Source: Methylococcales symbiont of Hymedesmia sp. n. MRB-2018 (GTDB lineage Bacteria > Pseudomonadota > Gammaproteobacteria > Methylococcales > Methylomonadaceae). From it: a stretch of DNA of 64,000 nt. The translations under genes were made by a program, and so were the position numbers. Below the pieces are notes generated by a model. That model saw nothing but the letters and a program-made list of their open reading frames with translations, was not told the DNA's origin and ran no database searches. Of the stretch, positions 1 through 64,000 are shown piece after piece. Each line of letters begins with the position of its first letter. The first letter of the stretch is position 1. The stretch covers positions 1 to 64,000 of the forward strand of contig QPIN01000054.1 in NCBI GenBank assembly GCA_003666385.1. The letters are read 5' to 3'.

Positions 1-1541
1 CACCGATGACCTCACCCTCCCAGTCAACAGCAGAGACATCATCTTCAAGACTAAGATAATCACCACTGCCCCATAGAGTTATATTATTAATACCGTAGTT
101 ATTATCCCCTGCTACATTCAGCGGTATAAGGAAAGAAGAATTATTAAACATTTGCTTAATATTCAATCCGTCTTGTAACGTGGTGCGAGCATTGTTATTG
201 ATTAGCTCTTGCAAGCTTGAGCTACCGCCTAGATTAAGGCTGGCATCGGTGTCTGTTGGCGAGCTAGAAAATGCTTGGTCAATGCGGTTGCTGATATTGT
301 CTACTGTTATTTTTGCTGTTGCTCTGAATAGTTGTGGCAAGATCGCATTTAATATTTGTGCTTCGGCTGCGGCTGTTAGTCCTAGACTGTCGTCCAGAAC
401 CTTAAAGGCGTAAAATGTAAGCCCTGAAGATTCACTTATGCTTATTTCAATAGCGACTTCGTTGTTGCCAGTGCTGAAAACATTACCCCCACTGATACTT
501 ATCCGCACGCTATAAGTGCCAAGTGCTTGATTAAGAATGTCTTTTGGGTATAGTTGTGAATTGACGTCTATGGTGAATAAATCATTGTCGGCGTCTCCGT
601 TTCCAGCGACCAGTGTATAAGTCGGGTTTTGGTTGTTTAATCTGGAATTTTGTCCTTCAAGTGTAGGGGTGATCCTGGCAGGACTATCTGTTACATACCA
701 GCGACCGAGGTTTTGGTTAAAGTTGGAAGTGGCGAACATATTAGTCATATCATCTACGCTAGAAACATCCCATCTGCTAATGTCTTGGTTAAATAGGATG
801 GCACCGTTGAACATATTATCCATCTTCGTTACGCTAGAAACATCCCAGCCACCGATGTCTTGGTTAAATGTTTCGGCAAGACCGAACATACTGCCCATAT
901 CCGTTACTCTGGAAACAACCCAGCCACTGATATCTCGGTCAAAGGCGGTGGCACCGCTGAACATGGTCCGCATAATCTCTACGTTGTCAACCTCCCAGTT
1001 ACTGATGTTACCGTCAAAGACCTCGGCTTCAAAGAACATGCCTAGCATACTGGTTACACCACCAAGCTTTGGCGCATCAGTAGCACTCATTCTCATATTC
1101 TTGGCACGAGCAAATGCAGTCTCCATACTTGTCCAATCAGCAGTACCCCATTGCTTTACGTCTATTAATTTTGCTGCATCCCTATCATCTGGATCTTGAT
1201 CTTGATCAGTACCTAAATTAAACCTAGTGATGGTGTTTGAGGCTTTTACTATGTAGGTCTTAGCCTCCATGTAGGTGCATGTAGGATAACCGCCAACTAT
1301 TACAGGAAGAACGGGGGGGGTCGCGCCACAGTCAAGGTCGTTGGTGCCGATGCCCTCACTTGGAAAGGTTAGCACACGGTCATCCCCAGACATATCCCAC
1401 ACGGTAATAAATTCGTGCGAGTTTGCCTGTGCGCTAGCGCTGAATAAAAAGCTTGATAGTACTAATAGAGTGGTAGCAATGAAGCGGCTTGGGGGGGGGG
1501 GGGGGGGTAGATATTTGTTGGGATAATGGTTGTATAAACAT
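1..1541 (-). CDS. BspA-repeat surface protein, likely autotransporter; start region out of frame (phase-variable), 3' end outside window
   Basis: Reading the minus strand from an ATG at 1541 (GGAG about 10 bases upstream) gives a short N-terminus, then a run of 17 C (1491-1507 on the plus strand as G). After it, in another frame, comes a clear signal-peptide core (SRFIATTLLVLSSFLFSASA) and an uninterrupted frame to base 1. That frame contains five BspA/DUF285-type repeats of about 25 residues (core MFxxAxxFNQDIxxWDVSSVTD, roughly 690-1070), a cadherin-like stretch (NPTYTLVAGNGDADNDLFTI, about 560-620), and near the edge LWGSGDYLSLEDD and VDWEGEVIG, which resemble the start of autotransporter beta-barrel domains. 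With 17 C the start and body are out of frame; 16 or 19 C would join them. Probable role: secreted or surface adhesin. The barrel assignment is from memory of the family and is tentative; the repeats and frames are read directly. Confidence 0.75.
1491..1507 (-). repeat. C17 homopolymer at the start of the surface-protein gene (slippage tract)
   Basis: There are seventeen consecutive G on the plus strand, 34 bases inside the reading frame that starts at 1541. Tract lengths equal to 1 modulo 3 (16, 19) join the ATG to the signal peptide, whereas the 17 seen here does not. This is the classic arrangement for on/off switching by slipped-strand mispairing. A sequencing error in the homopolymer is the alternative. 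Confidence 0.85.
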
Positions 1542-1944
1542 TTTCTTAATCTCCGTAATTTAATAATGGGGGATCAGCCCATAAGTGCAACACTTTTATT
1601 TAAAAAATAGTCTTTGCCAGTTAACCTTGCAAAAACTCCAAGGGGCATTATACCCTAAACATTTCCTGGGTCTATTATTCATTAATTTGTGGCTATGGTA
1701 TAAGGGCATGGGGGCATGGGGGAAACCACAAGGGATTGCCTCTAATATAAGGGCAACCACAAGGGATTGCCCCTACGGTTAATAAACCATGAATAGATAC
1801 CCAAATAAGCTCTTTCTCTAGCTTTCAATGTTGGTAATAAGCCATATTCCTGTGCTATTTTAACTCCCCAGTTTCTACTACCAAATAGCTCCATATCCTA
1901 ATTTAGCGGAGATTCATGGCTAATAAGGAAAACTTAAACCCCAT
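1542..1944. other. Gap with repeats: IS-end-like fragment and a direct-repeated hairpin
   Basis: No gene is seen. Bases 1578-1619 (CCCATAAGTGCAACACTTTT and onward) recur with few changes at 36155-36199. Bases 1728-1774 hold two copies of ACCACAAGGGATTGCC; the second, starting at GGGCAACC, can fold back on itself (GGGCAA with TTGCCC). The rest is AT-rich without recognisable signals. Confidence 0.6.
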
Positions 1945-2430
1945 TTATTTCATATACAACTGACTACTTTTATCCATGTCTTCAGTGTCGTTATATAACA
2001 TAGGTGTTTGATGATTTAATACCGCACCATTAATCACTTCACAAATCACCAATTGATGATCTCCAGCCGCAGAATAATGATCAACGCGACATTCAATATA
2101 AGCCAGACTATCAGTCAGTGCAGATAATCCAATTTTAGTTTCTAGCCAATTAAACCCTTGCATTTTATCTGTAATATTAGAATGTCCAAAATGATCGGCT
2201 TCAATAAATTGCGCATTATTCAATACGCTGATGCAGCACACACCACTTTCTTTTAATAATTTATAACTTCGATTTTGAGGATTAATACTAAAACAAATCA
2301 ATAAAGGGTTAAAGGAAACTTGCATAAGCCAGGCAGCAGTAAACGCATTTTGCTGTTGCCTAGATTTAACGCTAATCAAATAAACACCATGTGTTATATT
2401 TTTCATTAACGATTTGGCATCACTTATCAT
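1945..2430 (-). CDS. Flavin reductase-like FMN-binding split-barrel protein
   Basis: The product is 161 residues and fits the flavin reductase-like domain family, which binds FMN in a split barrel and typically supplies reduced flavin to a partner monooxygenase. Family-like segments are THGVYLISVK near the start, QNAFTAAWLMQVSFNPLLIC (about 27-46), and the C-terminal stretch AYIECRVDHYSAAGDHQLVI with the AGDH turn that is typical of the family. The ATG overlaps the nadC stop as ATGA, so the two are co-transcribed and probably translationally coupled. The substrate partner is unknown. Nothing in the sequence ties it to NAD synthesis beyond the operon. Confidence 0.75.
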   Translation of the reverse strand: MISDAKSLMKNITHGVYLISVKSRQQQNAFTAAWLMQVSFNPLLICFSINPQNRSYKLLKESGVCCISVLNNAQFIEADHFGHSNITDKMQGFNWLETKIGLSALTDSLAYIECRVDHYSAAGDHQLVICEVINGAVLNHQTPMLYNDTEDMDKSSQLYMK

Positions 2431-3260
2431 AAGGTTTGCTCCATAGTCATTCGTAAAGATAGATTGATAGCTTGGATGTGTTTGGTTAAAGCACCGATAG
2501 AAATAAAGTCTACCCCCGTTTCTGCAATTTCCCGGATATTCTCTAAACTAATATCACCCGATGCTTCTAACTCAATATTTGTATCATTTAATGCGACTGC
2601 TGTTTTCATATCGGCTAAAGAAAAATTATCCAGCATAATCCGATCAGGGCTGGCCAATATGGCTTGTTGATATTCATTGAGCGACTCAACCTCTACTGCA
2701 ACAATGACGTTGCTTATTTTTCTTGCTGCACTAATAGCCAAAGCTATAGATCCTACAGCCATAATATGATTTTCTTTGATTAATACGCCATCGTACAAGC
2801 CTGTTCTGTGATTAAAACAGCCACCACAACTGACTGCATATTTCTGCGCATTCCTAAGTCCAGGTATTGTTTTTCTGGTATCTAACACTTTGCAATGTGT
2901 AGCTGAAACAGCATCAGCATATTGCTTGGCAATCGTTGCCGTAGCCGATAATGTTTGCAAAAGATTAAGAGCCGTTCTTTCCCCCGTTAATAAGTCTTTA
3001 GCAGGGCCTTTTAGCTCGCATAACAAGGTGTTTTTTTGACAATAGCTGCCTTCTTGCTTGAGCCATTTAATAGTTATGCTACTATTTAAAATTTTAAATA
3101 CGCTATCAAACCAAGCTTGTCCACAAAGCACCATATTCTCACGGGTAGTAACGGATGCACTCGCTTTAATTGTGTCTGAAATAATGCTGGCGGTAATGTC
3201 CCCCGCGCCTATATCTTCCTGAAGAAATAAACGAATCTGGTCAGTACAAGGTTGTGTCAT
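2427..3260 (-). CDS. nadC: Nicotinate-nucleotide pyrophosphorylase (carboxylating), quinolinate phosphoribosyltransferase
   Basis: It converts quinolinate and PRPP to nicotinate mononucleotide, CO2 and pyrophosphate in de novo NAD synthesis. The length of 277 residues is normal for the family. Recognisable segments are LQEDIGAGDITASII at about 13-27, GERTALNLLQTLSATAT at about 92-108, the basic quinolinate-binding region RKTIPGLRNAQKYAVSCGG at about 129-147, VAVEVES, DRIMLDNFS, and the closing GVDFISIGALTKH. The cytosolic enzyme is first in a two-gene minus-strand operon with the flavin-reductase-like gene. It is divergent from ampD across 214 bases that presumably carry both promoters. A glutamine-dependent NAD synthetase for the last step of the same pathway lies at 37910-39535. 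Confidence 0.95.
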   Translation of the reverse strand: MTQPCTDQIRLFLQEDIGAGDITASIISDTIKASASVTTRENMVLCGQAWFDSVFKILNSSITIKWLKQEGSYCQKNTLLCELKGPAKDLLTGERTALNLLQTLSATATIAKQYADAVSATHCKVLDTRKTIPGLRNAQKYAVSCGGCFNHRTGLYDGVLIKENHIMAVGSIALAISAARKISNVIVAVEVESLNEYQQAILASPDRIMLDNFSLADMKTAVALNDTNIELEASGDISLENIREIAETGVDFISIGALTKHIQAINLSLRMTMEQTL

Positions 3261-3474
3261 GGCATTAAAAATGTGTTCAGTAAAAGATTGCTCATTATAT
3301 AAACTAAAGCAGCTTCATTCTTTTTAAAATGATCAGCCATTGTTCAAGCTGCAATGCTTTGGTCTTTTGAAAATGGTATAAGTACCTCTTTTATTGTTAA
3401 TTAGCGATTAATTTAACAGGCAAGGCTGTTAAAGCTATACCTCAAGCCCTAAAAAATCCAACTTATCGTGAACT

Positions 3475-4038
3475 ATGAATAAAATATTGCTGCAAATTGA
3501 TAAGCACTGGCTACTCAATATCAATAAAGTAACTACAGAAAATTTTGATCAGCGTCCAATAGAAGAAGATATTTCTCTTATTGTTATTCATTGCATAAGC
3601 TTACCACCAGGGCAGTTTGGTAATGACTTTATTGATCAGTTGTTTTGTAATCAGCTAACCCCACAACAACACCCTTACTTTGAAGAAATTTATCAATTAA
3701 AAGTATCTGCGCATATATTGATTAAACGCTCGGGTGAAATAACGCAGTATGTTGCATTTAATCAACGTGCTTGGCATGCAGGGTTTTCTGAATATAAAGG
3801 ACGCAATGCTTGTAATGATTTTTCTATCGGCATTGAGCTAGAGGGACTTGAAACAAAACAATATACCGAACAACAGTATATGCAGTTGTCTGCGTTAATT
3901 AGCCTATTGGTTAATTACTATCCGAAGTTATCTGTAGATAATATAGTGGGCCACAGTGATATTGCACAGGGAAGAAAAACCGATCCAGGTGAAAGTTTTG
4001 ACTGGCAGAAACTCAATTCTGCATTAGCCAGTATTTAA
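3475..4038 (+). CDS. ampD: 1,6-anhydro-N-acetylmuramyl-L-alanine amidase (cytosolic)
   Basis: It cleaves the peptide from anhydro-muropeptides during peptidoglycan recycling. The length of 187 residues fits. The zinc ligands H39 (in IVIHC), H160 (in VGHSDI) and D170 (in KTDPG) are present, as are the catalytic E121 (in IGIELEG) and K168. There is no signal peptide, as expected for AmpD rather than the periplasmic AmiD type. It precedes recB by 17 bases. Other recycling genes sit in the window: amgK and murU (30525-32203) and nagZ (33680-34690), so the AmgK-MurU recycling route looks complete for the enzymes visible here. Confidence 0.95.
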   Translation: MNKILLQIDKHWLLNINKVTTENFDQRPIEEDISLIVIHCISLPPGQFGNDFIDQLFCNQLTPQQHPYFEEIYQLKVSAHILIKRSGEITQYVAFNQRAWHAGFSEYKGRNACNDFSIGIELEGLETKQYTEQQYMQLSALISLLVNYYPKLSVDNIVGHSDIAQGRKTDPGESFDWQKLNSALASI

Positions 4039-4055
4039 TTTAATCCTGATAATTG

Positions 4056-7000
4056 ATGAAAAATTCATTCGCTAAATTTGACCCTATCAAAACTGAGTTA
4101 TTATCCGGTATTAATTTAATCGAAGCTAGTGCTGGTACAGGTAAAACCTATGCCATTGCTATGCTTGTGTTACGTTTTGTTGTTGAGAAAAACCTGAGTA
4201 TTAAGCAGATATTAGTCGTCACTTTTACCCAGGCAGCAACTGAAGAATTAAAAGACCGGATCAGGAAACGCTTGCTGGAAGCCAGACGAGTTTTTAACTC
4301 CGAGCAAGCAACGGTTGATGATAATTTAACAGAATGGCTTAATAGTTTACAGCTAGAACCACAGCTTATTATTCAACGTATCAATCATGCTTTATTTGAT
4401 ATTGACCAAGCCAGTATTTTTACCTTACATGGTTTTTGTCAGCGTATGCTCGCAGAATATGCCTTAGAAAGCGGACAATTATTTGATTCAGAGTTAACCG
4501 GAGATGTTGGTAGCATCAAGCAAGCATTAGCAGATGATTTTTGGCGAAAGCAAATTTATACCCGTACAACATGGGAGGCTGCCTTACTTACTTCAGATTA
4601 TCAAACACCTGATAAATTTTTAGCTAGTGTCAATTTTATTACAGCTGAATTAAAAGTGCTTCCTGAGTATGAAGATTTTAATCGAAAATTAACGGAGTTA
4701 AAGCAATCGCTTGAAGATAGTAGAATAACAATTGTTAATACTCTGCAACTTATTCAGCAATCACTCTCAGAAGGTAAATTTAAAAACCAGTTTAGTGATA
4801 CCTTTGATGAGACCAGTCAATCCCTTATAGACTGGGTGGATAAAAATAACAATACGCCTGCCGATTTTTCCATTTTTAGCGAAACAGGTCTTATCAATGC
4901 GTTGAACCGTGCAAAATTCAGAAAAAGTCAAAAAAACCCACAAACGAGCGAACAACAACAAAAAGTTTATATTCAATCATTAGGGATAAACAACACTGTT
5001 TTTGAAACTATTGATTATGCAATAACAAAGCTAAAACTAGCGTTCCGACGTGCTTTATTAGAAACATTAAGAGAAAATTTAGATAAAAAACTGGAACAAC
5101 TCAATATTTTATCGTTTGATCATTTAATCAGTCGGCTTGATGCCGCTTTAAGAGGTGACGGTGGTTCAGCCTTATGCAATGAAATTAGACAATGCTATCA
5201 GGTTGCATTAATTGATGAGTTTCAGGATACCGATAAAAATCAATGGTTCATTATTTCTACGCTGTTTCATTCAGTCAATCATTATTTATATTTAATTGGA
5301 GACCCCAAGCAAGCTATTTATAAGTTTAGAGGGGCAGATATCAACTCATATTTTGTTGCCCATCAACAAGCAGAACATAACTTTACTTTAAGCCATAACT
5401 GGAGATCACAGCCGACTTTAGTCAATGCCATTAACGCACTATTCAAAAAACCTAATGCCTTTTATTCTGAACATCTCAATTTTCATTCCATTGAAAGTGC
5501 GCTGACTGATGAACAAGGTACATTAACTCTTAATGGAAAAAAAATCCCTCCCCTAGTGTTATGGCAACTTGAAAAATGTGATAAGGATTATTGGTCTAAA
5601 GGCGAGGCAAGTATTGAAATAAAGCAAGGCGTAGTCAATGAAATTCTAAATCTATTGAGCACTGATTTTGCTATTCAGGAGAAGAATGCAAAAAAAATTC
5701 AAGCAAAAGATATTGCTATTTTGGTAAGGAGTCATGTCCAGGCTCAACAATTTCAGCAGGCTTTAAATGAATCAGGTATTACTGCTGTCATCAACAACAA
5801 GCAATCAATATTCTCCTCAGCAGAGGCGATGGATCTTTATATTTTATTACAAGCTATTGCACATCCTACGCATGACACATTAGTGAAACAAGCATTGGCT
5901 TTACCTTGGTTTAAACTCAATGGTCAGCAATTATTTCAAGTGCTTAACAATGCGCTTGAATATGATGCATGGCTCTCACGTTTTCAAAACTATTTTTTAA
6001 GCTGGCAAAAAAATGGACTAATGACAATGATGCGCCATTTAATGACGCAGGAAAAAGTGCAGGAAAACGTATTCAAAGCAGATCAAGCAGAAAGAACAAT
6101 CACCAATTTACAACATTTGATCGAAATTATTCAACAAGCCATTATTGATGAGCATTTAGGTGTAAACAAAACCCTAGACTGGCTAGCTAGAAACATCACA
6201 GATGAGTCCAGTAAGACAACAGCAGATGAGCAGCAATTGCGCCTAGAGAGTGATGACGATGCGGTTAAAATTATTACTATGCATAGTGCTAAAGGTCTTG
6301 AGTTTGCAATCGTTTTCTGCCCTTTTTTGTGGGAACGTGACACCCGCTTAAAAAAAGAAAAGCAGATGGTTAAATGCTATAAAAACCAACAAATGATTGC
6401 TGACCTTGGTACAGAACAGTTTGAATTACATCGCTTATTAGCATTAGAAGAAGAACTGGCTGAAAATATAAGAGTCTTTTATGTAGCAGTCACACGGGCA
6501 AAATATCGCTGTTATATTAATTGGGCTGATGTACGAAGTAAGAAAAAAGCCAATGATTCGGCTATGGCCTATTTACTGGATTGTGCCGAAGGTGATTTTT
6601 TAGCGCAACAAACACAATTAAATAGTTATAGTTTGAATCAAGCAGACGCTTTTGAATATCGCCTATTAACAACTGAACAACCACTACCTGCCAATTATCA
6701 AACACCAATAACAAACACACCATTAGTCGGTAAACAAAGACAGCGATCACTATACACATCCTGGCAAATGAGTAGTTATACCTCACTTTCTGTTTTAAGC
6801 ACTTATGATGCAATTGATATTCCTGAAATAGCCACTGATAAAGCCAGAGAATTACTACTGGACAAAGCGCTTGAACCTGTAAGTAATGAGCTACCGCGTG
6901 GTGCTCATACTGGAAATGTGATTCATGATTTATTAGAAAATATTGCTTTTAGTGTTTTAGCGGATAATACAGATATTAGTCAGCAAAGAGAGTCTTCCTG

Positions 7001-7577
7001 TGTGCGTTATGGAGTAAAAATAGAGGTACCAGAGCAATTAGACCAATTGTTAAATCATACAGTTTCTACATTATTAACAACGGATGACAGCAGTTTTAAA
7101 TTAACCCAACTCAATGAACAGCAATGTTTAAAAGAAATGCCTTTTTATTTGCCAGTAAAATCGTTTGATACCAGCCAGATTAATGCGATACTGAAGAATT
7201 GTCCTGGCTTTCAAGCACTTTCTGAAAAAACTATTAGTGGTTATTTAACAGGCTTTATTGATTTAATTTGCCAACACCAAGGTAAATATTATGTGATGGA
7301 TTACAAGTCGAATCATTTGCCAAATTATGAGCAAGACACGATGATTAAGGCCATGCGAGAACATAATTATGGGCTGCAATATTGGATTTACTCATTGGTA
7401 TTGCATCAATATTTGCAAAACAGGCTGTCGGACTACAGTTATGAGCAGCACTTTGGTGGCATCAAATATTTATTTGTTCGCGGTATGAATAAAGATCTGG
7501 AAAATAGTGGCGTTTACCAGACTAGGCCAGAGATCAGCATAATTCAACAGTTATCAGCGCAACTATTGCCGAAATAA
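4056..7577 (+). CDS. recB: Exodeoxyribonuclease V beta subunit (RecB)
   Basis: This is the 3'-5' helicase and nuclease subunit of the RecBCD complex for double-strand break processing. At 1173 residues it matches the usual length (about 1180). Superfamily I motifs are visible: the Walker A EASAGTGKT at 23-31, VVTFTQAATEELKDRI, the DEFQDTDKNQW Walker B region, GDPKQAIYKFRGADI, HNWRSQPTL, ITMHSAKGLEF and VAVTRAKY. The C-terminal nuclease domain has the YVMDYKSNHLP motif. I chose the ATG at 4056 over the TTG one codon earlier. No recC or recD is adjacent, so partners must lie elsewhere. Neighbouring ampD appears to be only a positional partner. Confidence 0.95.
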   Translation: MKNSFAKFDPIKTELLSGINLIEASAGTGKTYAIAMLVLRFVVEKNLSIKQILVVTFTQAATEELKDRIRKRLLEARRVFNSEQATVDDNLTEWLNSLQLEPQLIIQRINHALFDIDQASIFTLHGFCQRMLAEYALESGQLFDSELTGDVGSIKQALADDFWRKQIYTRTTWEAALLTSDYQTPDKFLASVNFITAELKVLPEYEDFNRKLTELKQSLEDSRITIVNTLQLIQQSLSEGKFKNQFSDTFDETSQSLIDWVDKNNNTPADFSIFSETGLINALNRAKFRKSQKNPQTSEQQQKVYIQSLGINNTVFETIDYAITKLKLAFRRALLETLRENLDKKLEQLNILSFDHLISRLDAALRGDGGSALCNEIRQCYQVALIDEFQDTDKNQWFIISTLFHSVNHYLYLIGDPKQAIYKFRGADINSYFVAHQQAEHNFTLSHNWRSQPTLVNAINALFKKPNAFYSEHLNFHSIESALTDEQGTLTLNGKKIPPLVLWQLEKCDKDYWSKGEASIEIKQGVVNEILNLLSTDFAIQEKNAKKIQAKDIAILVRSHVQAQQFQQALNESGITAVINNKQSIFSSAEAMDLYILLQAIAHPTHDTLVKQALALPWFKLNGQQLFQVLNNALEYDAWLSRFQNYFLSWQKNGLMTMMRHLMTQEKVQENVFKADQAERTITNLQHLIEIIQQAIIDEHLGVNKTLDWLARNITDESSKTTADEQQLRLESDDDAVKIITMHSAKGLEFAIVFCPFLWERDTRLKKEKQMVKCYKNQQMIADLGTEQFELHRLLALEEELAENIRVFYVAVTRAKYRCYINWADVRSKKKANDSAMAYLLDCAEGDFLAQQTQLNSYSLNQADAFEYRLLTTEQPLPANYQTPITNTPLVGKQRQRSLYTSWQMSSYTSLSVLSTYDAIDIPEIATDKARELLLDKALEPVSNELPRGAHTGNVIHDLLENIAFSVLADNTDISQQRESSCVRYGVKIEVPEQLDQLLNHTVSTLLTTDDSSFKLTQLNEQQCLKEMPFYLPVKSFDTSQINAILKNCPGFQALSEKTISGYLTGFIDLICQHQGKYYVMDYKSNHLPNYEQDTMIKAMREHNYGLQYWIYSLVLHQYLQNRLSDYSYEQHFGGIKYLFVRGMNKDLENSGVYQTRPEISIIQQLSAQLLPK

Positions 7578-8072
7578 ATTGAGTCGCAAAATAATAATAA
7601 AGGGGCTGAAAAAGTGACTTTTTCAATATCAAAGTTAAAACAAGGGATATAACCCCAATTAATAAGTCAAATGGCACAAATTTTTACTATAAGTCTCCGT
7701 TTTGTCTTTAAATAGTAGAGTTTTAGGCAAGTGGAAGATATACACGGCAATATTTATGCCATGATGTGCGACATATTGTTGCGCGTCAAAATGTCACATT
7801 TTAAAGTAAATATTACCCCCCTAAAATAACTGCAACTCTTGTATACGCACATAGAGTTTTACTAAGACTTTCCTCTCATGCGGTCTACTAAGGCCGCATT
7901 TTTTGGAGACCATGACGCAACACAATTATCAAGCTACCGACTTCAGCGTAACTAATCCGTAAGAACTTATTAAAAGTAATGAGAACAGGCTGCTTTTTAC
8001 ATACAGTTGATCAACTATTTGTTGTCAAATAATAGCTTGACTTTGTGGCCTGGAACCCCCACCCTCAATGGG
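7578..8072. other. Gap recB-ugd with terminator-like hairpins
   Basis: No gene is seen. Right after recB the palindrome TGAAAAAGTGACTTTTTCA (about 7607-7625) could act as a weak bidirectional terminator. A stronger hairpin is at 7879-7904 and is listed separately. AT-rich DNA from 7905 to 8072 presumably holds the ugd promoter, but no clear -35/-10 pair stands out. Confidence 0.4.
7879..7905 (+). terminator. Rho-independent terminator-like hairpin
   Basis: ATGCGGTC pairs with GGCCGCAT (8 bp with one G-U) around the loop TACTAA, followed by six T. It lies about 300 bases after recB and about 170 bases before ugd, so it could end a long recB transcript or attenuate a ugd leader transcript. Confidence 0.6.
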
Positions 8073-9422
8073 ATGAATGTAACCGTATTTGGAATAGGCT
8101 ATGTAGGCTTAGTGCAAGCCGCTGTATTATCAGAAGTAGGTCACCATGTTTGTTGTGTGGATGTAGATGCAGCAAAAATCGAAAAGCTAAAGCAAGGCAC
8201 CATCCCTATTTATGAACCTGGGTTAACGCCCTTAGTAAAATCAAATTTTGCGGCAAAGCGTATTACTTTTACCACCAGCGCAGAAGAAGGTGTTGACTTT
8301 GCAGACATACAGTTTATAGCCGTAGGCACACCGCCCGATGAAGACGGCGTAGCCGATTTAAAATATGTACTGGCCGTGGCAAATACCATCGCAATGTATA
8401 TGCAAAGCCCTAAGGTGATTGTCGATAAATCCACCGTACCTGTAGGCACAGCAGATAAAGTAGCCGCAAGCATACAGCAAACATTAGATGCTAAAAAATC
8501 AGAGCTTAGTTTTTCAGTGGTATCCAACCCCGAATTTCTAAAAGAAGGCTCGGCAGTAACCGATTGCATGCGCCCAGATCGCATTATAGTAGGTATTCGG
8601 CTCGATGATAACAAACAATATATACAAGAAACCTTCAAAGACTTATACGCACCTTTTAACCGTAATCATGATCGCATCATCTTTATGGATTCCCGCAGTG
8701 CCGAGCTAACTAAATACGCCGCTAACTGTATGTTAGCCACCAAGGTTAGCTTTATGAACGAAATGGCCAATATCGCCGAAAAAGTAGGCGCAGACATCGA
8801 GCATGTGCGCCAGGGCATCGGTTCAGACTCGCGTATCGGCTTTCAATTTATCTACCCTGGTTGTGGTTATGGAGGGTCTTGTTTTCCTAAAGATGTGCAA
8901 GCACTCAGTAAAACCTCCGAGGTTATTGGCTATAAACCCGAACTACTGCACGCTGTAGAAGCCATCAACAACCGCCAAAAAAGCAAACTGTTTGAATATA
9001 TTAATAAACACTTCAAAAACGATATAGCAGGCAAAACCTTCGCCATCTGGGGCTTATCCTTCAAACCTAAAACAGACGATATGCGCGAAGCACCCAGTAG
9101 AATATTAATGGAAGCTCTATGGGCAGCCGCTGCAAACGTACAAGCCTTTGACCCAAAAGCCATGGAAGAAACGCAGCGTATATACGGCAGTAGGGAAGAC
9201 CTGGCACTCATGGGTACAAAAGAAGCGACCTTAAAAGGAGCAGATGCTTTGCTGGTTTGTACTGAGTGGCAGAATTTTAAGGTACCGGATTTCGATTTAA
9301 TTAAGAGATCACTCGCTGAGCCAGTGATTTTTGATGGGCGAAATTTGTTTGATCCAGAATGGATGAAAGCAAAAGGTATTGAGTATTATGGGGTTGGAAG
9401 AGGCTTGTCAGTTGGGAGGTGA
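8073..9422 (+). CDS. ugd: UDP-glucose 6-dehydrogenase
   Basis: It oxidises UDP-glucose to UDP-glucuronate with two NAD+, feeding surface polysaccharide synthesis. From the ATG at 8073 the product is 449 residues and begins [20 protein letters not shown], the usual N-terminus with the NAD-binding GxGYVGL; an upstream TTG at 8007 would add 22 unlike residues. Other signatures are [26 protein letters not shown], the catalytic cysteine in [10 protein letters not shown] at about residue 270, and [16 protein letters not shown]. It opens a plus-strand cluster with glycosyltransferases and an O-antigen-ligase-like protein, so the uronate is likely used in an extracellular or O-polysaccharide. Confidence 0.95.
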
Positions 9423-9590
9423 CATGACTTTTTTAGATTTTTTGGCAAGGAACAAAGAAAAAATATATTTGTATCTATAAAACCCCAACGATTTAAACTT
9501 TCGAATAAGTTAAACTAAACAAAAAAATCTAAATTTTCAAATAAAATCTCAATGTATAATTGAGCAAAGTTTTCTAAAATATGTCTGTTA

Positions 9591-10499
9591 ATGATCAAAA
9601 AAATTGCTTCTCATAGCCCCATTAGTGTTTGCTTTTGTATCGACGAGAATTATGTTCGTCACTTGGGGGTTGTATTAGGCTCTTTGGTTGAAAGTAACAC
9701 GCATAATAATGTAGATATTTATGTGATTACTCAGCAAATAGCGGAGTCATCCAAGGATCGTTTAGCAACAGTTATTGAGGGTGTCGGCAAGTTTACCATT
9801 ACTTTTATAGACTCCCAAGACAAAAAGGTGCAAAAACTTGAAGCCGATGGTCATATTAGTGCAGCGACCTATATACGTTTTGGACTTCCATCCTTGCTCA
9901 ATAAATTAGATAAAGTGCTGTACTTGGACGCTGATCTAGTTATTACAGATGATTTGAGTGATTTTTGGAATGTAAATGTAACCGATCATTATGTTGCCGC
10001 TGTTGAAAATCCTTTTTTTGATAGATACGAGTCTCTAGGTATGGAGCCTAAACAAGGGTATTTTAATGCGGGTGTTTTATTGCTGAACCTTTCTCGCTGG
10101 CGTATCAGTGATGTGGAAAGTAAAGCTCTTGAATACTTGTCTAACCATCAGTCTGAATGCTTAATGTTTGACCAAGATGCACTCAATGCAGTATTTCAAG
10201 GAAATTGGAAACGTGTTGATTTGCGTTGGAATTTACAGACCTCCTTTTTAAGGAGGCGAAAAGAACTCCCCCTGCTGGCTAAAGAAATAAAGGCAGCCTA
10301 CGGAACCCCTGGGATAGTTCACTACTCATCATCATCAAAGCCCTGGGACACACTCGCTCCGCACCCACTGACATATTTATATAGAAGGCATGAGCAGAAA
10401 TTCGGTAAATACAGGAAGAAAATGACGTTCTTAACCTTAATAAGATCCCCAGTTAAGTGGGTATTTTTGAAGGTAGTTTATTTTTTTCAAATACAATAA
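9591..10499 (+). CDS. Glycosyltransferase family 8 protein
   Basis: The product of 302 residues has the GT8 layout (LgtC/GspA-like). There is an N-terminal nucleotide-sugar site beginning ISVCFCIDENYVRHLGVVLG, the metal-binding DxD motif in KVLYLDADLVI at about 106-116, the acceptor-side YFNAGVLLLNL and FDQDALNAVF, and a C-terminal VHYSSSSKPW segment typical of the family. Retaining transfer from UDP-glucose or UDP-galactose is usual for GT8; the actual donor cannot be read from sequence. The C-terminus is basic and hydrophobic (VKWVFLKVVYFF), suggesting membrane association. It lies in the polysaccharide cluster between ugd and the polymerase/ligase. Confidence 0.9.
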   Translation: MIKKIASHSPISVCFCIDENYVRHLGVVLGSLVESNTHNNVDIYVITQQIAESSKDRLATVIEGVGKFTITFIDSQDKKVQKLEADGHISAATYIRFGLPSLLNKLDKVLYLDADLVITDDLSDFWNVNVTDHYVAAVENPFFDRYESLGMEPKQGYFNAGVLLLNLSRWRISDVESKALEYLSNHQSECLMFDQDALNAVFQGNWKRVDLRWNLQTSFLRRRKELPLLAKEIKAAYGTPGIVHYSSSSKPWDTLAPHPLTYLYRRHEQKFGKYRKKMTFLTLIRSPVKWVFLKVVYFFQIQ

Positions 10500-10523
10500 T
10501 TTTAGTTAACATTACGGTTTTTT

Positions 10524-11762
10524 ATGATATTTGCAGTGTTGTATCTTGTTTTTATCTCGTTTTTGTCTTGGACTCGCCCCATGTGGGGTCTGGCGTTAGC
10601 AGCCAATGCTTTTTTGCTGAATGCGGCAGTTGGCAGTGGTACCAGCACTACTCTTTATGCACTTATAGGCGTAGGAGGGCCACTAGCTTGCTTTGCAGTA
10701 TTGCTTATAAAGCGTACTCTTATGAAGAAAAGTTTTTATACCCCATTTGGGCCAGAAGGTTGGTCAGTAGTAGGTTTGTTTCTTTGTCTTTTATTGTCGG
10801 CACTGTATGCATCGAGAGCTGATTTAGCGCTCAATGTGGCATTCCGCTATCTTGTATTTTGTGCCAGCTTTTTCTTTGCTGTGAGGTTTGTCCTTTTTGC
10901 TGCTCATGATCGCCAGGTTAAAATAAAAGAATTCTTAGTGGCAATAATGTGCATTGGTTTGCTAGCCTCAATTTATGCGCTTGTAAAAGGCGATAGTATA
11001 TCTGAATACGTGGTGCGCTTAACTATAGGAAATGTGAGCTCTATTCCTTTGAGTATACTTGTTGGCCAGTCTTTTCTGATAGCACTTTATTTTCTAATTA
11101 TGGAGCACAGTAGTAGGCTAAAAAAAATATTGCTTTTTGTTGGGATTGTAATATTACTCTATACAGAAATTCTAACTAATACACGGAGTACTGTAATTGG
11201 GATCTTTCTGGGTATTCTAGTGTTTCTCCTTTTGAGTTATCGGAAATTTGGTTTTAATACATATATAAAGTGGGAGTTAATAACACTTATAGTAGCTTTG
11301 ATAGCATTTTTTATGATGGCTCCGGATGATCTCTATAAACGAGGTTTTTTGGGTTTCGAACGTCTTATATCTGGTAATTATGGTGAATCTGAAGAGATCC
11401 GCTTATCAGCTTGGGCTACTGCGTTGGATATTTTTTCGGAGAATGTTTTTTTCGGCATAGGAGCTGGTAATTTTAGTCAACATTATTTCTTCTACTACCC
11501 CCATAATATTTTTTTTGAAGTCTTATCGGAGAATGGCTTAGTTGGATTTTTGTTTTTATTGATTCTAATGGGTACAGCTTTCAAGTCGGTTTTACGTTTG
11601 CAATCAAGTATTGGTTGGCTAGTCTGTGCCTTATTTGTTTTTAGTTTTTTTGTAGCCCAGGTCAGCTTAACGCTATGGATGCATAAGAGTTTATTTATTT
11701 GGTTGTCTTTGCTTACTGTTGTAACTTGGGATGAGAGGGATAGTGTGAAGAGAAATGTCTAA
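10524..11762 (+). CDS. O-antigen ligase / Wzy polymerase family membrane protein
   Basis: The product of 412 residues is a multi-pass inner-membrane protein with about ten to twelve hydrophobic segments. The large periplasmic loop carries the family landmark around YYPHNIFFEVLSENGLVGF (about 329-347), preceded by FFGIGAGNF, as in RfaL/WaaL and Wzy-type proteins that transfer or polymerise lipid-linked glycans. NTRSTVIGIFLGI (about 216-228) fits the conserved arginine region. Sequence alone does not separate ligase from polymerase. The last eight bases overlap the next glycosyltransferase, so the two are translationally coupled. Confidence 0.85.
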   Translation: MIFAVLYLVFISFLSWTRPMWGLALAANAFLLNAAVGSGTSTTLYALIGVGGPLACFAVLLIKRTLMKKSFYTPFGPEGWSVVGLFLCLLLSALYASRADLALNVAFRYLVFCASFFFAVRFVLFAAHDRQVKIKEFLVAIMCIGLLASIYALVKGDSISEYVVRLTIGNVSSIPLSILVGQSFLIALYFLIMEHSSRLKKILLFVGIVILLYTEILTNTRSTVIGIFLGILVFLLLSYRKFGFNTYIKWELITLIVALIAFFMMAPDDLYKRGFLGFERLISGNYGESEEIRLSAWATALDIFSENVFFGIGAGNFSQHYFFYYPHNIFFEVLSENGLVGFLFLLILMGTAFKSVLRLQSSIGWLVCALFVFSFFVAQVSLTLWMHKSLFIWLSLLTVVTWDERDSVKRNV

Positions 11763-12828
11763 GTATTTATTGATACAGACTGCAATCCCTAATTACCGTC
11801 AGAATGTTTTGAATTGTGTATATGAAAAACTGGGAAGCGACTTTAAGGTTCTAACGGGTCGAGAACACTTTGAGGCTAGTGTTTTAACTAAGGTAGATAT
11901 TGGTAGTTGTTTAACGTTTGTTGATAATGTTTATTTGCTTCGCCGTAAATTCTTAGTACAAAAAGGTGTATTGGTAAAGGCTGTAGAATCCGATTCACTG
12001 ATTTTGGAGCTGAATCCGAGAATTTTAACAGTATGGCTAATTCTACTATTACGTAAGCTAATTGGTAAAAAGACTGTTTTGTGGGGACATGCTTGGCCTA
12101 GGAAAGGGCGTTACTCAAGAAGTGATTCTCTTCGTAATGTGCTGAGAATGTTGGGCACGCATATATTGGTGTATACGGATACTGAGAAAGATGAACTGTC
12201 TGAGAGGATGCCCAGTAAAAGCATTACCTCGGCTCCTAATGCACTATACTTAAAGGAATATATGTGGGTTCCTATTCGTGAACGCTCGAACTTTGTCTAT
12301 GTGGGGCGATTAGTAGCTTGGAAAAAACCCTTATTAATGATAGAGGCATACGGGTATGCTGTAAAGGCAGAAAACATAGGGGATTTAATAATTATTGGGG
12401 ACGGGCCAGAGCGAGATGCCTGCGAGGCTTTAGTGATTGAGCTAGGCATACAGTCTAATGTAAAGTTTCGTGGACATCTGTCTGACATAAGTGTGCTTCG
12501 AGATGTTTATTCTGAGTGCGTTGCAAGTTTGTCTCCTGGTTATGTAGGACTTTCCATTACCCAAAGTTTTTCATTTGGAACCCCAATGATCGTTGCAGAC
12601 AATGAACCTCATGCGCCAGAAATTGAGGCTGCTATAGAAAAGGTGAATTGTTGTTTTTTCCAAGCAGGTAATGCTAAAAGTATGAGCGAGAAAATGCTGT
12701 CTGTATGGAGAGAGCGTGATTGGTGGAAATCCCAGTCGCCAGAAATTATTACAGCTTGTAAGTTACGTTACTCTGCTGAGCTTATGTCTTCTCGTATTGT
12801 GGAGACATTTAAAAAATGCAGAGTTTAA
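11755..12828 (+). CDS. Glycosyltransferase family 4 (GT-B fold)
   Basis: The product of 357 residues has the two-domain pattern of group 1 glycosyltransferases. The C-terminal half includes FVYVGRLVAWKKPLLMIEA (about 181-199), LIIIGDGPERDACEALV, VKFRGHLSD, and the donor-binding SLSPGYVGLSITQSFSFGTP with EPHAPEIEA replacing the more usual E-x7-E arrangement. It overlaps the upstream ligase/polymerase by eight bases. It is the last intact gene in the cluster; what follows is decayed. The donor and acceptor are unknown. Confidence 0.85.
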   Translation: MSKYLLIQTAIPNYRQNVLNCVYEKLGSDFKVLTGREHFEASVLTKVDIGSCLTFVDNVYLLRRKFLVQKGVLVKAVESDSLILELNPRILTVWLILLLRKLIGKKTVLWGHAWPRKGRYSRSDSLRNVLRMLGTHILVYTDTEKDELSERMPSKSITSAPNALYLKEYMWVPIRERSNFVYVGRLVAWKKPLLMIEAYGYAVKAENIGDLIIIGDGPERDACEALVIELGIQSNVKFRGHLSDISVLRDVYSECVASLSPGYVGLSITQSFSFGTPMIVADNEPHAPEIEAAIEKVNCCFFQAGNAKSMSEKMLSVWRERDWWKSQSPEIITACKLRYSAELMSSRIVETFKKCRV

Positions 12829-13090
12829 GACCCAAGGTTCCCCAAGGACTTCTGTTACAGCGTAAGGTTCTTAGTTAAAAAAGGGAACCTTAAACATAAG
12901 CTGAAATTGCATGGACGTATGTCTATTGGAAAGAATGTGTCTTTTGGCTCTTCAGAAAGTTTAATGATCCCCTAATTCTTGAATATCGGAGATAATTTTG
13001 GTAGTGGTAGTAATAGGCTTGACAAGCTGAAGGTTGGTGCTTTAAATGCATTTAAAAAATTGTAGTCTCTAACTATGGGCGAGAAATTTA
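12816..13090 (+). pseudogene. Remnant of a hexapeptide-repeat acyltransferase
   Basis: An ATG at 12816 reads 20 codons to a stop. Shifting frame gives a stretch with left-handed beta-helix (hexapeptide) character, LKLHGRMSIGKNVSFGSSE, then a stop, then FLNIGDNFGSGSNRLDKLKV and another stop. The spacing and motifs (IGKNVSFG, IGDNFGSG) resemble sugar O-acetyltransferases common in polysaccharide clusters. At least one frameshift and two stops make it non-functional. The assignment is tentative because only about 80 residues can be aligned by eye. Confidence 0.5.
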
Positions 13091-13112
13091 CTCGAATAAT
13101 GAGAAGGGCTAT

Positions 13113-13250
13113 ATGATATTTCTAATGGACTTACCTAAGCCTACTCATGGGATGTCAAGTGTAAATTTGAGTGTTTTGAACAGAGCTAATAGTCTGGGTT
13201 TTAAGTTGATAGCAATAAAGACAGTGCCTTCTTACGCTGGGCACGAGTGT
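13113..13250 (+). pseudogene. Glycosyltransferase N-terminal fragment, cut by a mobile element
   Basis: The ATG at 13113 has AAGG six bases upstream and reads MIFLMDLPKPTHGMSSVNLS and on to AIKTVPSYAG, the N-terminal strand-helix pattern of GT-B glycosyltransferases (short hydrophobic strand then an H-G-M/S donor loop). The frame then runs into inverted-repeat element DNA near 13247 and ends at 13322 with unrelated residues. Only about 44 native residues remain. It was probably the next gene of the polysaccharide cluster before the insertion. Confidence 0.55.
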
Positions 13251-13256
13251 TGCACT

Positions 13257-13516
13257 TATACTTCGCGCGATCACGGATGCGGTTTTCTATCGGTTGATTT
13301 TTGCCTACATGGATGTAGGTAAGGGGCGTGGCAGGTTTTTGCTCCGTGCAAAACCTGCATACATCACATCCCTGTGAATAAGCAGGAGAGGAAGCTTCGT
13401 CGATAGACTGCGTTACTGAAATAGTTGCGTAGCTTGCTATGCGCCTGTTTCAGTGGCTTGCTATCAACAAAAATCAACGTGCTATAAAATCCGCATCCGT
13501 GACCGTGCGAAGTATA
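13257..13516. mobile_element. Small inverted-repeat element (about 260 bp, ~45-bp ends)
   Basis: The left end (13257-13302, starting TATACTTCGCGCGATCACGG) is the near-perfect inverse of the right end (13468-13516, ending CGTGACCGTGCGAAGTATA); about 33 bp match with three differences and the similarity continues inward. The centre contains a separate hairpin (13408-13454) with loop TAGCTTGCTATGC. A solitary copy of the end occurs at 55124-55157. There is no transposase inside, so it is non-autonomous. Confidence 0.7.
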
Positions 13517-13652
13517 TGATGTGAATTCGCCGCTGATAGATGTCGTAAATTTTTAAAAAATGATAACAATTCATCAAAGAGGTCAGATACAAGAGTAGCA
13601 TAAAGGGTGTTATGCTTTGATTGCCCTGAAATAATTATTTTTTTAGTAAAAA

Positions 13653-13745
13653 ATGGCAAGATTAGCTAGAGTTAGTCCAGTTGGTGTCCCTCAACATATT
13701 GTTCAAAGGGGCAATAACCGCCAAGTATTTATTCTACTCTTGTGA
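13653..13745 (+). pseudogene. REP-associated tyrosine transposase (RAYT) N-terminal fragment
   Basis: A frame of 30 codons begins MARLARVSPVGVPQHIVQRG and continues NNRQVF. This matches the start of Y1/RAYT transposases (the HxxQRGNNRQ region). It stops where a GAGACCTCAGC-ended palindromic element begins at 13744, so the gene was cut by that insertion and the catalytic HUH and tyrosine parts are missing. RAYTs are known for moving REP-type palindromes; whether this one served the palindromes here is unknown. Confidence 0.7.
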
Positions 13746-13884
13746 GACCTCAGCATAACTCTGGACGGATAAAAAAAGTGATAGAATTTTTCAGGTTTTA
13801 GTCAAAATACAAGTGTAATAGTGAGCTATTGCACGTTATTTTGGCTGACCTTTTTTATCCGTTCATGAGTTATGCTGAGTTCTC
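13744..13884. mobile_element. Family A palindromic element, copy 1
   Basis: This 141-bp element has ends GAGACCTCAGCATAACTC and GAGTTATGCTGAGTTCTC. The middle folds on itself: AGGTTTTAGTCAAAATAC and GTGTAATAG pair with CTATTGCAC and ATTTTGGCTGACCT around a TGAG loop. It has cut the RAYT fragment on its left and lies 26 bases from the truncated ParE gene on its right. Other copies are at 25448, 30240, 39599 and a remnant at 41958. Confidence 0.85.
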
Positions 13885-13910
13885 CTATAATAAATGGGGA
13901 TGATACAAGG

Positions 13911-14162
13911 CTATTTTTTATCCAAAACATGGTAATAACTGTTGTAATTACCGTATGACCAGACCCTAATTTCTTCACCTAAATCTAACTCCTCTGAAAC
14001 TTTTCCTGAATAAGGAAAAATAGCAAGTGTCTTGTTTGCTGAATTTGTAATTTCAGTAACAAAAGTCATTGCTCTAGTGGGATTATCTAGTGCAATATAT
14101 TCCCCCATTGCAAGCAAGCCCTCTCTAGCAGAAGGCATAATTATTACTTGGTAATGCTTCAT
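13911..14162 (-). CDS. ParE/RelE-family toxin, C-terminally shortened
   Basis: The product is 83 residues with the ParE/RelE fold pattern: YQVIIMPSAREGLLAMGEYI, then NPTRAMTFVTEI and the final strands IRVWSYGNYNSYYHVLDKK. Family members usually continue for another 10-15 residues with a strand and helix (VxILRVLHGxR-like); here the frame stops at VLDKK, next to a family A element 26 bases away, so the end has probably been lost. Toxin activity is doubtful because C-terminal residues are often needed. It follows the antitoxin gene directly. Confidence 0.75.
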   Translation of the reverse strand: MKHYQVIIMPSAREGLLAMGEYIALDNPTRAMTFVTEITNSANKTLAIFPYSGKVSEELDLGEEIRVWSYGNYNSYYHVLDKK

Positions 14163-14456
14163 TTACCGTTTATTAGAATTTATTCTTGCTTGTAATTCTG
14201 TCTTTAAGTCATCTATGTAGTCATCTGTTAATTCTTGCCCTCTACCAGCCTTTGCATCAGCTAAACCCGCTTTAACACCTGTCTTGATAGTTTCTCTCAT
14301 AGAATCTGCTAACTCAAATATGGCAGGCAAGTTTTCCATAGAAAGCATTACCCCAACGGGACGGTTTCTTCTTGTCACCATTACAGGCTCACGCTGGGCA
14401 GTATCCAAAAAAGCACCAAATGAATTTTGCACCTCTTTTGAGGAAATAGTTTTCAT
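14163..14456 (-). CDS. Phd/YefM-family antitoxin
   Basis: From the ATG at 14456 the product is 97 residues, starting MKTISSKEVQNSFGAFLDTA with REPVMVTRRNRPVGVMLS, the typical Phd/YefM DNA-binding half. The C-terminal half (KAGRGQELTDDYIDDLKTEL) should wrap the toxin. I prefer 14456 to the ATG at 14462 because GGAG sits seven bases before the former but only one base before the latter. Antitoxins of this type bind their own promoter with the toxin; the region 14463-14559 is the likely operator. Confidence 0.85.
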   Translation of the reverse strand: MKTISSKEVQNSFGAFLDTAQREPVMVTRRNRPVGVMLSMENLPAIFELADSMRETIKTGVKAGLADAKAGRGQELTDDYIDDLKTELQARINSNKR

Positions 14457-14559
14457 AGCCATACTCCAAAAAGTTAATAGTTAATGTAGCTACCTTAGAG
14501 ACAATTCAAAAACTTTCTTGTGAAATTAGGGTTGATTTTTAAGACGGTATCTGTCTCCA

Positions 14560-16110
14560 TTATCTGCCCATTAATTTTTTTTTATAAATACCGATTGCTG
14601 AACATGCAATTGAAAGCAGTATAAAAAAAGCTAAAACTAACATTATCACTTCATCACCCAACCTGGCATAAAAAGTCATTCCACCCATAGGAAAAATTGA
14701 GCCTTTAAGCACTGTTTGTTTAAAGCTTGGAACCCTGTTATCTATTAAACCATCAGGTGCAACTATTGCAGTTATTCCGGTGTTGGTAACTCGCAGCATA
14801 TACCTCCCTGTCTCCAGTGCTCTCATTTGAGCTATTTGCATGTGTTGATGAGGTTCGAGTGAATCTCCAAACCAAGCATCATTAGTGACATTCACTAAAA
14901 AAGCGGCCTCTGGCATTGTATTTAAAGCCTCACTGGCAAAGGCATCTTCATAACAAATTGAGGTGGCAAATGGATAGCCAGCGGCTTGTAATAATTTTTG
15001 TTCACTACCCCCCGAAGAAAAACTCCCTAAACTTATATTCAATAATTTTAGAATAAAACCAGAGGCAGGTTGCAAAGGTAGATATTCACCAAAGGGTAAT
15101 AAATGATTTTTATTGTACCGTCCCTCTTGTTTACCTAGTGTCAACACCGTATTAAAATGTTCATTTTTCTTTCCTAAAGCAGGAAGTCCAACGATTAAAG
15201 TCGTATTGTGTAATTTTGCCTGTGCAGAGAGAGGATTTATGTAGCTTTCTTTAGCTTGCGATAAATAGGCTGGAATGGCAGATTCTGGCCAGATAATAAT
15301 GTCTGCATCCCAGTTTTGTTCAGTTAGGTGTTGATAATCTAACAAGGTTTTTAATCTGTTTTCTGGCAACCATTTTTGATCCTGGGCTACATTTCCTTGT
15401 ATAAGTGCAACATTAATCTCCTCACCAATAACCTTTGTCCACCTCACGGTTTGTAAAACAGAGCCTCCACCCCAAATCAAAACGATATAAATTAATACCA
15501 ATTTATAAGCTATTTGTTTTTTATACGCAGCAACTAACATAGCTGCCGTTAATGCAAGAAAAAAACCTGTGCCATAAGAACCTATAATTGGAATATAACC
15601 TTTTAAAGGTGAATATAGCTGAGTATAAGCTATTTGTAACCAGGGAAAACCATTGATAAACCAAGTACCTCGAAAATATTCTATAAACATCCATACAGAT
15701 GGAAAAATAAAAATGTATTGATTGGAATATTTACTAGAAAAAAGTTTACTCGAAATAAATGCGGTCAATGCAGGAAATAAAGACCAAAAACAAATAATTA
15801 GGACGGTTAATAATAGGGCACCCAATGCAGATGCCCCACCATAATCATGAACACTGATATAAACCCAGGAAATGCCACAAGCAAATAGCCCAAAGCCATA
15901 AAGAAAACCTCGTAAAGCAGCACGATTAGGCGAACATTCCAGCCAAGACAGAAAAGCAAATATTAAAGAAACAATAACTAGATATGAATAGTCAAAAGGA
16001 GCAAATGCTAATGTAAGGCAAGCACCCGCTAAAGGAGAAGATAGTTCCCAACGCCATTTATAAAAGAAACTCATCTTATAAAGAGAAACGACTCTCAACA
16101 CATAGGTCAA
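14560..16110 (-). CDS. lnt: Apolipoprotein N-acyltransferase
   Basis: It adds the third acyl chain to the N-terminal cysteine of lipoproteins at the periplasmic face of the inner membrane. The product of 516 residues has six or so N-terminal membrane segments, then a nitrilase-type domain with the catalytic Glu in IIWPESAIPAY, the Lys region (YNKNHLLPFGEYLPLQ), the Cys in TSICYEDAF and VNVTNDAWFGDS, and a final C-terminal membrane helix. It lies three bases after the tandem-PilZ gene, so the two form an operon. Lipoprotein substrates in this window include BamC (56089) and the lytic transglycosylase (47406). Confidence 0.95.
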   Translation of the reverse strand: MTYVLRVVSLYKMSFFYKWRWELSSPLAGACLTLAFAPFDYSYLVIVSLIFAFLSWLECSPNRAALRGFLYGFGLFACGISWVYISVHDYGGASALGALLLTVLIICFWSLFPALTAFISSKLFSSKYSNQYIFIFPSVWMFIEYFRGTWFINGFPWLQIAYTQLYSPLKGYIPIIGSYGTGFFLALTAAMLVAAYKKQIAYKLVLIYIVLIWGGGSVLQTVRWTKVIGEEINVALIQGNVAQDQKWLPENRLKTLLDYQHLTEQNWDADIIIWPESAIPAYLSQAKESYINPLSAQAKLHNTTLIVGLPALGKKNEHFNTVLTLGKQEGRYNKNHLLPFGEYLPLQPASGFILKLLNISLGSFSSGGSEQKLLQAAGYPFATSICYEDAFASEALNTMPEAAFLVNVTNDAWFGDSLEPHQHMQIAQMRALETGRYMLRVTNTGITAIVAPDGLIDNRVPSFKQTVLKGSIFPMGGMTFYARLGDEVIMLVLAFFILLSIACSAIGIYKKKLMGR

Positions 16111-16112
16111 TT

Positions 16113-16751
16113 TTAAGGGCCTGTAAATTGTTCAGTTTTATTTGAAAAACGGGGAATACCAGTAATATCTTCTTTTTTCATCTGTACATATTGCAACCCC
16201 ATTAAAGTGGAATGGCTATCAGCACGCTCTACCCATGCAACTTTAATTTTACCGCGTAACTGTAGTCGCTTAAAATCAAAAATTGTGATTGTCCCGTTAT
16301 CGACTTCAATGTATTCATTCAATAGAATCATCAATCCATCTACGGAAACATTTTTGCTAAAGAATTTATATTTATTTCCATTAAAAATAATCTGCCCTGG
16401 TGCCGTCATTTCTTTTCTATACACTTTACGCTTATAAAGAACATTATCTATATCATAGGAAACTGTTCTAAACTCTATGGCCAAATAAATATGACCATCC
16501 ACCATATCAGCCCGGACTACTTCAGCCTCTCCTGCTAAACGCATTTCAGGTAAATAAATATCAATCAGAGAAGATTCTTTAATGGACGCAAAAACAGCAT
16601 TAATATTATTAATGGATGAATTGTTCTCCAATTCAGCTAATACGCCTGTAATTGACAAGTTCCTTACAGAAATTTCCAATTCTTCTCCGCCAATATAAAT
16701 CAATCCGTAGGAGGTTAGATTTTTCCTATAGGATCTTTTTTCGTCTGACAT
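16113..16751 (-). CDS. Tandem PilZ-like domain protein
   Basis: The product of 212 residues contains two similar halves. Each begins with a basic patch and ends in a [D/N]xSxxG-like turn: KRSYRKNLTSYGLIY with VRNLSITGVLAEL (about 5-37), and RKVYRKEMTAPGQII with SKNVSVDGLMILL (about 108-143). This is the layout of PilZ domains, which bind cyclic di-GMP through RxxxR and D/NxSxxG. Here the first motif is changed (KRSYRK, RKVYRK), so binding is uncertain. There are no membrane segments. It sits three bases before lnt; a functional link to lipoprotein acylation is not apparent. Confidence 0.7.
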   Translation of the reverse strand: MSDEKRSYRKNLTSYGLIYIGGEELEISVRNLSITGVLAELENNSSINNINAVFASIKESSLIDIYLPEMRLAGEAEVVRADMVDGHIYLAIEFRTVSYDIDNVLYKRKVYRKEMTAPGQIIFNGNKYKFFSKNVSVDGLMILLNEYIEVDNGTITIFDFKRLQLRGKIKVAWVERADSHSTLMGLQYVQMKKEDITGIPRFSNKTEQFTGP

Positions 16752-16927
16752 GATATATCCTAATTTTATGCAGCAAACATTAATTTAATTATAGTCTTTA
16801 TAGATGGTTTTTCACCTATGTTTTCAACAAAGTATCTTGTGATTCTTATCCTTATATTAAATTCCAGTATTAATTTACCTAACTTTGCTAACATATACAC
16901 CTCGTATCTTTAACAACGGAAGAATCA

Positions 16928-17404
16928 ATGATAAATACTAGACACCGAGTTATTGCACTTTTAACCATATTATTTTTAGGAATTTCTATGTCTTCTATGG
17001 CTAATGCCACTTCTCCGGAAGAAAACAGAATCGCGGGTGAAACCTTTCTTGCTGAAAATGCAAAAAAAGCAAATATCGTCACCACGGCTAGCGGTTTGCA
17101 ATATGAGGTACTGACAGAAGGTGAGGGCTTTTCTCCATCAGCTACCACTACCGTTACAGTCCATTACCAGGGGACTACATTAGATGGTAAAGAGTTTGAT
17201 AGTTCTTATAAACGAGGTTCTCCCGCTTCTTTTCCATTAAACCGAGTCATTGCTGGCTGGACAGAAGGCTTACAATTAATGAATGTAGGTGCAAAGTATC
17301 GCTTTTTTATTCCTTCTCATTTAGCTTACGGGCAACGAGGAGCCGGTGCAGATATCGGCCCTAATTCAACCTTGATTTTTGAAGTTGAGCTGATTAAATT
17401 TTAA
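16928..17404 (+). CDS. FKBP-type peptidyl-prolyl cis-trans isomerase, exported
   Basis: The product of 158 residues starts with a signal peptide (about 27 residues, cleaving near MANA) and a short linker (ENRIAGETFLAENAKKANIV) of the kind seen at the end of FkpA/Mip dimerisation helices. An FKBP domain follows from about residue 50: TASGLQYEVLTEGEG, VTVHYQGTTLDGKEFDSSYK, PLNRVIAGWTEGLQLMNVGA, FFIPSHLAYGQRGAG and FEVELIKF. It is a periplasmic folding helper. It lacks the long N-terminal dimerisation domain of full FkpA. It appears monocistronic. Confidence 0.9.
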   Translation: MINTRHRVIALLTILFLGISMSSMANATSPEENRIAGETFLAENAKKANIVTTASGLQYEVLTEGEGFSPSATTTVTVHYQGTTLDGKEFDSSYKRGSPASFPLNRVIAGWTEGLQLMNVGAKYRFFIPSHLAYGQRGAGADIGPNSTLIFEVELIKF

Positions 17405-17635
17405 ATGCATTGATTTTTAACAATGAAAAATGCTTGTAATATTTCAGTATCACATTCGGTTTCGTCTATATTCCAATGATCGTAGTTTCTAAATGATATA
17501 TTGTCGTTTTAATGTCTTAGGACTATAAAATTATAATTTATTAAAGCATACGGGGTTTTCAACTTAACATCTTATTAAACTAAGGTTTTCATGGTATGCT
17601 ATTTGGTTGAAATTATTTTTATTTTGGAGATATAG

Positions 17636-18184
17636 ATGAGCGAAAGAATTATAATGCGTACTGGAGAATCCTTAGTTGCTGGTGGCCCTCCTGGCACCGC
17701 TGCGGAGCCAGAAATTGTTATTGGTGAATTAGACGGCCCAGTAGGAACTGCCATTGCAACACTCACTGGAGATCAGGCAAAAGGCCATTCAAAAGTATTT
17801 GCTATTTTAAATACCGATATTCAAGTACGCCCTGTCACCTTAATGGTCAGTAAAGTCACTGTTAATAACTCTCGTTATACTAATATTTTAATGGGAACCG
17901 TCCAGGCTGCTATTGCTAACGGTGTTTTAGATGCTGTTCGTGCTGGGGATATTGCAAAAGAAAAAGCCAATGACTTAGGCATTATTTGTTCGGTTTGGTT
18001 AAACCCAAGTGTAGCAACTGATGATAATTTAGATCATCAAATTTTATTTGATATTCATCGTAAAGCAACAGCACAAGCAATTCATAAAGCAATGACCAAC
18101 ACCCCAGATATTGATTGGTTACTTGAAAACCAAGATTCAATTACCCATAAGTATTTCCAAATGGGCTTAGACGGTAAAATATAA
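17636..18184 (+). CDS. Formaldehyde-activating enzyme family protein (Fae homologue)
   Basis: The product of 182 residues belongs to the Fae family, which condenses formaldehyde with tetrahydromethanopterin in methylotrophs. Family-like parts are TGESLVAGG (about 8-16), IVIGELDGPVGTAIA, GHSKVFAILNTDIQVRP, TLMVSKVTVNNSRYTNILMG, AAIANGVLDAV and AIHKAM. The segment in which I expect the proposed catalytic His of classical Fae reads GTAAEPE here, so it may be one of the divergent paralogues (Fae2/Fae3 type) rather than the main enzyme; this rests on an alignment from memory. A strong GGAG lies seven bases upstream of the ATG and a terminator follows. Its presence is the best sign that the host is a methylotroph. 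Confidence 0.85.
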   Translation: MSERIIMRTGESLVAGGPPGTAAEPEIVIGELDGPVGTAIATLTGDQAKGHSKVFAILNTDIQVRPVTLMVSKVTVNNSRYTNILMGTVQAAIANGVLDAVRAGDIAKEKANDLGIICSVWLNPSVATDDNLDHQILFDIHRKATAQAIHKAMTNTPDIDWLLENQDSITHKYFQMGLDGKI

Positions 18185-18193
18185 ATTGTGAAT

Positions 18194-18227
18194 ACTGCTC
18201 TTGAGGTATTTTTCGAGGGCAGTTTTC
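18194..18227 (+). terminator. Terminator after the fae homologue
   Basis: ACTGCTCTTGA pairs with TCGAGGGCAGT (11 bp including G-U pairs) and is followed by TTTT. It begins nine bases after the fae stop codon. Confidence 0.75.
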
Positions 18228-18304
18228 CCTTTATTAGAAAAATTCAGCATATCTAACAATCTAGCATTACATTTCAATTATCTTAGCTTTTTGGGTTGTT
18301 AATT

Positions 18305-18418
18305 ATGCACAAGAATCCATTCTGGAAACTTGTACTCCCTGTTGCAGGGTTGATCATCATTTGCATGATCATCTTGTACTTTATCTTAGCTAATTTAGTC
18401 AGACACAATGCAGTATAG
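18305..18418 (+). CDS. Small single-pass membrane protein (37 residues), unknown
   Basis: An ATG at 18305 reads MHKNPFWKLVLPVAGLIIIC, then MIILYFILANLVRHNAV and stop. There is a short basic N-terminus, one strongly hydrophobic helix of about 22 residues, and a short polar tail. No good ribosome-binding site is seen upstream, so expression is uncertain. It lies between the fae terminator and the nrdJ regulatory region. No function can be assigned. Confidence 0.45.
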   Translation: MHKNPFWKLVLPVAGLIIICMIILYFILANLVRHNAV

Positions 18419-18459
18419 TACTGCCCATTATCCAGACCAATTTATTAAAAAATTTAATA

Positions 18460-18470
18460 CCCCCCCCCCC
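18460..18470. repeat. C11 homopolymer upstream of nrdJ
   Basis: There are eleven C in an AT-rich intergenic stretch, 76 bases before the first NrdR box. It is a possible slippage site that would change spacing rather than reading frame. Confidence 0.7.
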
Positions 18471-18545
18471 GCTCTATTCAACATAGCCTCATATAATTAC
18501 AGGCAAAAAATCATTTTAAATATCGGGGTTAAAAAAAGGTGTTAA

Positions 18546-18592
18546 CCACAACATATTGTGATATTATTTTTAACAAGCACTACATATTGCTT
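18546..18592 (+). promoter_or_regulatory. Tandem NrdR boxes before nrdJa
   Basis: Two sites fit the NrdR consensus (acaCwATATATwGtgt): CCACAACATATTGTGA at 18546-18561 (about 13 of 16 positions) and GCACTACATATTGCTT at 18577-18592 (about 11 of 16). Their starts are 31 bp apart, three helical turns, the usual arrangement for this ribonucleotide-reductase repressor. They lie 76 bases before the nrdJa ATG. Confidence 0.85.
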
Positions 18593-18667
18593 TTTAACAC
18601 ACTTACTATCCTCTATTTTTAGCTTTTTCAAGTGTTTACACACCCTTATTCAGAAAGGAAATCACCA

Positions 18668-20818
18668 ATGACTGCCCAGCTTCAAGTTGTTACCGATAAC
18701 ACCATCAAAATTCCCATGCAAAGTGCTTCGCTCGATATTTGGGATACTAAATATCGCCTTAAAAACAAAGACGGAGAAGCCATTGATAAGACCATTGACG
18801 ATACTTATAAAAGAGTAGCTAGGGCACTCGCAGATGTAGAACAAGGGAAAACCCTACAAGAACAACATTATAAATCTTTTCTATGGGCTTTAAGACAAGG
18901 TGTAATTCCTGCTGGGCGCATTGTGTCTAATGCCGGTGCGCAAGCACATAAACCAGCCACATCAACTATTAACTGTACGGTGTCAGGTTGTATTTCTGAT
19001 TCTATGGATAATATTCTTAATAAAGTATATGAAGCGGGGCTGACATTAAAAGCGGGCTGTGGCATTGGTTACGAGTTTTCTACCTTACGCCCTAAAGATG
19101 CCTATGTTTCAGGAGCAGGAGCATACACTTCGGGACCGCTCTCATTTATGGATATTTACGATAAAATGTGTTTTACCATTTCATCAGCAGGCGGTAGACG
19201 TGGTGCACAAATGGGGACTTTTGACATTGCCCATCCTGATGTCATCGACTTTATTCGCGTAAAACGTGAAGATGGCCGTTTACGCCAGTTTAATTTGTCC
19301 TTATTAATTACCACTGAATTTGTTGAAGCCGTTAAAAACAATCAATCATGGTCATTGTCATTCCCTATCACAGAAAAAGAAAAATTAATGGATAGCATTG
19401 ATCTAAGCAATAAAGATCACGTTATTTGGCGAGATTTACCCAATAAAGAAGGCTATATTATTAATGAAGACGGTTTAGTGGCTTGTAAAATCACTAAAAC
19501 CATGCCAGCTCGTCGCTTATGGGACATTATTATGTCTTCAACCTACGACTATGCAGAACCTGGTTTTATTCTGATCGACAAAGTCAACGAAATGAATAAT
19601 AACTGGTTTTGTGAAAGTATACGCGCCACCAATCCATGTGGTGAACAACCCCTACCGCCCTATGGTAGTTGTTTATTAGGATCTATTAATTTAACCCGAT
19701 TTGTAGAAAAACCTTTTACTCATGAGGCTAGATTTGATTGGGAAACATACGCTAAAACTATTCGTATTTTTACCCGTATGCTAGATAATGTGGTAGAAAT
19801 TAATGGTTTACCACTAGAAAAGCAACGTAATGAAATCATCAGCAAACGTAGACATGGCATGGGTTATTTAGGACTAGGTTCAAGTTTAACCATGCTGGGT
19901 TTAAAATATGGCTCAGAGGAATCATTACAAATTACTGAAGAAATCACCAAAATATTAGCCATAGAGGGTTGGCAAGCAGGTCTGGATCTAGCTAAAGAAA
20001 AAGGTGCGGCACCTATTATGGATCAAACATTTATCGTTACTGGTGAAATGCTATACAAAAGACCAGAAATGAAAACGGATGGTTATCAATTAGGCGACAG
20101 CATTTCAGGCAAAGTATTACATGCTAAATACAGTCGATATATGCAACAACTGGGTACAGAAAAACCCGAGTTAATCGATGAATTAATAGAACATGGTGCT
20201 CGCTTTACTCACCATAGCTCCATCGCACCTACCGGCACCATTTCTCTTTCACTGGCCAATAATGTAAGTAATGGCATAGAACCTAGTTTTGCCCATCACT
20301 ATTCGCGAAATATTATTCGTAAAGGCAAAAAAAGCAAAGAAAAAGTCGATGTTTATTCATTTGAATTATTAGCTTATAGAGAACTGATAAACCCAGAAGC
20401 TATGCCTTTTAGTGAAGATAGCGATAAACAATTACCTGACTATTTTATTGCAGCCGATGATATTAGCCCTAAGCAACATGTTGATGTTCAGGCCGCTGCG
20501 CAAAAGTGGATAGACTCCTCCATTTCTAAAACAGCGAATGTGCCGACTAATTTTCCTTATGAAGACTTTAAGTCTATTTATGAATATGCTTATGACAAAG
20601 GATTAAAGGGATGCACCACCTTTCGTTTTAACCCAGAAGTGTTCCAGGGTGTTTTAGTGAAAGAAGAAGACCTAGAGAAAACGACCTATCAATTTACTTT
20701 GGATGATGGTCATGTTATTGAAGCAAAAGGTAACGAAGAAGTTGAATATGATGGTGAAACACATACTGCGGCTAATCTATTTGATGCCTTAAAAGAAGGT
20801 TATTACGGGAAATTCTAA
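18668..20818 (+). CDS. nrdJa: Class II (adenosylcobalamin-dependent) ribonucleotide reductase, large part
   Basis: It reduces ribonucleotides to deoxyribonucleotides with adenosylcobalamin as radical source, without need for or harm from oxygen. From the ATG at 18668 (AAAGGA nine bases upstream) the product is 716 residues. Landmarks are INCTVSGCISDSMDNI (about 109-124), GCGIGYEFSTLRP, SSAGGRRGAQM, the active-site loop ATNPCGEQPLPPYGSCLLGS (about 330-349), and SIAPTGTISL. The C-terminal redox and TSCPD part is in the next gene, which begins at the last base of this stop, so the enzyme is split as in Pseudomonas NrdJa/NrdJb. Two NrdR boxes precede it; no cobalamin riboswitch is evident. Confidence 0.93.
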   Translation: MTAQLQVVTDNTIKIPMQSASLDIWDTKYRLKNKDGEAIDKTIDDTYKRVARALADVEQGKTLQEQHYKSFLWALRQGVIPAGRIVSNAGAQAHKPATSTINCTVSGCISDSMDNILNKVYEAGLTLKAGCGIGYEFSTLRPKDAYVSGAGAYTSGPLSFMDIYDKMCFTISSAGGRRGAQMGTFDIAHPDVIDFIRVKREDGRLRQFNLSLLITTEFVEAVKNNQSWSLSFPITEKEKLMDSIDLSNKDHVIWRDLPNKEGYIINEDGLVACKITKTMPARRLWDIIMSSTYDYAEPGFILIDKVNEMNNNWFCESIRATNPCGEQPLPPYGSCLLGSINLTRFVEKPFTHEARFDWETYAKTIRIFTRMLDNVVEINGLPLEKQRNEIISKRRHGMGYLGLGSSLTMLGLKYGSEESLQITEEITKILAIEGWQAGLDLAKEKGAAPIMDQTFIVTGEMLYKRPEMKTDGYQLGDSISGKVLHAKYSRYMQQLGTEKPELIDELIEHGARFTHHSSIAPTGTISLSLANNVSNGIEPSFAHHYSRNIIRKGKKSKEKVDVYSFELLAYRELINPEAMPFSEDSDKQLPDYFIAADDISPKQHVDVQAAAQKWIDSSISKTANVPTNFPYEDFKSIYEYAYDKGLKGCTTFRFNPEVFQGVLVKEEDLEKTTYQFTLDDGHVIEAKGNEEVEYDGETHTAANLFDALKEGYYGKF

Positions 20819-21507
20819 TGCACCATAAAATCACAAAAAAAATTGTTGCTTATAAAGTAATCAATAATGAAGAAAAAGTTGAAGCAGCCAATAGCGAGAC
20901 ATTGGAACCTTTATTGGAAAGCATGCATGAAAATGTAGAACGCCCTGAAGTACTACTCGGTTCAACCTATAAAATTAAAACCCCACAATCGGAACATGCC
21001 CTCTATATCACCATTAATGACATGGTGTTAAATATGGGTACAGAACATGAAGAACGCCGCCCTTATGAAGTGTTTATTAACTCAAAAAACATGGAACATT
21101 TTCAATGGGTATTGGCATTAACACGGGTTATTTCCGCTGTATTTCGTAAAGGCGGTGATGTCACATTTTTAGTCGAAGAAATGAAAGCGGTTTTCGACCC
21201 TAAAGGTGGTTATTTTAAAAAAGGCGGTATTTTTATGCCTTCATTAGTTGCCGAAATTGGCCATGCGATTGAGTCCCACATGAAATATATTGGCATGATA
21301 GTGACTGAAGAAATGGAAGACTCACAAAAACAATTTTTGGCAGAAAAACGTAAGGAATTTGAAGAAAAACATGCACTCTCAAGTACTGATAAGGAAAACA
21401 GTTTTCCTGAAAAGGCAACGCTATGTACCAAATGTAGCACTAAAGCCATGGTACTCATGGATGGCTGTATGACGTGCTTAAATTGTGGCGATAGTAAATG
21501 TTCATAA
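20818..21507 (+). CDS. nrdJb: Class II ribonucleotide reductase, C-terminal part (NrdJb)
   Basis: The product of 229 residues corresponds to the C-terminal portion of class II reductases: the region VLLGSTYKIKTPQSEHALYI and INDM, then RPYEVFINSKNMEHFQWVLA (TSCPD-type domain), then KKGGIFMPSLVAEIGHAIE. A cysteine-rich tail follows with CTKCSTKA and MDGCMTCLNCGDSKCS, a zinc-finger-like or redox-shuttle end. Its ATG shares a base with the nrdJa stop (TAATG), so the subunits are made in step. Confidence 0.92.
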   Translation: MHHKITKKIVAYKVINNEEKVEAANSETLEPLLESMHENVERPEVLLGSTYKIKTPQSEHALYITINDMVLNMGTEHEERRPYEVFINSKNMEHFQWVLALTRVISAVFRKGGDVTFLVEEMKAVFDPKGGYFKKGGIFMPSLVAEIGHAIESHMKYIGMIVTEEMEDSQKQFLAEKRKEFEEKHALSSTDKENSFPEKATLCTKCSTKAMVLMDGCMTCLNCGDSKCS

Positions 21508-22146
21508 CGGTGTAAGTTATGTTATACCTAAAGGCAATAAGCGTGCTGACCCGCCTTAATGTTTTTTTATCCTGTCCCTGCCAATATATAGTCAGACCAA
21601 GCTTCATCTGTCCAGACTAAACACCTATTCACTCAATGGTTCTCTTTTTTGAACCATTCCCTTGCTGGAATTGTTCAATTTATCTGTCAATCCTATGCTA
21701 TCTTAGTTGTGCCAGAAGAACAAATTAGCCCTAGGGGTATGCACACTGGATAGGGGAATAGCAGCAACCTTATGGTAATACTGCTTCTTTTGCAGAAGAA
21801 TGCTTATCTTGCCATACTAGGGCAAAAAACTCTGATTATGTTTTTACAATCCCAGCAAAGATACCCTGATTGACAAGACTTAGGACTGAGGATTAAGCTT
21901 GGAAAAAGCAGATTATGTTCGGAGAATTCAGACTCAAGGCAAAAATCGCAGGTAATAGTAGGCTATTGTGAAGGCTTTTAACCTAGTCACTGGATTTTAT
22001 GAGCATAATATACGAGTTCATGTATTGGTCTAGTTTTCCTTTAATTCCAATTTATTCTACTTTTATTGGAAGAATATCACCGTCTCGGTGTATACTGATA
22101 ATTTATGAATTAACCTTAATAAATATAAGAATAATGGTTTCCATAA
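21508..22146. other. Long gap with hairpin-forming sequence, no recognised gene
   Basis: About 640 bases without a credible frame. GGTTCTCTTTTTTGAACC (21639-21656) is a hairpin with a T-rich loop. AGCAGCAACC and GGTAATACTGCT (about 21759-21784) form a nested stem. TTGCCATACTAGGGCAAAAAA (about 21809-21829) is a short stem with an A run. Near the next gene CACCGTCTCGGTG (22079-22091) is a small hairpin directly followed by TATACT, a possible -10 box. I recognise no known RNA family. Confidence 0.35.
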
Positions 22147-23538
22147 ATGGCTGATAAAACGATAAGCAAACATTTAATTCATCTTGAAAACTATTTTTCT
22201 GCTTCAAACCCTATATTACATAAGGCAAGTAATACTTTTCAGCAATTAGATCAATTAGAGTTTGACTTAGGTCTGCTTGATAATGAAGATTCAACGGTAA
22301 AAAAAAGCTCTTGGTGGCCTATAGTCAGTCTCATTGGTGGTTTTTCAACGGCAAAATCAGATTTTATTGCTCATTATTTAAACGCTAACATTCATTCTTC
22401 TAACCATAAATTCACCATCCATCAATACACACCACAAACGACTAACACAACCTTGCCTGGTACTGCTTTAGATGCAGATTATAGACTTCCTTTTTATCAA
22501 ACCAGCCATAAAATCGAACAAACGGTCAAAGGTGAAGGGGCTAAAATTAATGCATATTTGGAATTAAAAACCGTTAACAGTGAACGTCTCAAGGGAAAAC
22601 TTTTTGTAGACACCCCTGTTGTCAACCCTTCCTTAACAAGCCCAGTGGTGCCAGTATTAACCCAACATATCCTTGATATGTCTGACTTGGTTCTAGTCTT
22701 TACCGACTTATTTGATGCAACACCTGAACTCATCAAACATTCAATTGATGAAATTATTGCTCAGCAAGATACTAATAAGTTTATTTATGTTGTAGATCAT
22801 TCAGAGATCAGCCTTGACAGCAATAAAACGCATGAAATTATAGCTTCTTGGCAAAGAAGATTAGCTGAATTGGGTATTCATACCGGACAATTTATTGTCT
22901 TGTCTGATTCAACACAGAATTCTATTAATGAAATTGAACAACGGCTGGCAAATATTGAAAATGACCGCTCCTATCGCGTTCTCCACTCTCTGGAAAAAAG
23001 TATTAGTGATATTAACGATGTTTATTTGTATGAGGTGGAACAAAGTCTAAGCTTATGGAAAGAGCGACTCAATATGTCAACATTTATCATTTTAGGATTT
23101 TTTGTAACATTACTGCTTTTTGCAGAAATTACTATTGGTGTAGTACAGCACTTGTTTGATCCTATTATTGGCCCTGCATTTATCCTTATTTTGCTAGCAT
23201 TTCTGGTTCCCATTCATCTTATGATGGCTAAAGTTCATGCCAAATTTATCATTCGAAGTCTACAAGAACGCCAAAAAGAACTTGATTTAACTGAAAATTT
23301 ATCTGGCCTGTTTGAAAAAAGCTTAACCTTCTGGCGCATCCTTCTACCCATAAATGAACCCGTTGGCAAAAACAAAAAAACACGCTCTAAAACTATGAGT
23401 TTAATAGAACAGACAAGAGATATGGTTCAAGCACTAAACAATCAATTTAGCCAATATCCTCTCCAGGATGAAAGCTATCCTGTTTCATCAGAACCATTAA
23501 CAACAACTGCTGATCTTGGTAATACCGATTCATTATGA
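22147..23538 (+). CDS. Dynamin/EHD-like membrane protein with degenerate GTPase motifs
   Basis: The product of 463 residues has an N-terminal G-domain-like half. The P-loop position reads SLIGGFSTAKSDFIAHYLN (about 60-78), where dynamin-family proteins have GxxSxGKS/T; the lysine is kept but the second glycine is Ala. The G3-like segment is LFVDTPVVNP (DTPG expected) and the G4 position reads YVVDHSE. Two membrane helices follow (about 311-331 and 338-358, MSTFIILGFFVTLLLFAEI and FILILLAFLVPIHLMM), then a helical basic tail. A membrane-shaping or membrane-binding role is inferred from the architecture; nucleotide hydrolysis is doubtful. It overlaps the next membrane protein gene by four bases. 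Confidence 0.65.
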   Translation: MADKTISKHLIHLENYFSASNPILHKASNTFQQLDQLEFDLGLLDNEDSTVKKSSWWPIVSLIGGFSTAKSDFIAHYLNANIHSSNHKFTIHQYTPQTTNTTLPGTALDADYRLPFYQTSHKIEQTVKGEGAKINAYLELKTVNSERLKGKLFVDTPVVNPSLTSPVVPVLTQHILDMSDLVLVFTDLFDATPELIKHSIDEIIAQQDTNKFIYVVDHSEISLDSNKTHEIIASWQRRLAELGIHTGQFIVLSDSTQNSINEIEQRLANIENDRSYRVLHSLEKSISDINDVYLYEVEQSLSLWKERLNMSTFIILGFFVTLLLFAEITIGVVQHLFDPIIGPAFILILLAFLVPIHLMMAKVHAKFIIRSLQERQKELDLTENLSGLFEKSLTFWRILLPINEPVGKNKKTRSKTMSLIEQTRDMVQALNNQFSQYPLQDESYPVSSEPLTTTADLGNTDSL

Positions 23539-24032
23539 GTAACTTTAAGACTTATTTACCCATTTGTTTTTTAAAAGTAAATCCATTGGATTTACCAAGA
23601 TCCGTTACTTTTCTTAAACAAAATTTCTGGTTTTATTTTCTTATAGAGCTTCTTATACAAGCGAATATGATCGAGCCATCAGAAGCTCTTTTTGAAGTTA
23701 TTATAGAAACACTGCTCACCTTCGGTTTTGTTGGGCTTATTTTATTTCTAAATAAAACCACACATCTTTATGTTCAAATCGTTACCGCTGTATTGTTTTG
23801 TGAAAATGTCGTGGCTTTTTTTATCGTGCCTACTATAACTTGGCTTACCGTCAGTGACAGTATCATCAGCTATTATTTTATGGCCGTATTGATCTTATGG
23901 GATTTTATCCTTATTACTTTTATCCTTAAAAAAGTAATTGCTGTCAACCTTGCAGCAAGTTTAACCATTTCTTTTTTCTATTTTATGATGACTTATCTGG
24001 GCGCATATGGACTCACTCTTTTATTGTTTTAA
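23535..24032 (+). CDS. Four-helix inner-membrane protein, unknown
   Basis: The product of 165 residues has about four hydrophobic helices (around 25-45, 55-73, 75-97 and 110-165 with a break) and very few charged residues. The start ATGAGTAA overlaps the stop of the dynamin-like gene, so they are coupled and likely work together. No domain is recognised. It is reminiscent of YIP1-like small membrane proteins only in general topology. Confidence 0.6.
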   Translation: MSNFKTYLPICFLKVNPLDLPRSVTFLKQNFWFYFLIELLIQANMIEPSEALFEVIIETLLTFGFVGLILFLNKTTHLYVQIVTAVLFCENVVAFFIVPTITWLTVSDSIISYYFMAVLILWDFILITFILKKVIAVNLAASLTISFFYFMMTYLGAYGLTLLLF

Positions 24033-24070
24033 AACCGCTCTATTTCTGTAGATTTGACCGCCAAACGTAT

Positions 24071-25231
24071 TCACACTTTAAAGTGGTGGTCGGATAAAAC
24101 AACACTGCCCTTATCCACAGTCACTTTATATTGACCTTTCATTACCCCTTGCAACTCTTGTCCCACCATACTATAACGCCAACCACACAATAAAGAATTA
24201 CCGTATTCTTCAAACAGCAATTTCTCAAGGTTTTTTCTACTCGCGAGTATAGCCGGATTGATTGAGTTTTCATCCGCTCTAATCCTGACAATTGCTGTTA
24301 GCAGATCTAAAACGGCTTCCTGTGCCTGCGTTTTTTTAGCCGATTTGCTTTTATTGTTGACCGCTATAGGCAGTTTATTTTTTGCTTCCTCAATCAACTG
24401 ACAGATAGTTTTGCCATAACGTCGTACTGTCCGCTCGCTCATACCTCGTACTTTAATTAAATCAGCCACTGTGTCTGGTTTTAATTTAGCTAACTGTAGT
24501 AATAGATCATCTCTAATCAGCCAGTTCTTAGGTCTATTTTCTTGCTGTGCTGTCTGCTCTCTCCATTGCGCCAATACTTGTACAATTGAGAGCTGTTTTC
24601 CAGTCAGATTATTTTTTCCTTTTATTTTCAGCCATGCATTAATCGGCGACAATTGATACAATTCAGTGTCTGTTAATAATTCAAAATCATTTTCCAGCCA
24701 ATTCAAACGCCCCATTTCCTCAAGTTGTTCACACATAATGCTATAAATTTTGCAAAGATAAATCACATCATCAGCTGCATATTGAATCTGTGCCTGGCTC
24801 AGAGGCCGAATACTCCAGTCAGTGCGAGTATATGCTTTAGATAAATTAACATTGAGAAAACTTGAAACCAACATGGCATAACCAGGATTCTCCTGAAAAC
24901 CTAGTAATGGTGCAGCAATCTGAGTGTCAAATACGGGATATGAGACCTTTCCCGTAATTTGATAAAAAATCTCAAGATCCTGTCTACATGCATGTAATAC
25001 TTTAGTTATTTTCGGGTTATTGATCGCCTCAAATAACTCAGATAATTCAGGCAGGGCAATAGGATCAACACAAACCACCCATTCAGGTGTAGCAATCTGC
25101 AATAAACAAAAAATAGGATAGTAGGTTTTTTCTCTTAAAAATTCGGTATCAAGAGCTATCCAAGATTGCCCTTGAATTCTTTTACACAAATCATCTAATT
25201 GTTCAGGCTTGTCAATATATTCTATATTCAT
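24071..25231 (-). CDS. rnd: Ribonuclease D
   Basis: This 3'-5' exoribonuclease trims tRNA precursors. The length of 386 residues fits. The DEDDy exonuclease motifs are visible: WIALDTEFLREKTYYP at about 24-39, VLHACRQDLEIFYQITG at about 78-94, and YAADDVIYLCKIY at about 151-163. An HRDC domain follows around VLAQWREQTAQQENRPKNWL and a second helical HRDC-like half. It lies downstream of the RNA-binding-domain gene on the same strand but is separated from it by a family A element, which may have uncoupled them. Confidence 0.93.
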   Translation of the reverse strand: MNIEYIDKPEQLDDLCKRIQGQSWIALDTEFLREKTYYPIFCLLQIATPEWVVCVDPIALPELSELFEAINNPKITKVLHACRQDLEIFYQITGKVSYPVFDTQIAAPLLGFQENPGYAMLVSSFLNVNLSKAYTRTDWSIRPLSQAQIQYAADDVIYLCKIYSIMCEQLEEMGRLNWLENDFELLTDTELYQLSPINAWLKIKGKNNLTGKQLSIVQVLAQWREQTAQQENRPKNWLIRDDLLLQLAKLKPDTVADLIKVRGMSERTVRRYGKTICQLIEEAKNKLPIAVNNKSKSAKKTQAQEAVLDLLTAIVRIRADENSINPAILASRKNLEKLLFEEYGNSLLCGWRYSMVGQELQGVMKGQYKVTVDKGSVVLSDHHFKV

Positions 25232-25447
25232 TTTAAAAATAAAAATTCAGGGTTGACTGCATCAAGTCATTCTTTCTTGCCCTTTAAACCCCACACTCCA
25301 CACAGTCACGACTGCGGATTAATAGTTAGCAATTGAATGCACTGATTCTGTATTCGTCAATGTAAAAAATAATAGCAAACAGTATTTGAATAGGTTCAGG
25401 GGTATTTGCTGTATTCAAGAATTTGAATACCCTTTTTGTTGCTTATT
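25232..25447. other. Short spacer between rnd and a family A element
   Basis: AT-rich DNA that presumably carries the rnd promoter. TATTTGAATAGGTTCAGGGGTATTTG and GTATTCAAGAATTTGAATACC (25412-25432, a near palindrome) are the only structured pieces; nothing else is recognised. Confidence 0.4.
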
Positions 25448-25588
25448 GAGAACTCAGCATAACTCTGGCGATGAGAAAAAAGTGATAGAATTTTTCAGGT
25501 TTTAGTCAAAATACAAGTGTAATAGTGAGCTATTGTGCGTTATTTTGGCTGACCTTTTTTATCCGTTCATGAGTTATGCTGAGTTCTC
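25448..25588. mobile_element. Family A palindromic element, copy 2
   Basis: The ends are GAGAACTCAGCATAACTC and GAGTTATGCTGAGTTCTC, 141 bp. Flanks TTATT (25443-25447) and TTATG (25589-25593) look like a decayed 5-bp target duplication. The right end supplies the last codons (R-T-Q-H-N-S) and TGA stop of the minus-strand gene 25567-26055. Confidence 0.9.
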
Positions 25589-26055
25589 TTATGATATTTC
25601 CTATACTGTTTAGTCCGCTTAATATTTAGTTTTTGATTTTTTATTTCTGTTTCAGATAATAACTGAAATATATCTGCTGGCATTCCATAAGGCAAATCGA
25701 CCAAGGTATAATGATTTTTAATATCCAGCTTGCCAATTTGGTTTTTTTCCACTCCCGCTACATCCACTAAAATATTCTTTATTTCTTCCACTAAAACCTG
25801 ATGTTTCTGCCCCACTGCCAAACGGTATCTAACAAGCTTTACCTCTGAAGGCACGGGATCTAGCTCAAGGTTATTTTTCTTTACCCGTTGCCGATCATTA
25901 GCATAAAAAGTAGGGGCAATTTTATGATGATAAAGCAATGCCGCAGCACTTTCTAACACGCTCACACCTAGCTGCTCAGACAGGCTTAAAATAAACGCTT
26001 GATGCTGCTTCAGATCTTGCTCTGCTAACAGAACTTCTAAACTATTTTTTAGCAC
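25567..26055 (-). CDS. Free-standing DbpA/CsdA-type RNA-binding domain protein
   Basis: The product of 162 residues matches only the C-terminal part of DEAD-box helicases such as CsdA/DbpA. Residues 1-45 resemble the helix that follows the helicase core (LLAEQDLKQHQAFILSLSEQ, VLESAAALLYH). Residues about 75-150 resemble the DbpA RNA-binding domain (RYRLAVGQKHQVLVEEIKNI, GKLDIKNHYTLVDLPYGMP, QKLNIKR). The helicase core is absent upstream; the preceding gene is surA, 45 bases away, and a GTG start with AAGGA upstream looks genuine. The last six residues come from the family A insertion. It could be a small RNA-binding protein in its own right or a helicase remnant. Confidence 0.65.
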   Translation of the reverse strand: MLKNSLEVLLAEQDLKQHQAFILSLSEQLGVSVLESAAALLYHHKIAPTFYANDRQRVKKNNLELDPVPSEVKLVRYRLAVGQKHQVLVEEIKNILVDVAGVEKNQIGKLDIKNHYTLVDLPYGMPADIFQLLSETEIKNQKLNIKRTKQYRKYHKRTQHNS

Positions 26056-26100
26056 GACTTCCTTGCTGTTTGTATGATTTAAACTAACTATGGAGGGATC

Positions 26101-27402
26101 TTATAATCTATCCATGTTAATGTTGACGAATGCCTCGTCTCTTAATCTACGCAGCCATAATTCAGTTTCTTCTTCTATCTTACGTTTCCTAATCACCTCT
26201 TTGGCCTGCGTTTTTTTAAACCCTGCACTATTATCTTTTTCTTCTCTTTCTAAAACCTGAATAAGATGCCAGCCAAACTGTGTTTGAACAGGATCACTTA
26301 TTTCATTGATGGCTAATTTATTCATCGCTGATTCGAAAGGAGGAACAAGATCTCCTGGTCCGACCCAGCCCAAATCTCCACCATTAATAACTGAACCTTT
26401 ATCATCAGAATTAGATCTGGCTAAAGTTGAAAAATCATCCCCATTCAGAATCCTTTCTTTTAAGCCTAGCAATCTTTTTTTTGCTTCCGCATCATTAATC
26501 AGTTCGTTTGGTTTAATAAGAATATGTCGTCCTTTAGTTTTGGTCACCATATATTTATCAACACCCTTTAACCCAAATAACTTGATAATATGAAAACCAC
26601 TTGGGCTTCTAATTAACTCGGCTACCTCACCTTCATTCAACTTGTTGACAGGACCAACAAAAAGAGTCGGTATCTCATCTGTTGTTCTCCAGCCCAGATC
26701 CCCTCCTTTCAAAGCATTTGCGGCAGAAGAAACAGAGATTGCTGTTTGTTCGAAATCAGCACCTTGTTGTAAATCATCCAGCACAGTTTTTGCATTATCT
26801 TTCGCTTTCTGAATGATTGATGAAGAGGCCGCGTCGGGGATAGCTATTAAGATATGCCCTATATGATATTGAACATTAGTTTTCCCGACTTCACTTTGTG
26901 TTTCCATATAATGACTAACCTCTCTCTCAGTCACCCTTATCCTAGAACTAATTTCTCGAGCCCTTAATTGACTAATAATTATTTCATTACGAATATTATT
27001 TTCAAAGTCCTTAAAACTTATCCCCTGACTTTTCAGCTCTTCTCTAAACTTGTCTATTGTTAAGTTATTTCTTTTGGCAATACCAGCAATTGAGCTATTT
27101 AACATGGCATCACTGACTTGAATGCCAAGTTTTGTAGCAAATTGTCTTTGTAATTTATCCAGAATCAAACGCTCCAGCACCTGTTTTCTAAGGATAAAAA
27201 CAGGGGGAACTATCACATTATTAGCTTGAAGGTTACTAACAATGCTATATACCTCCTTTGTTAACTCTCTATCCAAAATAATATCATTTTCTACGACTGC
27301 AACTATGCGATCCAGAAGTTCTGCATGCACAGTTAAAGTGCTCATTGAAGTGAGTAGCATTAATCCCAGAAAAACAGTCAGTTTTTTATATCTATACTTC
27401 AT
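26101..27402 (-). CDS. surA: Periplasmic peptidyl-prolyl isomerase and outer-membrane protein chaperone SurA
   Basis: It escorts unfolded beta-barrel proteins across the periplasm to the Bam complex. From the ATG at 27402 (GGGAG eight bases upstream; a GTG at 27417 is less likely) the product is 433 residues. It has a signal peptide ending near VHA, the N-terminal chaperone helices (LLDRIVAVVENDIILDRELT), and two parvulin domains (around YHIGHILIAIPDAASS and KGRHILIKPNELINDAEAKK, each with GGDLGW). It lies 16 bases after lptD, its best-known client, in the common lptD-surA order. Confidence 0.95.
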   Translation of the reverse strand: MKYRYKKLTVFLGLMLLTSMSTLTVHAELLDRIVAVVENDIILDRELTKEVYSIVSNLQANNVIVPPVFILRKQVLERLILDKLQRQFATKLGIQVSDAMLNSSIAGIAKRNNLTIDKFREELKSQGISFKDFENNIRNEIIISQLRAREISSRIRVTEREVSHYMETQSEVGKTNVQYHIGHILIAIPDAASSSIIQKAKDNAKTVLDDLQQGADFEQTAISVSSAANALKGGDLGWRTTDEIPTLFVGPVNKLNEGEVAELIRSPSGFHIIKLFGLKGVDKYMVTKTKGRHILIKPNELINDAEAKKRLLGLKERILNGDDFSTLARSNSDDKGSVINGGDLGWVGPGDLVPPFESAMNKLAINEISDPVQTQFGWHLIQVLEREEKDNSAGFKKTQAKEVIRKRKIEEETELWLRRLRDEAFVNINMDRL

Positions 27403-27418
27403 TAATTCAACTCCCACC

Positions 27419-30037
27419 TTATTCTGGTCTCAAATAACCTTTTAAGTTCTTTTCAAGAAAATCATCGACTGCATCACCAAAACTGGCCAGCCCTTTGAGT
27501 TCTAACTGTACAAAAACACCTTGATCGGTTTCATTATCAGAAGAATCATTATCTTCAGCAAACCTTCTCCAAAGAACACGAAATCGCCAACAACAACTTT
27601 CTTTTTCCAAACCAAGATAACTTTCAGTACTTAGGTTATTCTTTAAAGAATATTGCCATCGACCTACCCCAAACCAGTTATCATAAATTGGCCAACGCAT
27701 TGAGGCATCAGTCTGAATAATTGTTGCCACTCTATCAGGATTATCCCGTCTATAACGATAACCTAAATTAACAAGCTGACCAGGCTGGTTTCTGTAACGG
27801 AACTCTATTTGACCACGCTCAATATCGTTGATGTCAGGATTCCATTGTAGGCCCGAAGAAAATGAAAAATGGTCCGTTAATTGCCCACTTAACTCTGCAA
27901 CCACATTAGAGAAATTGTTTGTTTCTGTTGCATCGTTTTCTCTCAAAGTAACGACTCTATCTTTAAAATAAAAGATATTCCCCAAACTCAAGTTTAACCG
28001 CTCCTGCCCCGTCTCAGCATCAATCAATCGAGTTGTGAGTGCCATAGTTACTTGGTTTGCATCTTGCACCCTATCCGTCCCACTAAAACGGTTTTCTCTA
28101 AACAGACTACTGAAATTAAAATCATTTAATGCGGTATCAAAAATAGGAATATCCTCTTGATCATCCTCAGGAATATAGAGATAAAATAACCGGGGTTCAA
28201 TAGTATGTAAATACTTTGAATTGGCGAAATTAACGTCTTTCTCAAAAATTAAACCACCATCTACAGAGAAAATAGGTAAAGTACGTGAAATATCATCCGC
28301 TTTACCCTCTATCTGGTCTTCTAATATGTATTGCGTATGTTGCAATGAAATTTTTGGTTTTATAAAACCACTGGCCGTTTCTAGCGGTAATTCTATAGAG
28401 GGTTTTACGTTAAATCGTTGACCTTGCACACGTCCGTCTCGATAAAAATAAACATATTCATTATCCATCGCTAAATCAACCGGCCACTCATCAAAAGAAT
28501 GATTTAAATTTAAACTGACCTGCGGTAATTTTTGATAAGGTTTACTGTTATCCCTTACATCTTGATCTGTTGTTTGATACGTTTCTAAATGAGTACGAAA
28601 TGCAACTCCCTGTTGATTGTAATTGAATGTGGCTCGACTTTTAAGAAATCGATCCGTTGCAATACCCAAGGCATCATTCAGGTCATCAAAGTAATCAGAG
28701 TCTGACACATAATTGAGGTCAATATCACTACTTAAATTTTCTGTATACCGAGCCTTATCTTGAAAGTGCCCAGAATATCTTGGTTTGTCTTCTATCAAGT
28801 CATAAGGTAGATACTCTAAGCCTAATGAACCTTCATTCATTTTGGTCAAATAACGAAAGTCCCCACTAAGCATAGCACCCCGTTTAGACATATAACGCGG
28901 CCAAACGGTAAGATCATAGTTGGGCGCTATACTCCAGTAATATGGAATGACAGCATCAAAGCCATTGTCCTCGTCATTACCAAAAGAAGGGGCTAAAAGT
29001 CCTGTTATTCGACGATCATCCAAAGGAAGGGAAATGTACGGTGTATATAAAACAGGCACGCCTTTAAACTCAAGCCATGCATGTTTTGCTGAAGCCTTCC
29101 CCGTCTCTTTATTCATTTTTAATCGCTGTGCATGGACAACCCAGTCCTGATTACCTGGACGGCAACTGGTAAATGCTGCGTTGGTATATCGAGATAATAA
29201 TTTACTATCTTGATATACCACATCTGCACTACCTCGAAGAGGTGCAGAGGGTGAAATAAACATTGCTTTTCTTAAACGCGCCTCATCAGTCCTCAAGTTT
29301 AATAAAGCAGTATCGCTATAAAGAGAAAGTTCATGTTCACTATAATAAACATGTCCCTGAGCATCCATGGTTTCTGATACGGTGTCATAACTAGCCATAT
29401 CAGATAACACCTTTTGGTCTGCACGAATAATCTCAACATTGCCAAAAAAACTGGTAATTTCCTTATCAAACACTTCAGAATAGTCTGCGCTAACATCCAT
29501 CGGTGCGGTATCACGAAGATCTTTACCAAGAATATATTGCGACCCATCTTTTGAAGATACTAGACAACTTTGCCAAGGATCATATTTCAGCTGTGATTGC
29601 AGTGTTTTAAACACTTGCTCTTGGTTATAGTCAAATGCTGAAGCAAAAAAACTGTTATAAGCATCGGGGTCACTCACGACTCCGTCTTTTCCTTTAGGGT
29701 CTGCACCTATAAGCCTACAATTCGAGGTCCCATTTTCGTCATTAGCCTTGCAAGTCCAGTCTAGGCGTTTGGCAGTGGTGTCGGGTGGAGTCACATAAAC
29801 GGCTTGTTGCTTAGGTTTGGTTTTAGCGGGTTCAGGCGGAGCAAGAATTTTTACAGGGCGAGATTCTGGCTGGACAGACAAAACATCCCCGTTTTGTATT
29901 TCTGTAGCCTTGTTTTCTCCTCCAAAACAAGACCATTCCTGACCTTTTACTTTTTCACAATTCCAAACACCACTATTAGCAAGACCTAATCTGGAGTATA
30001 TAAAAAGAAAGATAAAAATCAATAATCGGCAATGCAC
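27419..30037 (-). CDS. lptD: LPS-assembly outer-membrane protein LptD
   Basis: It forms with LptE the outer-membrane translocon that inserts lipopolysaccharide. The product of 872 residues has a signal peptide (about 1-20, cleaving near GLANS), an OstA/LptD jellyroll region around ITSFFGNVEIIRADQKVLSD, and a long C-terminal barrel with motifs such as TPYISLPLDDRRITGLLAPS and a CCWRFRVLWRR pair of cysteines near the end. The other cysteines (WNCEKVKGQEWSCFGGE) are close to the N-terminus, consistent with inter-domain disulphides. It is transcribed away from amgK-murU, the usual gammaproteobacterial divergent pair. Confidence 0.95.
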   Translation of the reverse strand: MHCRLLIFIFLFIYSRLGLANSGVWNCEKVKGQEWSCFGGENKATEIQNGDVLSVQPESRPVKILAPPEPAKTKPKQQAVYVTPPDTTAKRLDWTCKANDENGTSNCRLIGADPKGKDGVVSDPDAYNSFFASAFDYNQEQVFKTLQSQLKYDPWQSCLVSSKDGSQYILGKDLRDTAPMDVSADYSEVFDKEITSFFGNVEIIRADQKVLSDMASYDTVSETMDAQGHVYYSEHELSLYSDTALLNLRTDEARLRKAMFISPSAPLRGSADVVYQDSKLLSRYTNAAFTSCRPGNQDWVVHAQRLKMNKETGKASAKHAWLEFKGVPVLYTPYISLPLDDRRITGLLAPSFGNDEDNGFDAVIPYYWSIAPNYDLTVWPRYMSKRGAMLSGDFRYLTKMNEGSLGLEYLPYDLIEDKPRYSGHFQDKARYTENLSSDIDLNYVSDSDYFDDLNDALGIATDRFLKSRATFNYNQQGVAFRTHLETYQTTDQDVRDNSKPYQKLPQVSLNLNHSFDEWPVDLAMDNEYVYFYRDGRVQGQRFNVKPSIELPLETASGFIKPKISLQHTQYILEDQIEGKADDISRTLPIFSVDGGLIFEKDVNFANSKYLHTIEPRLFYLYIPEDDQEDIPIFDTALNDFNFSSLFRENRFSGTDRVQDANQVTMALTTRLIDAETGQERLNLSLGNIFYFKDRVVTLRENDATETNNFSNVVAELSGQLTDHFSFSSGLQWNPDINDIERGQIEFRYRNQPGQLVNLGYRYRRDNPDRVATIIQTDASMRWPIYDNWFGVGRWQYSLKNNLSTESYLGLEKESCCWRFRVLWRRFAEDNDSSDNETDQGVFVQLELKGLASFGDAVDDFLEKNLKGYLRPE

Positions 30038-30239
30038 AGATGAGTGTCGCTAAGTTGGCTAGTTTTACGCAAATAATTGCGTGCATTCTACCTTAGTTTT
30101 AAAACGCCAACGCAATAAATTCACCTTAACCCCTTTATTAAAAGAAAAATGACAGGAATATCAAGCTTAGGCAACTCGCAACAAATAACCCACCTAGTCT
30201 TGTGGGTATTTTTATCCATCTTAGGCGTTACACCTTAAA
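30038..30239. other. lptD-amgK intergenic region, left part: decayed hairpin element
   Basis: Bases 30178-30239 (CAACAAATAACCCACCTAGT, hairpin with GTGGGT, then ATCCATCTTAGGCGTTAC) resemble the element at 56780-56830. Here the element is split by family A copy 3; its other arm (TTAAAGATGAATAAAAAATC) continues at 30382. Confidence 0.6.
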
Positions 30240-30381
30240 GAGACCTCAGCATAACTCTGGCGATGAGAAAAAAAGTGATAGAATTTTTCAGGTTTTAGTC
30301 AAAATACAAGTGTAATAGTGAGCTATTGCACGTTATTTTGGCTGACCTTTTTTATCCGTTCATGAGTTATGCTGAGTTCTC
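30240..30381. mobile_element. Family A palindromic element, copy 3, with perfect 5-bp target duplication
   Basis: The ends are GAGACCTCAGCATAACTC and GAGTTATGCTGAGTTCTC, 142 bp. It is flanked by TTAAA on both sides (30235-30239 and 30382-30386), a clean target-site duplication inside an older hairpin element. It lies in the lptD/amgK divergent promoter region. Confidence 0.9.
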
Positions 30382-30524
30382 TTAAAGATGAATAAAAAAT
30401 CCTGCGCAAGCGGGTAGTTTATTTATTACGCGTTACCTTACAAACAAATGTCACAAAAAAAGACAATACGCTGTAAAATTTATACCCTTTATTACGCTCT
30501 AATTTGCATCAGTGCATCAACTCA

Positions 30525-31526
30525 ATGACAGATATCCGCAAAAAATCAATAATCCATTGGTTAGAAAATACGCTTAATTTAGAAATCACGCATTTTGAAG
30601 TCGCCTCCAGTGATGCCAGCTTCAGACGATATTTCAGAGTCACCCATCAAAGCGGACAACATATTGTTATGGATGCCCCCCCTGAAAAAGAAAACATCGA
30701 ACCTTTTATTCGAATTGCAGCACTGTTTAAGCAACAAGGAATTCACGTTCCAGAAATCGTGCATCAAGATTTAGCACACGGTTTTTTATTATTAGAGGAT
30801 TTTGGTTGCCACTGTCTTTTAGATATGCTTACTAACAATAATGCCCTAAAACTATACAAAAGCACATTTGATTGCTTACACCAACTGCAAAGCCGTATAG
30901 ATATTAACAGTTGTCAGCTACCTTATTATAACGAAGCACTGTTTGCTAAAGAACTTTCAATTTTTTACCTGTGGTTTTTAAATAAAACGCTTAACTTAAC
31001 AATACCTGATCCTATAAAATCAACTCTCGACCAGGTTTTAATTAGCTCCGCACTGGAACAACCTCAGGTCTGTGTACATAGAGATTTTCATTGTAGAAAC
31101 TTGATGGTTTTAAAACAAAACTCCCTAGGCGTTATTGATTTTCAAGACGCTGTCATTGGTCCTGTCACTTATGATCTTGTTTCCTTACTCCGTGACTGTT
31201 ATATCGCATGGCCGACTGACCAGGTTGAGCAATGGATGACATTGTATTTTCAACGTCTAACTGATTCAGGACTCATTACTACCTCCTTGCAAACATTCAC
31301 ACGCTGGTTTGATTTAATGGGCTTACAAAGACATCTTAAAGCGGTCGGAATTTTCTCGCGTTTACATTTCCGCGATCAGAAATCCAGCTATTTGCAGGAT
31401 ATACCGCGTACGCTTGACTATGTTAGTCAAGTTTGTAAAAAATACCCTGGGCTTGAATCATTTAACCATTACTTAAAGCAGAATATTATTCCTGCTTACG
31501 CATCTACTCTACCTACAAAACCATGA
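30525..31526 (+). CDS. amgK: N-acetylmuramate/N-acetylglucosamine anomeric kinase
   Basis: It phosphorylates the anomeric carbon of recovered MurNAc (and GlcNAc) in the shortcut peptidoglycan recycling pathway. From the ATG at 30525 the product is 333 residues of the aminoglycoside phosphotransferase fold. There is SSDASFRRYFRVTHQSGQHIVMD near the N-terminus, LLLEDFGCHCLLDML, the catalytic loop VCVHRDFHCRNLMVL (about 185-199) and the metal site GVIDFQDAVIGPVTYDLVSLL. It overlaps murU by four bases, and that partner is the reason for choosing AmgK over other kinases of this fold. Confidence 0.93.
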   Translation: MTDIRKKSIIHWLENTLNLEITHFEVASSDASFRRYFRVTHQSGQHIVMDAPPEKENIEPFIRIAALFKQQGIHVPEIVHQDLAHGFLLLEDFGCHCLLDMLTNNNALKLYKSTFDCLHQLQSRIDINSCQLPYYNEALFAKELSIFYLWFLNKTLNLTIPDPIKSTLDQVLISSALEQPQVCVHRDFHCRNLMVLKQNSLGVIDFQDAVIGPVTYDLVSLLRDCYIAWPTDQVEQWMTLYFQRLTDSGLITTSLQTFTRWFDLMGLQRHLKAVGIFSRLHFRDQKSSYLQDIPRTLDYVSQVCKKYPGLESFNHYLKQNIIPAYASTLPTKP

Positions 31527-32203
31527 AAGCAATGATTCTAGCCGCAGGACGTGGCAAAAGAATGCGCCCTTTAACCGATACCATGCCTAAACCTCTTTTA
31601 TTGGCAGCAGGTAAGCCCATTATTCAATATACTATTGAACAACTCGTTGATGCGGGTTTTAATGACATCGTGATCAATATTGCCCACCTTGGCAAACAGC
31701 TTAAACAAGTGCTAGCGGATGGCAAACAATTTAATGCGTCTATCGCTTATTCTGATGAAGGCAATATGGCACTAGAAACGGCAGGCGGTATTATTAATGC
31801 TTTACCTTTATTGGGGTCAGATCCTTTTCTGCTAGTTAATGGTGATATCGCCAATGACTTCCCCTTCCACACCTTGCTTAATAAAAAAATTAATCGTGCT
31901 CATTTAGTGTTAATTGCTAATCCTAGGCATCATCCAGAAGGTGATTTTCATTTAGCAGATAATCACATACTCGCCGCACAAGGACAGCCGACATTAACTT
32001 ATAGTGGCATAGGACTTTATCATCCAGATCTATTTAAAAACATTCCACCAGGAATAAAAAAACTAGCCCCTTTATTGCGACAAGCGATGGCAGAGAACCA
32101 AGTCTCTGGTGAAAAGTTTGACGGCTTCTGGATGGATATTGGCACACCAGAGCGCTTAAAAGAACTAGATATACTTCTTTCCACCACGGATGCGGAAGTA
32201 TAA
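31523..32203 (+). CDS. murU: N-acetylmuramate alpha-1-phosphate uridylyltransferase
   Basis: It converts MurNAc-1-phosphate and UTP to UDP-MurNAc, completing recycling and bypassing de novo synthesis. The product of 226 residues begins MKAMILAAGRGKRMRPLTDT with PKPLLLAAGKPIIQY, the nucleotidyltransferase signature. Further on are VINIAHLGKQLKQVL, SDEGNMALETAGGI, PFLLVNGDIANDF and FDGFWMDIGTPERLKEL. It is coupled to amgK by ATGA overlap. Confidence 0.95.
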   Translation: MKAMILAAGRGKRMRPLTDTMPKPLLLAAGKPIIQYTIEQLVDAGFNDIVINIAHLGKQLKQVLADGKQFNASIAYSDEGNMALETAGGIINALPLLGSDPFLLVNGDIANDFPFHTLLNKKINRAHLVLIANPRHHPEGDFHLADNHILAAQGQPTLTYSGIGLYHPDLFKNIPPGIKKLAPLLRQAMAENQVSGEKFDGFWMDIGTPERLKELDILLSTTDAEV

Positions 32204-32225
32204 ATATCAACAAAAATAGAACGCT

Positions 32226-33281
32226 TTATTTTGAAAATCGAATATATTTTCTTAAAGGAGAGCCCGCCTGCCAGGTAAAAGCTTCTGTGTAATAATGCAT
32301 TAATGACAAGTATCCTATGATACCTAAAGTGACGGTCTTACGAATTTCACTATCAAAGAAAAAACGGGTAATCATGTTAACCCACTCATCGCCATAAGCC
32401 TGCAAAACAAACGCTAGAGCAAAAGAAAACAAAGGTAACACGATAAATACATGCAAACGACAATGTTTCGCATATTTAAAAAGTGCATTTTGTGGATTTA
32501 AATGATGCTTATTGTAATCATGAGTTACATAAAAAACATAAGCCGTTGCATCGTGAACAAGACGTGGGATAAGAATAGCCAAAAAATAATACTGCTGGGT
32601 ATACATATAAAAACTACTGACTATTAACAAAGTATTTGACCACATAAAACATTTGCCAAAAGTAGTTTGTATATGCCGTTGACATAAAATACTACTTAAT
32701 ATCAAACCTGCAACCAAAACAAAGGCAATCATTTTTACCCATTCTGTTTCCTGAACACCCAGACTATTTTTTAAAAAAACACCAATATAGATAAAAATAC
32801 CAGCACTGACACTCATCCATAATAACCAGCAAAAAGCCCAATCTGGCAATCTGCAAACGCCTTTGGCAATACCATGTTGTTGTTTAAACACATGATACAC
32901 AGTCCAGCAGGCTGCAGTAACGTATAACACCATATAAGGTATAAACAAGCTGCCTATTCCAAACAGCAGTGTAATTAAAGATGTCATTACTAACAATTTC
33001 ACCTTATAAAACTGAAAATATTCCTTGTTACTGGTTAGCATAATGGCACTGGCAATAATATGTGGCGTACCAAATAGAATTTGAAATATAATAAAATGTT
33101 CTGGACGACTGGGTAGAATTGATTTCAAATAATTGCCCCAATAATATTGATCAATAATATAAACCACTATACTCAACGGAATAATCAGATACAGCCCCAG
33201 CAACACTTTAAATGAGACAGCTAGTTTATTGTCAAGCAGAGGTTCTTGAACAGGCTGAAGAAATGGATTAGATGCACTCAT
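32226..33281 (-). CDS. Multi-pass membrane protein with conserved-looking histidines, unknown
   Basis: The product of 351 residues has about eight to nine hydrophobic helices. Several helices carry histidine-containing motifs: FGTPHIIASAIML (about 70-82), TVYHVFKQQHGIAKG, LVHDATAYVFYVTHDYNKHH and LMHYYTEAFTWQ. This spacing recalls membrane proteins that bind metal or haem through histidines (for example the Brp/Blh dioxygenase group), but I do not recognise the family with confidence. It converges on murU with 22 bases between the stops and does not share an operon with a neighbour. Confidence 0.55.
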   Translation of the reverse strand: MSASNPFLQPVQEPLLDNKLAVSFKVLLGLYLIIPLSIVVYIIDQYYWGNYLKSILPSRPEHFIIFQILFGTPHIIASAIMLTSNKEYFQFYKVKLLVMTSLITLLFGIGSLFIPYMVLYVTAACWTVYHVFKQQHGIAKGVCRLPDWAFCWLLWMSVSAGIFIYIGVFLKNSLGVQETEWVKMIAFVLVAGLILSSILCQRHIQTTFGKCFMWSNTLLIVSSFYMYTQQYYFLAILIPRLVHDATAYVFYVTHDYNKHHLNPQNALFKYAKHCRLHVFIVLPLFSFALAFVLQAYGDEWVNMITRFFFDSEIRKTVTLGIIGYLSLMHYYTEAFTWQAGSPLRKYIRFSK

Positions 33282-33679
33282 AAAATTCTTATTTTTTTAT
33301 TTTAAGGTTTAATCTTAGATAAACTCAGCAATGACTTTTCAGCCGTACTCACATTTACAACAAGACAGTATAGGACCAAGTCTATTTAATTTATCTCGCC
33401 TACTACACAAGCATAATTAATGTACCATTTTTACGGGTCTTTTTTACCATCTTCTGCGTTACATAATTTGTTGCCTAGCTTGCTATGCGCTAATTTATGC
33501 ACCTTCAATATGAAAAAAAATCCTAGGTAAAAATGCGTTAAATTAATTATACTTAGCACTTACTTGGTAATGATAGCCAATACCCTTGGTTTATATTGGC
33601 TTCTCAAAAGCCAGATATTAGTAAAATATATCAACAAACTTAACCCTATAATAAAAACTCGCATAAGCTCTCCATAAAC
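33282..33679. other. Gap with a conserved-loop hairpin element
   Basis: It holds the divergent promoters of the membrane-protein gene and nagZ. Bases about 33434-33550 form a palindromic element: outer arms around CATCTTCTGCG and CACCTTCAATATG, inner arms ACATAATTTGTTGC and GCTAATTTATGC, loop CTAGCTTGCTATGC. The flank AAATGCGTTAAATTAATT recurs at 56905-56922 as AAATAAGTTAAATTAATT. Confidence 0.65.
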
Positions 33680-34690
33680 ATGACAAAACTACCTATTGGC
33701 CCGGTAATGATAGACTTGGAGGGTCTAACACTCACAACTTTAGAACAAGAAAAAATCAATCACCCAAACACAGGTGCGGTTATTTTATTCTCACGCAATT
33801 ATAACGCTCCAGAACAAATCACCCAACTTATCCAACAAATTCGTAGCACTCGAAACGGTGATATTCTAATTGCCGTTGACCAAGAAGGCGGTAGAGTTCA
33901 GCGATTTCAAACTGGTTTTTCCAAATTACCTGCTGCTGCAACTTATGCCCAGCAACCAGAACTGACAGAAATAGCAGGTTGGTTAATGGCGGCTGAGCTA
34001 TTAGCAGTAGGTATAGATTTTAGCTTTGCCCCAGTACTCGATATAGATTGTGGTATTAGCAAGATCATAGGAGACAGGTCTTTCTCTACAAATCAGCAGC
34101 TTGCCGCACAATTAGCCAGCCAATTTAGAGCTGGAATGTGTTCTGCTGGCATGGCTGCAACAGGCAAACATTTCCCTGGTCATGGTGCTGTTGCCGTGGA
34201 TTCACATTTAGCATTACCTGTTGATAACCGTGATTTACAAACTATCTTTGAAAAAGACCTGCTCCCTTTTAAACAATTAATCAATGAAGGTCTGGAAGCC
34301 ATTATGCCAGCTCATGTGGTTTATCCACAAATAGACTCTCTACCTGCTGGCTTTTCAACACGATGGATCAAAGAAATTTTACGCGACCAATTAAATTTTG
34401 ATGGCACCATCTTTAGCGATGACTTGAGCATGGAAGGTGCGGTATCAATGGGCAACTTTAACCAACGTGCGGAATTAGCCCTACAAGCAGGTTGTGATAT
34501 GGTTTTAGTGTGTAATAATCCCACAGTAGCTGAACAAGTTTTAACCCATATCCCTATTACTCAAAATAGCAAAAGAGAGCAAAGACTAAAAGCCATGAAA
34601 GGCAAATTTCAACTCTCTCGCGCTCAGCTATTGCAATGTAGTCAATGGCAACAAGCCTCAGACCAAATTAAACAATTCGTTCATGCTTAA
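33680..34690 (+). CDS. nagZ: Beta-N-acetylhexosaminidase
   Basis: It removes GlcNAc from GlcNAc-anhydroMurNAc muropeptides in the cytosol. The product of 336 residues is the usual length for a GH3 NagZ. Landmarks are GAVILFSRNYNAPEQI (about 33-48), IAVDQEGGRVQRF, SFAPVLDI, DRSFSTN, the catalytic KHFPGHGAVAVDSHLALP loop with its Asp-His pair, and the nucleophile in FSDDLSMEGA. It overlaps hpt by eight bases. With ampD, amgK and murU it completes much of the muropeptide recycling route in this window. Confidence 0.95.
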   Translation: MTKLPIGPVMIDLEGLTLTTLEQEKINHPNTGAVILFSRNYNAPEQITQLIQQIRSTRNGDILIAVDQEGGRVQRFQTGFSKLPAAATYAQQPELTEIAGWLMAAELLAVGIDFSFAPVLDIDCGISKIIGDRSFSTNQQLAAQLASQFRAGMCSAGMAATGKHFPGHGAVAVDSHLALPVDNRDLQTIFEKDLLPFKQLINEGLEAIMPAHVVYPQIDSLPAGFSTRWIKEILRDQLNFDGTIFSDDLSMEGAVSMGNFNQRAELALQAGCDMVLVCNNPTVAEQVLTHIPITQNSKREQRLKAMKGKFQLSRAQLLQCSQWQQASDQIKQFVHA

Positions 34691-35222
34691 AGAAATAAAA
34701 CAAATAGAAGCTTCTGCTGATTTGCTTCATCCAGAAAGTGAAGTTGAAAACGCTATTGACAACATGGCAGCTCAAATCAATATCAGCTTGAAAGACAAAA
34801 ACCCTATCATTCTTTGCGTAATGAATGGCGGCATCGTTGTTTCGGGTAAACTGTTAACACGTTTAACCATACCCTGTACTGTTGATACAATTAACGCCAG
34901 TCGATATTGCAACAAAACATCAGGTGGACAAATCAAATGGATTCAAAAACCACAATCAAACCTGAAAGATAGAACGGTACTCATTATTGATGATATTCTT
35001 GATGAAGGGTTTACACTACAAGCTATTATCCAGTATTGTCAGCAACAATACGCAAAGGCCACTTATTCTGCCGTTTTAGTGGATAAAATTTTAAACCATA
35101 AAAAACCGATTATGGCTGATTTTATAGGGCTTGAGGTTGAAAACCGCTATTTGTTTGGTTACGGTATGGACTATAAAGGCTATTTAAGAAATGCGCCTGG
35201 TATTTTTGCCTGCTCTCAATAA
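34683..35222 (+). CDS. hpt: Hypoxanthine-guanine phosphoribosyltransferase
   Basis: It salvages hypoxanthine or guanine with PRPP to IMP or GMP. The product of 179 residues is a type I phosphoribosyltransferase with ILCVMNGGIVVSGKLLTRL (about 42-60), the PRPP loop VLIIDDILDEGFTLQAI (about 99-115) and a C-terminal YLFGYGMDYKGYLRN base-binding segment. It lies between nagZ and the thioinosine phosphorylase; hypoxanthine released by the latter is its natural substrate, which explains the gene pairing. Confidence 0.9.
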   Translation: MLKEIKQIEASADLLHPESEVENAIDNMAAQINISLKDKNPIILCVMNGGIVVSGKLLTRLTIPCTVDTINASRYCNKTSGGQIKWIQKPQSNLKDRTVLIIDDILDEGFTLQAIIQYCQQQYAKATYSAVLVDKILNHKKPIMADFIGLEVENRYLFGYGMDYKGYLRNAPGIFACSQ

Positions 35223-35236
35223 AGCTTACTTTTCCC

Positions 35237-36004
35237 ATGTCAAAACTTGCAATCATTGGTGGTACCGGGGTCAACAAAATTGATGATTTAGAAGTCACAT
35301 CTACCCAAACCATAGAAACACCCTACGGACAGCCATCTGCTGATTTTGTATTTGCAAAGATTGATGACAAAGAAATCATCTTTCTTGCACGTCATGGTTC
35401 TCCCCACTCTATCCCACCGCATAAAATTAATTACCGCGCTAATATTTGGGGCTTAAAAGAGTATGGTGTCACTGAAATTATTGCAATAACCGCTGTGGGT
35501 GGAATTACACCTTCAATGTCGCCCGCTCATATTGCTCTACCTGACCAAATCATTGATTATAGTTACCATCGTGAACACACTTTTTTTGCAGAGAACCTGA
35601 GCCAAGTTACCCATATTGATTTTACCCATCCTTATAATGAGCAACTTCGCACTCGCCTTATACAAACTGCCGAACAAGCGAATATAACTATCAGTCATAA
35701 AGGCACTTATGGATGCACCCAAGGCCCTAGACTTGAATCGTCGGCAGAAATTATAAGAATGCAGCGAGATGGTTGTGATTTAGTAGGCATGACAGGCATG
35801 CCTGAAGCTGCTTTAGCGAAAGAACTAGCACTTCATTATGCCTCCATTGCTGTCGTTGCTAACTGGGCGGCAGGAAAATCAGAAAATGAAATCACTATGG
35901 ATGAAATAGAACATCATGTAAAACAGGGAATGCTTCAGGTATTAAAGATATTGAACGGCTATATTAATCGGTTTTATTTACCTCGTAGCAATGGCCAATA
36001 CTGA
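35237..36004 (+). CDS. mtnP: S-methyl-5'-thioinosine phosphorylase
   Basis: It cleaves methylthioinosine (from deaminated methylthioadenosine) to hypoxanthine and methylthioribose-1-phosphate. The product of 255 residues has the MTA phosphorylase family motifs IIGGTGVNKI, ARHGSPHSIPPHKINYRANI, AITAVGGI, GCTQGPRLESSAEI and VGMTGMPEAALAKEL. The segment AVVANWAAGKSE has Asn at the base-specificity position where adenosine enzymes have Asp, as in the Pseudomonas thioinosine enzyme; this and the adjacent hpt favour methylthioinosine. It starts 14 bases after hpt. Confidence 0.85.
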   Translation: MSKLAIIGGTGVNKIDDLEVTSTQTIETPYGQPSADFVFAKIDDKEIIFLARHGSPHSIPPHKINYRANIWGLKEYGVTEIIAITAVGGITPSMSPAHIALPDQIIDYSYHREHTFFAENLSQVTHIDFTHPYNEQLRTRLIQTAEQANITISHKGTYGCTQGPRLESSAEIIRMQRDGCDLVGMTGMPEAALAKELALHYASIAVVANWAAGKSENEITMDEIEHHVKQGMLQVLKILNGYINRFYLPRSNGQY

Positions 36005-36154
36005 CAGTTCAGTCAGGCGGTGGAGTTGTGTGGGCGACAAGGAATAATGGATATTAGACCTGCAACAAAAGATGAAATCAGTCATCAACATATACATCGG
36101 GAAGGCTGTAATCATTAATTTTTTTGCTTAGGCATGAGTACTTGGCGAATTCAA

Positions 36155-36199
36155 CCCATAAGTGCAACACTTTCATTTAAAAATTATGAGTCTATGCCA
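36155..36199. repeat. IS-end-like fragment, second copy
   Basis: It begins CCCATAAGTGCAACACTTTC and is nearly identical to 1578-1619. Its last part (GTCTATGCCAAAT) also matches the ends of the 61-bp element at 42631. No transposase is near, so it is a solo remnant. Confidence 0.6.
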
Positions 36200-36260
36200 A
36201 ATAATTTGTATGCATTCGGCATAACACAACAGCAGAGCAAACTTTAAAGTAAAAAATTTC

Positions 36261-37592
36261 ATGCAAAACTACCAAGAAATAAATCGACTCAAAAATTTAG
36301 CTCAAGACTTGTTAGATGAATCTAAAAACCAAGGAGCCACTTCTGCAGAAGCGAGTTTGAGTGTGGATAATGGCTTGTCAGTGACCGCACGCCTTGGTGA
36401 GGTTGAGACCATTGAGTACCATTGTGATCAGTCATTAGACATCACGGTTTATAAAGATAAAAAGAAAGGATCAGCAAGCACAAACGATTTTTCACTGAAT
36501 TCAATCAAAGAAACGGTCAAGGCGGCATGTAGTATTGCCAATTTTTCCAGTGAAGATGAATATGCAGGCTTACCAGAAAAAGCAATGCTAGCAACCCAAT
36601 TTCCTGATTTTGATAACAACCATGACTGGAATATTGATGCAGAATCAGCGCTTCAATTAGCTATTGAATGTGAAGATTCGGCACGTACATTTCATCCTGA
36701 AATAAGTAATTCGGAAGGTGCAACAATAAATACCCACCAGGGAATTTCGGTATTAGCCAATAGTTTAGGTTTTTTGCACGGTGGGCAGACAACACGTCAT
36801 TCTATTAGTTGCTCGGTTTTAGCAGAAAGAGATGGCAATATGCAAAGGGATTATTGGTATAGCGTTGCCAGCAATGCCAATAATCTGGAGTCGGTTGCTG
36901 AAATTGGTATCAAAGCTGCACAGAGGACTATCAGCCGATTAGGTTCACGTAGTCTTGCCACGCGACAATGTCCTGTTTTATATTCGGCTGAAGTTGCATC
37001 TGGTTTAATAGCTTCATTAATTGCTGCTATCAGTGGTGGAAGTTTATATAGAAAATCCAGTTTTCTACTGGATGCTCTGGATACACAGATTTTTCCTGAT
37101 TTTATTAGAATTCATGAGCAACCGCATTTGAAAAATGGATTAGCTAGTACCGCTTATGATGCTGAAGCTGTAGCGACAAAAACCAGAGATATAGTAACGG
37201 CAGGTGTGTTAAAAGGCTATGTATTGAGTAGTTATTCAGCGCGTAAACTAGGCTTGCAAACAACAGGTAATGCGGGGGGTGTACATAATTTGACTGTAGC
37301 TTCTGGCGGCAATGACTTTACAGCCATGTTAAAACAGTTAAATACTGGCTTATTGGTGACAGAGCTTATGGGTCAAGGTGTCAATAGAGTAACTGGTGAT
37401 TATTCCCGTGGTGCTTCAGGTTTTTGGGTAGAAAATGGGCAAATACAATATCCGGTTGAAGAAATAACCATCGCAGGTAATTTAAAAGATATGTACAAAA
37501 ATATTGTTTCTGTGGGCAATGATATGGATTATAGAAGTAATATCAGAACAGGATCTATATTAATAGAACAGATGGCTATAGCCGGAGAATAA
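36261..37592 (+). CDS. pmbA: Metalloprotease PmbA/TldE
   Basis: This partner of TldD in a heterodimeric cytosolic protease acts on unfolded peptides, microcin precursors and CcdA. The product of 443 residues shows the TldE pattern: EASLSVDNGLSVTARLGEVE near residue 30-50, QSLDITVYKDKKKGSASTND, SNSEGATINTH, YWYSVASNANNLESV, RQCPVLYSAEVASGLIASL, TTGNAGGVHNLTV and VTGDYSRGASGFWVENG. tldD is not in the window even though the rng-yhdP-nit segment, where many gammaproteobacteria keep it, is present (49782-56086). Confidence 0.93.
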   Translation: MQNYQEINRLKNLAQDLLDESKNQGATSAEASLSVDNGLSVTARLGEVETIEYHCDQSLDITVYKDKKKGSASTNDFSLNSIKETVKAACSIANFSSEDEYAGLPEKAMLATQFPDFDNNHDWNIDAESALQLAIECEDSARTFHPEISNSEGATINTHQGISVLANSLGFLHGGQTTRHSISCSVLAERDGNMQRDYWYSVASNANNLESVAEIGIKAAQRTISRLGSRSLATRQCPVLYSAEVASGLIASLIAAISGGSLYRKSSFLLDALDTQIFPDFIRIHEQPHLKNGLASTAYDAEAVATKTRDIVTAGVLKGYVLSSYSARKLGLQTTGNAGGVHNLTVASGGNDFTAMLKQLNTGLLVTELMGQGVNRVTGDYSRGASGFWVENGQIQYPVEEITIAGNLKDMYKNIVSVGNDMDYRSNIRTGSILIEQMAIAGE

Positions 37593-37605
37593 TCGGGTTC
37601 TTAAA

Positions 37606-37629
37606 AGCCCTCCCCTGCTGGGGAGGGCT
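37606..37629 (+). terminator. Strong GC-rich hairpin after pmbA
   Basis: AGCCCTCCCC pairs perfectly with GGGGAGGGCT (10 bp) around the loop TGCT, 14 bases after the pmbA stop. A T run is not immediately present, so it may terminate weakly or be a dispersed repeat. Confidence 0.6.
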
Positions 37630-37692
37630 ACAGGCAGGGTCTTTTGCTGGTTTATTATGCCAACTAAACGCTCTACCATTATCAAAAGTTTA

Positions 37693-37727
37693 GGGGGCTA
37701 TGCCAAATAGTGGAAAACTGAAATTTT
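37693..37727. repeat. Partial copy of the GGGTCTATGCCA-ended element
   Basis: CTATGCCAAATAGTGGAAAA and the following nine bases are identical, in inverse orientation, to part of 42659-42690. The rest of this gap (37630-37909) shows nothing else recognisable. Confidence 0.6.
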
Positions 37728-37909
37728 GTATAAGCTATATTCAGAAATGGAAAGTTTTTAGGCGGCGGTTTTCAAGGTTTCATGGCAACATAACTTCCAG
37801 CGGATAGTGGGTCAGTAGAGTTGTTTGTCTATGTTGAACTTCCTGCTAAAAAGATTAAATTTTACTTATGCTTTATCAAACCCATTTAGGGTTTAAAAAT
37901 TGCCAGCTG

Positions 37910-39535
37910 TTAAATTGAGCCTTTATATCCAGAGGTAATGGGGTAACGACGATCTCTGCCAAAAGCCCTAGGCGTAATTCTTATGCCTGGTGGTGCTTGT
38001 CTGCGTTTATATTCATTGCTATCCACTAATGAAATAGCTCTATTAATATCTGCTAACTGAAAACCTGCGGCTTGTATTTCTTTAGCCGACTTATCTTGTT
38101 CTACATACATTTCCAGAATAGGATCTAAAATGGAATAAGCAGGTAAGGAATCTTCATCCATTTGATCTGGGGCTAATTCTGCCGAGGGAGGACGTGTAAT
38201 AACACGTTGTGGAATCACTTGTGAAAGTGTATTTCTATATTCTGCTAATTGGTAAACCAATAATTTGGGAACATCTTTAATGGGGGCAAAACCACCCGCC
38301 ATATCACCATATAATGTGGCATAACCGACGCTCATCTCACTTTTATTGCCTGTGGTGAGTAATAACTTTCCCTGTTTATTCGACATCGCCATTAATAATA
38401 CACCACGGCAACGTGCCTGAATGTTTTCTTCTGTAGTATCTATTTCAGTATTAAAAAATACATCACTCAGCATTCCAGTAAATGCAGTCACCGCAGGTTC
38501 TATGGCAATAATGTGATGCTTAATTCCTAATGTCTCGGTCTCTATAATAGCATCCTCATTACTCATATCTTGAGTATATTTAGAAGGCATTAAAACCGCT
38601 TCTACATGATCTGCACCTAATGCGTCAACAGCAATGGCTAGAACCAATGCTGAATCTATACCCCCCGATAAGCCTAATAAAGCACCCTGAAAACCATTTT
38701 TATGGGCATAATCTCTAACACCTAAAACTAGTGCTTTATATTCGCTGGACAACTTACTATGCAGCGTAGCACAACTATTTTGTATTGGGGTTTGATTATC
38801 AAAGCTGATGACTGAAACTTGTTCTTCAAATTCTTCCGCTCTAAAAACAACATCACCTTTTGCATTGACTACAAAGGAAGCCCCATCAAAAATTAAATCA
38901 TCTTGCCCACCCACAGCATTAACATAGACTAAAGAAATCTCTGTTTCTTTAGCTTGCTGACAAACAATCGCTTCGCGTTGATGAATTTTACCAGCATGAA
39001 AAGGTGAGGCATTTAAGGTAACAATCAGTTCTGCACCCGCCATCTTATTTTTTTCAATAAGGCCTTTTTTCCAGATGTCTTCACAGATAGTAATACCAAT
39101 AGCGATGTTTTTTACTGCAAAAACACAACTTTGATCTCCCGCTTGAAAATAGCGTTGTTCATCAAATACTCCAAAATTAGGCAAGGCATTCTTTTGGTAG
39201 CACTTAACTATTTTTCCATTTCTTAAAACAGCAGCACTGTTATATAAATAAGCTTCAATCTGTTCAGGAAAACCTAAAATAATATCAATACCTTGAACAC
39301 TTTCGGCAATAGCTAATACGGCTTGCTTTGACTTTTCTATAAAATCGACACGAAAAAGTAAGTCTTCAGGTGGGTAACCTGTAATACTTAATTCAGGAAA
39401 AACAACAATATCGGCAGCAAGTTGATCGCGTGCATATTGTGCTGTTTCAATAATTTTGTTTTGATTGGCATCAATTGCACCTACCAATGAATTTATCTGT
39501 GCTAACGCTATTTTTAACATTTGATTGAGTTTCAT
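37910..39535 (-). CDS. nadE: Glutamine-dependent NAD+ synthetase
   Basis: It amidates nicotinate adenine dinucleotide to NAD+ using glutamine. The product of 541 residues has an N-terminal nitrilase-type glutaminase with Glu in VVFPELSITGYPPEDLLF (about 44-61), Lys in CYQKNALPNFGVFDEQRYF and Cys in IGITICEDIWKKG. It is followed by the ATP-pyrophosphatase synthetase domain with LLGLSGGIDSALVLAIA (about 288-304) and TTGNKSEMSVGYATLYGDMA. The start could be 39535 (MKLNQ) or the ATG five codons on (MLKIALAQ), which matches the usual family N-terminus. nadC of the same pathway is at 2427. Confidence 0.95.
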   Translation of the reverse strand: MKLNQMLKIALAQINSLVGAIDANQNKIIETAQYARDQLAADIVVFPELSITGYPPEDLLFRVDFIEKSKQAVLAIAESVQGIDIILGFPEQIEAYLYNSAAVLRNGKIVKCYQKNALPNFGVFDEQRYFQAGDQSCVFAVKNIAIGITICEDIWKKGLIEKNKMAGAELIVTLNASPFHAGKIHQREAIVCQQAKETEISLVYVNAVGGQDDLIFDGASFVVNAKGDVVFRAEEFEEQVSVISFDNQTPIQNSCATLHSKLSSEYKALVLGVRDYAHKNGFQGALLGLSGGIDSALVLAIAVDALGADHVEAVLMPSKYTQDMSNEDAIIETETLGIKHHIIAIEPAVTAFTGMLSDVFFNTEIDTTEENIQARCRGVLLMAMSNKQGKLLLTTGNKSEMSVGYATLYGDMAGGFAPIKDVPKLLVYQLAEYRNTLSQVIPQRVITRPPSAELAPDQMDEDSLPAYSILDPILEMYVEQDKSAKEIQAAGFQLADINRAISLVDSNEYKRRQAPPGIRITPRAFGRDRRYPITSGYKGSI

Positions 39536-39598
39536 TCTGAGAAGTACAGCTTCCCAGAATGATTTTTTAGAACGAAAAAAAGAGAATAGTTATAAACT

Positions 39599-39730
39599 GA
39601 GAACTCAGCAACGGATAAAAAAGGTCAGCCAAAATAACGCGCAATAGCTCACTATTACACTTGTATTTTGACTAAAACCTGAAAAATTCTATCACTTTTT
39701 TCTCATCGCCAGAGTTATGCTGAGGTTCTC
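39599..39730. mobile_element. Family A palindromic element, copy 4, at the 3' end of sucD
   Basis: The element is inverted relative to the other copies, ends GAGAACTCAGCA and GCTGAGGTTCTC, 132 bp, and lacks the ten bases after the first TIR (TAACTCATGA). Flanks AAACT (39594-39598) and AGACT (39731-39735) resemble a 5-bp duplication with one change. Its right end encodes the last residues (R-T-S-A) and stop of sucD. Confidence 0.88.
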
Positions 39731-40593
39731 AGACTAGCTTTCATTGCTACGCCTAATTGTGTCGGAGAATCAACGACTTCAGCACCTGCTGCTTTAAGTG
39801 CAGCCACTTTACTCTCTGCTGTACCCTTACCACCCGTTACGATAGCACCCGCATGTCCCATTCTTTTTCCTGGGGGTGCTGTTCTTCCTGCTATATAAGA
39901 AACTACTGGCTTAGTCACATATTGCTTAATGTAGTCGGCAGCTTCTTCCTCTTCACTGCCACCAATTTCTCCGACCATGATAATACCTTTGGTATTCTCA
40001 TCCGCTTGAAATCGACTGATGACATCGGTAAAAGTCATTCCATGAATTGGATCTCCACCTATACCGACACAGCTACTCTGGCCAAGCCCTTCTTGTGTGG
40101 TTTGAAGCACAGCTTCATAAGTTAAGGTTCCTGATCTTGAAACAATACCTATTGAACCTGGTAAATGGATAATTCCTGGCATAATGCCAATTTTACATTC
40201 TCCTGGGGTGATAACACCTGGACAGTTAGGACCCACTAATAAAGCGTCTGTCCCAGCCATAGCAGCTTTCACTTTTAACATTTGAAGCACAGGAATGCCT
40301 TCGGTGATACAGATAATTAAACCAATGCCAGCATCTACTGCTTCTAAAATAGCATCTGCGGCATAGAAGGGAGGTACATAAATCATGGAGGCTGTGGCAG
40401 CGGTTGCTTTAACTGCATCATCAACGGTATTAAAAACAGCTAAGCCAAGGTGTGTTTGTCCTCCACGCCCTGGTGTTACACCACCAACTAATTGGGTGCC
40501 ATAAGCTAATGCTTGTTCTGAGTGAAATGTGCCTTGTTTTCCAGTAAATCCTTGACAGATTAATTGGGTTTGGCTATTAATTAAAATACTCAT
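39715..40593 (-). CDS. sucD: Succinyl-CoA synthetase alpha subunit
   Basis: It interconverts succinyl-CoA and succinate with nucleotide phosphorylation in the TCA cycle. The product of 292 residues has the CoA-binding start ([20 protein letters not shown]), [48 protein letters not shown] and the phosphohistidine loop [16 protein letters not shown]. In methylotrophs the closely related malate thiokinase is an alternative; no serine-cycle gene is adjacent, so SucD is preferred. The last four residues and stop come from a family A element; the usual length is kept, so activity is probably unaffected. It overlaps sucC by four bases. Confidence 0.9.
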
Positions 40594-41759
40594 GCTACCG
40601 CCTTCGCTAAAGCAACTACCTGTTCTGCCGCACTCGCCAGATTATCAGCAGCAACTACCCCAAAATCAGAATTATTGAGTAATTCTCTTCCTTTTTCTGC
40701 ATTTGTACCTTCTAGTCTAACTACAACCGGAATGGTGACGTGGACTTCGTCTACGGCGGTTAAAATACCTTTGGCAATAATATCGCATTGCACAATACCA
40801 CCAAAAATATTCACTAAAACTGCTTTTACATTGCTATCAGACAGAATTAATTTGAATGCTTCACAAACTTTTTCAGTATTAGTACCACCACCCACATCCA
40901 AAAAGTTAGCGGGTGCACCACCCTTAAGCTTAACCAGATCCATAGTCGCCATCGCTAAACCAGCACCATTAACCATACAGCCAATAGAACCGTCTAGGGT
41001 AATGTAATTTAAGTCATATAGCTGTGCTTTGTTTTCTTTTTCATCTTCCTGACCTTCATCTCTGAGTTGCAGAATGTCAGGATGCAAAGCTACGGCATTA
41101 TCATCAAAATTAATCTTGGCATCCAGAGCAATAATGTCACCCTCTTCTGTTTCAATTAATGGGTTGATTTCAATTTGACTGGCATCTTTTTCCAGTAAGA
41201 GTTGGTACATCCCTTTCATGACTTTTTCTAACGCCCTAATTTGAGCACCCTGTAAAGACCAGGAAAAAGCCACTCGGCGACACTGATAGGACTGCACACC
41301 AGCAGCTGGGTCAATAATAATTGAAATGATTTTCTCAGGGCTATCTTTGGCAATAGCCTCAATATCCATCCCTCCAGCAATAGAAGATACAAACATGACA
41401 CGTTCACTAGCACGGTCAACTAAAACACTTAAATAAAATTCGCACTTAATGGCTGAAGTTGCTTCTATTAAAACTGATTCTATCGGTAATCCTTTTTCAC
41501 CTGTTTGCTTGGTGACTAGGCGATTTCCTATCATCTCAGCGGCAAATTGTTTTACTTCATCGCTATTTTTAGCTACTTTTACACCACCCACTTTGCCACG
41601 TCCGCCAGCATGTACCTGTGCTTTAACAACCCAAGCGTTGCCTGCTATTTCATTAGTGGCTAGAACAGCAGCAGTAGCCGTTGTTACTTGTTTGCTTTGT
41701 GGTGAAGGAATGCCATAGGCTTGAAACAGCTGTTTAGCCTGATACTCGTGGATATTCAT
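40590..41759 (-). CDS. sucC: Succinyl-CoA synthetase beta subunit
   Basis: The product of 389 residues from the ATG at 41759 (GGAG five bases upstream) starts [20 protein letters not shown] as in family members; an upstream start would add 30 unrelated residues. The ATP-grasp domain shows [40 protein letters not shown], and the C-terminal half [35 protein letters not shown] and [17 protein letters not shown]. It makes the nucleotide-binding subunit of the heterotetramer with SucD. Its promoter presumably lies in 41760-41957. Confidence 0.92.
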
Positions 41760-41957
41760 GGGTTCTCCAGCTACACTGCTAATAAACAGTGCTAAGATTA
41801 TAGTTTGGGAATTAAGGTATATTCTAACCAATTTTAAAGAAACCCACATACTTTATGGCTCCGAATCAGTTGAATACTTATTCTTATTTCTCCACCAGAT
41901 TTATTTTTATTAGCCTGCTGTTGATACCGATGCATACTAAAATATGGAAAACTTCTA

Positions 41958-41994
41958 GCCTTTTTTATCCGTTCATGGGTTATGCTGAGGCCTC
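41958..41994. mobile_element. Family A remnant (one end only)
   Basis: Only the right-hand part of the element remains, CCTTTTTTATCCGTTCATGG and the end GGTTATGCTGAGGCCTC. It lies just upstream of the HicA-like gene pair. Confidence 0.75.
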
Positions 41995-42053
41995 CTAAAG
42001 TAAAAGGTCACCAAAATCTATTTGCATTTGCCTATTCTGAGAAAGAGGCAATT

Positions 42054-42173
42054 ATGGAATTAAAAAATGTTGTTGAGATGATGATGGATTATCATCTTGA
42101 ACAGGTAAATGATAAAAGAATTATCAGAAATGAATTAACTCTTGCGGTAGAAGAGTATGCCGTTCAAGTATAG
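42054..42173 (+). CDS. Small protein (39 residues) overlapping a HicA-like gene, possible antitoxin
   Basis: The ATG at 42054 has AGAGG seven bases upstream. The product, MELKNVVEMMMDYHLEQVND and on to EEYAVQV, is helical and acidic/basic mixed, and its end overlaps the HicA-like start by 17 bases. Its position before a HicA-like gene suggests a toxin-antitoxin pair, but it does not look like HicB. The family A remnant upstream may have removed part of a longer N-terminus or promoter. Confidence 0.45.
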   Translation: MELKNVVEMMMDYHLEQVNDKRIIRNELTLAVEEYAVQV

Positions 42174-42399
42174 AGAGTTTGAAAGGAAATTAACAAAACT
42201 TGGTTATAAAATTGTGCGTCAAAAGGGTTCAGATGTTATATTTTCAGATGGGAAAAATACTTTTCCAGTGCCAAATCACGGCTCAAAAGATATTTCTCCT
42301 GGCGTTGAAAAGCAGTTATTAAAAATACTAAACTTAACAATCAATGAATTTATAAAAATCAAATCAACGCGGAAAACAAATAGTCAGCGCATTTATTGA
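42157..42399 (+). CDS. HicA/YcfA-like mRNA interferase-family protein, catalytic His replaced
   Basis: The product of 80 residues has the small double-stranded-RNA-binding-like HicA fold: YREFERKLTKLGYKIVRQKG, SDVIFSDGKNTFPVPNHG and DISPGVEKQLLKILNLTINE. HicA proteins carry a catalytic His right after GS (GSHxxF); here the motif reads KGSDVIF, with Asp in that place, while the PNHG histidine of the later strand is present. Toxin activity is therefore doubtful, or the chemistry differs. It follows the small gene 42054-42173 with overlap. Confidence 0.65.
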   Translation: MPFKYREFERKLTKLGYKIVRQKGSDVIFSDGKNTFPVPNHGSKDISPGVEKQLLKILNLTINEFIKIKSTRKTNSQRIY

Positions 42400-42442
42400 A
42401 ATTCATTTTTTTAGTCAAAATTAGTGGGTAAAAGTCTGTATA

Positions 42443-42451
42443 CCCCCCCCC
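42443..42451. repeat. C9 homopolymer
   Basis: There are nine C in AT-rich DNA, 79 bases upstream of the broken small gene at 42531. Confidence 0.7.
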
Positions 42452-42530
42452 GTTTGTTTCCAGTTATTTGGGTGTTAGGTGTCGCCTTCAGACTTTCTAT
42501 TTTCTTAACGGGGGTTTTTGGAGAAACAAC

Positions 42531-42622
42531 ATGAAAAAATATTATCTATGGTGGCAATAAGAACTTTGACAGCATCTGTATATGCTGGTGATTGGAATAG
42601 TAGCCCTAATAATTGGAAATGA
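42531..42622 (+). pseudogene. Small secreted-protein gene broken by a frameshift at an A run
   Basis: A good ribosome-binding site (GGAG, eight bases) precedes ATG and six A. As written the frame stops after nine codons. One extra A would give MKKILSMVAIRTLTASVYAG then DWNSSPNNWK and stop, which looks like a signal peptide and the beginning of a small secreted protein. It is cut eight bases later by the GGGTCTATGCCA-ended element. The parent family is not identified. Confidence 0.4.
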
Positions 42623-42630
42623 GAATTTCT

Positions 42631-42691
42631 GGGTCTATGCCATTTCATGTAGATACTCAAATTTCAGTTTTCCACTATTTGGCATAGACCC
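42631..42691. mobile_element. 61-bp element with GGGTCTATGCCA inverted ends
   Basis: It starts GGGTCTATGCCA and ends TGGCATAGACCC. Part of it recurs in inverse orientation at 37698-37726 and its end sequence also occurs at 36190-36202. It contains no gene. Confidence 0.65.
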
Positions 42692-42712
42692 TTTTTTAAT
42701 TAGGGCTAAAGC

Positions 42713-44053
42713 TTACAAAGCCTGTAAAAAGGCGACTAAATCTGTTTTTTGCTCTTGGTTTAAATGCGTTTCAAGAATAAGATTAAAAAACTCAACCGTA
42801 TCTTCTAAAGTCAATAGTCGGCCATCATGCAAATAAGGAGGTGAATCCTTAATTCCTCTTAGAGCAAAGGTTTTTATTAAACCTTCTGCGCGACCATTAT
42901 AGAATCGTTCTACTTGTAAGTCGTGAGCAGAGTTGTCAGTATAATAAGGCGGAGTATGACAAGAGGCACAAGAGTCTGCAAAAATTTTCTGACCGCGTAA
43001 TTCTGATTCTGTTGCTTTAGCAGGATTTAGTTTGCCATCAATTCCAAGTTTAGGCGCAGGAGGAAAGGCAATCATGTTCTGCATCGCCGCCATTGCCGCA
43101 ATCTCTTCGCGAGTAAAACGTCGTGCGCCTTTCTTTAGTGCGATAACGGGGTCGCCATCAAAGTAAGCTGTTTTTGCTTCGACTTCACTAAAGTCTTCGA
43201 GTGAGCGAAGCGCACGTTTTGAACCAAAAAAGTGCTGAATATTAACCCCTCGCAAACTAGGAGTATCAATACGAAAACGTGTATTTTGAGGACGATTATC
43301 TGGGTTTAAATGAAACACGCCACTGGTGTGACCATTAACATGACAAGTAAAGCAAGACACTGCATCTTGGGCGATTTTTGTTTTACGGTCGGTGGTAACA
43401 TTAAATTGTTGTTGTGCTACAGGTGTAACTAGCAGCCGCATCCCATCTAGCTGAAAAGGCGTAAGAATTCCATTGAGCATGGCATAATAATTGTTAAGGG
43501 TAATTTCATCACCCCCTGAAACATCACCAAGGTCAGGACGGGAGATAAGGTAAAGTGGTGGCGGAAATTGAGGAAGGTAAGTATCAGGCAAATCGAATTC
43601 CATATCGAAACGTGTCAGTTCTGGATGTGTTTTTAACTGAGCAGGCGCAACAACAAGTCCTCCACCATCAGGGCTTACATGGGGTAATGGCAAATAAGGA
43701 AAAATAGATTTTTGCTTAATTTCTTTAGGAGACATTTTTGATAAAGCATCCCACGTTAATTTATTTTTAAGTTTTACCGTAGGGCCAATAGGTAAAGGCT
43801 TCCCTCCTGACATAGTGATTTTACTATCTACTTTCCCCGATAAATTATAGCGTTCATTTAACAATTTATTATGTTTCTTCATTAAAGCTGACTTATTTTG
43901 GCTGTCCTCTTTCATGATTTCGGCAAAAGTTTTTGTAATGCTTACAGGCGCGTAGCTAGTCTCTTTAGCAAAGCTGGCGTTACTAAAACTAAGAACCATC
44001 AAGCCGATGAAAAAAGCTTCTGGATAAAAAATAAATCGTAATTTAGTTTTCAT
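42713..44053 (-). CDS. Dihaem c-type cytochrome, cytochrome c peroxidase/MauG-like
   Basis: The product of 446 residues has a signal peptide (hydrophobic segment about 9-29, cleaving near SFA) and two CxxCH haem sites: VSCFTCHVNG (about 242-246) and DSCASCHTPP (about 362-366). Around the second are ARRFTREEIAAMAAM, LRGQKIFADSCASCH, and KTFALRGIKDSPPYLHDGRL with LEDTVEFFNLIL, the pattern of bacterial dihaem peroxidase and MauG-type proteins. It is a periplasmic electron-transfer or oxidation role; the substrate cannot be told. It ends only 22 bases from the small 61-bp element and has its own promoter region at 44054-44370. Confidence 0.8.
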   Translation of the reverse strand: MKTKLRFIFYPEAFFIGLMVLSFSNASFAKETSYAPVSITKTFAEIMKEDSQNKSALMKKHNKLLNERYNLSGKVDSKITMSGGKPLPIGPTVKLKNKLTWDALSKMSPKEIKQKSIFPYLPLPHVSPDGGGLVVAPAQLKTHPELTRFDMEFDLPDTYLPQFPPPLYLISRPDLGDVSGGDEITLNNYYAMLNGILTPFQLDGMRLLVTPVAQQQFNVTTDRKTKIAQDAVSCFTCHVNGHTSGVFHLNPDNRPQNTRFRIDTPSLRGVNIQHFFGSKRALRSLEDFSEVEAKTAYFDGDPVIALKKGARRFTREEIAAMAAMQNMIAFPPAPKLGIDGKLNPAKATESELRGQKIFADSCASCHTPPYYTDNSAHDLQVERFYNGRAEGLIKTFALRGIKDSPPYLHDGRLLTLEDTVEFFNLILETHLNQEQKTDLVAFLQAL

Positions 44054-44370
44054 GGTTTTTATACCTTAGTTGTTTTATGAAAGAACATAATAAACCAATG
44101 GAAAGGCGTATGGTTTATTAATTTTTGAATAATGCTCGCTGGGTGCAATTGTTAGCTGCTTTTTGCTACTTATAGTATGCAAACTTATAGGCATCATAAT
44201 ATTTAAAATAACTCTGCTATCAAGAAAAAGGGGTGCAATATGAAAAAATATAGCCCATTGACCTGCCAATAAAGATACCCTGAGACCTCACCAAATAAAG
44301 TATTTACTTGATCCCTTCTTTCACTTCCCCTATTCTTCACCGATTATTCGTTTTTAAGCTAAAAGAAAAT
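44054..44370. other. Divergent promoter region, cytochrome / hemL
   Basis: AT-rich DNA of about 320 bases. No clear operator or RNA is seen. GGCAT and ATGCC-type short stems occur, but nothing is recognised. Confidence 0.3.
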
Positions 44371-45651
44371 ATGACTCAAGCTAACACTTTATTTACCGAT
44401 GCAAAAAAAGTAATTCCTGGTGGTGTTAACTCCCCCGTTAGATCGTTTAGTGGTGTAGGCGGTACGCCTGTGTATATAGACCATGCAAAAGGTTGTTATA
44501 TTTATGATAGTGAAAACAAGTCTTATATAGATTATGTAGCTTCATGGGGGCCAATGATTTTAGGGCATGCCCACCCAGAAGTCATAGAGGTAGTAAAGCA
44601 AACAGCTGAGAAAGGTTTAAGTTTTGGCGCACCAACAGAAATAGAAACATTGATGGCGGCTAAGGTGTGTGAAATCGTACCTTCTATTGATATGGTGCGA
44701 ATGGTGAGTTCTGGTACAGAAGCGACGATGAGTGCTTTGCGTTTGGCACGAGGCTATACCAGACGGGACAAAATCGTAAAGTTTGAAGGATGTTATCATG
44801 GACATTCTGATTCTTTATTAGTTAAAGCGGGGTCTGGAATATTAACTTTGGGCGTTCCTAGCTCCCCTGGTGTACCTGCCAGTTTGGCTGAGGATACCAT
44901 CACTCTTAGTTATAACGATAGCGAAATGGTTGAAAAATTATTTGCAGAGATAGGTGATGAAATTGCTTGTATTATTGTGGAACCTGTTGCTGGCAATATG
45001 AATTGCATACCACCACTACCTGGTTTTTTACAGATATTACGCAAAGTCTGTGACCAACATAATACGGTATTGATTTTTGATGAGGTGATGACGGGGTTTA
45101 GAGTAGGTTTACAAGGCGCACAAGGGGTTTACAATGTATCGCCTGATTTGACCACACTAGGAAAAATCATTGGTGGCGGGATGCCAGTCGGTGCTTTTGG
45201 TGGTATTCAAAAAATAATGCAACATCTTGCACCAATAGGACCAGTTTATCAGGCAGGTACTTTATCTGGAAACCCTGTTGCCATGGCCGCTGGCTTAAAA
45301 ACGTTGGAATTAATTTCACAAGCTGGCTTTTATCAGCAATTATCAGAAAAAACAGAACAATTAGTTATTGGTATAAAAGATAAAGCCAAGCAAGCAGGTA
45401 TACCTTTTTCCGTTAATAGAGTTGGTGCTATGTTTGGGCTGTTTTTTAGCAACGAAGAAAAGGTCAACCACTTTTCACAAGTGATGAAAGCTGACCAGAA
45501 ACGCTTTAAACAGTTTTTTCATGGCATGTTGCAACAAGGTGTTTATTTGGCACCGTCCGCATTTGAGGCTGGTTTTGTATCTGCTGCACACAGCGAGGAA
45601 AATATTGAAAAAACCATAGATGCTGCCAGTACTGTATTTAAAACATTGTAA
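44371..45651 (+). CDS. hemL: Glutamate-1-semialdehyde 2,1-aminomutase
   Basis: It isomerises glutamate-1-semialdehyde to 5-aminolevulinate, the haem and tetrapyrrole precursor, with PLP. From the ATG at 44371 the product is 426 residues, the standard length, starting [20 protein letters not shown]. Landmarks are [20 protein letters not shown] (about 111-130), [30 protein letters not shown] and the PLP lysine in [17 protein letters not shown]. Its stop overlaps the rmuC start (TAATG). It also supplies tetrapyrrole for the cobalamin that class II ribonucleotide reductase needs. Confidence 0.95.
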
Positions 45652-47018
45652 TGAACAATTATTGGCTGATTGCATCAGCAACCATCGGATTACTGATCAT
45701 TGTTGTCATTGTGCAATGGCGTTTAAATAAGCAAACGTTTTCACGCTATCAAACTGATATTGACGCACTGGAGAATGATTTAAAACAGAGAATTGAATAT
45801 AACCAACAGTTGCTTGTTAATCAGGCTGTGACAGAGGGAAAATTAAAATTAGAAGAAAACAAAGCAAGTGATTATCAGCAACTACAGCAACAATTAATTA
45901 GCAGTAAAACAGAAAGTGCAGCGTTAAAAATACGGCTGGAAGAGCAAACTAAAAATGCCCAAGAGAAAATAAAATTATTGCAGAATGCAGAAAACCAGCT
46001 AAAAACCCAATTTGAGAACTTAGCCCATAAAATTTTTGAAGACAGAAGCAAACAGTTTTCAGAACAAAATAAAACCAGCATGGGGCATATCGTCAGTCCG
46101 ATTAAAGAGCAGTTGGTTGATTTTAAACAAAGGATTGAATCAGTCTACGATAGTGAAACCAAAGACCGAATTTCATTACGAGAAGAAATAGTCTCGCTCC
46201 GCCGTGATACCGAAAAAATGAATCAGGGCGCGTTAAACCTGACTAAGGCACTTAAAGGCGATAAAAAAATTCAAGGTAACTGGGGTGAAATGATACTGCA
46301 AAAAGTGCTGGAGCAATCAGGCTTACGCAAAGGCATAGAATATGAAACCCAAGGTGCATTTAGAGATCGAGACAATAATCTGTTCAAACCTGATGTGATT
46401 GTCCATTTACCAGAAAATAAGGATGTGGTGGTCGATTCAAAAGTATCTTTACTCGCCTATGAGAAATATTGTTCAACAGAAGATGATGAGCAACGAGTTG
46501 TTGCATTAAAGGCGCATACCAAAGCGGTAAGAGAACATATAAAAGGTTTGAGTGATAAAGACTATTCAGGGCTTAAAGGATTGCGGTCATTAGACTTTGT
46601 GCTTCTTTTTATGCCAATAGAATCTGCTTTTATAGCAGCATTTCAAGCTGATGAAAAATTATTCAGCAATGCCTTTGAGCATAAAATAGTCGTTGTTACA
46701 CCCACTACATTATTAGCTACATTAAAAACTATCGAGAATATCTGGCGATATGAACGACAAAATCAAAATGCCAAAATGATTGCCGATAAAGCCGGTACCT
46801 TATATGACAAAATCAGAGGCTTTGCAGAAGACCTAGAGAAACTAGGGACTCAATTAAGTACCGCTAATAAAACTTATGACGGAGTCATGAATAAACTCAG
46901 CACAGGCAGTGGTAATTTAATTCGACAAGCAAGCGGTTTTGTTGAGTTAGGTGTGAAAGTAAAGAAAACCTTACCCAAAAGTTTGACGGAACAAGCAGGG
47001 GTTGATGAAAGAGAGTGA
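45651..47018 (+). CDS. rmuC: DNA recombination protein RmuC
   Basis: The product of 455 residues has an N-terminal membrane helix (about 5-22), a long coiled coil (about 30-190), then the RmuC nuclease-like domain with LKGDKKIQGNWGEMILQKVL (about 201-220), PDVIVHLPENKDVVVDSKVS, LDFVLLFMPIESAFIAAF and TPTTLLATLKTIENIWRYE. It limits inversions at short inverted repeats in E. coli, which is of note in a genome so rich in such repeats. It is coupled to hemL by a one-base overlap. Confidence 0.92.
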   Translation: MNNYWLIASATIGLLIIVVIVQWRLNKQTFSRYQTDIDALENDLKQRIEYNQQLLVNQAVTEGKLKLEENKASDYQQLQQQLISSKTESAALKIRLEEQTKNAQEKIKLLQNAENQLKTQFENLAHKIFEDRSKQFSEQNKTSMGHIVSPIKEQLVDFKQRIESVYDSETKDRISLREEIVSLRRDTEKMNQGALNLTKALKGDKKIQGNWGEMILQKVLEQSGLRKGIEYETQGAFRDRDNNLFKPDVIVHLPENKDVVVDSKVSLLAYEKYCSTEDDEQRVVALKAHTKAVREHIKGLSDKDYSGLKGLRSLDFVLLFMPIESAFIAAFQADEKLFSNAFEHKIVVVTPTTLLATLKTIENIWRYERQNQNAKMIADKAGTLYDKIRGFAEDLEKLGTQLSTANKTYDGVMNKLSTGSGNLIRQASGFVELGVKVKKTLPKSLTEQAGVDERE

Positions 47019-47164
47019 TTTGTTGTATGTCGTTCAGATGTAACGATAAGCTATCCGAGAAACAATGTAAAACAAGAAAACAGAGGCAGGCTTATGCTGG
47101 CATACCCCATTAATTACTGGTCTTTTTTGCCATCTTCTGCATTGCATAATTTGTTGTTATATTT
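47019..47164. other. Truncated hairpin element left of a family B element
   Basis: CTGGTCTTTTTTGCCATCTT, TCTGCATTGCATAATTTGTTG (about 47119-47156) matches the left arm of the hairpin element at 33434-33550 but its loop and right arm are missing. The insertion site of the family B element follows directly. Confidence 0.6.
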
Positions 47165-47321
47165 GTAACTACTCAGCGTACTCCGTAACTGCTTAGATTG
47201 CCCTCTGTTCTGTTCAAGATCAAGGCGTTCAAGAACAAGGCGAAAACGCGGAATTTACAGGTGTAAATGCACACTTTCAACGCGGCTATTGGACAAAATA
47301 GAGGGTAAGCTGAGTAGTTAC
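47165..47321. mobile_element. Family B palindromic element, copy 1, with 8-bp target duplication
   Basis: The ends are GTAACTACTCAGCGTAC and GTAAGCTGAGTAGTTAC, 157 bp. The inner part pairs (TTGCCCTCTGTTCTGTTC with GACAAAATAGAGGGTAA). It is flanked by TTATATTT on both sides (47157-47164 and 47322-47329), a perfect 8-bp duplication. There is no coding capacity. Confidence 0.9.
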
Positions 47322-47405
47322 TTATATTTTAACTATTTATTGTCTCACTATTGCCTTGACTACGGTTGTTAGAAATATTGATTATCTCCTATTTTGTTCA
47401 AAGTT

Positions 47406-48005
47406 ATGTTAAGAAAATTATTGTCTTTTTGCATTCTTCTTCTGTTATGTGCATGTACCACGACAGCACCAAAACGGACTCATAATATTTGTGAAATATT
47501 TAAAGAAAAAGATGATTGGTATTCTGATGTAAAGCAAGCGAAAAAAAACTGGGGAGTGCCTATTCATGTCATTATGGCAATCATCCATCAAGAGTCACGT
47601 TTTGTTGCAGATGCCCAACCACCTCGGCCTTGGTTATTAGGTATCATTCCATGGTTTCGGTCGAGTAGTGCTTATGGTTACGCACAGGCACAAGAGGGTA
47701 CCTGGCAAGATTATTTAAATAATGGAGGGCATTGGGGAGGAGATAGAGATGATTTTTATGATGCCAGTGATTTTGTTGGCTGGTATTGCCATAATAGTCA
47801 TAATAAATTGGCTATTTCAAAATGGGATACAGAAAAACTATATCTCGCTTATCATGAGGGGTTTGGAGGGTTTAAGCGGAAAACATATTTAAAAAAACCG
47901 TGGCTCATTGGCGTATCTAAAAAAGTGAAGAAAAGAGCGGAGCTTTTTAGAGTGCAATTAACAACATGTAAAGAAGATTTAGAAAACAGCAGTTGGTTTT
48001 TCTAA
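47406..48005 (+). CDS. Lytic transglycosylase-type lipoprotein
   Basis: From the ATG at 47406 the product is 199 residues. A lipoprotein signal peptide ends in the lipobox LCAC (Cys about 17), so it is anchored in a membrane facing the periplasm. The SLT-like domain follows with IHVIMAIIHQESRFVADAQP (catalytic Glu about 67), SAYGYAQAQEGTW and LYLAYHEGFGGF. It cleaves glycan strands of peptidoglycan by analogy with the family. A TTG four codons upstream is an alternative start. It is monocistronic between element-rich gaps. Confidence 0.85.
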   Translation: MLRKLLSFCILLLLCACTTTAPKRTHNICEIFKEKDDWYSDVKQAKKNWGVPIHVIMAIIHQESRFVADAQPPRPWLLGIIPWFRSSSAYGYAQAQEGTWQDYLNNGGHWGGDRDDFYDASDFVGWYCHNSHNKLAISKWDTEKLYLAYHEGFGGFKRKTYLKKPWLIGVSKKVKKRAELFRVQLTTCKEDLENSSWFF

Positions 48006-48093
48006 ACATGGATTAGAGAAATCGTTTGGATTTTGAATGTTGTGCTATTTTAATGCATAATGCTTGGTTACTAAGTTTTTCAGATTGAGAAAT

Positions 48094-48474
48094 ATGCAAA
48101 CGACAATGCTAAAAGCAAAGTTACATAGAGCCACTGTGACCTATTCGGAATTGGGTTATGAAGGGTCTTGTGCAATAGATGGCAAAATTCTTGATTTTGC
48201 CGAGATTAAAGAATACGAGCAGATCCAGATATACAATGTTAATACAGGTGGACGTTTTACTACTTATGCTATTCGCGCAGAAGAGGGTTCTGGTGTGTTT
48301 TCTGTTAATGGTGCTGCTGCACGTCTTGCCTGCGCAGGTGATTTGATCATTGTTTGCACTTTTGCCTGTTATGATGCAAAAGAATTAGAAAATTATAAGC
48401 CAACGCTGGTTTATTTTAATGCGAAAAATGAAATAATACATTCAAGTCATACCATTCCTGTTCAGGCGGCATAA
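48094..48474 (+). CDS. panD: Aspartate 1-decarboxylase
   Basis: It makes beta-alanine for pantothenate and CoA. From the ATG at 48094 the product is 126 residues. Self-cleavage to the pyruvoyl enzyme occurs at Gly-Ser in GYEGSCAID (about 27-35). Other motifs are [51 protein letters not shown] and [12 protein letters not shown] start at 48106 (MLKAKLH) matches the shortest family members. panB or panC is not in the window. Confidence 0.93.
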
Positions 48475-48630
48475 GCCAGCATCAGTACCTAAGCGACTCG
48501 CTGGTTTGAATAGTCTTGTTCTAATCCCTAAGTCTCAGAAACTTCTATTTCATTACTTTGTTCTACAGATTGCAACAATTTCTGCATGCCTATTGGTTTT
48601 AAAACATGGATAATTAAAGGTGAATTTATT

Positions 48631-48898
48631 GTAACTACTCGGCGTACTCCGTAACTGCTGAGATTGCCCTTTATTTTGTTCAAGAGCAAGGCGAAAGCGC
48701 GGAGTTTAGGAGTTTACAGGTGTAAATGCGTACTTTCAACGCGGCTATTGGACAAAATAGAAGGTAAGCTGACTCCGTAACTACTCAGATTGCCCTTTAT
48801 TTTGTTCAAGAGCAAGGCGAAAGCACGGAGTTTACAGGTGTAAATGCGTACTTTCAACGCGGCTATTGGACAAAATAGAGGGTAAGCTGAGTAGTTAC
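48631..48898. mobile_element. Family B palindromic element, tandem dimer with 8-bp target duplication
   Basis: Two family B units lie head to tail. Unit one runs from 48631 to about 48773, ending GGTAAGCTGAC; unit two from about 48776 (GTAACTACTCAGATTGCC) to 48898. The whole dimer is flanked by AATTTATT on both sides (48623-48630 and 48899-48906), so it either moved as a dimer or was duplicated after insertion. The rest of the gap 48475-48980 shows nothing else. Confidence 0.88.
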
Positions 48899-48980
48899 AA
48901 TTTATTGAACCTTGAATGATTGGTTGTGCTAGTGATTCAGGGTCATCTCTATGAAAAAGTAATAGGGCTAACAACTCATC

Positions 48981-49448
48981 ATGCAAATAAATTTGATCAG
49001 TGTAGGAAATAAAATGCCTCATTGGGTTCAGCAGGGCTATGATGAATATGCCAAGCGATTACCCAGAGAATGTGCATTGACATTAAAAGAGATTATTCCA
49101 GGAAAACGAGGTAAGAATAGTGATATGGCGAGAATCATCAGAGACGAAGGTGAGAGAATGATTAGCGCAATTCCAAATAGAGCACATATTGTAACTTTAG
49201 ATGTGCCTGGCAAACTCTGGACAACACTGGAGCTTTCAGAGGCTATGAGTCGCTGGATGGAAAATGGGCAAAATATTGCTTTGTTAGTCGGTGGTCCTGA
49301 AGGATTATCAGTGGCAGCAAAAAAATTAGCTAAGCAATCTTGGAGTCTTTCTAATTTGACCCTTCCCCACCCTCTGGTCAGAATTGTGGCCGCAGAACAA
49401 CTATATAGAGCTTGGAGTGTCCTCCATAATCATCCTTACCATCGATGA
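48981..49448 (+). CDS. rlmH: 23S rRNA (pseudouridine1915-N3)-methyltransferase
   Basis: The product of 155 residues is the usual length for RlmH, a SPOUT methyltransferase that modifies helix 69 of the 50S subunit. Motifs are [20 protein letters not shown] at the start, the region [20 protein letters not shown], the knot-forming [12 protein letters not shown] (about 101-112), and [20 protein letters not shown] with the terminal HNHPYHR. It starts the run rlmH-(maf)-rng-yhdP-nit-bamC and its stop overlaps the start of the dead maf gene. Confidence 0.95.
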
Positions 49449-49785
49449 AAGAACAACTTGTTTTAGCGTCTGCAATCTCCGAGAAGCAAGGAATTGCTGG
49501 ATCAAATGGGTGTCAGTTATCGTGTTCATGGTTGCTATTGATGAAACACCGAAAGGACAGTTGGAATAGACGGAAGTAATCAGCATTTTCAAATGTTAAG
49601 TACCACCAATGTTTGTTGCAGAAAAATTAACAGAAATGAAATAGCAGCCTACTGGCAAACAGGTGAGCCGTTGGGTAAGGTGGGTGCTTATGCTATACAA
49701 GGGGTAGTTATCTGGCATCATAGGTTTGCCGTTGTTTGAAATGGCTGAATTATTATCAAAACAGGGAATAAAAATAATTACATGA
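49445..49785 (+). pseudogene. Maf nucleotide pyrophosphatase, inactivated
   Basis: The ATG overlaps the rlmH stop (ATGA) and reads [10 protein letters not shown], the Maf start, before frameshifts. A second frame gives ELLDQMGVSYRVH and then AIDETPKG. After an internal loss the C-terminal Maf region appears as MLSTTNVCCRKINRNEIAAY, WQTGEPLGK, GAYAIQG, then in yet another frame LPLFEMAELLSKQGIKIIT and a stop overlapping the rng ATG. Normal Maf proteins are about 190-200 residues; here only about 110 codons remain in several frames. The rlmH-maf-rng order is preserved, so this is recent decay in place. Confidence 0.85.
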
Positions 49786-51236
49786 GTGAAGAAATTTTAA
49801 TTAACGTAACGCCATCAGAAACTCGAGTAGCAGTGATTGAAAATGGGGTTTTACAAGAATTAATCATTGAGCGAGATAGGCAAAAAGGACTGGTTGGTAA
49901 TATATATAAAGGGCAGGTATGTCGAGTTTTGCCAGGAATGCAAGCTGCTTTTGTAGATATTGGTCTTGATAGAGCGGCCTTTCTTCATCTTTCAGATTTT
50001 AGTAATAAAGAGCTGGAAAAAAAGGGTTCGGAAAATATTGAGCACTATTTGCGTGAAGGCCAGACCCTTGTTGTACAAGTGACTAAAGAACCTCTTGGAA
50101 CAAAAGGTGCCAGATTAACCACGGAAATTTCTATTCCTTCTCGATTTCAGGTTTATATGCCCTATACTAATAATTCAGGGGTTTCGCAAAGAATAGAGTG
50201 TGATAAAGAACGTGCTCGTTTAAGAAATTGTATCGAACAATTTCAGAAAAAACATGAAAATGGTGGGTTCATAGCGAGAACAGCTGCTGAATGCGTTGAA
50301 GAAGTCATATTGTTTTCTGACATGACCTTTTTAACCAAATTATGGGAAGCTATTTCTAAAAAAACTAATGAGGCTGAAGTTAAAACATTATTGCATGAGG
50401 ATTTGTCTTTAAGCATCAGAACATTGAGAGACTTATATACAGACGGTATTGAACGAATAAGAGTCGATTCGCGAGAAACGCATCAGAAGTTAGTGGAGTT
50501 TGCCAAAATATTTTTGCCTGATATAGTTTCAGTGATTGAACACTATGCAGGAGGATGTCCTGTTTTCGATATATATAATGTTGAAGATGAAATAACGCGT
50601 GCTTTAGACAGAAAAGTGAAGCTGAAATCAGGCGGTCATTTGGTCTTTGACCAGACAGAAGCTATGACCACAGTTGATGTCAATACAGGAGGCTACGTAG
50701 GTGGCAGAAACCTAGAAGAGACCGTTTTTAAAACTAATCTGGAAGCGGCTCAGGCTATTTCAAGGCAGCTTAGATTAAGAAACCTAGGTGGAATCATTAT
50801 TATTGATTTTATAGATATGCAGAGTAATGATCATAAAAAACAGGTTTTAGAAGCGTTGCAACGTAATCTGGATAAAGATCATGCTAAAAATAAGATTACC
50901 GAGGTGTCAGTTTTAGGTTTGGTCGAAATGACTCGTACAAGAACCCGTGAAAGTCTGGAGCATATTCTTTGTGAGCCATGTTGTGCTTGTGGGGGACGAG
51001 GTGTTTTAAAAACAGCTGAATCCATGTGTCTGGAAATATTCAGAGAGATTATTCGAGAAGTTAGGCAGTATAAAGTCCAGGAATTATTGGTTCTTGCCTC
51101 CAATGAAGTGGTTGAAATGTTACTGGACGAAGAGGCTGATATGTTAGCTGAACTGGAATTGTTTCTTGATGTTCGTATTAAGTTTAGATCAGAAGCCGAA
51201 TATAATCAGGAACAATATGATGTGGTTTTGCTTTAA
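49782..51236 (+). CDS. rng: Ribonuclease G
   Basis: This single-strand endoribonuclease matures 16S rRNA 5' ends and turns over mRNA. The product of 484 residues starts MSEEILINVTPSETRVAVIE. It has the S1 domain (NIYKGQVCRVLPGMQAAFVD at about 41-60), the catalytic DNase I-like subdomain with TVDVNTGGYVG and IIIIDFIDMQ (Mg-binding aspartates), and the zinc-link cysteines in LCEPCCACGGRG. It lacks the RNase E C-terminal scaffold. Its ATG overlaps the stop of the maf remnant. Confidence 0.95.
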   Translation: MSEEILINVTPSETRVAVIENGVLQELIIERDRQKGLVGNIYKGQVCRVLPGMQAAFVDIGLDRAAFLHLSDFSNKELEKKGSENIEHYLREGQTLVVQVTKEPLGTKGARLTTEISIPSRFQVYMPYTNNSGVSQRIECDKERARLRNCIEQFQKKHENGGFIARTAAECVEEVILFSDMTFLTKLWEAISKKTNEAEVKTLLHEDLSLSIRTLRDLYTDGIERIRVDSRETHQKLVEFAKIFLPDIVSVIEHYAGGCPVFDIYNVEDEITRALDRKVKLKSGGHLVFDQTEAMTTVDVNTGGYVGGRNLEETVFKTNLEAAQAISRQLRLRNLGGIIIIDFIDMQSNDHKKQVLEALQRNLDKDHAKNKITEVSVLGLVEMTRTRTRESLEHILCEPCCACGGRGVLKTAESMCLEIFREIIREVRQYKVQELLVLASNEVVEMLLDEEADMLAELELFLDVRIKFRSEAEYNQEQYDVVLL

Positions 51237-51253
51237 GCTTTTTTGATGTTATC

Positions 51254-54200
51254 GTGAATTACTCTCTCGCATGTGCCTTGCGTACTATGCTATTTATTTT
51301 GTTGATAGTTGTTGCTATTGCAATAAATGCAGTCAGATTTTTTTTGCTGAGTGCTGAAGACTATAAAGCTGATTTGCAGAGCAAAGTGCGAGAACTTACT
51401 GAATTGCCTATCAATATAGGGCAATTGCATGCGCATATGCGTGGCTTTAATGCAGAAATTATTTTGGATGATATTCAAATTCTTGCAAGCAATAACAATG
51501 AGCTGGTTGCAGTAAAATTAAAGCAAATACGACTAAATGTTAGCCTGTTGCAACTCTTATTTACGCAAAAAATACTTCCCTCAAGCTGGTTAACATTGGT
51601 CGGTGTAGACCTATCCATTATACGCAATGAGGATGGAAGTTTATCTATTGCAGGATTAACGAGAGATGATTCTGAGCAACCTTATTGGTTATTGGAAGGG
51701 CGTGGTTACGAGATTTTAAATAGCCACATTACCTGGCTGGATAATCAGCGAAAAACCTTGCCAATAGAATTTAGAGATGTTGATTTATTACTTAAAAATG
51801 GGGGAAGTGATGACAACCATGAGCTTCATTTTTTAGCAAATTTAGCGAAAGAATATGGAGAATCTTTGAGAGTCTCCATGGCTTTTAATAGTGATGTTTT
51901 TGCAGCGGGAAAGACAAACGGTAATGTTTATATTGAAGGAAAGAATATAAATTTAACTGCGTTAATGACAGGGGGCAATCCACTGGGACTGAAAATTAAG
52001 TCAGGACAAGGGAGCTTTAAACAATGGGGTCAAGTTAAAGACTCTAAATTCCATGATAGCAGGGGAAGCATTCAGGCAAGAAATATTGTTCTGGAAAAGC
52101 AGAACGACAAACAGAAACCATTGCATATTAAGAAACTAAAAACGGCATTTAACCTGTTCAAAAAAGGAGAAGCCTGGGCTTTAACCGTGGTCGATTTGTT
52201 TTTAGAAAATAACGAAAGAAAATGGCCTGCTGCTAGTTTTAGTTTCTCGGTAGATAACGCATTTAATCAAATAACAGCTTCAATCCTACATCTGGATTTT
52301 CTGCAATTGACCGAATTAATGCGGTTTTTTACAGCACTGGATTTTTCAGAGCATGATGTGATTAAAAAATTGCATTTAAAGGGTGAGTTAAAAAATGTTG
52401 CTGTTTTTATTGATAATGAAAAAGCGCAGTATGCAGTGAATGGTGCATTTAACAATATTTTTATCCGTGCTTTTGAAGGATTTCCAGAAATTAAAAACCT
52501 GACAGGTAGCATAAAAGGGAGTAATGAGAAAGGGGTTGTAGTTTTTGATACTCATAACGGACAGTTGTTTTTCTCTGAGTTATTCAAACATTCATTTGCT
52601 ATTGAGCAATTAACAGGTCAACTGAAATGGGAGCAATCAGCAGATAAATGGCAGATTTCATCTGAAAGTCTTATTTTAAATACTGGGGATGTTGAGACTG
52701 AAACAAAAGTTCTGCTTAGTATCCCCAAAAATGAAGCCCCGGTTTTTATGAATTTGCAGGCATCTTTTGCCAATATGCAGGATATAAGCCAAGTGTCGAA
52801 ATATTACCCTGTCAGTATTATGGACGAGGATGCGGTCGAATGGTTAGATAAAGCCTTTGTTTCAGGAAAGATTAAACAAGGAAAAGTGCGAGTCTATGGT
52901 GAGTTAGATAAATTCCCCTTTGTAAATAATCAGGGCGTTTTTGAAGTACAGTATGAGATGAAAGACGTTGAGTTGCAATATAACTCAGACTGGCCGAATT
53001 TAAACCATCTGAATGCTGGGGTGGTCTTTTTTAAAAACAGTGTAAGTGTTGATTTATATGATGCGCAAGTGAATAATTTAAGTGTTAAGGATGTAATATT
53101 AAAAATTCCTTCCTTTACTAGCAGTGATCACTTATTGGTTAAAGGTAAGGTTGAAGGGCAAATTTTTGATGGCTTACATTTTTTACAAAAAACACCGATT
53201 CATACTATCGCTAATAATGTTTTAAATGCCATTACACCAAAAGGCTTGACAGTAATCGATCTAGACCTAAAAATCCCCTTGTCAAAAGCTGCAAAAATGT
53301 CAGCAAATGTAACTGCACATCTATCAGAAGCTGCTTTAAAAGTGAATGCTGTTGACATAGATGTCAGTGAAGTCACAGGAGACTTGACATTTACTGAGAA
53401 AGGTTTTTATTGTAAAAATGTCAGTGCTAAGGCACTGGGTTATCCCATACAAATAGATGCAAACAGTGATGATAATAAAACCTTAATAAATATAGTCGGT
53501 AAAACAGATATTCAGCATTTAGAAAAACAGTTTGATTTTTTTGATAGCTGGATATTAAAAGGTCAGCGTATAAAAGGGTCTACAGCATATAAGCTGAAGC
53601 TGGATTTACCGCTTAATGAAAATAAATCAGCATCGTTAAAAATCACTACAGAGCTGCAAGGTGTTGCCGTTGATTTTCCTGAGACATTGAAGAAAAGCGC
53701 TGAGCAGAAAGCGTCTTTAACGGTGTCAATGGCATTAAATGATCCGCTTTTATTACCACTTTCATTAAATTATCAGGAAGAATTGATGCTATCCATGACT
53801 ATAGATAAGCAGAAGAATAAAATGATTTCTGCAAATATTGTTTATGCTGAAAGCTCTGATACAGTGCGGATATTTAATAAAATTACTGACCTTGAACAAG
53901 GTATAAAAATACAGCTTGAACGTGAAAAATTTGACTCGACACAATGGATGGCGTTTATCGACCAAAAAGATACTCAGGGAAATAAAGAAGCTGTTGAAAT
54001 TAAAGAAATAAATCTGATAACAAAGCAATTACAATGGAAAAATAAGAGTTATGGTGCATTTGAACTTGCTATGCACCGTTTAAGTAATAAGTGGCAAGGC
54101 AATATTTCTTCATCAATGGCAAAAGGTGCATTTGTCTTACCTATTGAGCAAGGTGGAAATGAAGCCATAAAATTGAATATGGCGCATTTGAATATTACTG

Positions 54201-55108
54201 AGCTTATGCAGGTTGATTTTAAAAAAGAAAATATTACAGTGGAAAAATTGCCCCTTATTAATGTAGAGAGTGAGCGATTGTTATGGAAAAACTCTAATTT
54301 AGGCAGTTTAACAATAAATAGCGAAAGATTGCTCGATGGTATTCGTTTTAACAAAATTGATATTGCTTCAAAGTGGTATAAAGTTGAGACAAAAGTTGAT
54401 TGGGTCAAAAGTAATAATGGTTATATTACTGATATGTATGGGACAGTTAAAGCCAATAATTTTGGTAAATTTTTAAACAAGTTTCATTTTGATAATGATT
54501 TCAAAAATAGCGAAGGGAGTGTAGAGTTTTTTGCGCTATGGCCAGGGGCACCTTATCAGTTTTCGCTTGAAGATATGAATGCTGAAATGGATATAGAGTT
54601 GAAAAATGGAAGGTTAGCTAGTGTCGAACCAGGTTTTGGTCGTGTATTAGGGTTGATTGCCATGGAGCAGTGGTTAAAGAGATTGACACTCGATTTTGAT
54701 GATATATATAAGAAAGGCATGAGTTTTAACAGTATCACTGGACACTTTACAATTATGAAGGGGAATGCGGCAAGCAGAAACTTGTTCGTTGATGCTGTGC
54801 CTGCCCGGATTTTTATCACAGGAGATGCTGATTTGATCGCCGAGACATTTGATCATAGGATAGCTGTCGTGCCAAAAAGCTCAGGAGCACTGCCTATAGC
54901 TGGTACAATCGTTAGTGGTATCGTAGGAGTTATTACTCAGGTTTTTAGCAGTGAATACAGAGACGGCTATTTCTTTGGTTCAGAGTATAAAGTACAAGGT
55001 TCATGGGATGATTTTAAAGTAACAGCAATCTCTGAAAAAGAGGGCATTCTAAAGAAAACCTGGTCAGGATTAACAGATTTTTCATGGATGAAATCTATTG
55101 CAGAATAG
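51254..55108 (+). CDS. yhdP: YhdP-family AsmA-like protein
   Basis: The product of 1284 residues is a long envelope protein. It has one N-terminal membrane helix (about 11-31) and then an extended repeated beta structure of the AsmA/TamB/Vps13-like (RBG) type, with a hallmark C-terminal AsmA-like region (GSVEFFALWPGAPYQFSLED, LKNGRLASVEPGFGRVLGLI, FNSITGHFTIMKGNAASRNL). YhdP, with TamB and YdbH, carries phospholipid between inner and outer membranes in E. coli; that role is assumed here by homology. The start is GTG at 51254, 17 bases after rng, in the common rng-yhdP order. Confidence 0.9.
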   Translation: MNYSLACALRTMLFILLIVVAIAINAVRFFLLSAEDYKADLQSKVRELTELPINIGQLHAHMRGFNAEIILDDIQILASNNNELVAVKLKQIRLNVSLLQLLFTQKILPSSWLTLVGVDLSIIRNEDGSLSIAGLTRDDSEQPYWLLEGRGYEILNSHITWLDNQRKTLPIEFRDVDLLLKNGGSDDNHELHFLANLAKEYGESLRVSMAFNSDVFAAGKTNGNVYIEGKNINLTALMTGGNPLGLKIKSGQGSFKQWGQVKDSKFHDSRGSIQARNIVLEKQNDKQKPLHIKKLKTAFNLFKKGEAWALTVVDLFLENNERKWPAASFSFSVDNAFNQITASILHLDFLQLTELMRFFTALDFSEHDVIKKLHLKGELKNVAVFIDNEKAQYAVNGAFNNIFIRAFEGFPEIKNLTGSIKGSNEKGVVVFDTHNGQLFFSELFKHSFAIEQLTGQLKWEQSADKWQISSESLILNTGDVETETKVLLSIPKNEAPVFMNLQASFANMQDISQVSKYYPVSIMDEDAVEWLDKAFVSGKIKQGKVRVYGELDKFPFVNNQGVFEVQYEMKDVELQYNSDWPNLNHLNAGVVFFKNSVSVDLYDAQVNNLSVKDVILKIPSFTSSDHLLVKGKVEGQIFDGLHFLQKTPIHTIANNVLNAITPKGLTVIDLDLKIPLSKAAKMSANVTAHLSEAALKVNAVDIDVSEVTGDLTFTEKGFYCKNVSAKALGYPIQIDANSDDNKTLINIVGKTDIQHLEKQFDFFDSWILKGQRIKGSTAYKLKLDLPLNENKSASLKITTELQGVAVDFPETLKKSAEQKASLTVSMALNDPLLLPLSLNYQEELMLSMTIDKQKNKMISANIVYAESSDTVRIFNKITDLEQGIKIQLEREKFDSTQWMAFIDQKDTQGNKEAVEIKEINLITKQLQWKNKSYGAFELAMHRLSNKWQGNISSSMAKGAFVLPIEQGGNEAIKLNMAHLNITELMQVDFKKENITVEKLPLINVESERLLWKNSNLGSLTINSERLLDGIRFNKIDIASKWYKVETKVDWVKSNNGYITDMYGTVKANNFGKFLNKFHFDNDFKNSEGSVEFFALWPGAPYQFSLEDMNAEMDIELKNGRLASVEPGFGRVLGLIAMEQWLKRLTLDFDDIYKKGMSFNSITGHFTIMKGNAASRNLFVDAVPARIFITGDADLIAETFDHRIAVVPKSSGALPIAGTIVSGIVGVITQVFSSEYRDGYFFGSEYKVQGSWDDFKVTAISEKEGILKKTWSGLTDFSWMKSIAE

Positions 55109-55123
55109 CGCACTTGTGTGTAG

Positions 55124-55157
55124 ATAGAAAACCGCATCCGTGACCGCGCGAAGTATA
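55124..55157. repeat. Solitary end of the 13257-13516 element
   Basis: ATAGAAAACCGCATCCGTGA then CCGCGCGAAGTATA matches the right end of the element at 13484-13516. No second end is found nearby. It lies in the yhdP-nitrilase gap. Confidence 0.65.
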
Positions 55158-55267
55158 ATAACCCAGCGATATTTTGTAAAAGCTATAAACTTTGCCTTGG
55201 CTTCTTATATCATTTATTTTTGAAAATGGTATTAAATGCTAGCAAATACACAAATAAGAGAGAAAGA

Positions 55268-56086
55268 ATGAGTATATGTGCCGCCATACAAATGGCATCC
55301 AGCCCTTATGTGGCATCTAATTTATTGGAAGCTGAAAAATTAATTAGCGAAGCGGTGAAAGCGGGGGCAAAATTAATTGCTTTGCCAGAAAACTTTGCCC
55401 TAATGGGAGCTAATGAGTTTGATAAAGTAAAAATACGTGAGCAAGAAGGTATAGGTGCTATCCAGGATTTTTTATCAGAAATGGCAAAAAAACATGCTAT
55501 TTGGCTGGTTGGAGGAACCATACCGTTAGTGGCTGAAGACAATGAAAAAGTGAGGGCCGCTTGTTTGATTTATGATGACCAAGGGGCAAGTGTTGCCCGT
55601 TATGACAAAGTGCATTTATTTGATGTTAGCGTGCCAGGAACAGGTGAAGAATATAGAGAATCTGATTCCATAGAAAATGGGACAGAACCACTGGTTATTG
55701 ATACGCCTTTTGGTCGATTAGGTATTGCGGTTTGTTATGATTTACGCTTTCCTGAGTTTTTTCGAAAAATGCAAAAACAAAATGTGGAAATAGTCGTTGT
55801 TCCATCTGCTTTTACCGCAGAGACGGGGGCAGCACATTGGGAAGTATTGTTGCGTGCCAGAGCGATTGAAAATTTATGTTATATCATCGCCCCCAATCAA
55901 GGTGGCTTCCACCTTAATGGGCGGAAAACTTTTGGTCATAGCATGATCATTGACCCTTGGGGTGGTGTATTAGACTGTTATAAAACCGGTGCTGGTTTTG
56001 TCAGTGCAGACTTGGATCAACAGCGGCTTGAAAAAATTCGAGTTTCATTTCCCGTTCTGGAACATAGACGTTTTTGCTGTCAATAG
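55268..56086 (+). CDS. Nitrilase-family carbon-nitrogen hydrolase (Nit type)
   Basis: From the ATG at 55268 the product is 272 residues. The catalytic triad is visible: Glu in LIALPENFALMG (about 41), Lys in RYDKVHLFDV (about 112), Cys in IAVCYDLRFPEFF (about 155). DVSVPGTGEEYRES and RRFCCQ at the end are as in the Nit1/Nit2 subgroup, which includes deaminated-glutathione and omega-amidases. The substrate is not certain. Its position after yhdP matches many gammaproteobacteria, except that tldD does not follow. Confidence 0.85.
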   Translation: MSICAAIQMASSPYVASNLLEAEKLISEAVKAGAKLIALPENFALMGANEFDKVKIREQEGIGAIQDFLSEMAKKHAIWLVGGTIPLVAEDNEKVRAACLIYDDQGASVARYDKVHLFDVSVPGTGEEYRESDSIENGTEPLVIDTPFGRLGIAVCYDLRFPEFFRKMQKQNVEIVVVPSAFTAETGAAHWEVLLRARAIENLCYIIAPNQGGFHLNGRKTFGHSMIIDPWGGVLDCYKTGAGFVSADLDQQRLEKIRVSFPVLEHRRFCCQ

Positions 56087-56088
56087 TT

Positions 56089-56697
56089 ATGAATTTAAAA
56101 AAGTATAGTTTGTTTTTTTTAGCAATAACAATTTCAGCCTGTTCAGAGCTTAACGACACACGATATCAAGACACCACAGAGCTTGAAGTACCCCCTCAAA
56201 TGGAAATAGTGGCAAAACCAAAGTTACTAATTGCGGAAAAAGATGAAGTTAAAAATAAAGGTTTAGGTAACATAGTTGTATTAGCAGGAACAGAACAAAA
56301 GCCTGTTATAAAGATTAAAAAATTATTTTATCGATCATGGCAGTTAGTTGAGAAAGCATTGAAACTGAATAAAGTAAAAGTCAAAGATAAAAACAGGGAT
56401 TTAGGGGTTTTCTATGTGGTATTTGCTCCAAAGGATATTCAAGGTGGGGGGGTTTTTAGCGGCATGACCTCAATTTTCTCTGCTGAAGAAAACCACAGTA
56501 AAGCAGCTTATAAGTTGACTGTGGTTTGGCATGAGAGCAATACCGAGGTAGCTGCTGAATTTGTGCAGAAAGAGAATAATGGCTTATTGGACGATGATGA
56601 AGATATTGAAGATTTTGAAGGTGCGGCGAAGGATAATGCTACTGCTTTGATTAAAGCCTTGTATAAAACCATGAAAGACGATTTGCCCATCAATTAA
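56089..56697 (+). CDS. bamC: Outer-membrane assembly lipoprotein BamC-like
   Basis: The product of 202 residues has a lipoprotein signal with lipobox ISAC (Cys about 18), then the BamC unstructured lasso segment ELNDTRYQDTTELEVPPQME, which matches the usual YxDTxxLxxPP region. A helix-grip domain follows (FYRSWQLVEKALKLNKVKVK, DLGVFYVVF, LTVVWHESNTEVAAEFV, DNATALIKALY). It assists BamA/BamD in barrel insertion. It is normally downstream of dapA; here it follows the nitrilase gene with overlapping start region, so the gene has moved. It is shorter than E. coli BamC (about 344), containing only one helix-grip domain. Confidence 0.75.
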   Translation: MNLKKYSLFFLAITISACSELNDTRYQDTTELEVPPQMEIVAKPKLLIAEKDEVKNKGLGNIVVLAGTEQKPVIKIKKLFYRSWQLVEKALKLNKVKVKDKNRDLGVFYVVFAPKDIQGGGVFSGMTSIFSAEENHSKAAYKLTVVWHESNTEVAAEFVQKENNGLLDDDEDIEDFEGAAKDNATALIKALYKTMKDDLPIN

Positions 56698-56934
56698 TGA
56701 TTATTGTCAGAAAATAAGTCCGCTATTTAACGAAAATGATCGGGAAAAATGACCAAAATGGTTTTTCCATAGTAGGGCAACTGGTAACAAATAACCCAGC
56801 CGTCTGCTGGGTCTTATCCATCTTAGGCGGTGCAACTTCGGCCACATAGCCTGCTATGCTCCCTTCGTTGTACTTTAAAGATGAAAAAACTCTGGGTAAA
56901 AATAAGTTAAATTAATTGTAACTAGTCAACCCTT
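56698..56934. other. Gap with conserved-loop hairpin element
   Basis: It contains the hairpin element described under findings, about 56787-56925. AACCCAGCCG pairs with CTGCTGGGT. Outer arms are CATCTTAGG and CTTTAAAGATG, inner arms GTGCAACTTCGG and CCTTCGTTGTAC, loop CATAGCCTGCTATGC. Confidence 0.7.
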
Positions 56935-58484
56935 AAAAACCACTCAACCATTTGATTTATAATAATAAACCCAACAAAAACCATAGACAAAACAACCAGT
57001 ATTTGGTAAAATAACCCTTATTTCTTGGTCGTTTTGCTGATAAAAACATGCTAACAAAATCAACCCCAAATACAGTGCAACTAAACCTCTTTCATTCAGA
57101 GTTATTTTCCCAATTAGACACCAAAGACCCTTTAATACAACTAGCCAACACTATTAACTGGTCAGTCTTTGATAATGCTTTTGAGAAGTATTATTGTAAA
57201 GACAATGGCAGACCCTCAAAACCCATTAGGCTGATGGTGGGCTTGCTTATTCTTAAACAACTTGAGGATCTATCTGATGAGCGCGTTGTTTTGCAGTTCA
57301 AACGCAATGCTTCATCAATACTTCTACCCCTCAAGGGGGTACTGAAAATAGTGTGGCTATCCCAACTACATACCAGATGTACCTTGTAATGCGACCGAGT
57401 TGGTACATTTTAGAAAACGCATTGGTATTGAAGGTTTTAATCTTATTTTTAAAATGAGTGTCGCCCTACATGGCAAGGCTGCACAAGAGCCAACTGTACT
57501 AATTGATACTACTGTACAAGAAAAGAACATCACCTATCCGACCGATGCCAAACTTGCTATTAAAATCATCAATCGACTTAATAAACTAGCAAAGTATCAC
57601 GCAATCAAACAGCGTAGAACCTATGTCAAAGAGGTTAAAAACTGCCGCTTAGCAATCAGACACTTCCGCCATGTTAAAAAGCGTGCTAAAGCCAAAAAAG
57701 CACTAACAAGGCTTAGGACGATTGCCAATAAGCTCATTAGAGAATTACAGCGCAAACTGCCTACCCATTTAGTGTTTGAGACTTACCAAAAAGACTTTTT
57801 ATTTTATCAACAAGTCCTCGCTCAAAAACCAAAGGATAAAAACAAAATCTATTCACTGCATGAACCAAATGTTTATGTCCTTGCCAAAGGCAAGGATCAT
57901 AAACAATATGAATACGGCAACAAAGTATCCATTGTCTCTACCAAAGACAATAACATTATTGTTGGGGTGGTAAGCCATGATAAAAACATTCATGATTCAA
58001 AAACCTTAGAGTGTGCCATTGCTCATGGAAATAGCAACCGAGACAGGCAAAAGCCTATCAAACAAGCAGTATGTGATAGAGGCTACGTTGGTGCTAAAGA
58101 AGTATTAGGTGCAAAAATCATTCTGCCTAAAAAGGCGCTCAAAAAGGATAATCGCTATCAACGCGATAAAAAACGCAAACTGTGTAAAAGACGAGCAGCC
58201 ATCGAGCCTATCATTGGTCATCTTAAAGCAGACTTTAGATTATCCAGAAACCTGCTTAAAGGGCAAATAGGCGATGAGATTAATGTATTAATGGCTGCCT
58301 GTGCCTGGAATTTGAAAAAGTGGTTGGCAATAGCCGATATTTTTTTGTTTTTGCAAAAAATACGCTATTTTTTTATAAAAAATTATTGGTTTTTTGTTGT
58401 GGCATGTAAAAGCTTAAAATTAAATAAAATTTAGCTGTTTTAAGCTGATGGGGTGGTTTTTGGTTTGGGTTTTTAAGGGTTGAC
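56935..58484. mobile_element. IS5-like insertion sequence (1550 bp), transposase frameshifted
   Basis: Inverted ends are GTCAACCCTTAAAAACCAC and, at the right, GGTTTGGGTTTTTAAGGGTT then GAC. TA lies on both outer flanks. It encloses the two-part transposase at 57048-58434. A 3' partial copy follows directly at 58485. Confidence 0.85.
57048..58434 (+). pseudogene. IS5-family transposase, broken by frameshift near 57390
   Basis: The first frame (57048-57389) carries the N-terminal domain with YYCKDNGRPSKPIRLMVGLL and LILKQLEDLSDERVVLQF. The second (57400-58434) has ELVHFRKRIGIEGFNLIF, the first catalytic Asp in VLIDTTVQEKNITYPTDAKL, VVSHDKNIHDSKTLECAI, the second Asp in AVCDRGYVGAKEV, and the Glu in RRAAIEPIIGHLKADFRLSR. 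The two frames differ by one base and about 35 residues between them do not read through, so the enzyme is probably inactive unless made by programmed frameshifting, for which no slippery site is obvious. Confidence 0.85.
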
Positions 58485-59043
58485 TATCTATTGTCTCTAC
58501 CAAAGATAGCAACATTATTGTTGGGGTGGTAAGTCATGATAAAAACATTCATGATTCAAAAACCTTAGAGTGTGCCATTGCTCATGGAAATAGCAACCGA
58601 GACAAGCAAAAGCCTATCAAACAAGCAGTATGTGATAGAGGCTACGTTGGTGCTAAAGAAGTGTTAGGTGCAGAAATCATATTACCCAAAAAAGCGCTTA
58701 AAAAAGATAATCGTTACCAGCGTGACAAAAAACGCAAACTGTGTAAAAGACGAGCAGCCATAGAGCCTATCATTGGACACCTTAAGTCAGACTTTAGATT
58801 ATCCAGAAACCTGCTTAAAGGGAATATAGGCGATGAAATTAATGTGCTGATGGCTGCCTGTGCCTGGAATTTGAGAAAGTGGCTAGTAATAGCCGATATT
58901 TTTTTGTTTTTGCAAAAAATGTGCTATTTTTTTATAAAAAATTATTGGTTTTTTGTTGTGGCATGTAAAAGCTTAAAATTAAATAAAATTTAGCTGTTTT
59001 AAGCTGATGGGGTGGTTTTTGGTTTGGGTTTTTAAGAGTTGAC
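58485..59043. mobile_element. 3' partial copy of the same IS5-like element
   Basis: It starts in sequence equivalent to 57926 of the intact copy (TATCTATTGTCTCTACC) and runs to a right end GTTTTTAAGAGTTGAC followed by TA. The frame 58526-58993 encodes the last 155 residues of the transposase. The two copies are about 95% identical. Confidence 0.88.
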
Positions 59044-59226
59044 TAAGTAGAAGTCTAGTATTAAAAGAATATAACAAGCGTCTGCTGGATTTTGGTGTTA
59101 TGTGTAAAAGCCTCCTACCCTTCGTGTCAATTTTTAGTTCTAATATCTCTTGGGTATCCTGTAAAATAAACTCTCTTTACTAGAGAGTCGCGATGATTTA
59201 GCGAATAGGAATATTTAAAATATATT
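59044..59226. other. Left edge of the accessory island, with an inverted repeat
   Basis: At 59072-59105, TATAACAAGCG and GGTGTTATGTG form an imperfect stem around TCTGCTGGATTTT; similar CATAAC/GTTATG-type stems occur at 62765-62820. The remainder is AT-rich with the methyltransferase promoter probably near 59160-59215. Confidence 0.4.
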
Positions 59227-60273
59227 ATGGAAAAGTTGAGGGTTATTGATTTGTTTTCTGGCTGTGGAGGGTTGTCTCAAGGTTTTTTGGATGCGGGGTT
59301 TAATGTTGTTTTAGGGATAGATAGCTGGAATGATGCAGTCCAAACTTTCAACAAAAATCATAATACATCTACAGGAATAGTTGCTAATTTAAAAAATGAA
59401 ACGGCAAAAGATATTTCTGCTAAAAATAATATCCAGAACATTGACGTTATCATTGGTGGCCCTCCGTGCCAAGGGTTCTCAATAGCAGGAAAGAGAATAG
59501 TTGAAGACGAAAGAAATCAACTTTATAAATCGTTTATAGAATTTGTACGGTTTTATAAACCTAGTGCGTTCTTAATAGAAAATGTTCCTAATATTCTCTC
59601 AATGGGAAACGGCATGGTTAAGGAAAAAATAATGCATAATTTTAAAAAAATTGGGTACACCGTAAATACAGATGTTTTGATGGCATCTAAATACGGCGTT
59701 CCTCAAAATAGAAGGCGTGCATTCTTTGTGGGGTTTAGAAATGGACGCTTATTTGATTTTCCAAAACCAGATACAGATATTCTTTTAACATCAGAGGATG
59801 CTATTTCAGATCTTATTAATGAGAGTATTGATGATGGAGATTTTCACCTTTTATCACCAAAATCAGAATATCAGCGAATGATGCGTAATGGATCTAAGAA
59901 AATATTTAATCATGAAATCACAAATCACAAAGAAAAAACGATAGAAATTATTAATATGGTTCCTGATGGGGGTAATTATAAAGATTTACCTATAGAACTT
60001 AGAGCAACTAGAAAAGTTAATATTGCTTGGACTCGATTAAATAGCAAAAAGCCTAGTTTTACAATTGATACAGGACATCGACATCACTTTCATTATGAGT
60101 TTAACAGGGTTCCAACGGTAAGAGAAAGTGCAAGAATTCAATCGTTTAAAGATGATTTTATTTTTCTTGGAAGTAAAACCAGTCAATATAAACAAGTCGG
60201 TAATGCTGTACCACCTATACTGGCAAAAAAATTAGCTCTTGCCATTTTAAAACAATTCAAAAATAATGTATAA
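59227..60273 (+). CDS. DNA (cytosine-5)-methyltransferase M1
   Basis: The product of 348 residues has the C5 methyltransferase motifs in order: I DLFSGCGGLSQGFLDAGF (about 8-25), IV GGPPCQGFSIAGKR with the catalytic Cys (about 78-91), VI LIENVPNIL, VIII YGVPQNRRRAFFVGF, and IX-X TVRESARIQSFKD and QVGNAVPPILAKKL. The target-recognition region (about 190-275) is short and unlike that of M2 downstream. It protects DNA from the endonuclease encoded next, whose start it overlaps by eight bases. AT-rich composition suggests acquisition by transfer. Confidence 0.93.
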   Translation: MEKLRVIDLFSGCGGLSQGFLDAGFNVVLGIDSWNDAVQTFNKNHNTSTGIVANLKNETAKDISAKNNIQNIDVIIGGPPCQGFSIAGKRIVEDERNQLYKSFIEFVRFYKPSAFLIENVPNILSMGNGMVKEKIMHNFKKIGYTVNTDVLMASKYGVPQNRRRAFFVGFRNGRLFDFPKPDTDILLTSEDAISDLINESIDDGDFHLLSPKSEYQRMMRNGSKKIFNHEITNHKEKTIEIINMVPDGGNYKDLPIELRATRKVNIAWTRLNSKKPSFTIDTGHRHHFHYEFNRVPTVRESARIQSFKDDFIFLGSKTSQYKQVGNAVPPILAKKLALAILKQFKNNV

Positions 60274-61687
60274 AATTCCAGATAAATATTTTTTTAGATT
60301 GCATCATGTCCGCCCTCGGTTTAAAAATGATGTCGAGGAGGTATTGCTTTATATTGCAACATCAATTTCTGAAATGGAGGCACAGCCAAAAAAGGATTTT
60401 AAGGAATATTTAAATCAAATTTTATTTAAATTCAAAAAAAACTCAACTTCCACAAAAAAAACTATTGATAATTGGAGAACAGAAATATCTGCTCTTTTTG
60501 GATTTATTCAGGAAGAAAATGAAATTTCTAACCCTGGAAAAATAGCGGTTAGGTTGGCAGAAAATCAATATTTAGATGAATTTTTCAATTATTTTCTGTA
60601 TTCATTTCAATATCCTGCTGGGCACATCAAAGCAACAAATGTAATTAAGCAAATTGAAGCTAAAATTAAATTTAAACCCTGTAATTTTATTTTGCAGTTG
60701 CTAAATGAAGGTGAGAAACTGACTAAAAAGCCGTTTAGGATTACCGCTGAAGAATTAACACAATGTGCATATTATGATTTAAGGGTAACTCGTGATGGTA
60801 GAAGCCCTATTGATGTTTCCAAGATGATTCTACAACATAGAAAAAGTAAAATCACATATGACCATAAATATGAACAATTAAAAACAAGTTCTGGAAAATT
60901 TCCATCTAAAGGGGATGTTAGCCGTTACGCTGGAGATATATTAGATTATATGGTTTTAGCAAATCTTCTTCACCATAAAGGAACGGGATATTACTATTAT
61001 CTTAACAAAGACGCTTTAGAGGCTATAAATTGTCACTTAAATAGCAGTCATTGGTTTTCTGATTACGATGAGTTCTATTCTAACCCTAATATGGATACCT
61101 CCATTATTTCGAGATATAAAGATAAGTGGTTTGATTACGTTAATAGTTTTGATGGAATATCTGAATTTTTACCAACACTTGGCTCGAAAGAAACAGAAAA
61201 TATATCTAAATTAATCCAAGAGTATTACCAACGGCTTAAAGGAGGGCAAAAAGTTCCAACCAAAATTATTGGTGATTATGGTGAAACTTTGGTTCTTGCT
61301 CATGAGTACCTTAGAACACAAAAAAAATCAAAAAGACAGCATTTGATAAATAAAATCCCTACTCCATTAGGTGTTGGTTATGACATTCAAAGTATAGAAA
61401 TTGAAAGTAAAAAAAGATACATTGAGGTTAAAACAACTAAATCGAAAAAATCTATTATGAATGGACGGTTTAAACTTACCCCGAATGAATGGGATACTGC
61501 CGAGACTATAGGTAATAGTTATTTTATTTATTATTTGGTCGTAAATGAAATAGAAAAGAAAATTTTTGTAATAAAAAACCCAGTTGAACAACATAGCAAA
61601 GGGTGTCTAACAGTTGATAAAAACCTAGTTGTAGAATTTTCAGAAGAAGCAGGACAATGGCAAAAACTAATAGAGATACAAAACTAA
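60266..61687 (+). CDS. Restriction endonuclease with C-terminal DUF3883-like nuclease domain
   Basis: The product of 473 residues lies between two C5 methyltransferases and overlaps both. The N-terminal three quarters is helix-rich and not recognised. The C-terminal part (about 345-450) reads IIGDYGETLVLAHEYL, then GVGYDIQSIEIESKKRYIEV then KTTKSKKS, a D-x(n)-ExK nuclease motif (Asp about 375, Glu-Val-Lys about 388-390) as in DUF3883-type PD-(D/E)XK domains, followed by the LTPNEWDTAETIGNSYFIYY helix. Function as the R subunit is inferred from this motif and position. Its recognition site is unknown. Confidence 0.75.
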   Translation: MYKIPDKYFFRLHHVRPRFKNDVEEVLLYIATSISEMEAQPKKDFKEYLNQILFKFKKNSTSTKKTIDNWRTEISALFGFIQEENEISNPGKIAVRLAENQYLDEFFNYFLYSFQYPAGHIKATNVIKQIEAKIKFKPCNFILQLLNEGEKLTKKPFRITAEELTQCAYYDLRVTRDGRSPIDVSKMILQHRKSKITYDHKYEQLKTSSGKFPSKGDVSRYAGDILDYMVLANLLHHKGTGYYYYLNKDALEAINCHLNSSHWFSDYDEFYSNPNMDTSIISRYKDKWFDYVNSFDGISEFLPTLGSKETENISKLIQEYYQRLKGGQKVPTKIIGDYGETLVLAHEYLRTQKKSKRQHLINKIPTPLGVGYDIQSIEIESKKRYIEVKTTKSKKSIMNGRFKLTPNEWDTAETIGNSYFIYYLVVNEIEKKIFVIKNPVEQHSKGCLTVDKNLVVEFSEEAGQWQKLIEIQN

Positions 61688-62727
61688 AAGTAGCCTCATT
61701 TTTCTGTGGTTGTGGAGGCATGGACTTAGGGATTCAGGGAGGCTTTGAGTTTCTTGAAAAGCAATATTCTAAGCTACCATATAAAATAGTATATGCAGTT
61801 GATAATGATGCTTATGCTACTACTCTTTATAATAGTAACTTCAATCATTGGTGTGAGACTAAAGATGTGAGAGACATTAATCTGGAAACTATTCCAGAAC
61901 ATGATGTATTGCTTGGAGGCTTCCCTTGTCAATCATTTTCAATTAGTGCTCAAAACCCACCTAGATTAGGATATAAAGATGACCGAGGGATGCTTTTTTT
62001 TGAAATGGTTAAAGTATTAAAAGAGCATAAGCCTAGGTTTTTTATTGCTGAGAATGTAAAAGGGTTATTGTCTGCAAATAAGGGAAAGGCTTTTTCTTTG
62101 ATAATAAGTGAGTTTGAGAAGGCTGGGTATCATGTTAAATTCAAACTTTTTGATACTTCTGAGTATGGAATACCACAAAAAAGGCAGAGAGTATTTATAG
62201 TTGGGTTTAAATTTCATGAAGACTATTTTAATTTTAGTTTTCCTGTTCCGACTACTTTAAATGATTCTAAGGTTAAACTAAAATCTGTTATTGACTTTTC
62301 TGCACATGAAAATGAGAAATGGTTTTTTAGTCAAAAAGCTGTTGACGGAATGTTGAGAGTAAAAGAAAAAATGAATAAAGGAAGAAGTCAAGACTTGGAG
62401 CAACCATGTAATACCATTAGCTCGCATCTCTCTAAGGTAAGTTTAAATAGTACTGATCCAGTTTTAAAAATTAAAGAGCGTTATCGACGACTCACACCAA
62501 GAGAGGCTGCAAATATTCAATCATTTCCAACTAATTTTGTGATAGATTCTGTTTCAGAAAATAGGCAATACAGAGCAATAGGGAATGCTGTTCCACCTGT
62601 TATGATGTGGCATATTGCAAACTCTTTAGGTATTTTAATTGAGAAAGAGACTGAGGAGAACATAAATGTGGTAGATTTTGAAAACAGACAGCTAGACATA
62701 TTCCAACACAGTAAAGAATATGCCTAA
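61657..62727 (+). CDS. DNA (cytosine-5)-methyltransferase M2
   Basis: The product of 356 residues is a second C5 methyltransferase: motif I SFFCGCGGMDLGIQGGF (about 14-30), IV GGFPCQSFSISAQNPPR (about 85-101), VI FIAENVKGLL, VIII YGIPQKRQRVFIVGF, a recognition region (about 190-270), IX-X REAANIQSFPTNF and AIGNAVPPVMMWHI. It is clearly different in sequence from M1. Two C5 enzymes flanking one nuclease usually mean an asymmetric target in which each strand needs its own enzyme. Its first 31 bases overlap the endonuclease gene. Confidence 0.93.
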   Translation: MAKTNRDTKLKVASFFCGCGGMDLGIQGGFEFLEKQYSKLPYKIVYAVDNDAYATTLYNSNFNHWCETKDVRDINLETIPEHDVLLGGFPCQSFSISAQNPPRLGYKDDRGMLFFEMVKVLKEHKPRFFIAENVKGLLSANKGKAFSLIISEFEKAGYHVKFKLFDTSEYGIPQKRQRVFIVGFKFHEDYFNFSFPVPTTLNDSKVKLKSVIDFSAHENEKWFFSQKAVDGMLRVKEKMNKGRSQDLEQPCNTISSHLSKVSLNSTDPVLKIKERYRRLTPREAANIQSFPTNFVIDSVSENRQYRAIGNAVPPVMMWHIANSLGILIEKETEENINVVDFENRQLDIFQHSKEYA

Positions 62728-62764
62728 AAATTATTTTTACTTTTCGTTTGTATTCGAAAAAAGA

Positions 62765-62820
62765 CACATAACAAAAAAACGTGATGCTTTATACTGCTCG
62801 CTGGTTTAGGCATTATGTGC
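62765..62820. repeat. attC-like inverted repeat after the restriction-modification operon
   Basis: CACATAAC (about 62765) and GGCATTATGTG (about 62810-62820) pair as outer arms (CACATAA with TTATGTG). A less regular middle is TGCTTTATACTGCTCGCTGG. It precedes the TIR-fragment gene. Similarity to integron attC sites is weak. Confidence 0.4.
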
Positions 62821-62862
62821 AAATTATAATTTGAAATGAAAAGTTTGAGCAAAGGAAGTAAT

Positions 62863-62958
62863 ATGAAAAAATTGAATGTGTTTGTTAGTTATTCTCACAT
62901 TTTTTTAAAAAATGTTTTTATTACACGGTTGTGGATGATACAGGGCTACTTTTTATGA
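62863..62958 (+). pseudogene. TIR-domain protein, N-terminal fragment
   Basis: A strong ribosome-binding site (AAGGA, seven bases before ATG) precedes MKKLNVFVSYSH, the first strand of a TIR domain (K-hydrophobic-FVSYSH). After that the reading degrades (IFLKNVFITRLWMIQGYFL) and stops after 31 codons. The inserted or foreign DNA includes GGATGATACAGGGCTACTTT, which resembles 13894-13920. TIR proteins in such islands are mostly antiviral NAD+ hydrolases; here only the beginning is left. Confidence 0.5.
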
Positions 62959-63057
62959 TAATACAGCCATTTTTATTACAAAAAATGAGAATAATTTATG
63001 AAAAAGCAGTCTGATTCTCCTCCCATTATTCTAGGCGTTAGACAATAGAAGTATATT

Positions 63058-63501
63058 ATGAATGAAGGAATTGGTATTATCGCTGGAATTATTACTATAT
63101 TTGGAGCTATTTATGGAACTTATAAATGGCATAAAAATAAACCAAAAAATATTTTATTTATAGACGATGAAATAAAAGACTTTGAAATAGTAAACACCTT
63201 AAGGAAAAATAAATACACTATTGACACATTAGAGGATGTAGAAGACCTGGAGGGAGAAAAAATTAAAAAAGCAAAAATAATTTTTGTTGACTTTAAAGGT
63301 GTTGGTAAAAAATTTGGTAAACAACAAGGCATAGACCTAATAAAAGCATTAAAGGCTAAATATAAAAAGAAAAAAACAATAATATTATTCTCTGCACATA
63401 GTGGATTTAGTCTTTCGCATGATACAAAGGCTGGAGACGACAGTATCGCTAAGAATGCTTCTACACAAGACTTTATTGATATGATAAACAAATATTTGTA
63501 A
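63058..63501 (+). CDS. Membrane-anchored receiver-domain protein
   Basis: The product of 147 residues has one N-terminal membrane helix (about 3-22, GIGIIAGIITIFGAIYGTY), a basic linker, then a receiver (REC)-like domain. KNILFIDDEIKDFEIVNTLR carries the acidic pair at about 36-37, KIIFVDFKGVGKKFGKQQG carries the phospho-acceptor position Asp at about 77, ILFSAHS supplies the Ser/Thr position, and DDSIAKNAS the conserved Lys. Such REC proteins normally have no membrane anchor. It is followed after ten bases by a gene that may encode its kinase. Position at the end of a restriction-modification island suggests a defence or stress function, which is inference. Confidence 0.6.
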   Translation: MNEGIGIIAGIITIFGAIYGTYKWHKNKPKNILFIDDEIKDFEIVNTLRKNKYTIDTLEDVEDLEGEKIKKAKIIFVDFKGVGKKFGKQQGIDLIKALKAKYKKKKTIILFSAHSGFSLSHDTKAGDDSIAKNASTQDFIDMINKYL

Positions 63502-63511
63502 TAAACTTAAG

Positions 63512-64000
63512 ATGACAAGTATAGAAATAATTGATAAAAATGAGGATGTTATTTTTAGTAATATATCGCCAGAACATAGAGAAACATTTAAAAAAAATAA
63601 AAACTCAAAGAAAGATGGCATAAGAAGTTTATTTAAAAAAAATAAAAACGATGTGGGTTTATGGTTGGTTACAGATGACAAGGACAACTACAACAGTACA
63701 AAAATAATAAACAAAACTTTTAACTTTTTTTCAGAATTGTTTATTGGCATTCATAAGCACTATGAAATAATAACCTTATCTAACACTCACACAATTGCAA
63801 CTATCCAAGCAAAAATGTCTCAACAAATAGAACCATTGGTGGGTAACCGTCAAAGCCAGAGAGGAAATTATCAAGAAGCAACGAATAGCGTAAAAAATAA
63901 AATTGAAGAAGATGCTCTATTGGCATCTAAAATAATTTGTGATTTAAATAAAAGAATAGAAGAAATAGATACTCATTTAAAAAGTTTGCAAGTTCTTGAA
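63512..64000 (+). CDS. Putative histidine-kinase-like protein, cut by the window edge
   Basis: The first 163 residues of a longer protein are visible. It starts MTSIEIIDKNEDVIFSNISP, has a GLWLVTDDKDNYNSTKIINK strand-rich part, then LSNTHTIATIQAKMSQQIEP where a His could be the phospho-acceptor of a DHp helix, then a coiled-coil (VKNKIEEDALLASKIICDLN and onward). An ATPase (HATPase) domain would be expected beyond base 64000 if this is a kinase. It starts ten bases after the receiver-protein gene, so both belong to one operon. Without the rest the assignment is a hypothesis. Confidence 0.4.
   Translation, partial: MTSIEIIDKNEDVIFSNISPEHRETFKKNKNSKKDGIRSLFKKNKNDVGLWLVTDDKDNYNSTKIINKTFNFFSELFIGIHKHYEIITLSNTHTIATIQAKMSQQIEPLVGNRQSQRGNYQEATNSVKNKIEEDALLASKIICDLNKRIEEIDTHLKSLQVLE

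Follow-up and report, generated by a model that had tools for sequence, protein, structure and literature searches.

A multi-copy autotransporter family with a shared poly-C tract and probable slippage switching in a methane-oxidizing sponge symbiont

The gene at the left end of the 64,000-nucleotide stretch analysed here (the window) is, judged by its sequence, a member of a classical (type Va-like) autotransporter family. The members appear to share leader, signal peptide and C-terminal barrel, in most cases a poly-C tract as well, and to differ in their passengers, which consist of PARCEL/DUF285, Ig-like or other modules. As an explanation of the data as a whole, a multi-copy family switched by slippage at this tract is very probable. 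The window starts with the first base of contig C1. The genome, 2.22 Mb in 63 contigs (C1, C5, C63a and similar C-numbers denote contigs of this genome or the gene copies on them), holds 20 leader (5') ends and 22 distinct barrel (C-terminal) ends of the family. A pmoA-family match in the genome agrees with the earlier presumption that the organism is a methanotroph.

The features of the window gene are collected in Table 1. The original prediction, made from the window alone, of an ATG with a ribosome-binding site on the minus strand, a run of 17 C's and then a signal peptide in another frame is borne out at every point. The tract begins 34 nt past the A of the ATG and is directly followed, on its 3' side, by AAGCCGC. 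In the ON frame the putative signal peptide reads by eye as a basic residue, a hydrophobic core and an A-Q-A cleavage motif; its anchor motif occurs at 12 exact sites across the genome. Resetting of the tract in silico to n = 16 or 19 resulted in one continuous protein that exceeds 510 aa and reaches the contig end, and n = 15, 17 and 18 led to a stop after 25, 35 and 26 aa, respectively, exactly as predicted for 16 or 19 (one open protein) and 17 (off). As assembled (n = 17), the window copy is OFF, with the proviso that homopolymer lengths above about 15 obtained from short reads, the 17 of the window included, are uncertain. The downstream frame is open up to the contig end, 481 codons counted from the anchor. 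If the tract and the ATG 5' of it are disregarded, the first ATG, GTG or TTG in this frame is GTG 1402, by which point the signal peptide has already ended. By composition, 2.5e-7 runs of at least 17 C's or G's are expected in 64 kb. The RNA of the 5' leader folded no better than shuffled sequences (z 0.16).

Table 1. Features of the autotransporter gene at the left end of the window (positions are those of the window)
Feature	Position	Strand	Remark
Start codon ATG	1539..1541	-	Opens the leader peptide MFIQPLSQQIST(P)n; ATG context same in other tract-bearing copies
Ribosome-binding site GGAG	1551..1554	-	9 nt 5' of the ATG; conserved in almost every copy of the leader
Leader coding segment of 34 nt, 5' of the tract, conserved	1508..1541	-	Sequence comparison of leaders
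C17 homopolymer, putative switch	1491..1507	-	Frames join only at n = 1 mod 3 (16, 19)
Putative signal peptide SRFIATTLLVLSSFLFSASAQA	1424..1489	-	In the downstream frame, not that of the leader
Five PARCEL/DUF285 (BspA-like) repeat units, ~25 aa each	692..1048	-	Profile matches
Linker and first barrel residues	2..379	-	96% aa identity to L028; the PF03797 match in L028 starts approximately there
Upstream dispersed repeat with TATAAT-like -10 (1652-1647)	1574..1696	-	Occurs in the leaders of the family and at roughly ten sites unrelated to it

The genome contains 19 C runs of at least 10, compared with about 0.5 expected by composition, and 14 of them sit at the same place in the family leader, where they make up 12 loci. 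The lengths at the family loci are 10, 11, 11, 12, 12+18 in tandem, 13, 17, 17, 18 and 22; further long tracts measure 50, and 60 and 29, the last-named beside corrupted sequence, and the lengths of 22, 50 and 60 are unreliable in that these tracts adjoin visibly corrupted sequence. At one and the same position, the 12 loci thus have tracts of different length. Five more leaders (C53, C19, C39, C31, C20) stop at or before the tract and are incomplete because their contigs end there. In three diverged copies (C9:13388, C35, C40) the signal peptide is in frame without a tract. The largest member, C63b, has a frame of 4893 aa. In the copy on C21 (C21:29637-29706; L011 3638-3707), C runs of 12 and 18 occur together with two incomplete signal peptides in tandem, and the copy is in frame as assembled; the doubling may result from recombination at the tract or from chimeric assembly. 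The family copies probably explain much of the fragmentation of the assembly.

Outside the autotransporter family, the window contains a C11 run at 18460-18470. A 728-aa ORF that we take to resemble a ribonucleotide reductase starts about 170 nt downstream of this run, which may be a promoter-spacing tract. A C9 run at 42443-42451 is intergenic, after a short ORF that by eye is presumably a remnant of a HicA-type toxin, and has no apparent role. The dispersed repeat of about 120 nt with the TATAAT-like site recurs at window 36151-36199 and is also present in a same-genus genome (G001) and in a bin labelled Cycloclasticus (G090); a C10 run adjoins the copy at C3:31381.

The reading frame across the tract could be determined in nine copies. 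Three are ON (C5, n = 13; C45, n = 12; C21, n = 12+18) and six are OFF (the window, n = 17; C63a, n = 11; C6, n = 17; C11, n = 10; C23, n = 11; C55, n = 50 as assembled), in line with random switching, which predicts that one third are ON. The copies with 10-13 C's alone already show both phases. The out-of-frame products end within about 12-77 aa. The downstream frames of the OFF copies are free of stops over 187-1001 codons (C23 is too short to judge), and changing the tract by a single C switches a frame that is intact in all other respects. Pairwise dN/dS values of the linker in the four OFF copies long enough to include it (window, C63a, C11, C55) are mostly 0.1-0.4, like those of the ON copies, which suggests that the OFF copies are kept under constraint; because the linker spans are short and the paralogs are not independent, these values are supportive and do not amount to a formal test. 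On/off control by slippage had originally been proposed for one gene. The comparison across paralogs strongly favours a switch and places it in a family of about twenty, whose differences in tract length, being differences between paralogs, could be fixed.

The five BspA repeats predicted for the window gene correspond to five PF03382/DUF285 units (residues 119-237 of the 467-aa open frame). The passenger matches PF03382/DUF285 with an E value of 1.1e-47 (161 bits, cut-off 25) and PARCEL/TIGR02167 with 37.4 bits (cut-off 30), which identifies it as a PARCEL repeat domain that may be adhesive. The predicted barrel was found in relatives. L028 (LWTM01000052, a contig from sample N) encodes a full-length relative of 1106 aa with PF03382, PF05345 (putative Ig domain) and the autotransporter beta-domain PF03797 (32.8 bits, cut-off 26), all above cut-off, and at the level of profile matches it proves an architecture of PARCEL/DUF285 repeats, Ig-like domain and autotransporter barrel. 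The window copy overlaps the linker of L028 and roughly 20 residues at the start of its PF03797 domain; there the contig ends, at base 1, and cuts off the barrel. AlphaFold, given the barrel as a single sequence, yielded a pLDDT of 31, and sequence searches of the PDB with passenger and barrel gave no match.

The homologues in G001 have a leader beginning with MLKTNIT and no tract. The native copies of G090 have the same leader as those of the window's genome, with short runs of C4 to C9 such as TCTACTCCCCCCACACACACAGCC or ACTACCCCCCCCCTACACACAG, and around the run the G090 sequence is a close match to copy C11 of the window's genome (TCTA C10 ACACAGCCTGCGG). Read most simply, this series, from no tract (G001) over C4-C9 proto-tracts (Cycloclasticus bin) to long tracts (window's genome), means that a proline-codon proto-tract grew into a switch in the window's lineage. 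The presence of at least four different right-hand flanks after the tract implies several expansions or recombination at the tract.

L028, the sole contig from an independent specimen, apparently of the same species, has a C25 tract and a corrupted leader; the 5' end of its counterpart is unassembled in the window's genome. It is 99.4% identical to the window's genome over 2253 nt including flanking genes, and in view of the 99.5% identity of its 3' flank to contig C62 we reject the label of its record, which makes it a Cycloclasticus gene. Similarly, G090:C56 (L149) is 98-99% identical to C63b. Both contigs are placed in the public MAG of a Cycloclasticus sponge symbiont. With identities of 98-99.5%, which for L028 include a flank outside the family, they probably come from the methanotroph of the same sponge and were mis-binned. 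The other copies of the Cycloclasticus bin, several of them on contigs of 78-248 kb, have barrels about 75-81% identical to those of the window's genome (dS ~0.4-0.5), compared with 59% identity (dS ~2) for nadC. That the barrel is far closer than nadC points to horizontal transfer, on a thin baseline of one gene. The passenger of L028 (167-1455) has no match above about 77% among the sequences fetched from the window's genome; its passenger may have been replaced between strains, or a contig may be missing.

Copies out of frame might be pseudogenes of a shrinking symbiont genome, killed by tract indels and now decaying. The genome is reduced (2.2 Mb), decay is clear in at least one copy that has a tract, the remnant pseudogene C9:13945, whose signal peptide is scrambled, and C22:32028 holds fragments of DUF285. 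However, the long frames of the OFF copies without internal stops, the low dN/dS of their linkers, the conservation of the promoter/RBS leader and the finding that every OFF copy is one tract step from ON make decay an improbable account of the family. The OFF states could also be artefacts of assembly or sequencing, the true lengths all being in frame and the genes constitutively on. The contigs of the five incomplete leaders break at or shortly before their tracts, and garbage adjoins the long tracts in C42, C63b and L028. Yet short reads can resolve runs of 10-13 C's, and it is in this range that copies with 10, 11 and 11 C's are OFF by one base and copies with 12 and 13 are ON; moreover, the tract recurs in 12 loci and in the independent specimen, so that we regard such an artefact as decidedly improbable.

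Rescue at the RNA level, by slippage of the RNA polymerase or by ribosomal frameshifting, would provide some full-length protein from every allele, and the tract would tune its amount. Homopolymer slippage does occur in transcription too, but it is best known there on A/T runs. Ribosomal shifting at poly-G/C was one option suggested for the lipoproteins of M. agalactiae (PMC2824730). Such rescue, however, leaves unexplained why long tracts occur only in the window's genome, and it has very little probability. More weight is due to the proposal that recombination between copies is the main source of variation, with the poly-C runs as crossover seams and the effect on the frame secondary. Leader and barrel are highly alike among the copies and the passengers differ, in C21 two tandem leader/signal segments are joined at a C run, and L028 agrees with the window's genome at 98-99% identity in its leader, the end of its barrel and its flank, in contrast to its passenger. 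But the counterpart of that passenger may be merely unassembled and C21 may be a chimera, and recombination would coexist with a frame switch rather than replace it; as the main source of variation it is unlikely.

In the preferred explanation, a family switched by slippage, slipped-strand mispairing in replication would change the length of the C run. Every third length would fuse the start codon to the signal peptide, resulting in export and surface display, and the other two would yield a peptide of 12-77 residues with nothing exported. The additional codons of the ON state would be prolines only, located in the n-region of the signal peptide, and tract length would be tolerated in threes. 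As steps of three C's add only prolines before the basic residue, ON proteins of varied tract length should be exported alike. A dozen copies that switch independently would furnish a clonal population with mixed surface coats, which the sponge host, co-resident symbionts or phages would face, with a presumed benefit to the symbiont. Slippage in living cells, surface display, adhesion and advantage are what we infer from the comparison of sequences.

The family resembles known systems in several respects. In Neisseria, poly-C-switched autotransporters, NalP and AusI/MspA, are established, and AutA/AutB of Neisseria meningitidis have AAGC repeats just past the start codon (PMC5472700). NalP and AusI/MspA share with the window's family ON/OFF slippage of poly-C inside an autotransporter coding region, and AutA/AutB share the position of the repeat at the 5' end. 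The Neisseria set, however, comprises a few unrelated genes with proteases as passengers, whereas the window's family is a single duplicated one of about twenty, with one shared switch and PARCEL/Ig-type passengers, in a likely beneficial sponge symbiont. In the repeat-protein families of Mycoplasma (PMC2996958; drp family, PMC2824730), which likewise are scattered multigene families with PF03382/TIGR02167, a homopolymer at the N-terminal coding end was proposed to switch expression via frameshift. Those bacteria are wall-less and anchor the proteins as lipoproteins, in contrast to the Gram-negative barrel and the longer tracts, shared family-wide, found here; no common ancestry of the two switches is implied.

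The methane-oxidizing symbiont of Hymedesmia (Stylopus) methanophila has a genome of 2.0-2.2 Mb with a 14.6-kb ORF, leucine-rich and Ig-like domains, autotransporter beta-domains and eukaryote-like proteins (PMC6474228). Together with a likeness to proteins of Cycloclasticus sponge symbionts, these traits match the window's genome, which most likely belongs to this symbiont of a deep-sea sponge. Its giant autotransporters are probably the genes of the window's family, and the 14.6-kb ORF is probably C63b with its 4893 aa. The main text of that paper makes no mention of homopolymer tracts, slippage, frameshift or phase variation. It reads the likeness to Cycloclasticus proteins (98% identity) as convergence; the identities given above suggest that the likeness stems instead from mis-binned contigs and horizontal transfer. 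Slippage contingency loci and the PARCEL and autotransporter parts are known. In the literature consulted, no precedent was found for their combination, for so many copies under a common switch or for the symbiotic setting.

It is conceivable, though we hold this view only tentatively, that the dozen or more giant autotransporters are a reduced, vertically inherited, beneficial symbiont's own recent phasome, whose tracts grew from a proline-codon proto-tract and whose passengers are exchanged between fixed leaders and barrels to give combinatorial surface variation. For a beneficial symbiont of an animal, and a reduced one, a phasome that spans a whole gene family would be new; the mechanism is known from Neisseria and Mycoplasma. 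Most known contingency loci belong to pathogens or commensals exposed to adaptive immunity, and the sponge has innate immunity only. If our interpretation is correct, a large phasome of a single family in a nutritional sponge symbiont would mean that mutualists also hedge their surfaces, and the copies with no tract, a proto-tract and a long tract would form a natural series for the origin of a switch.
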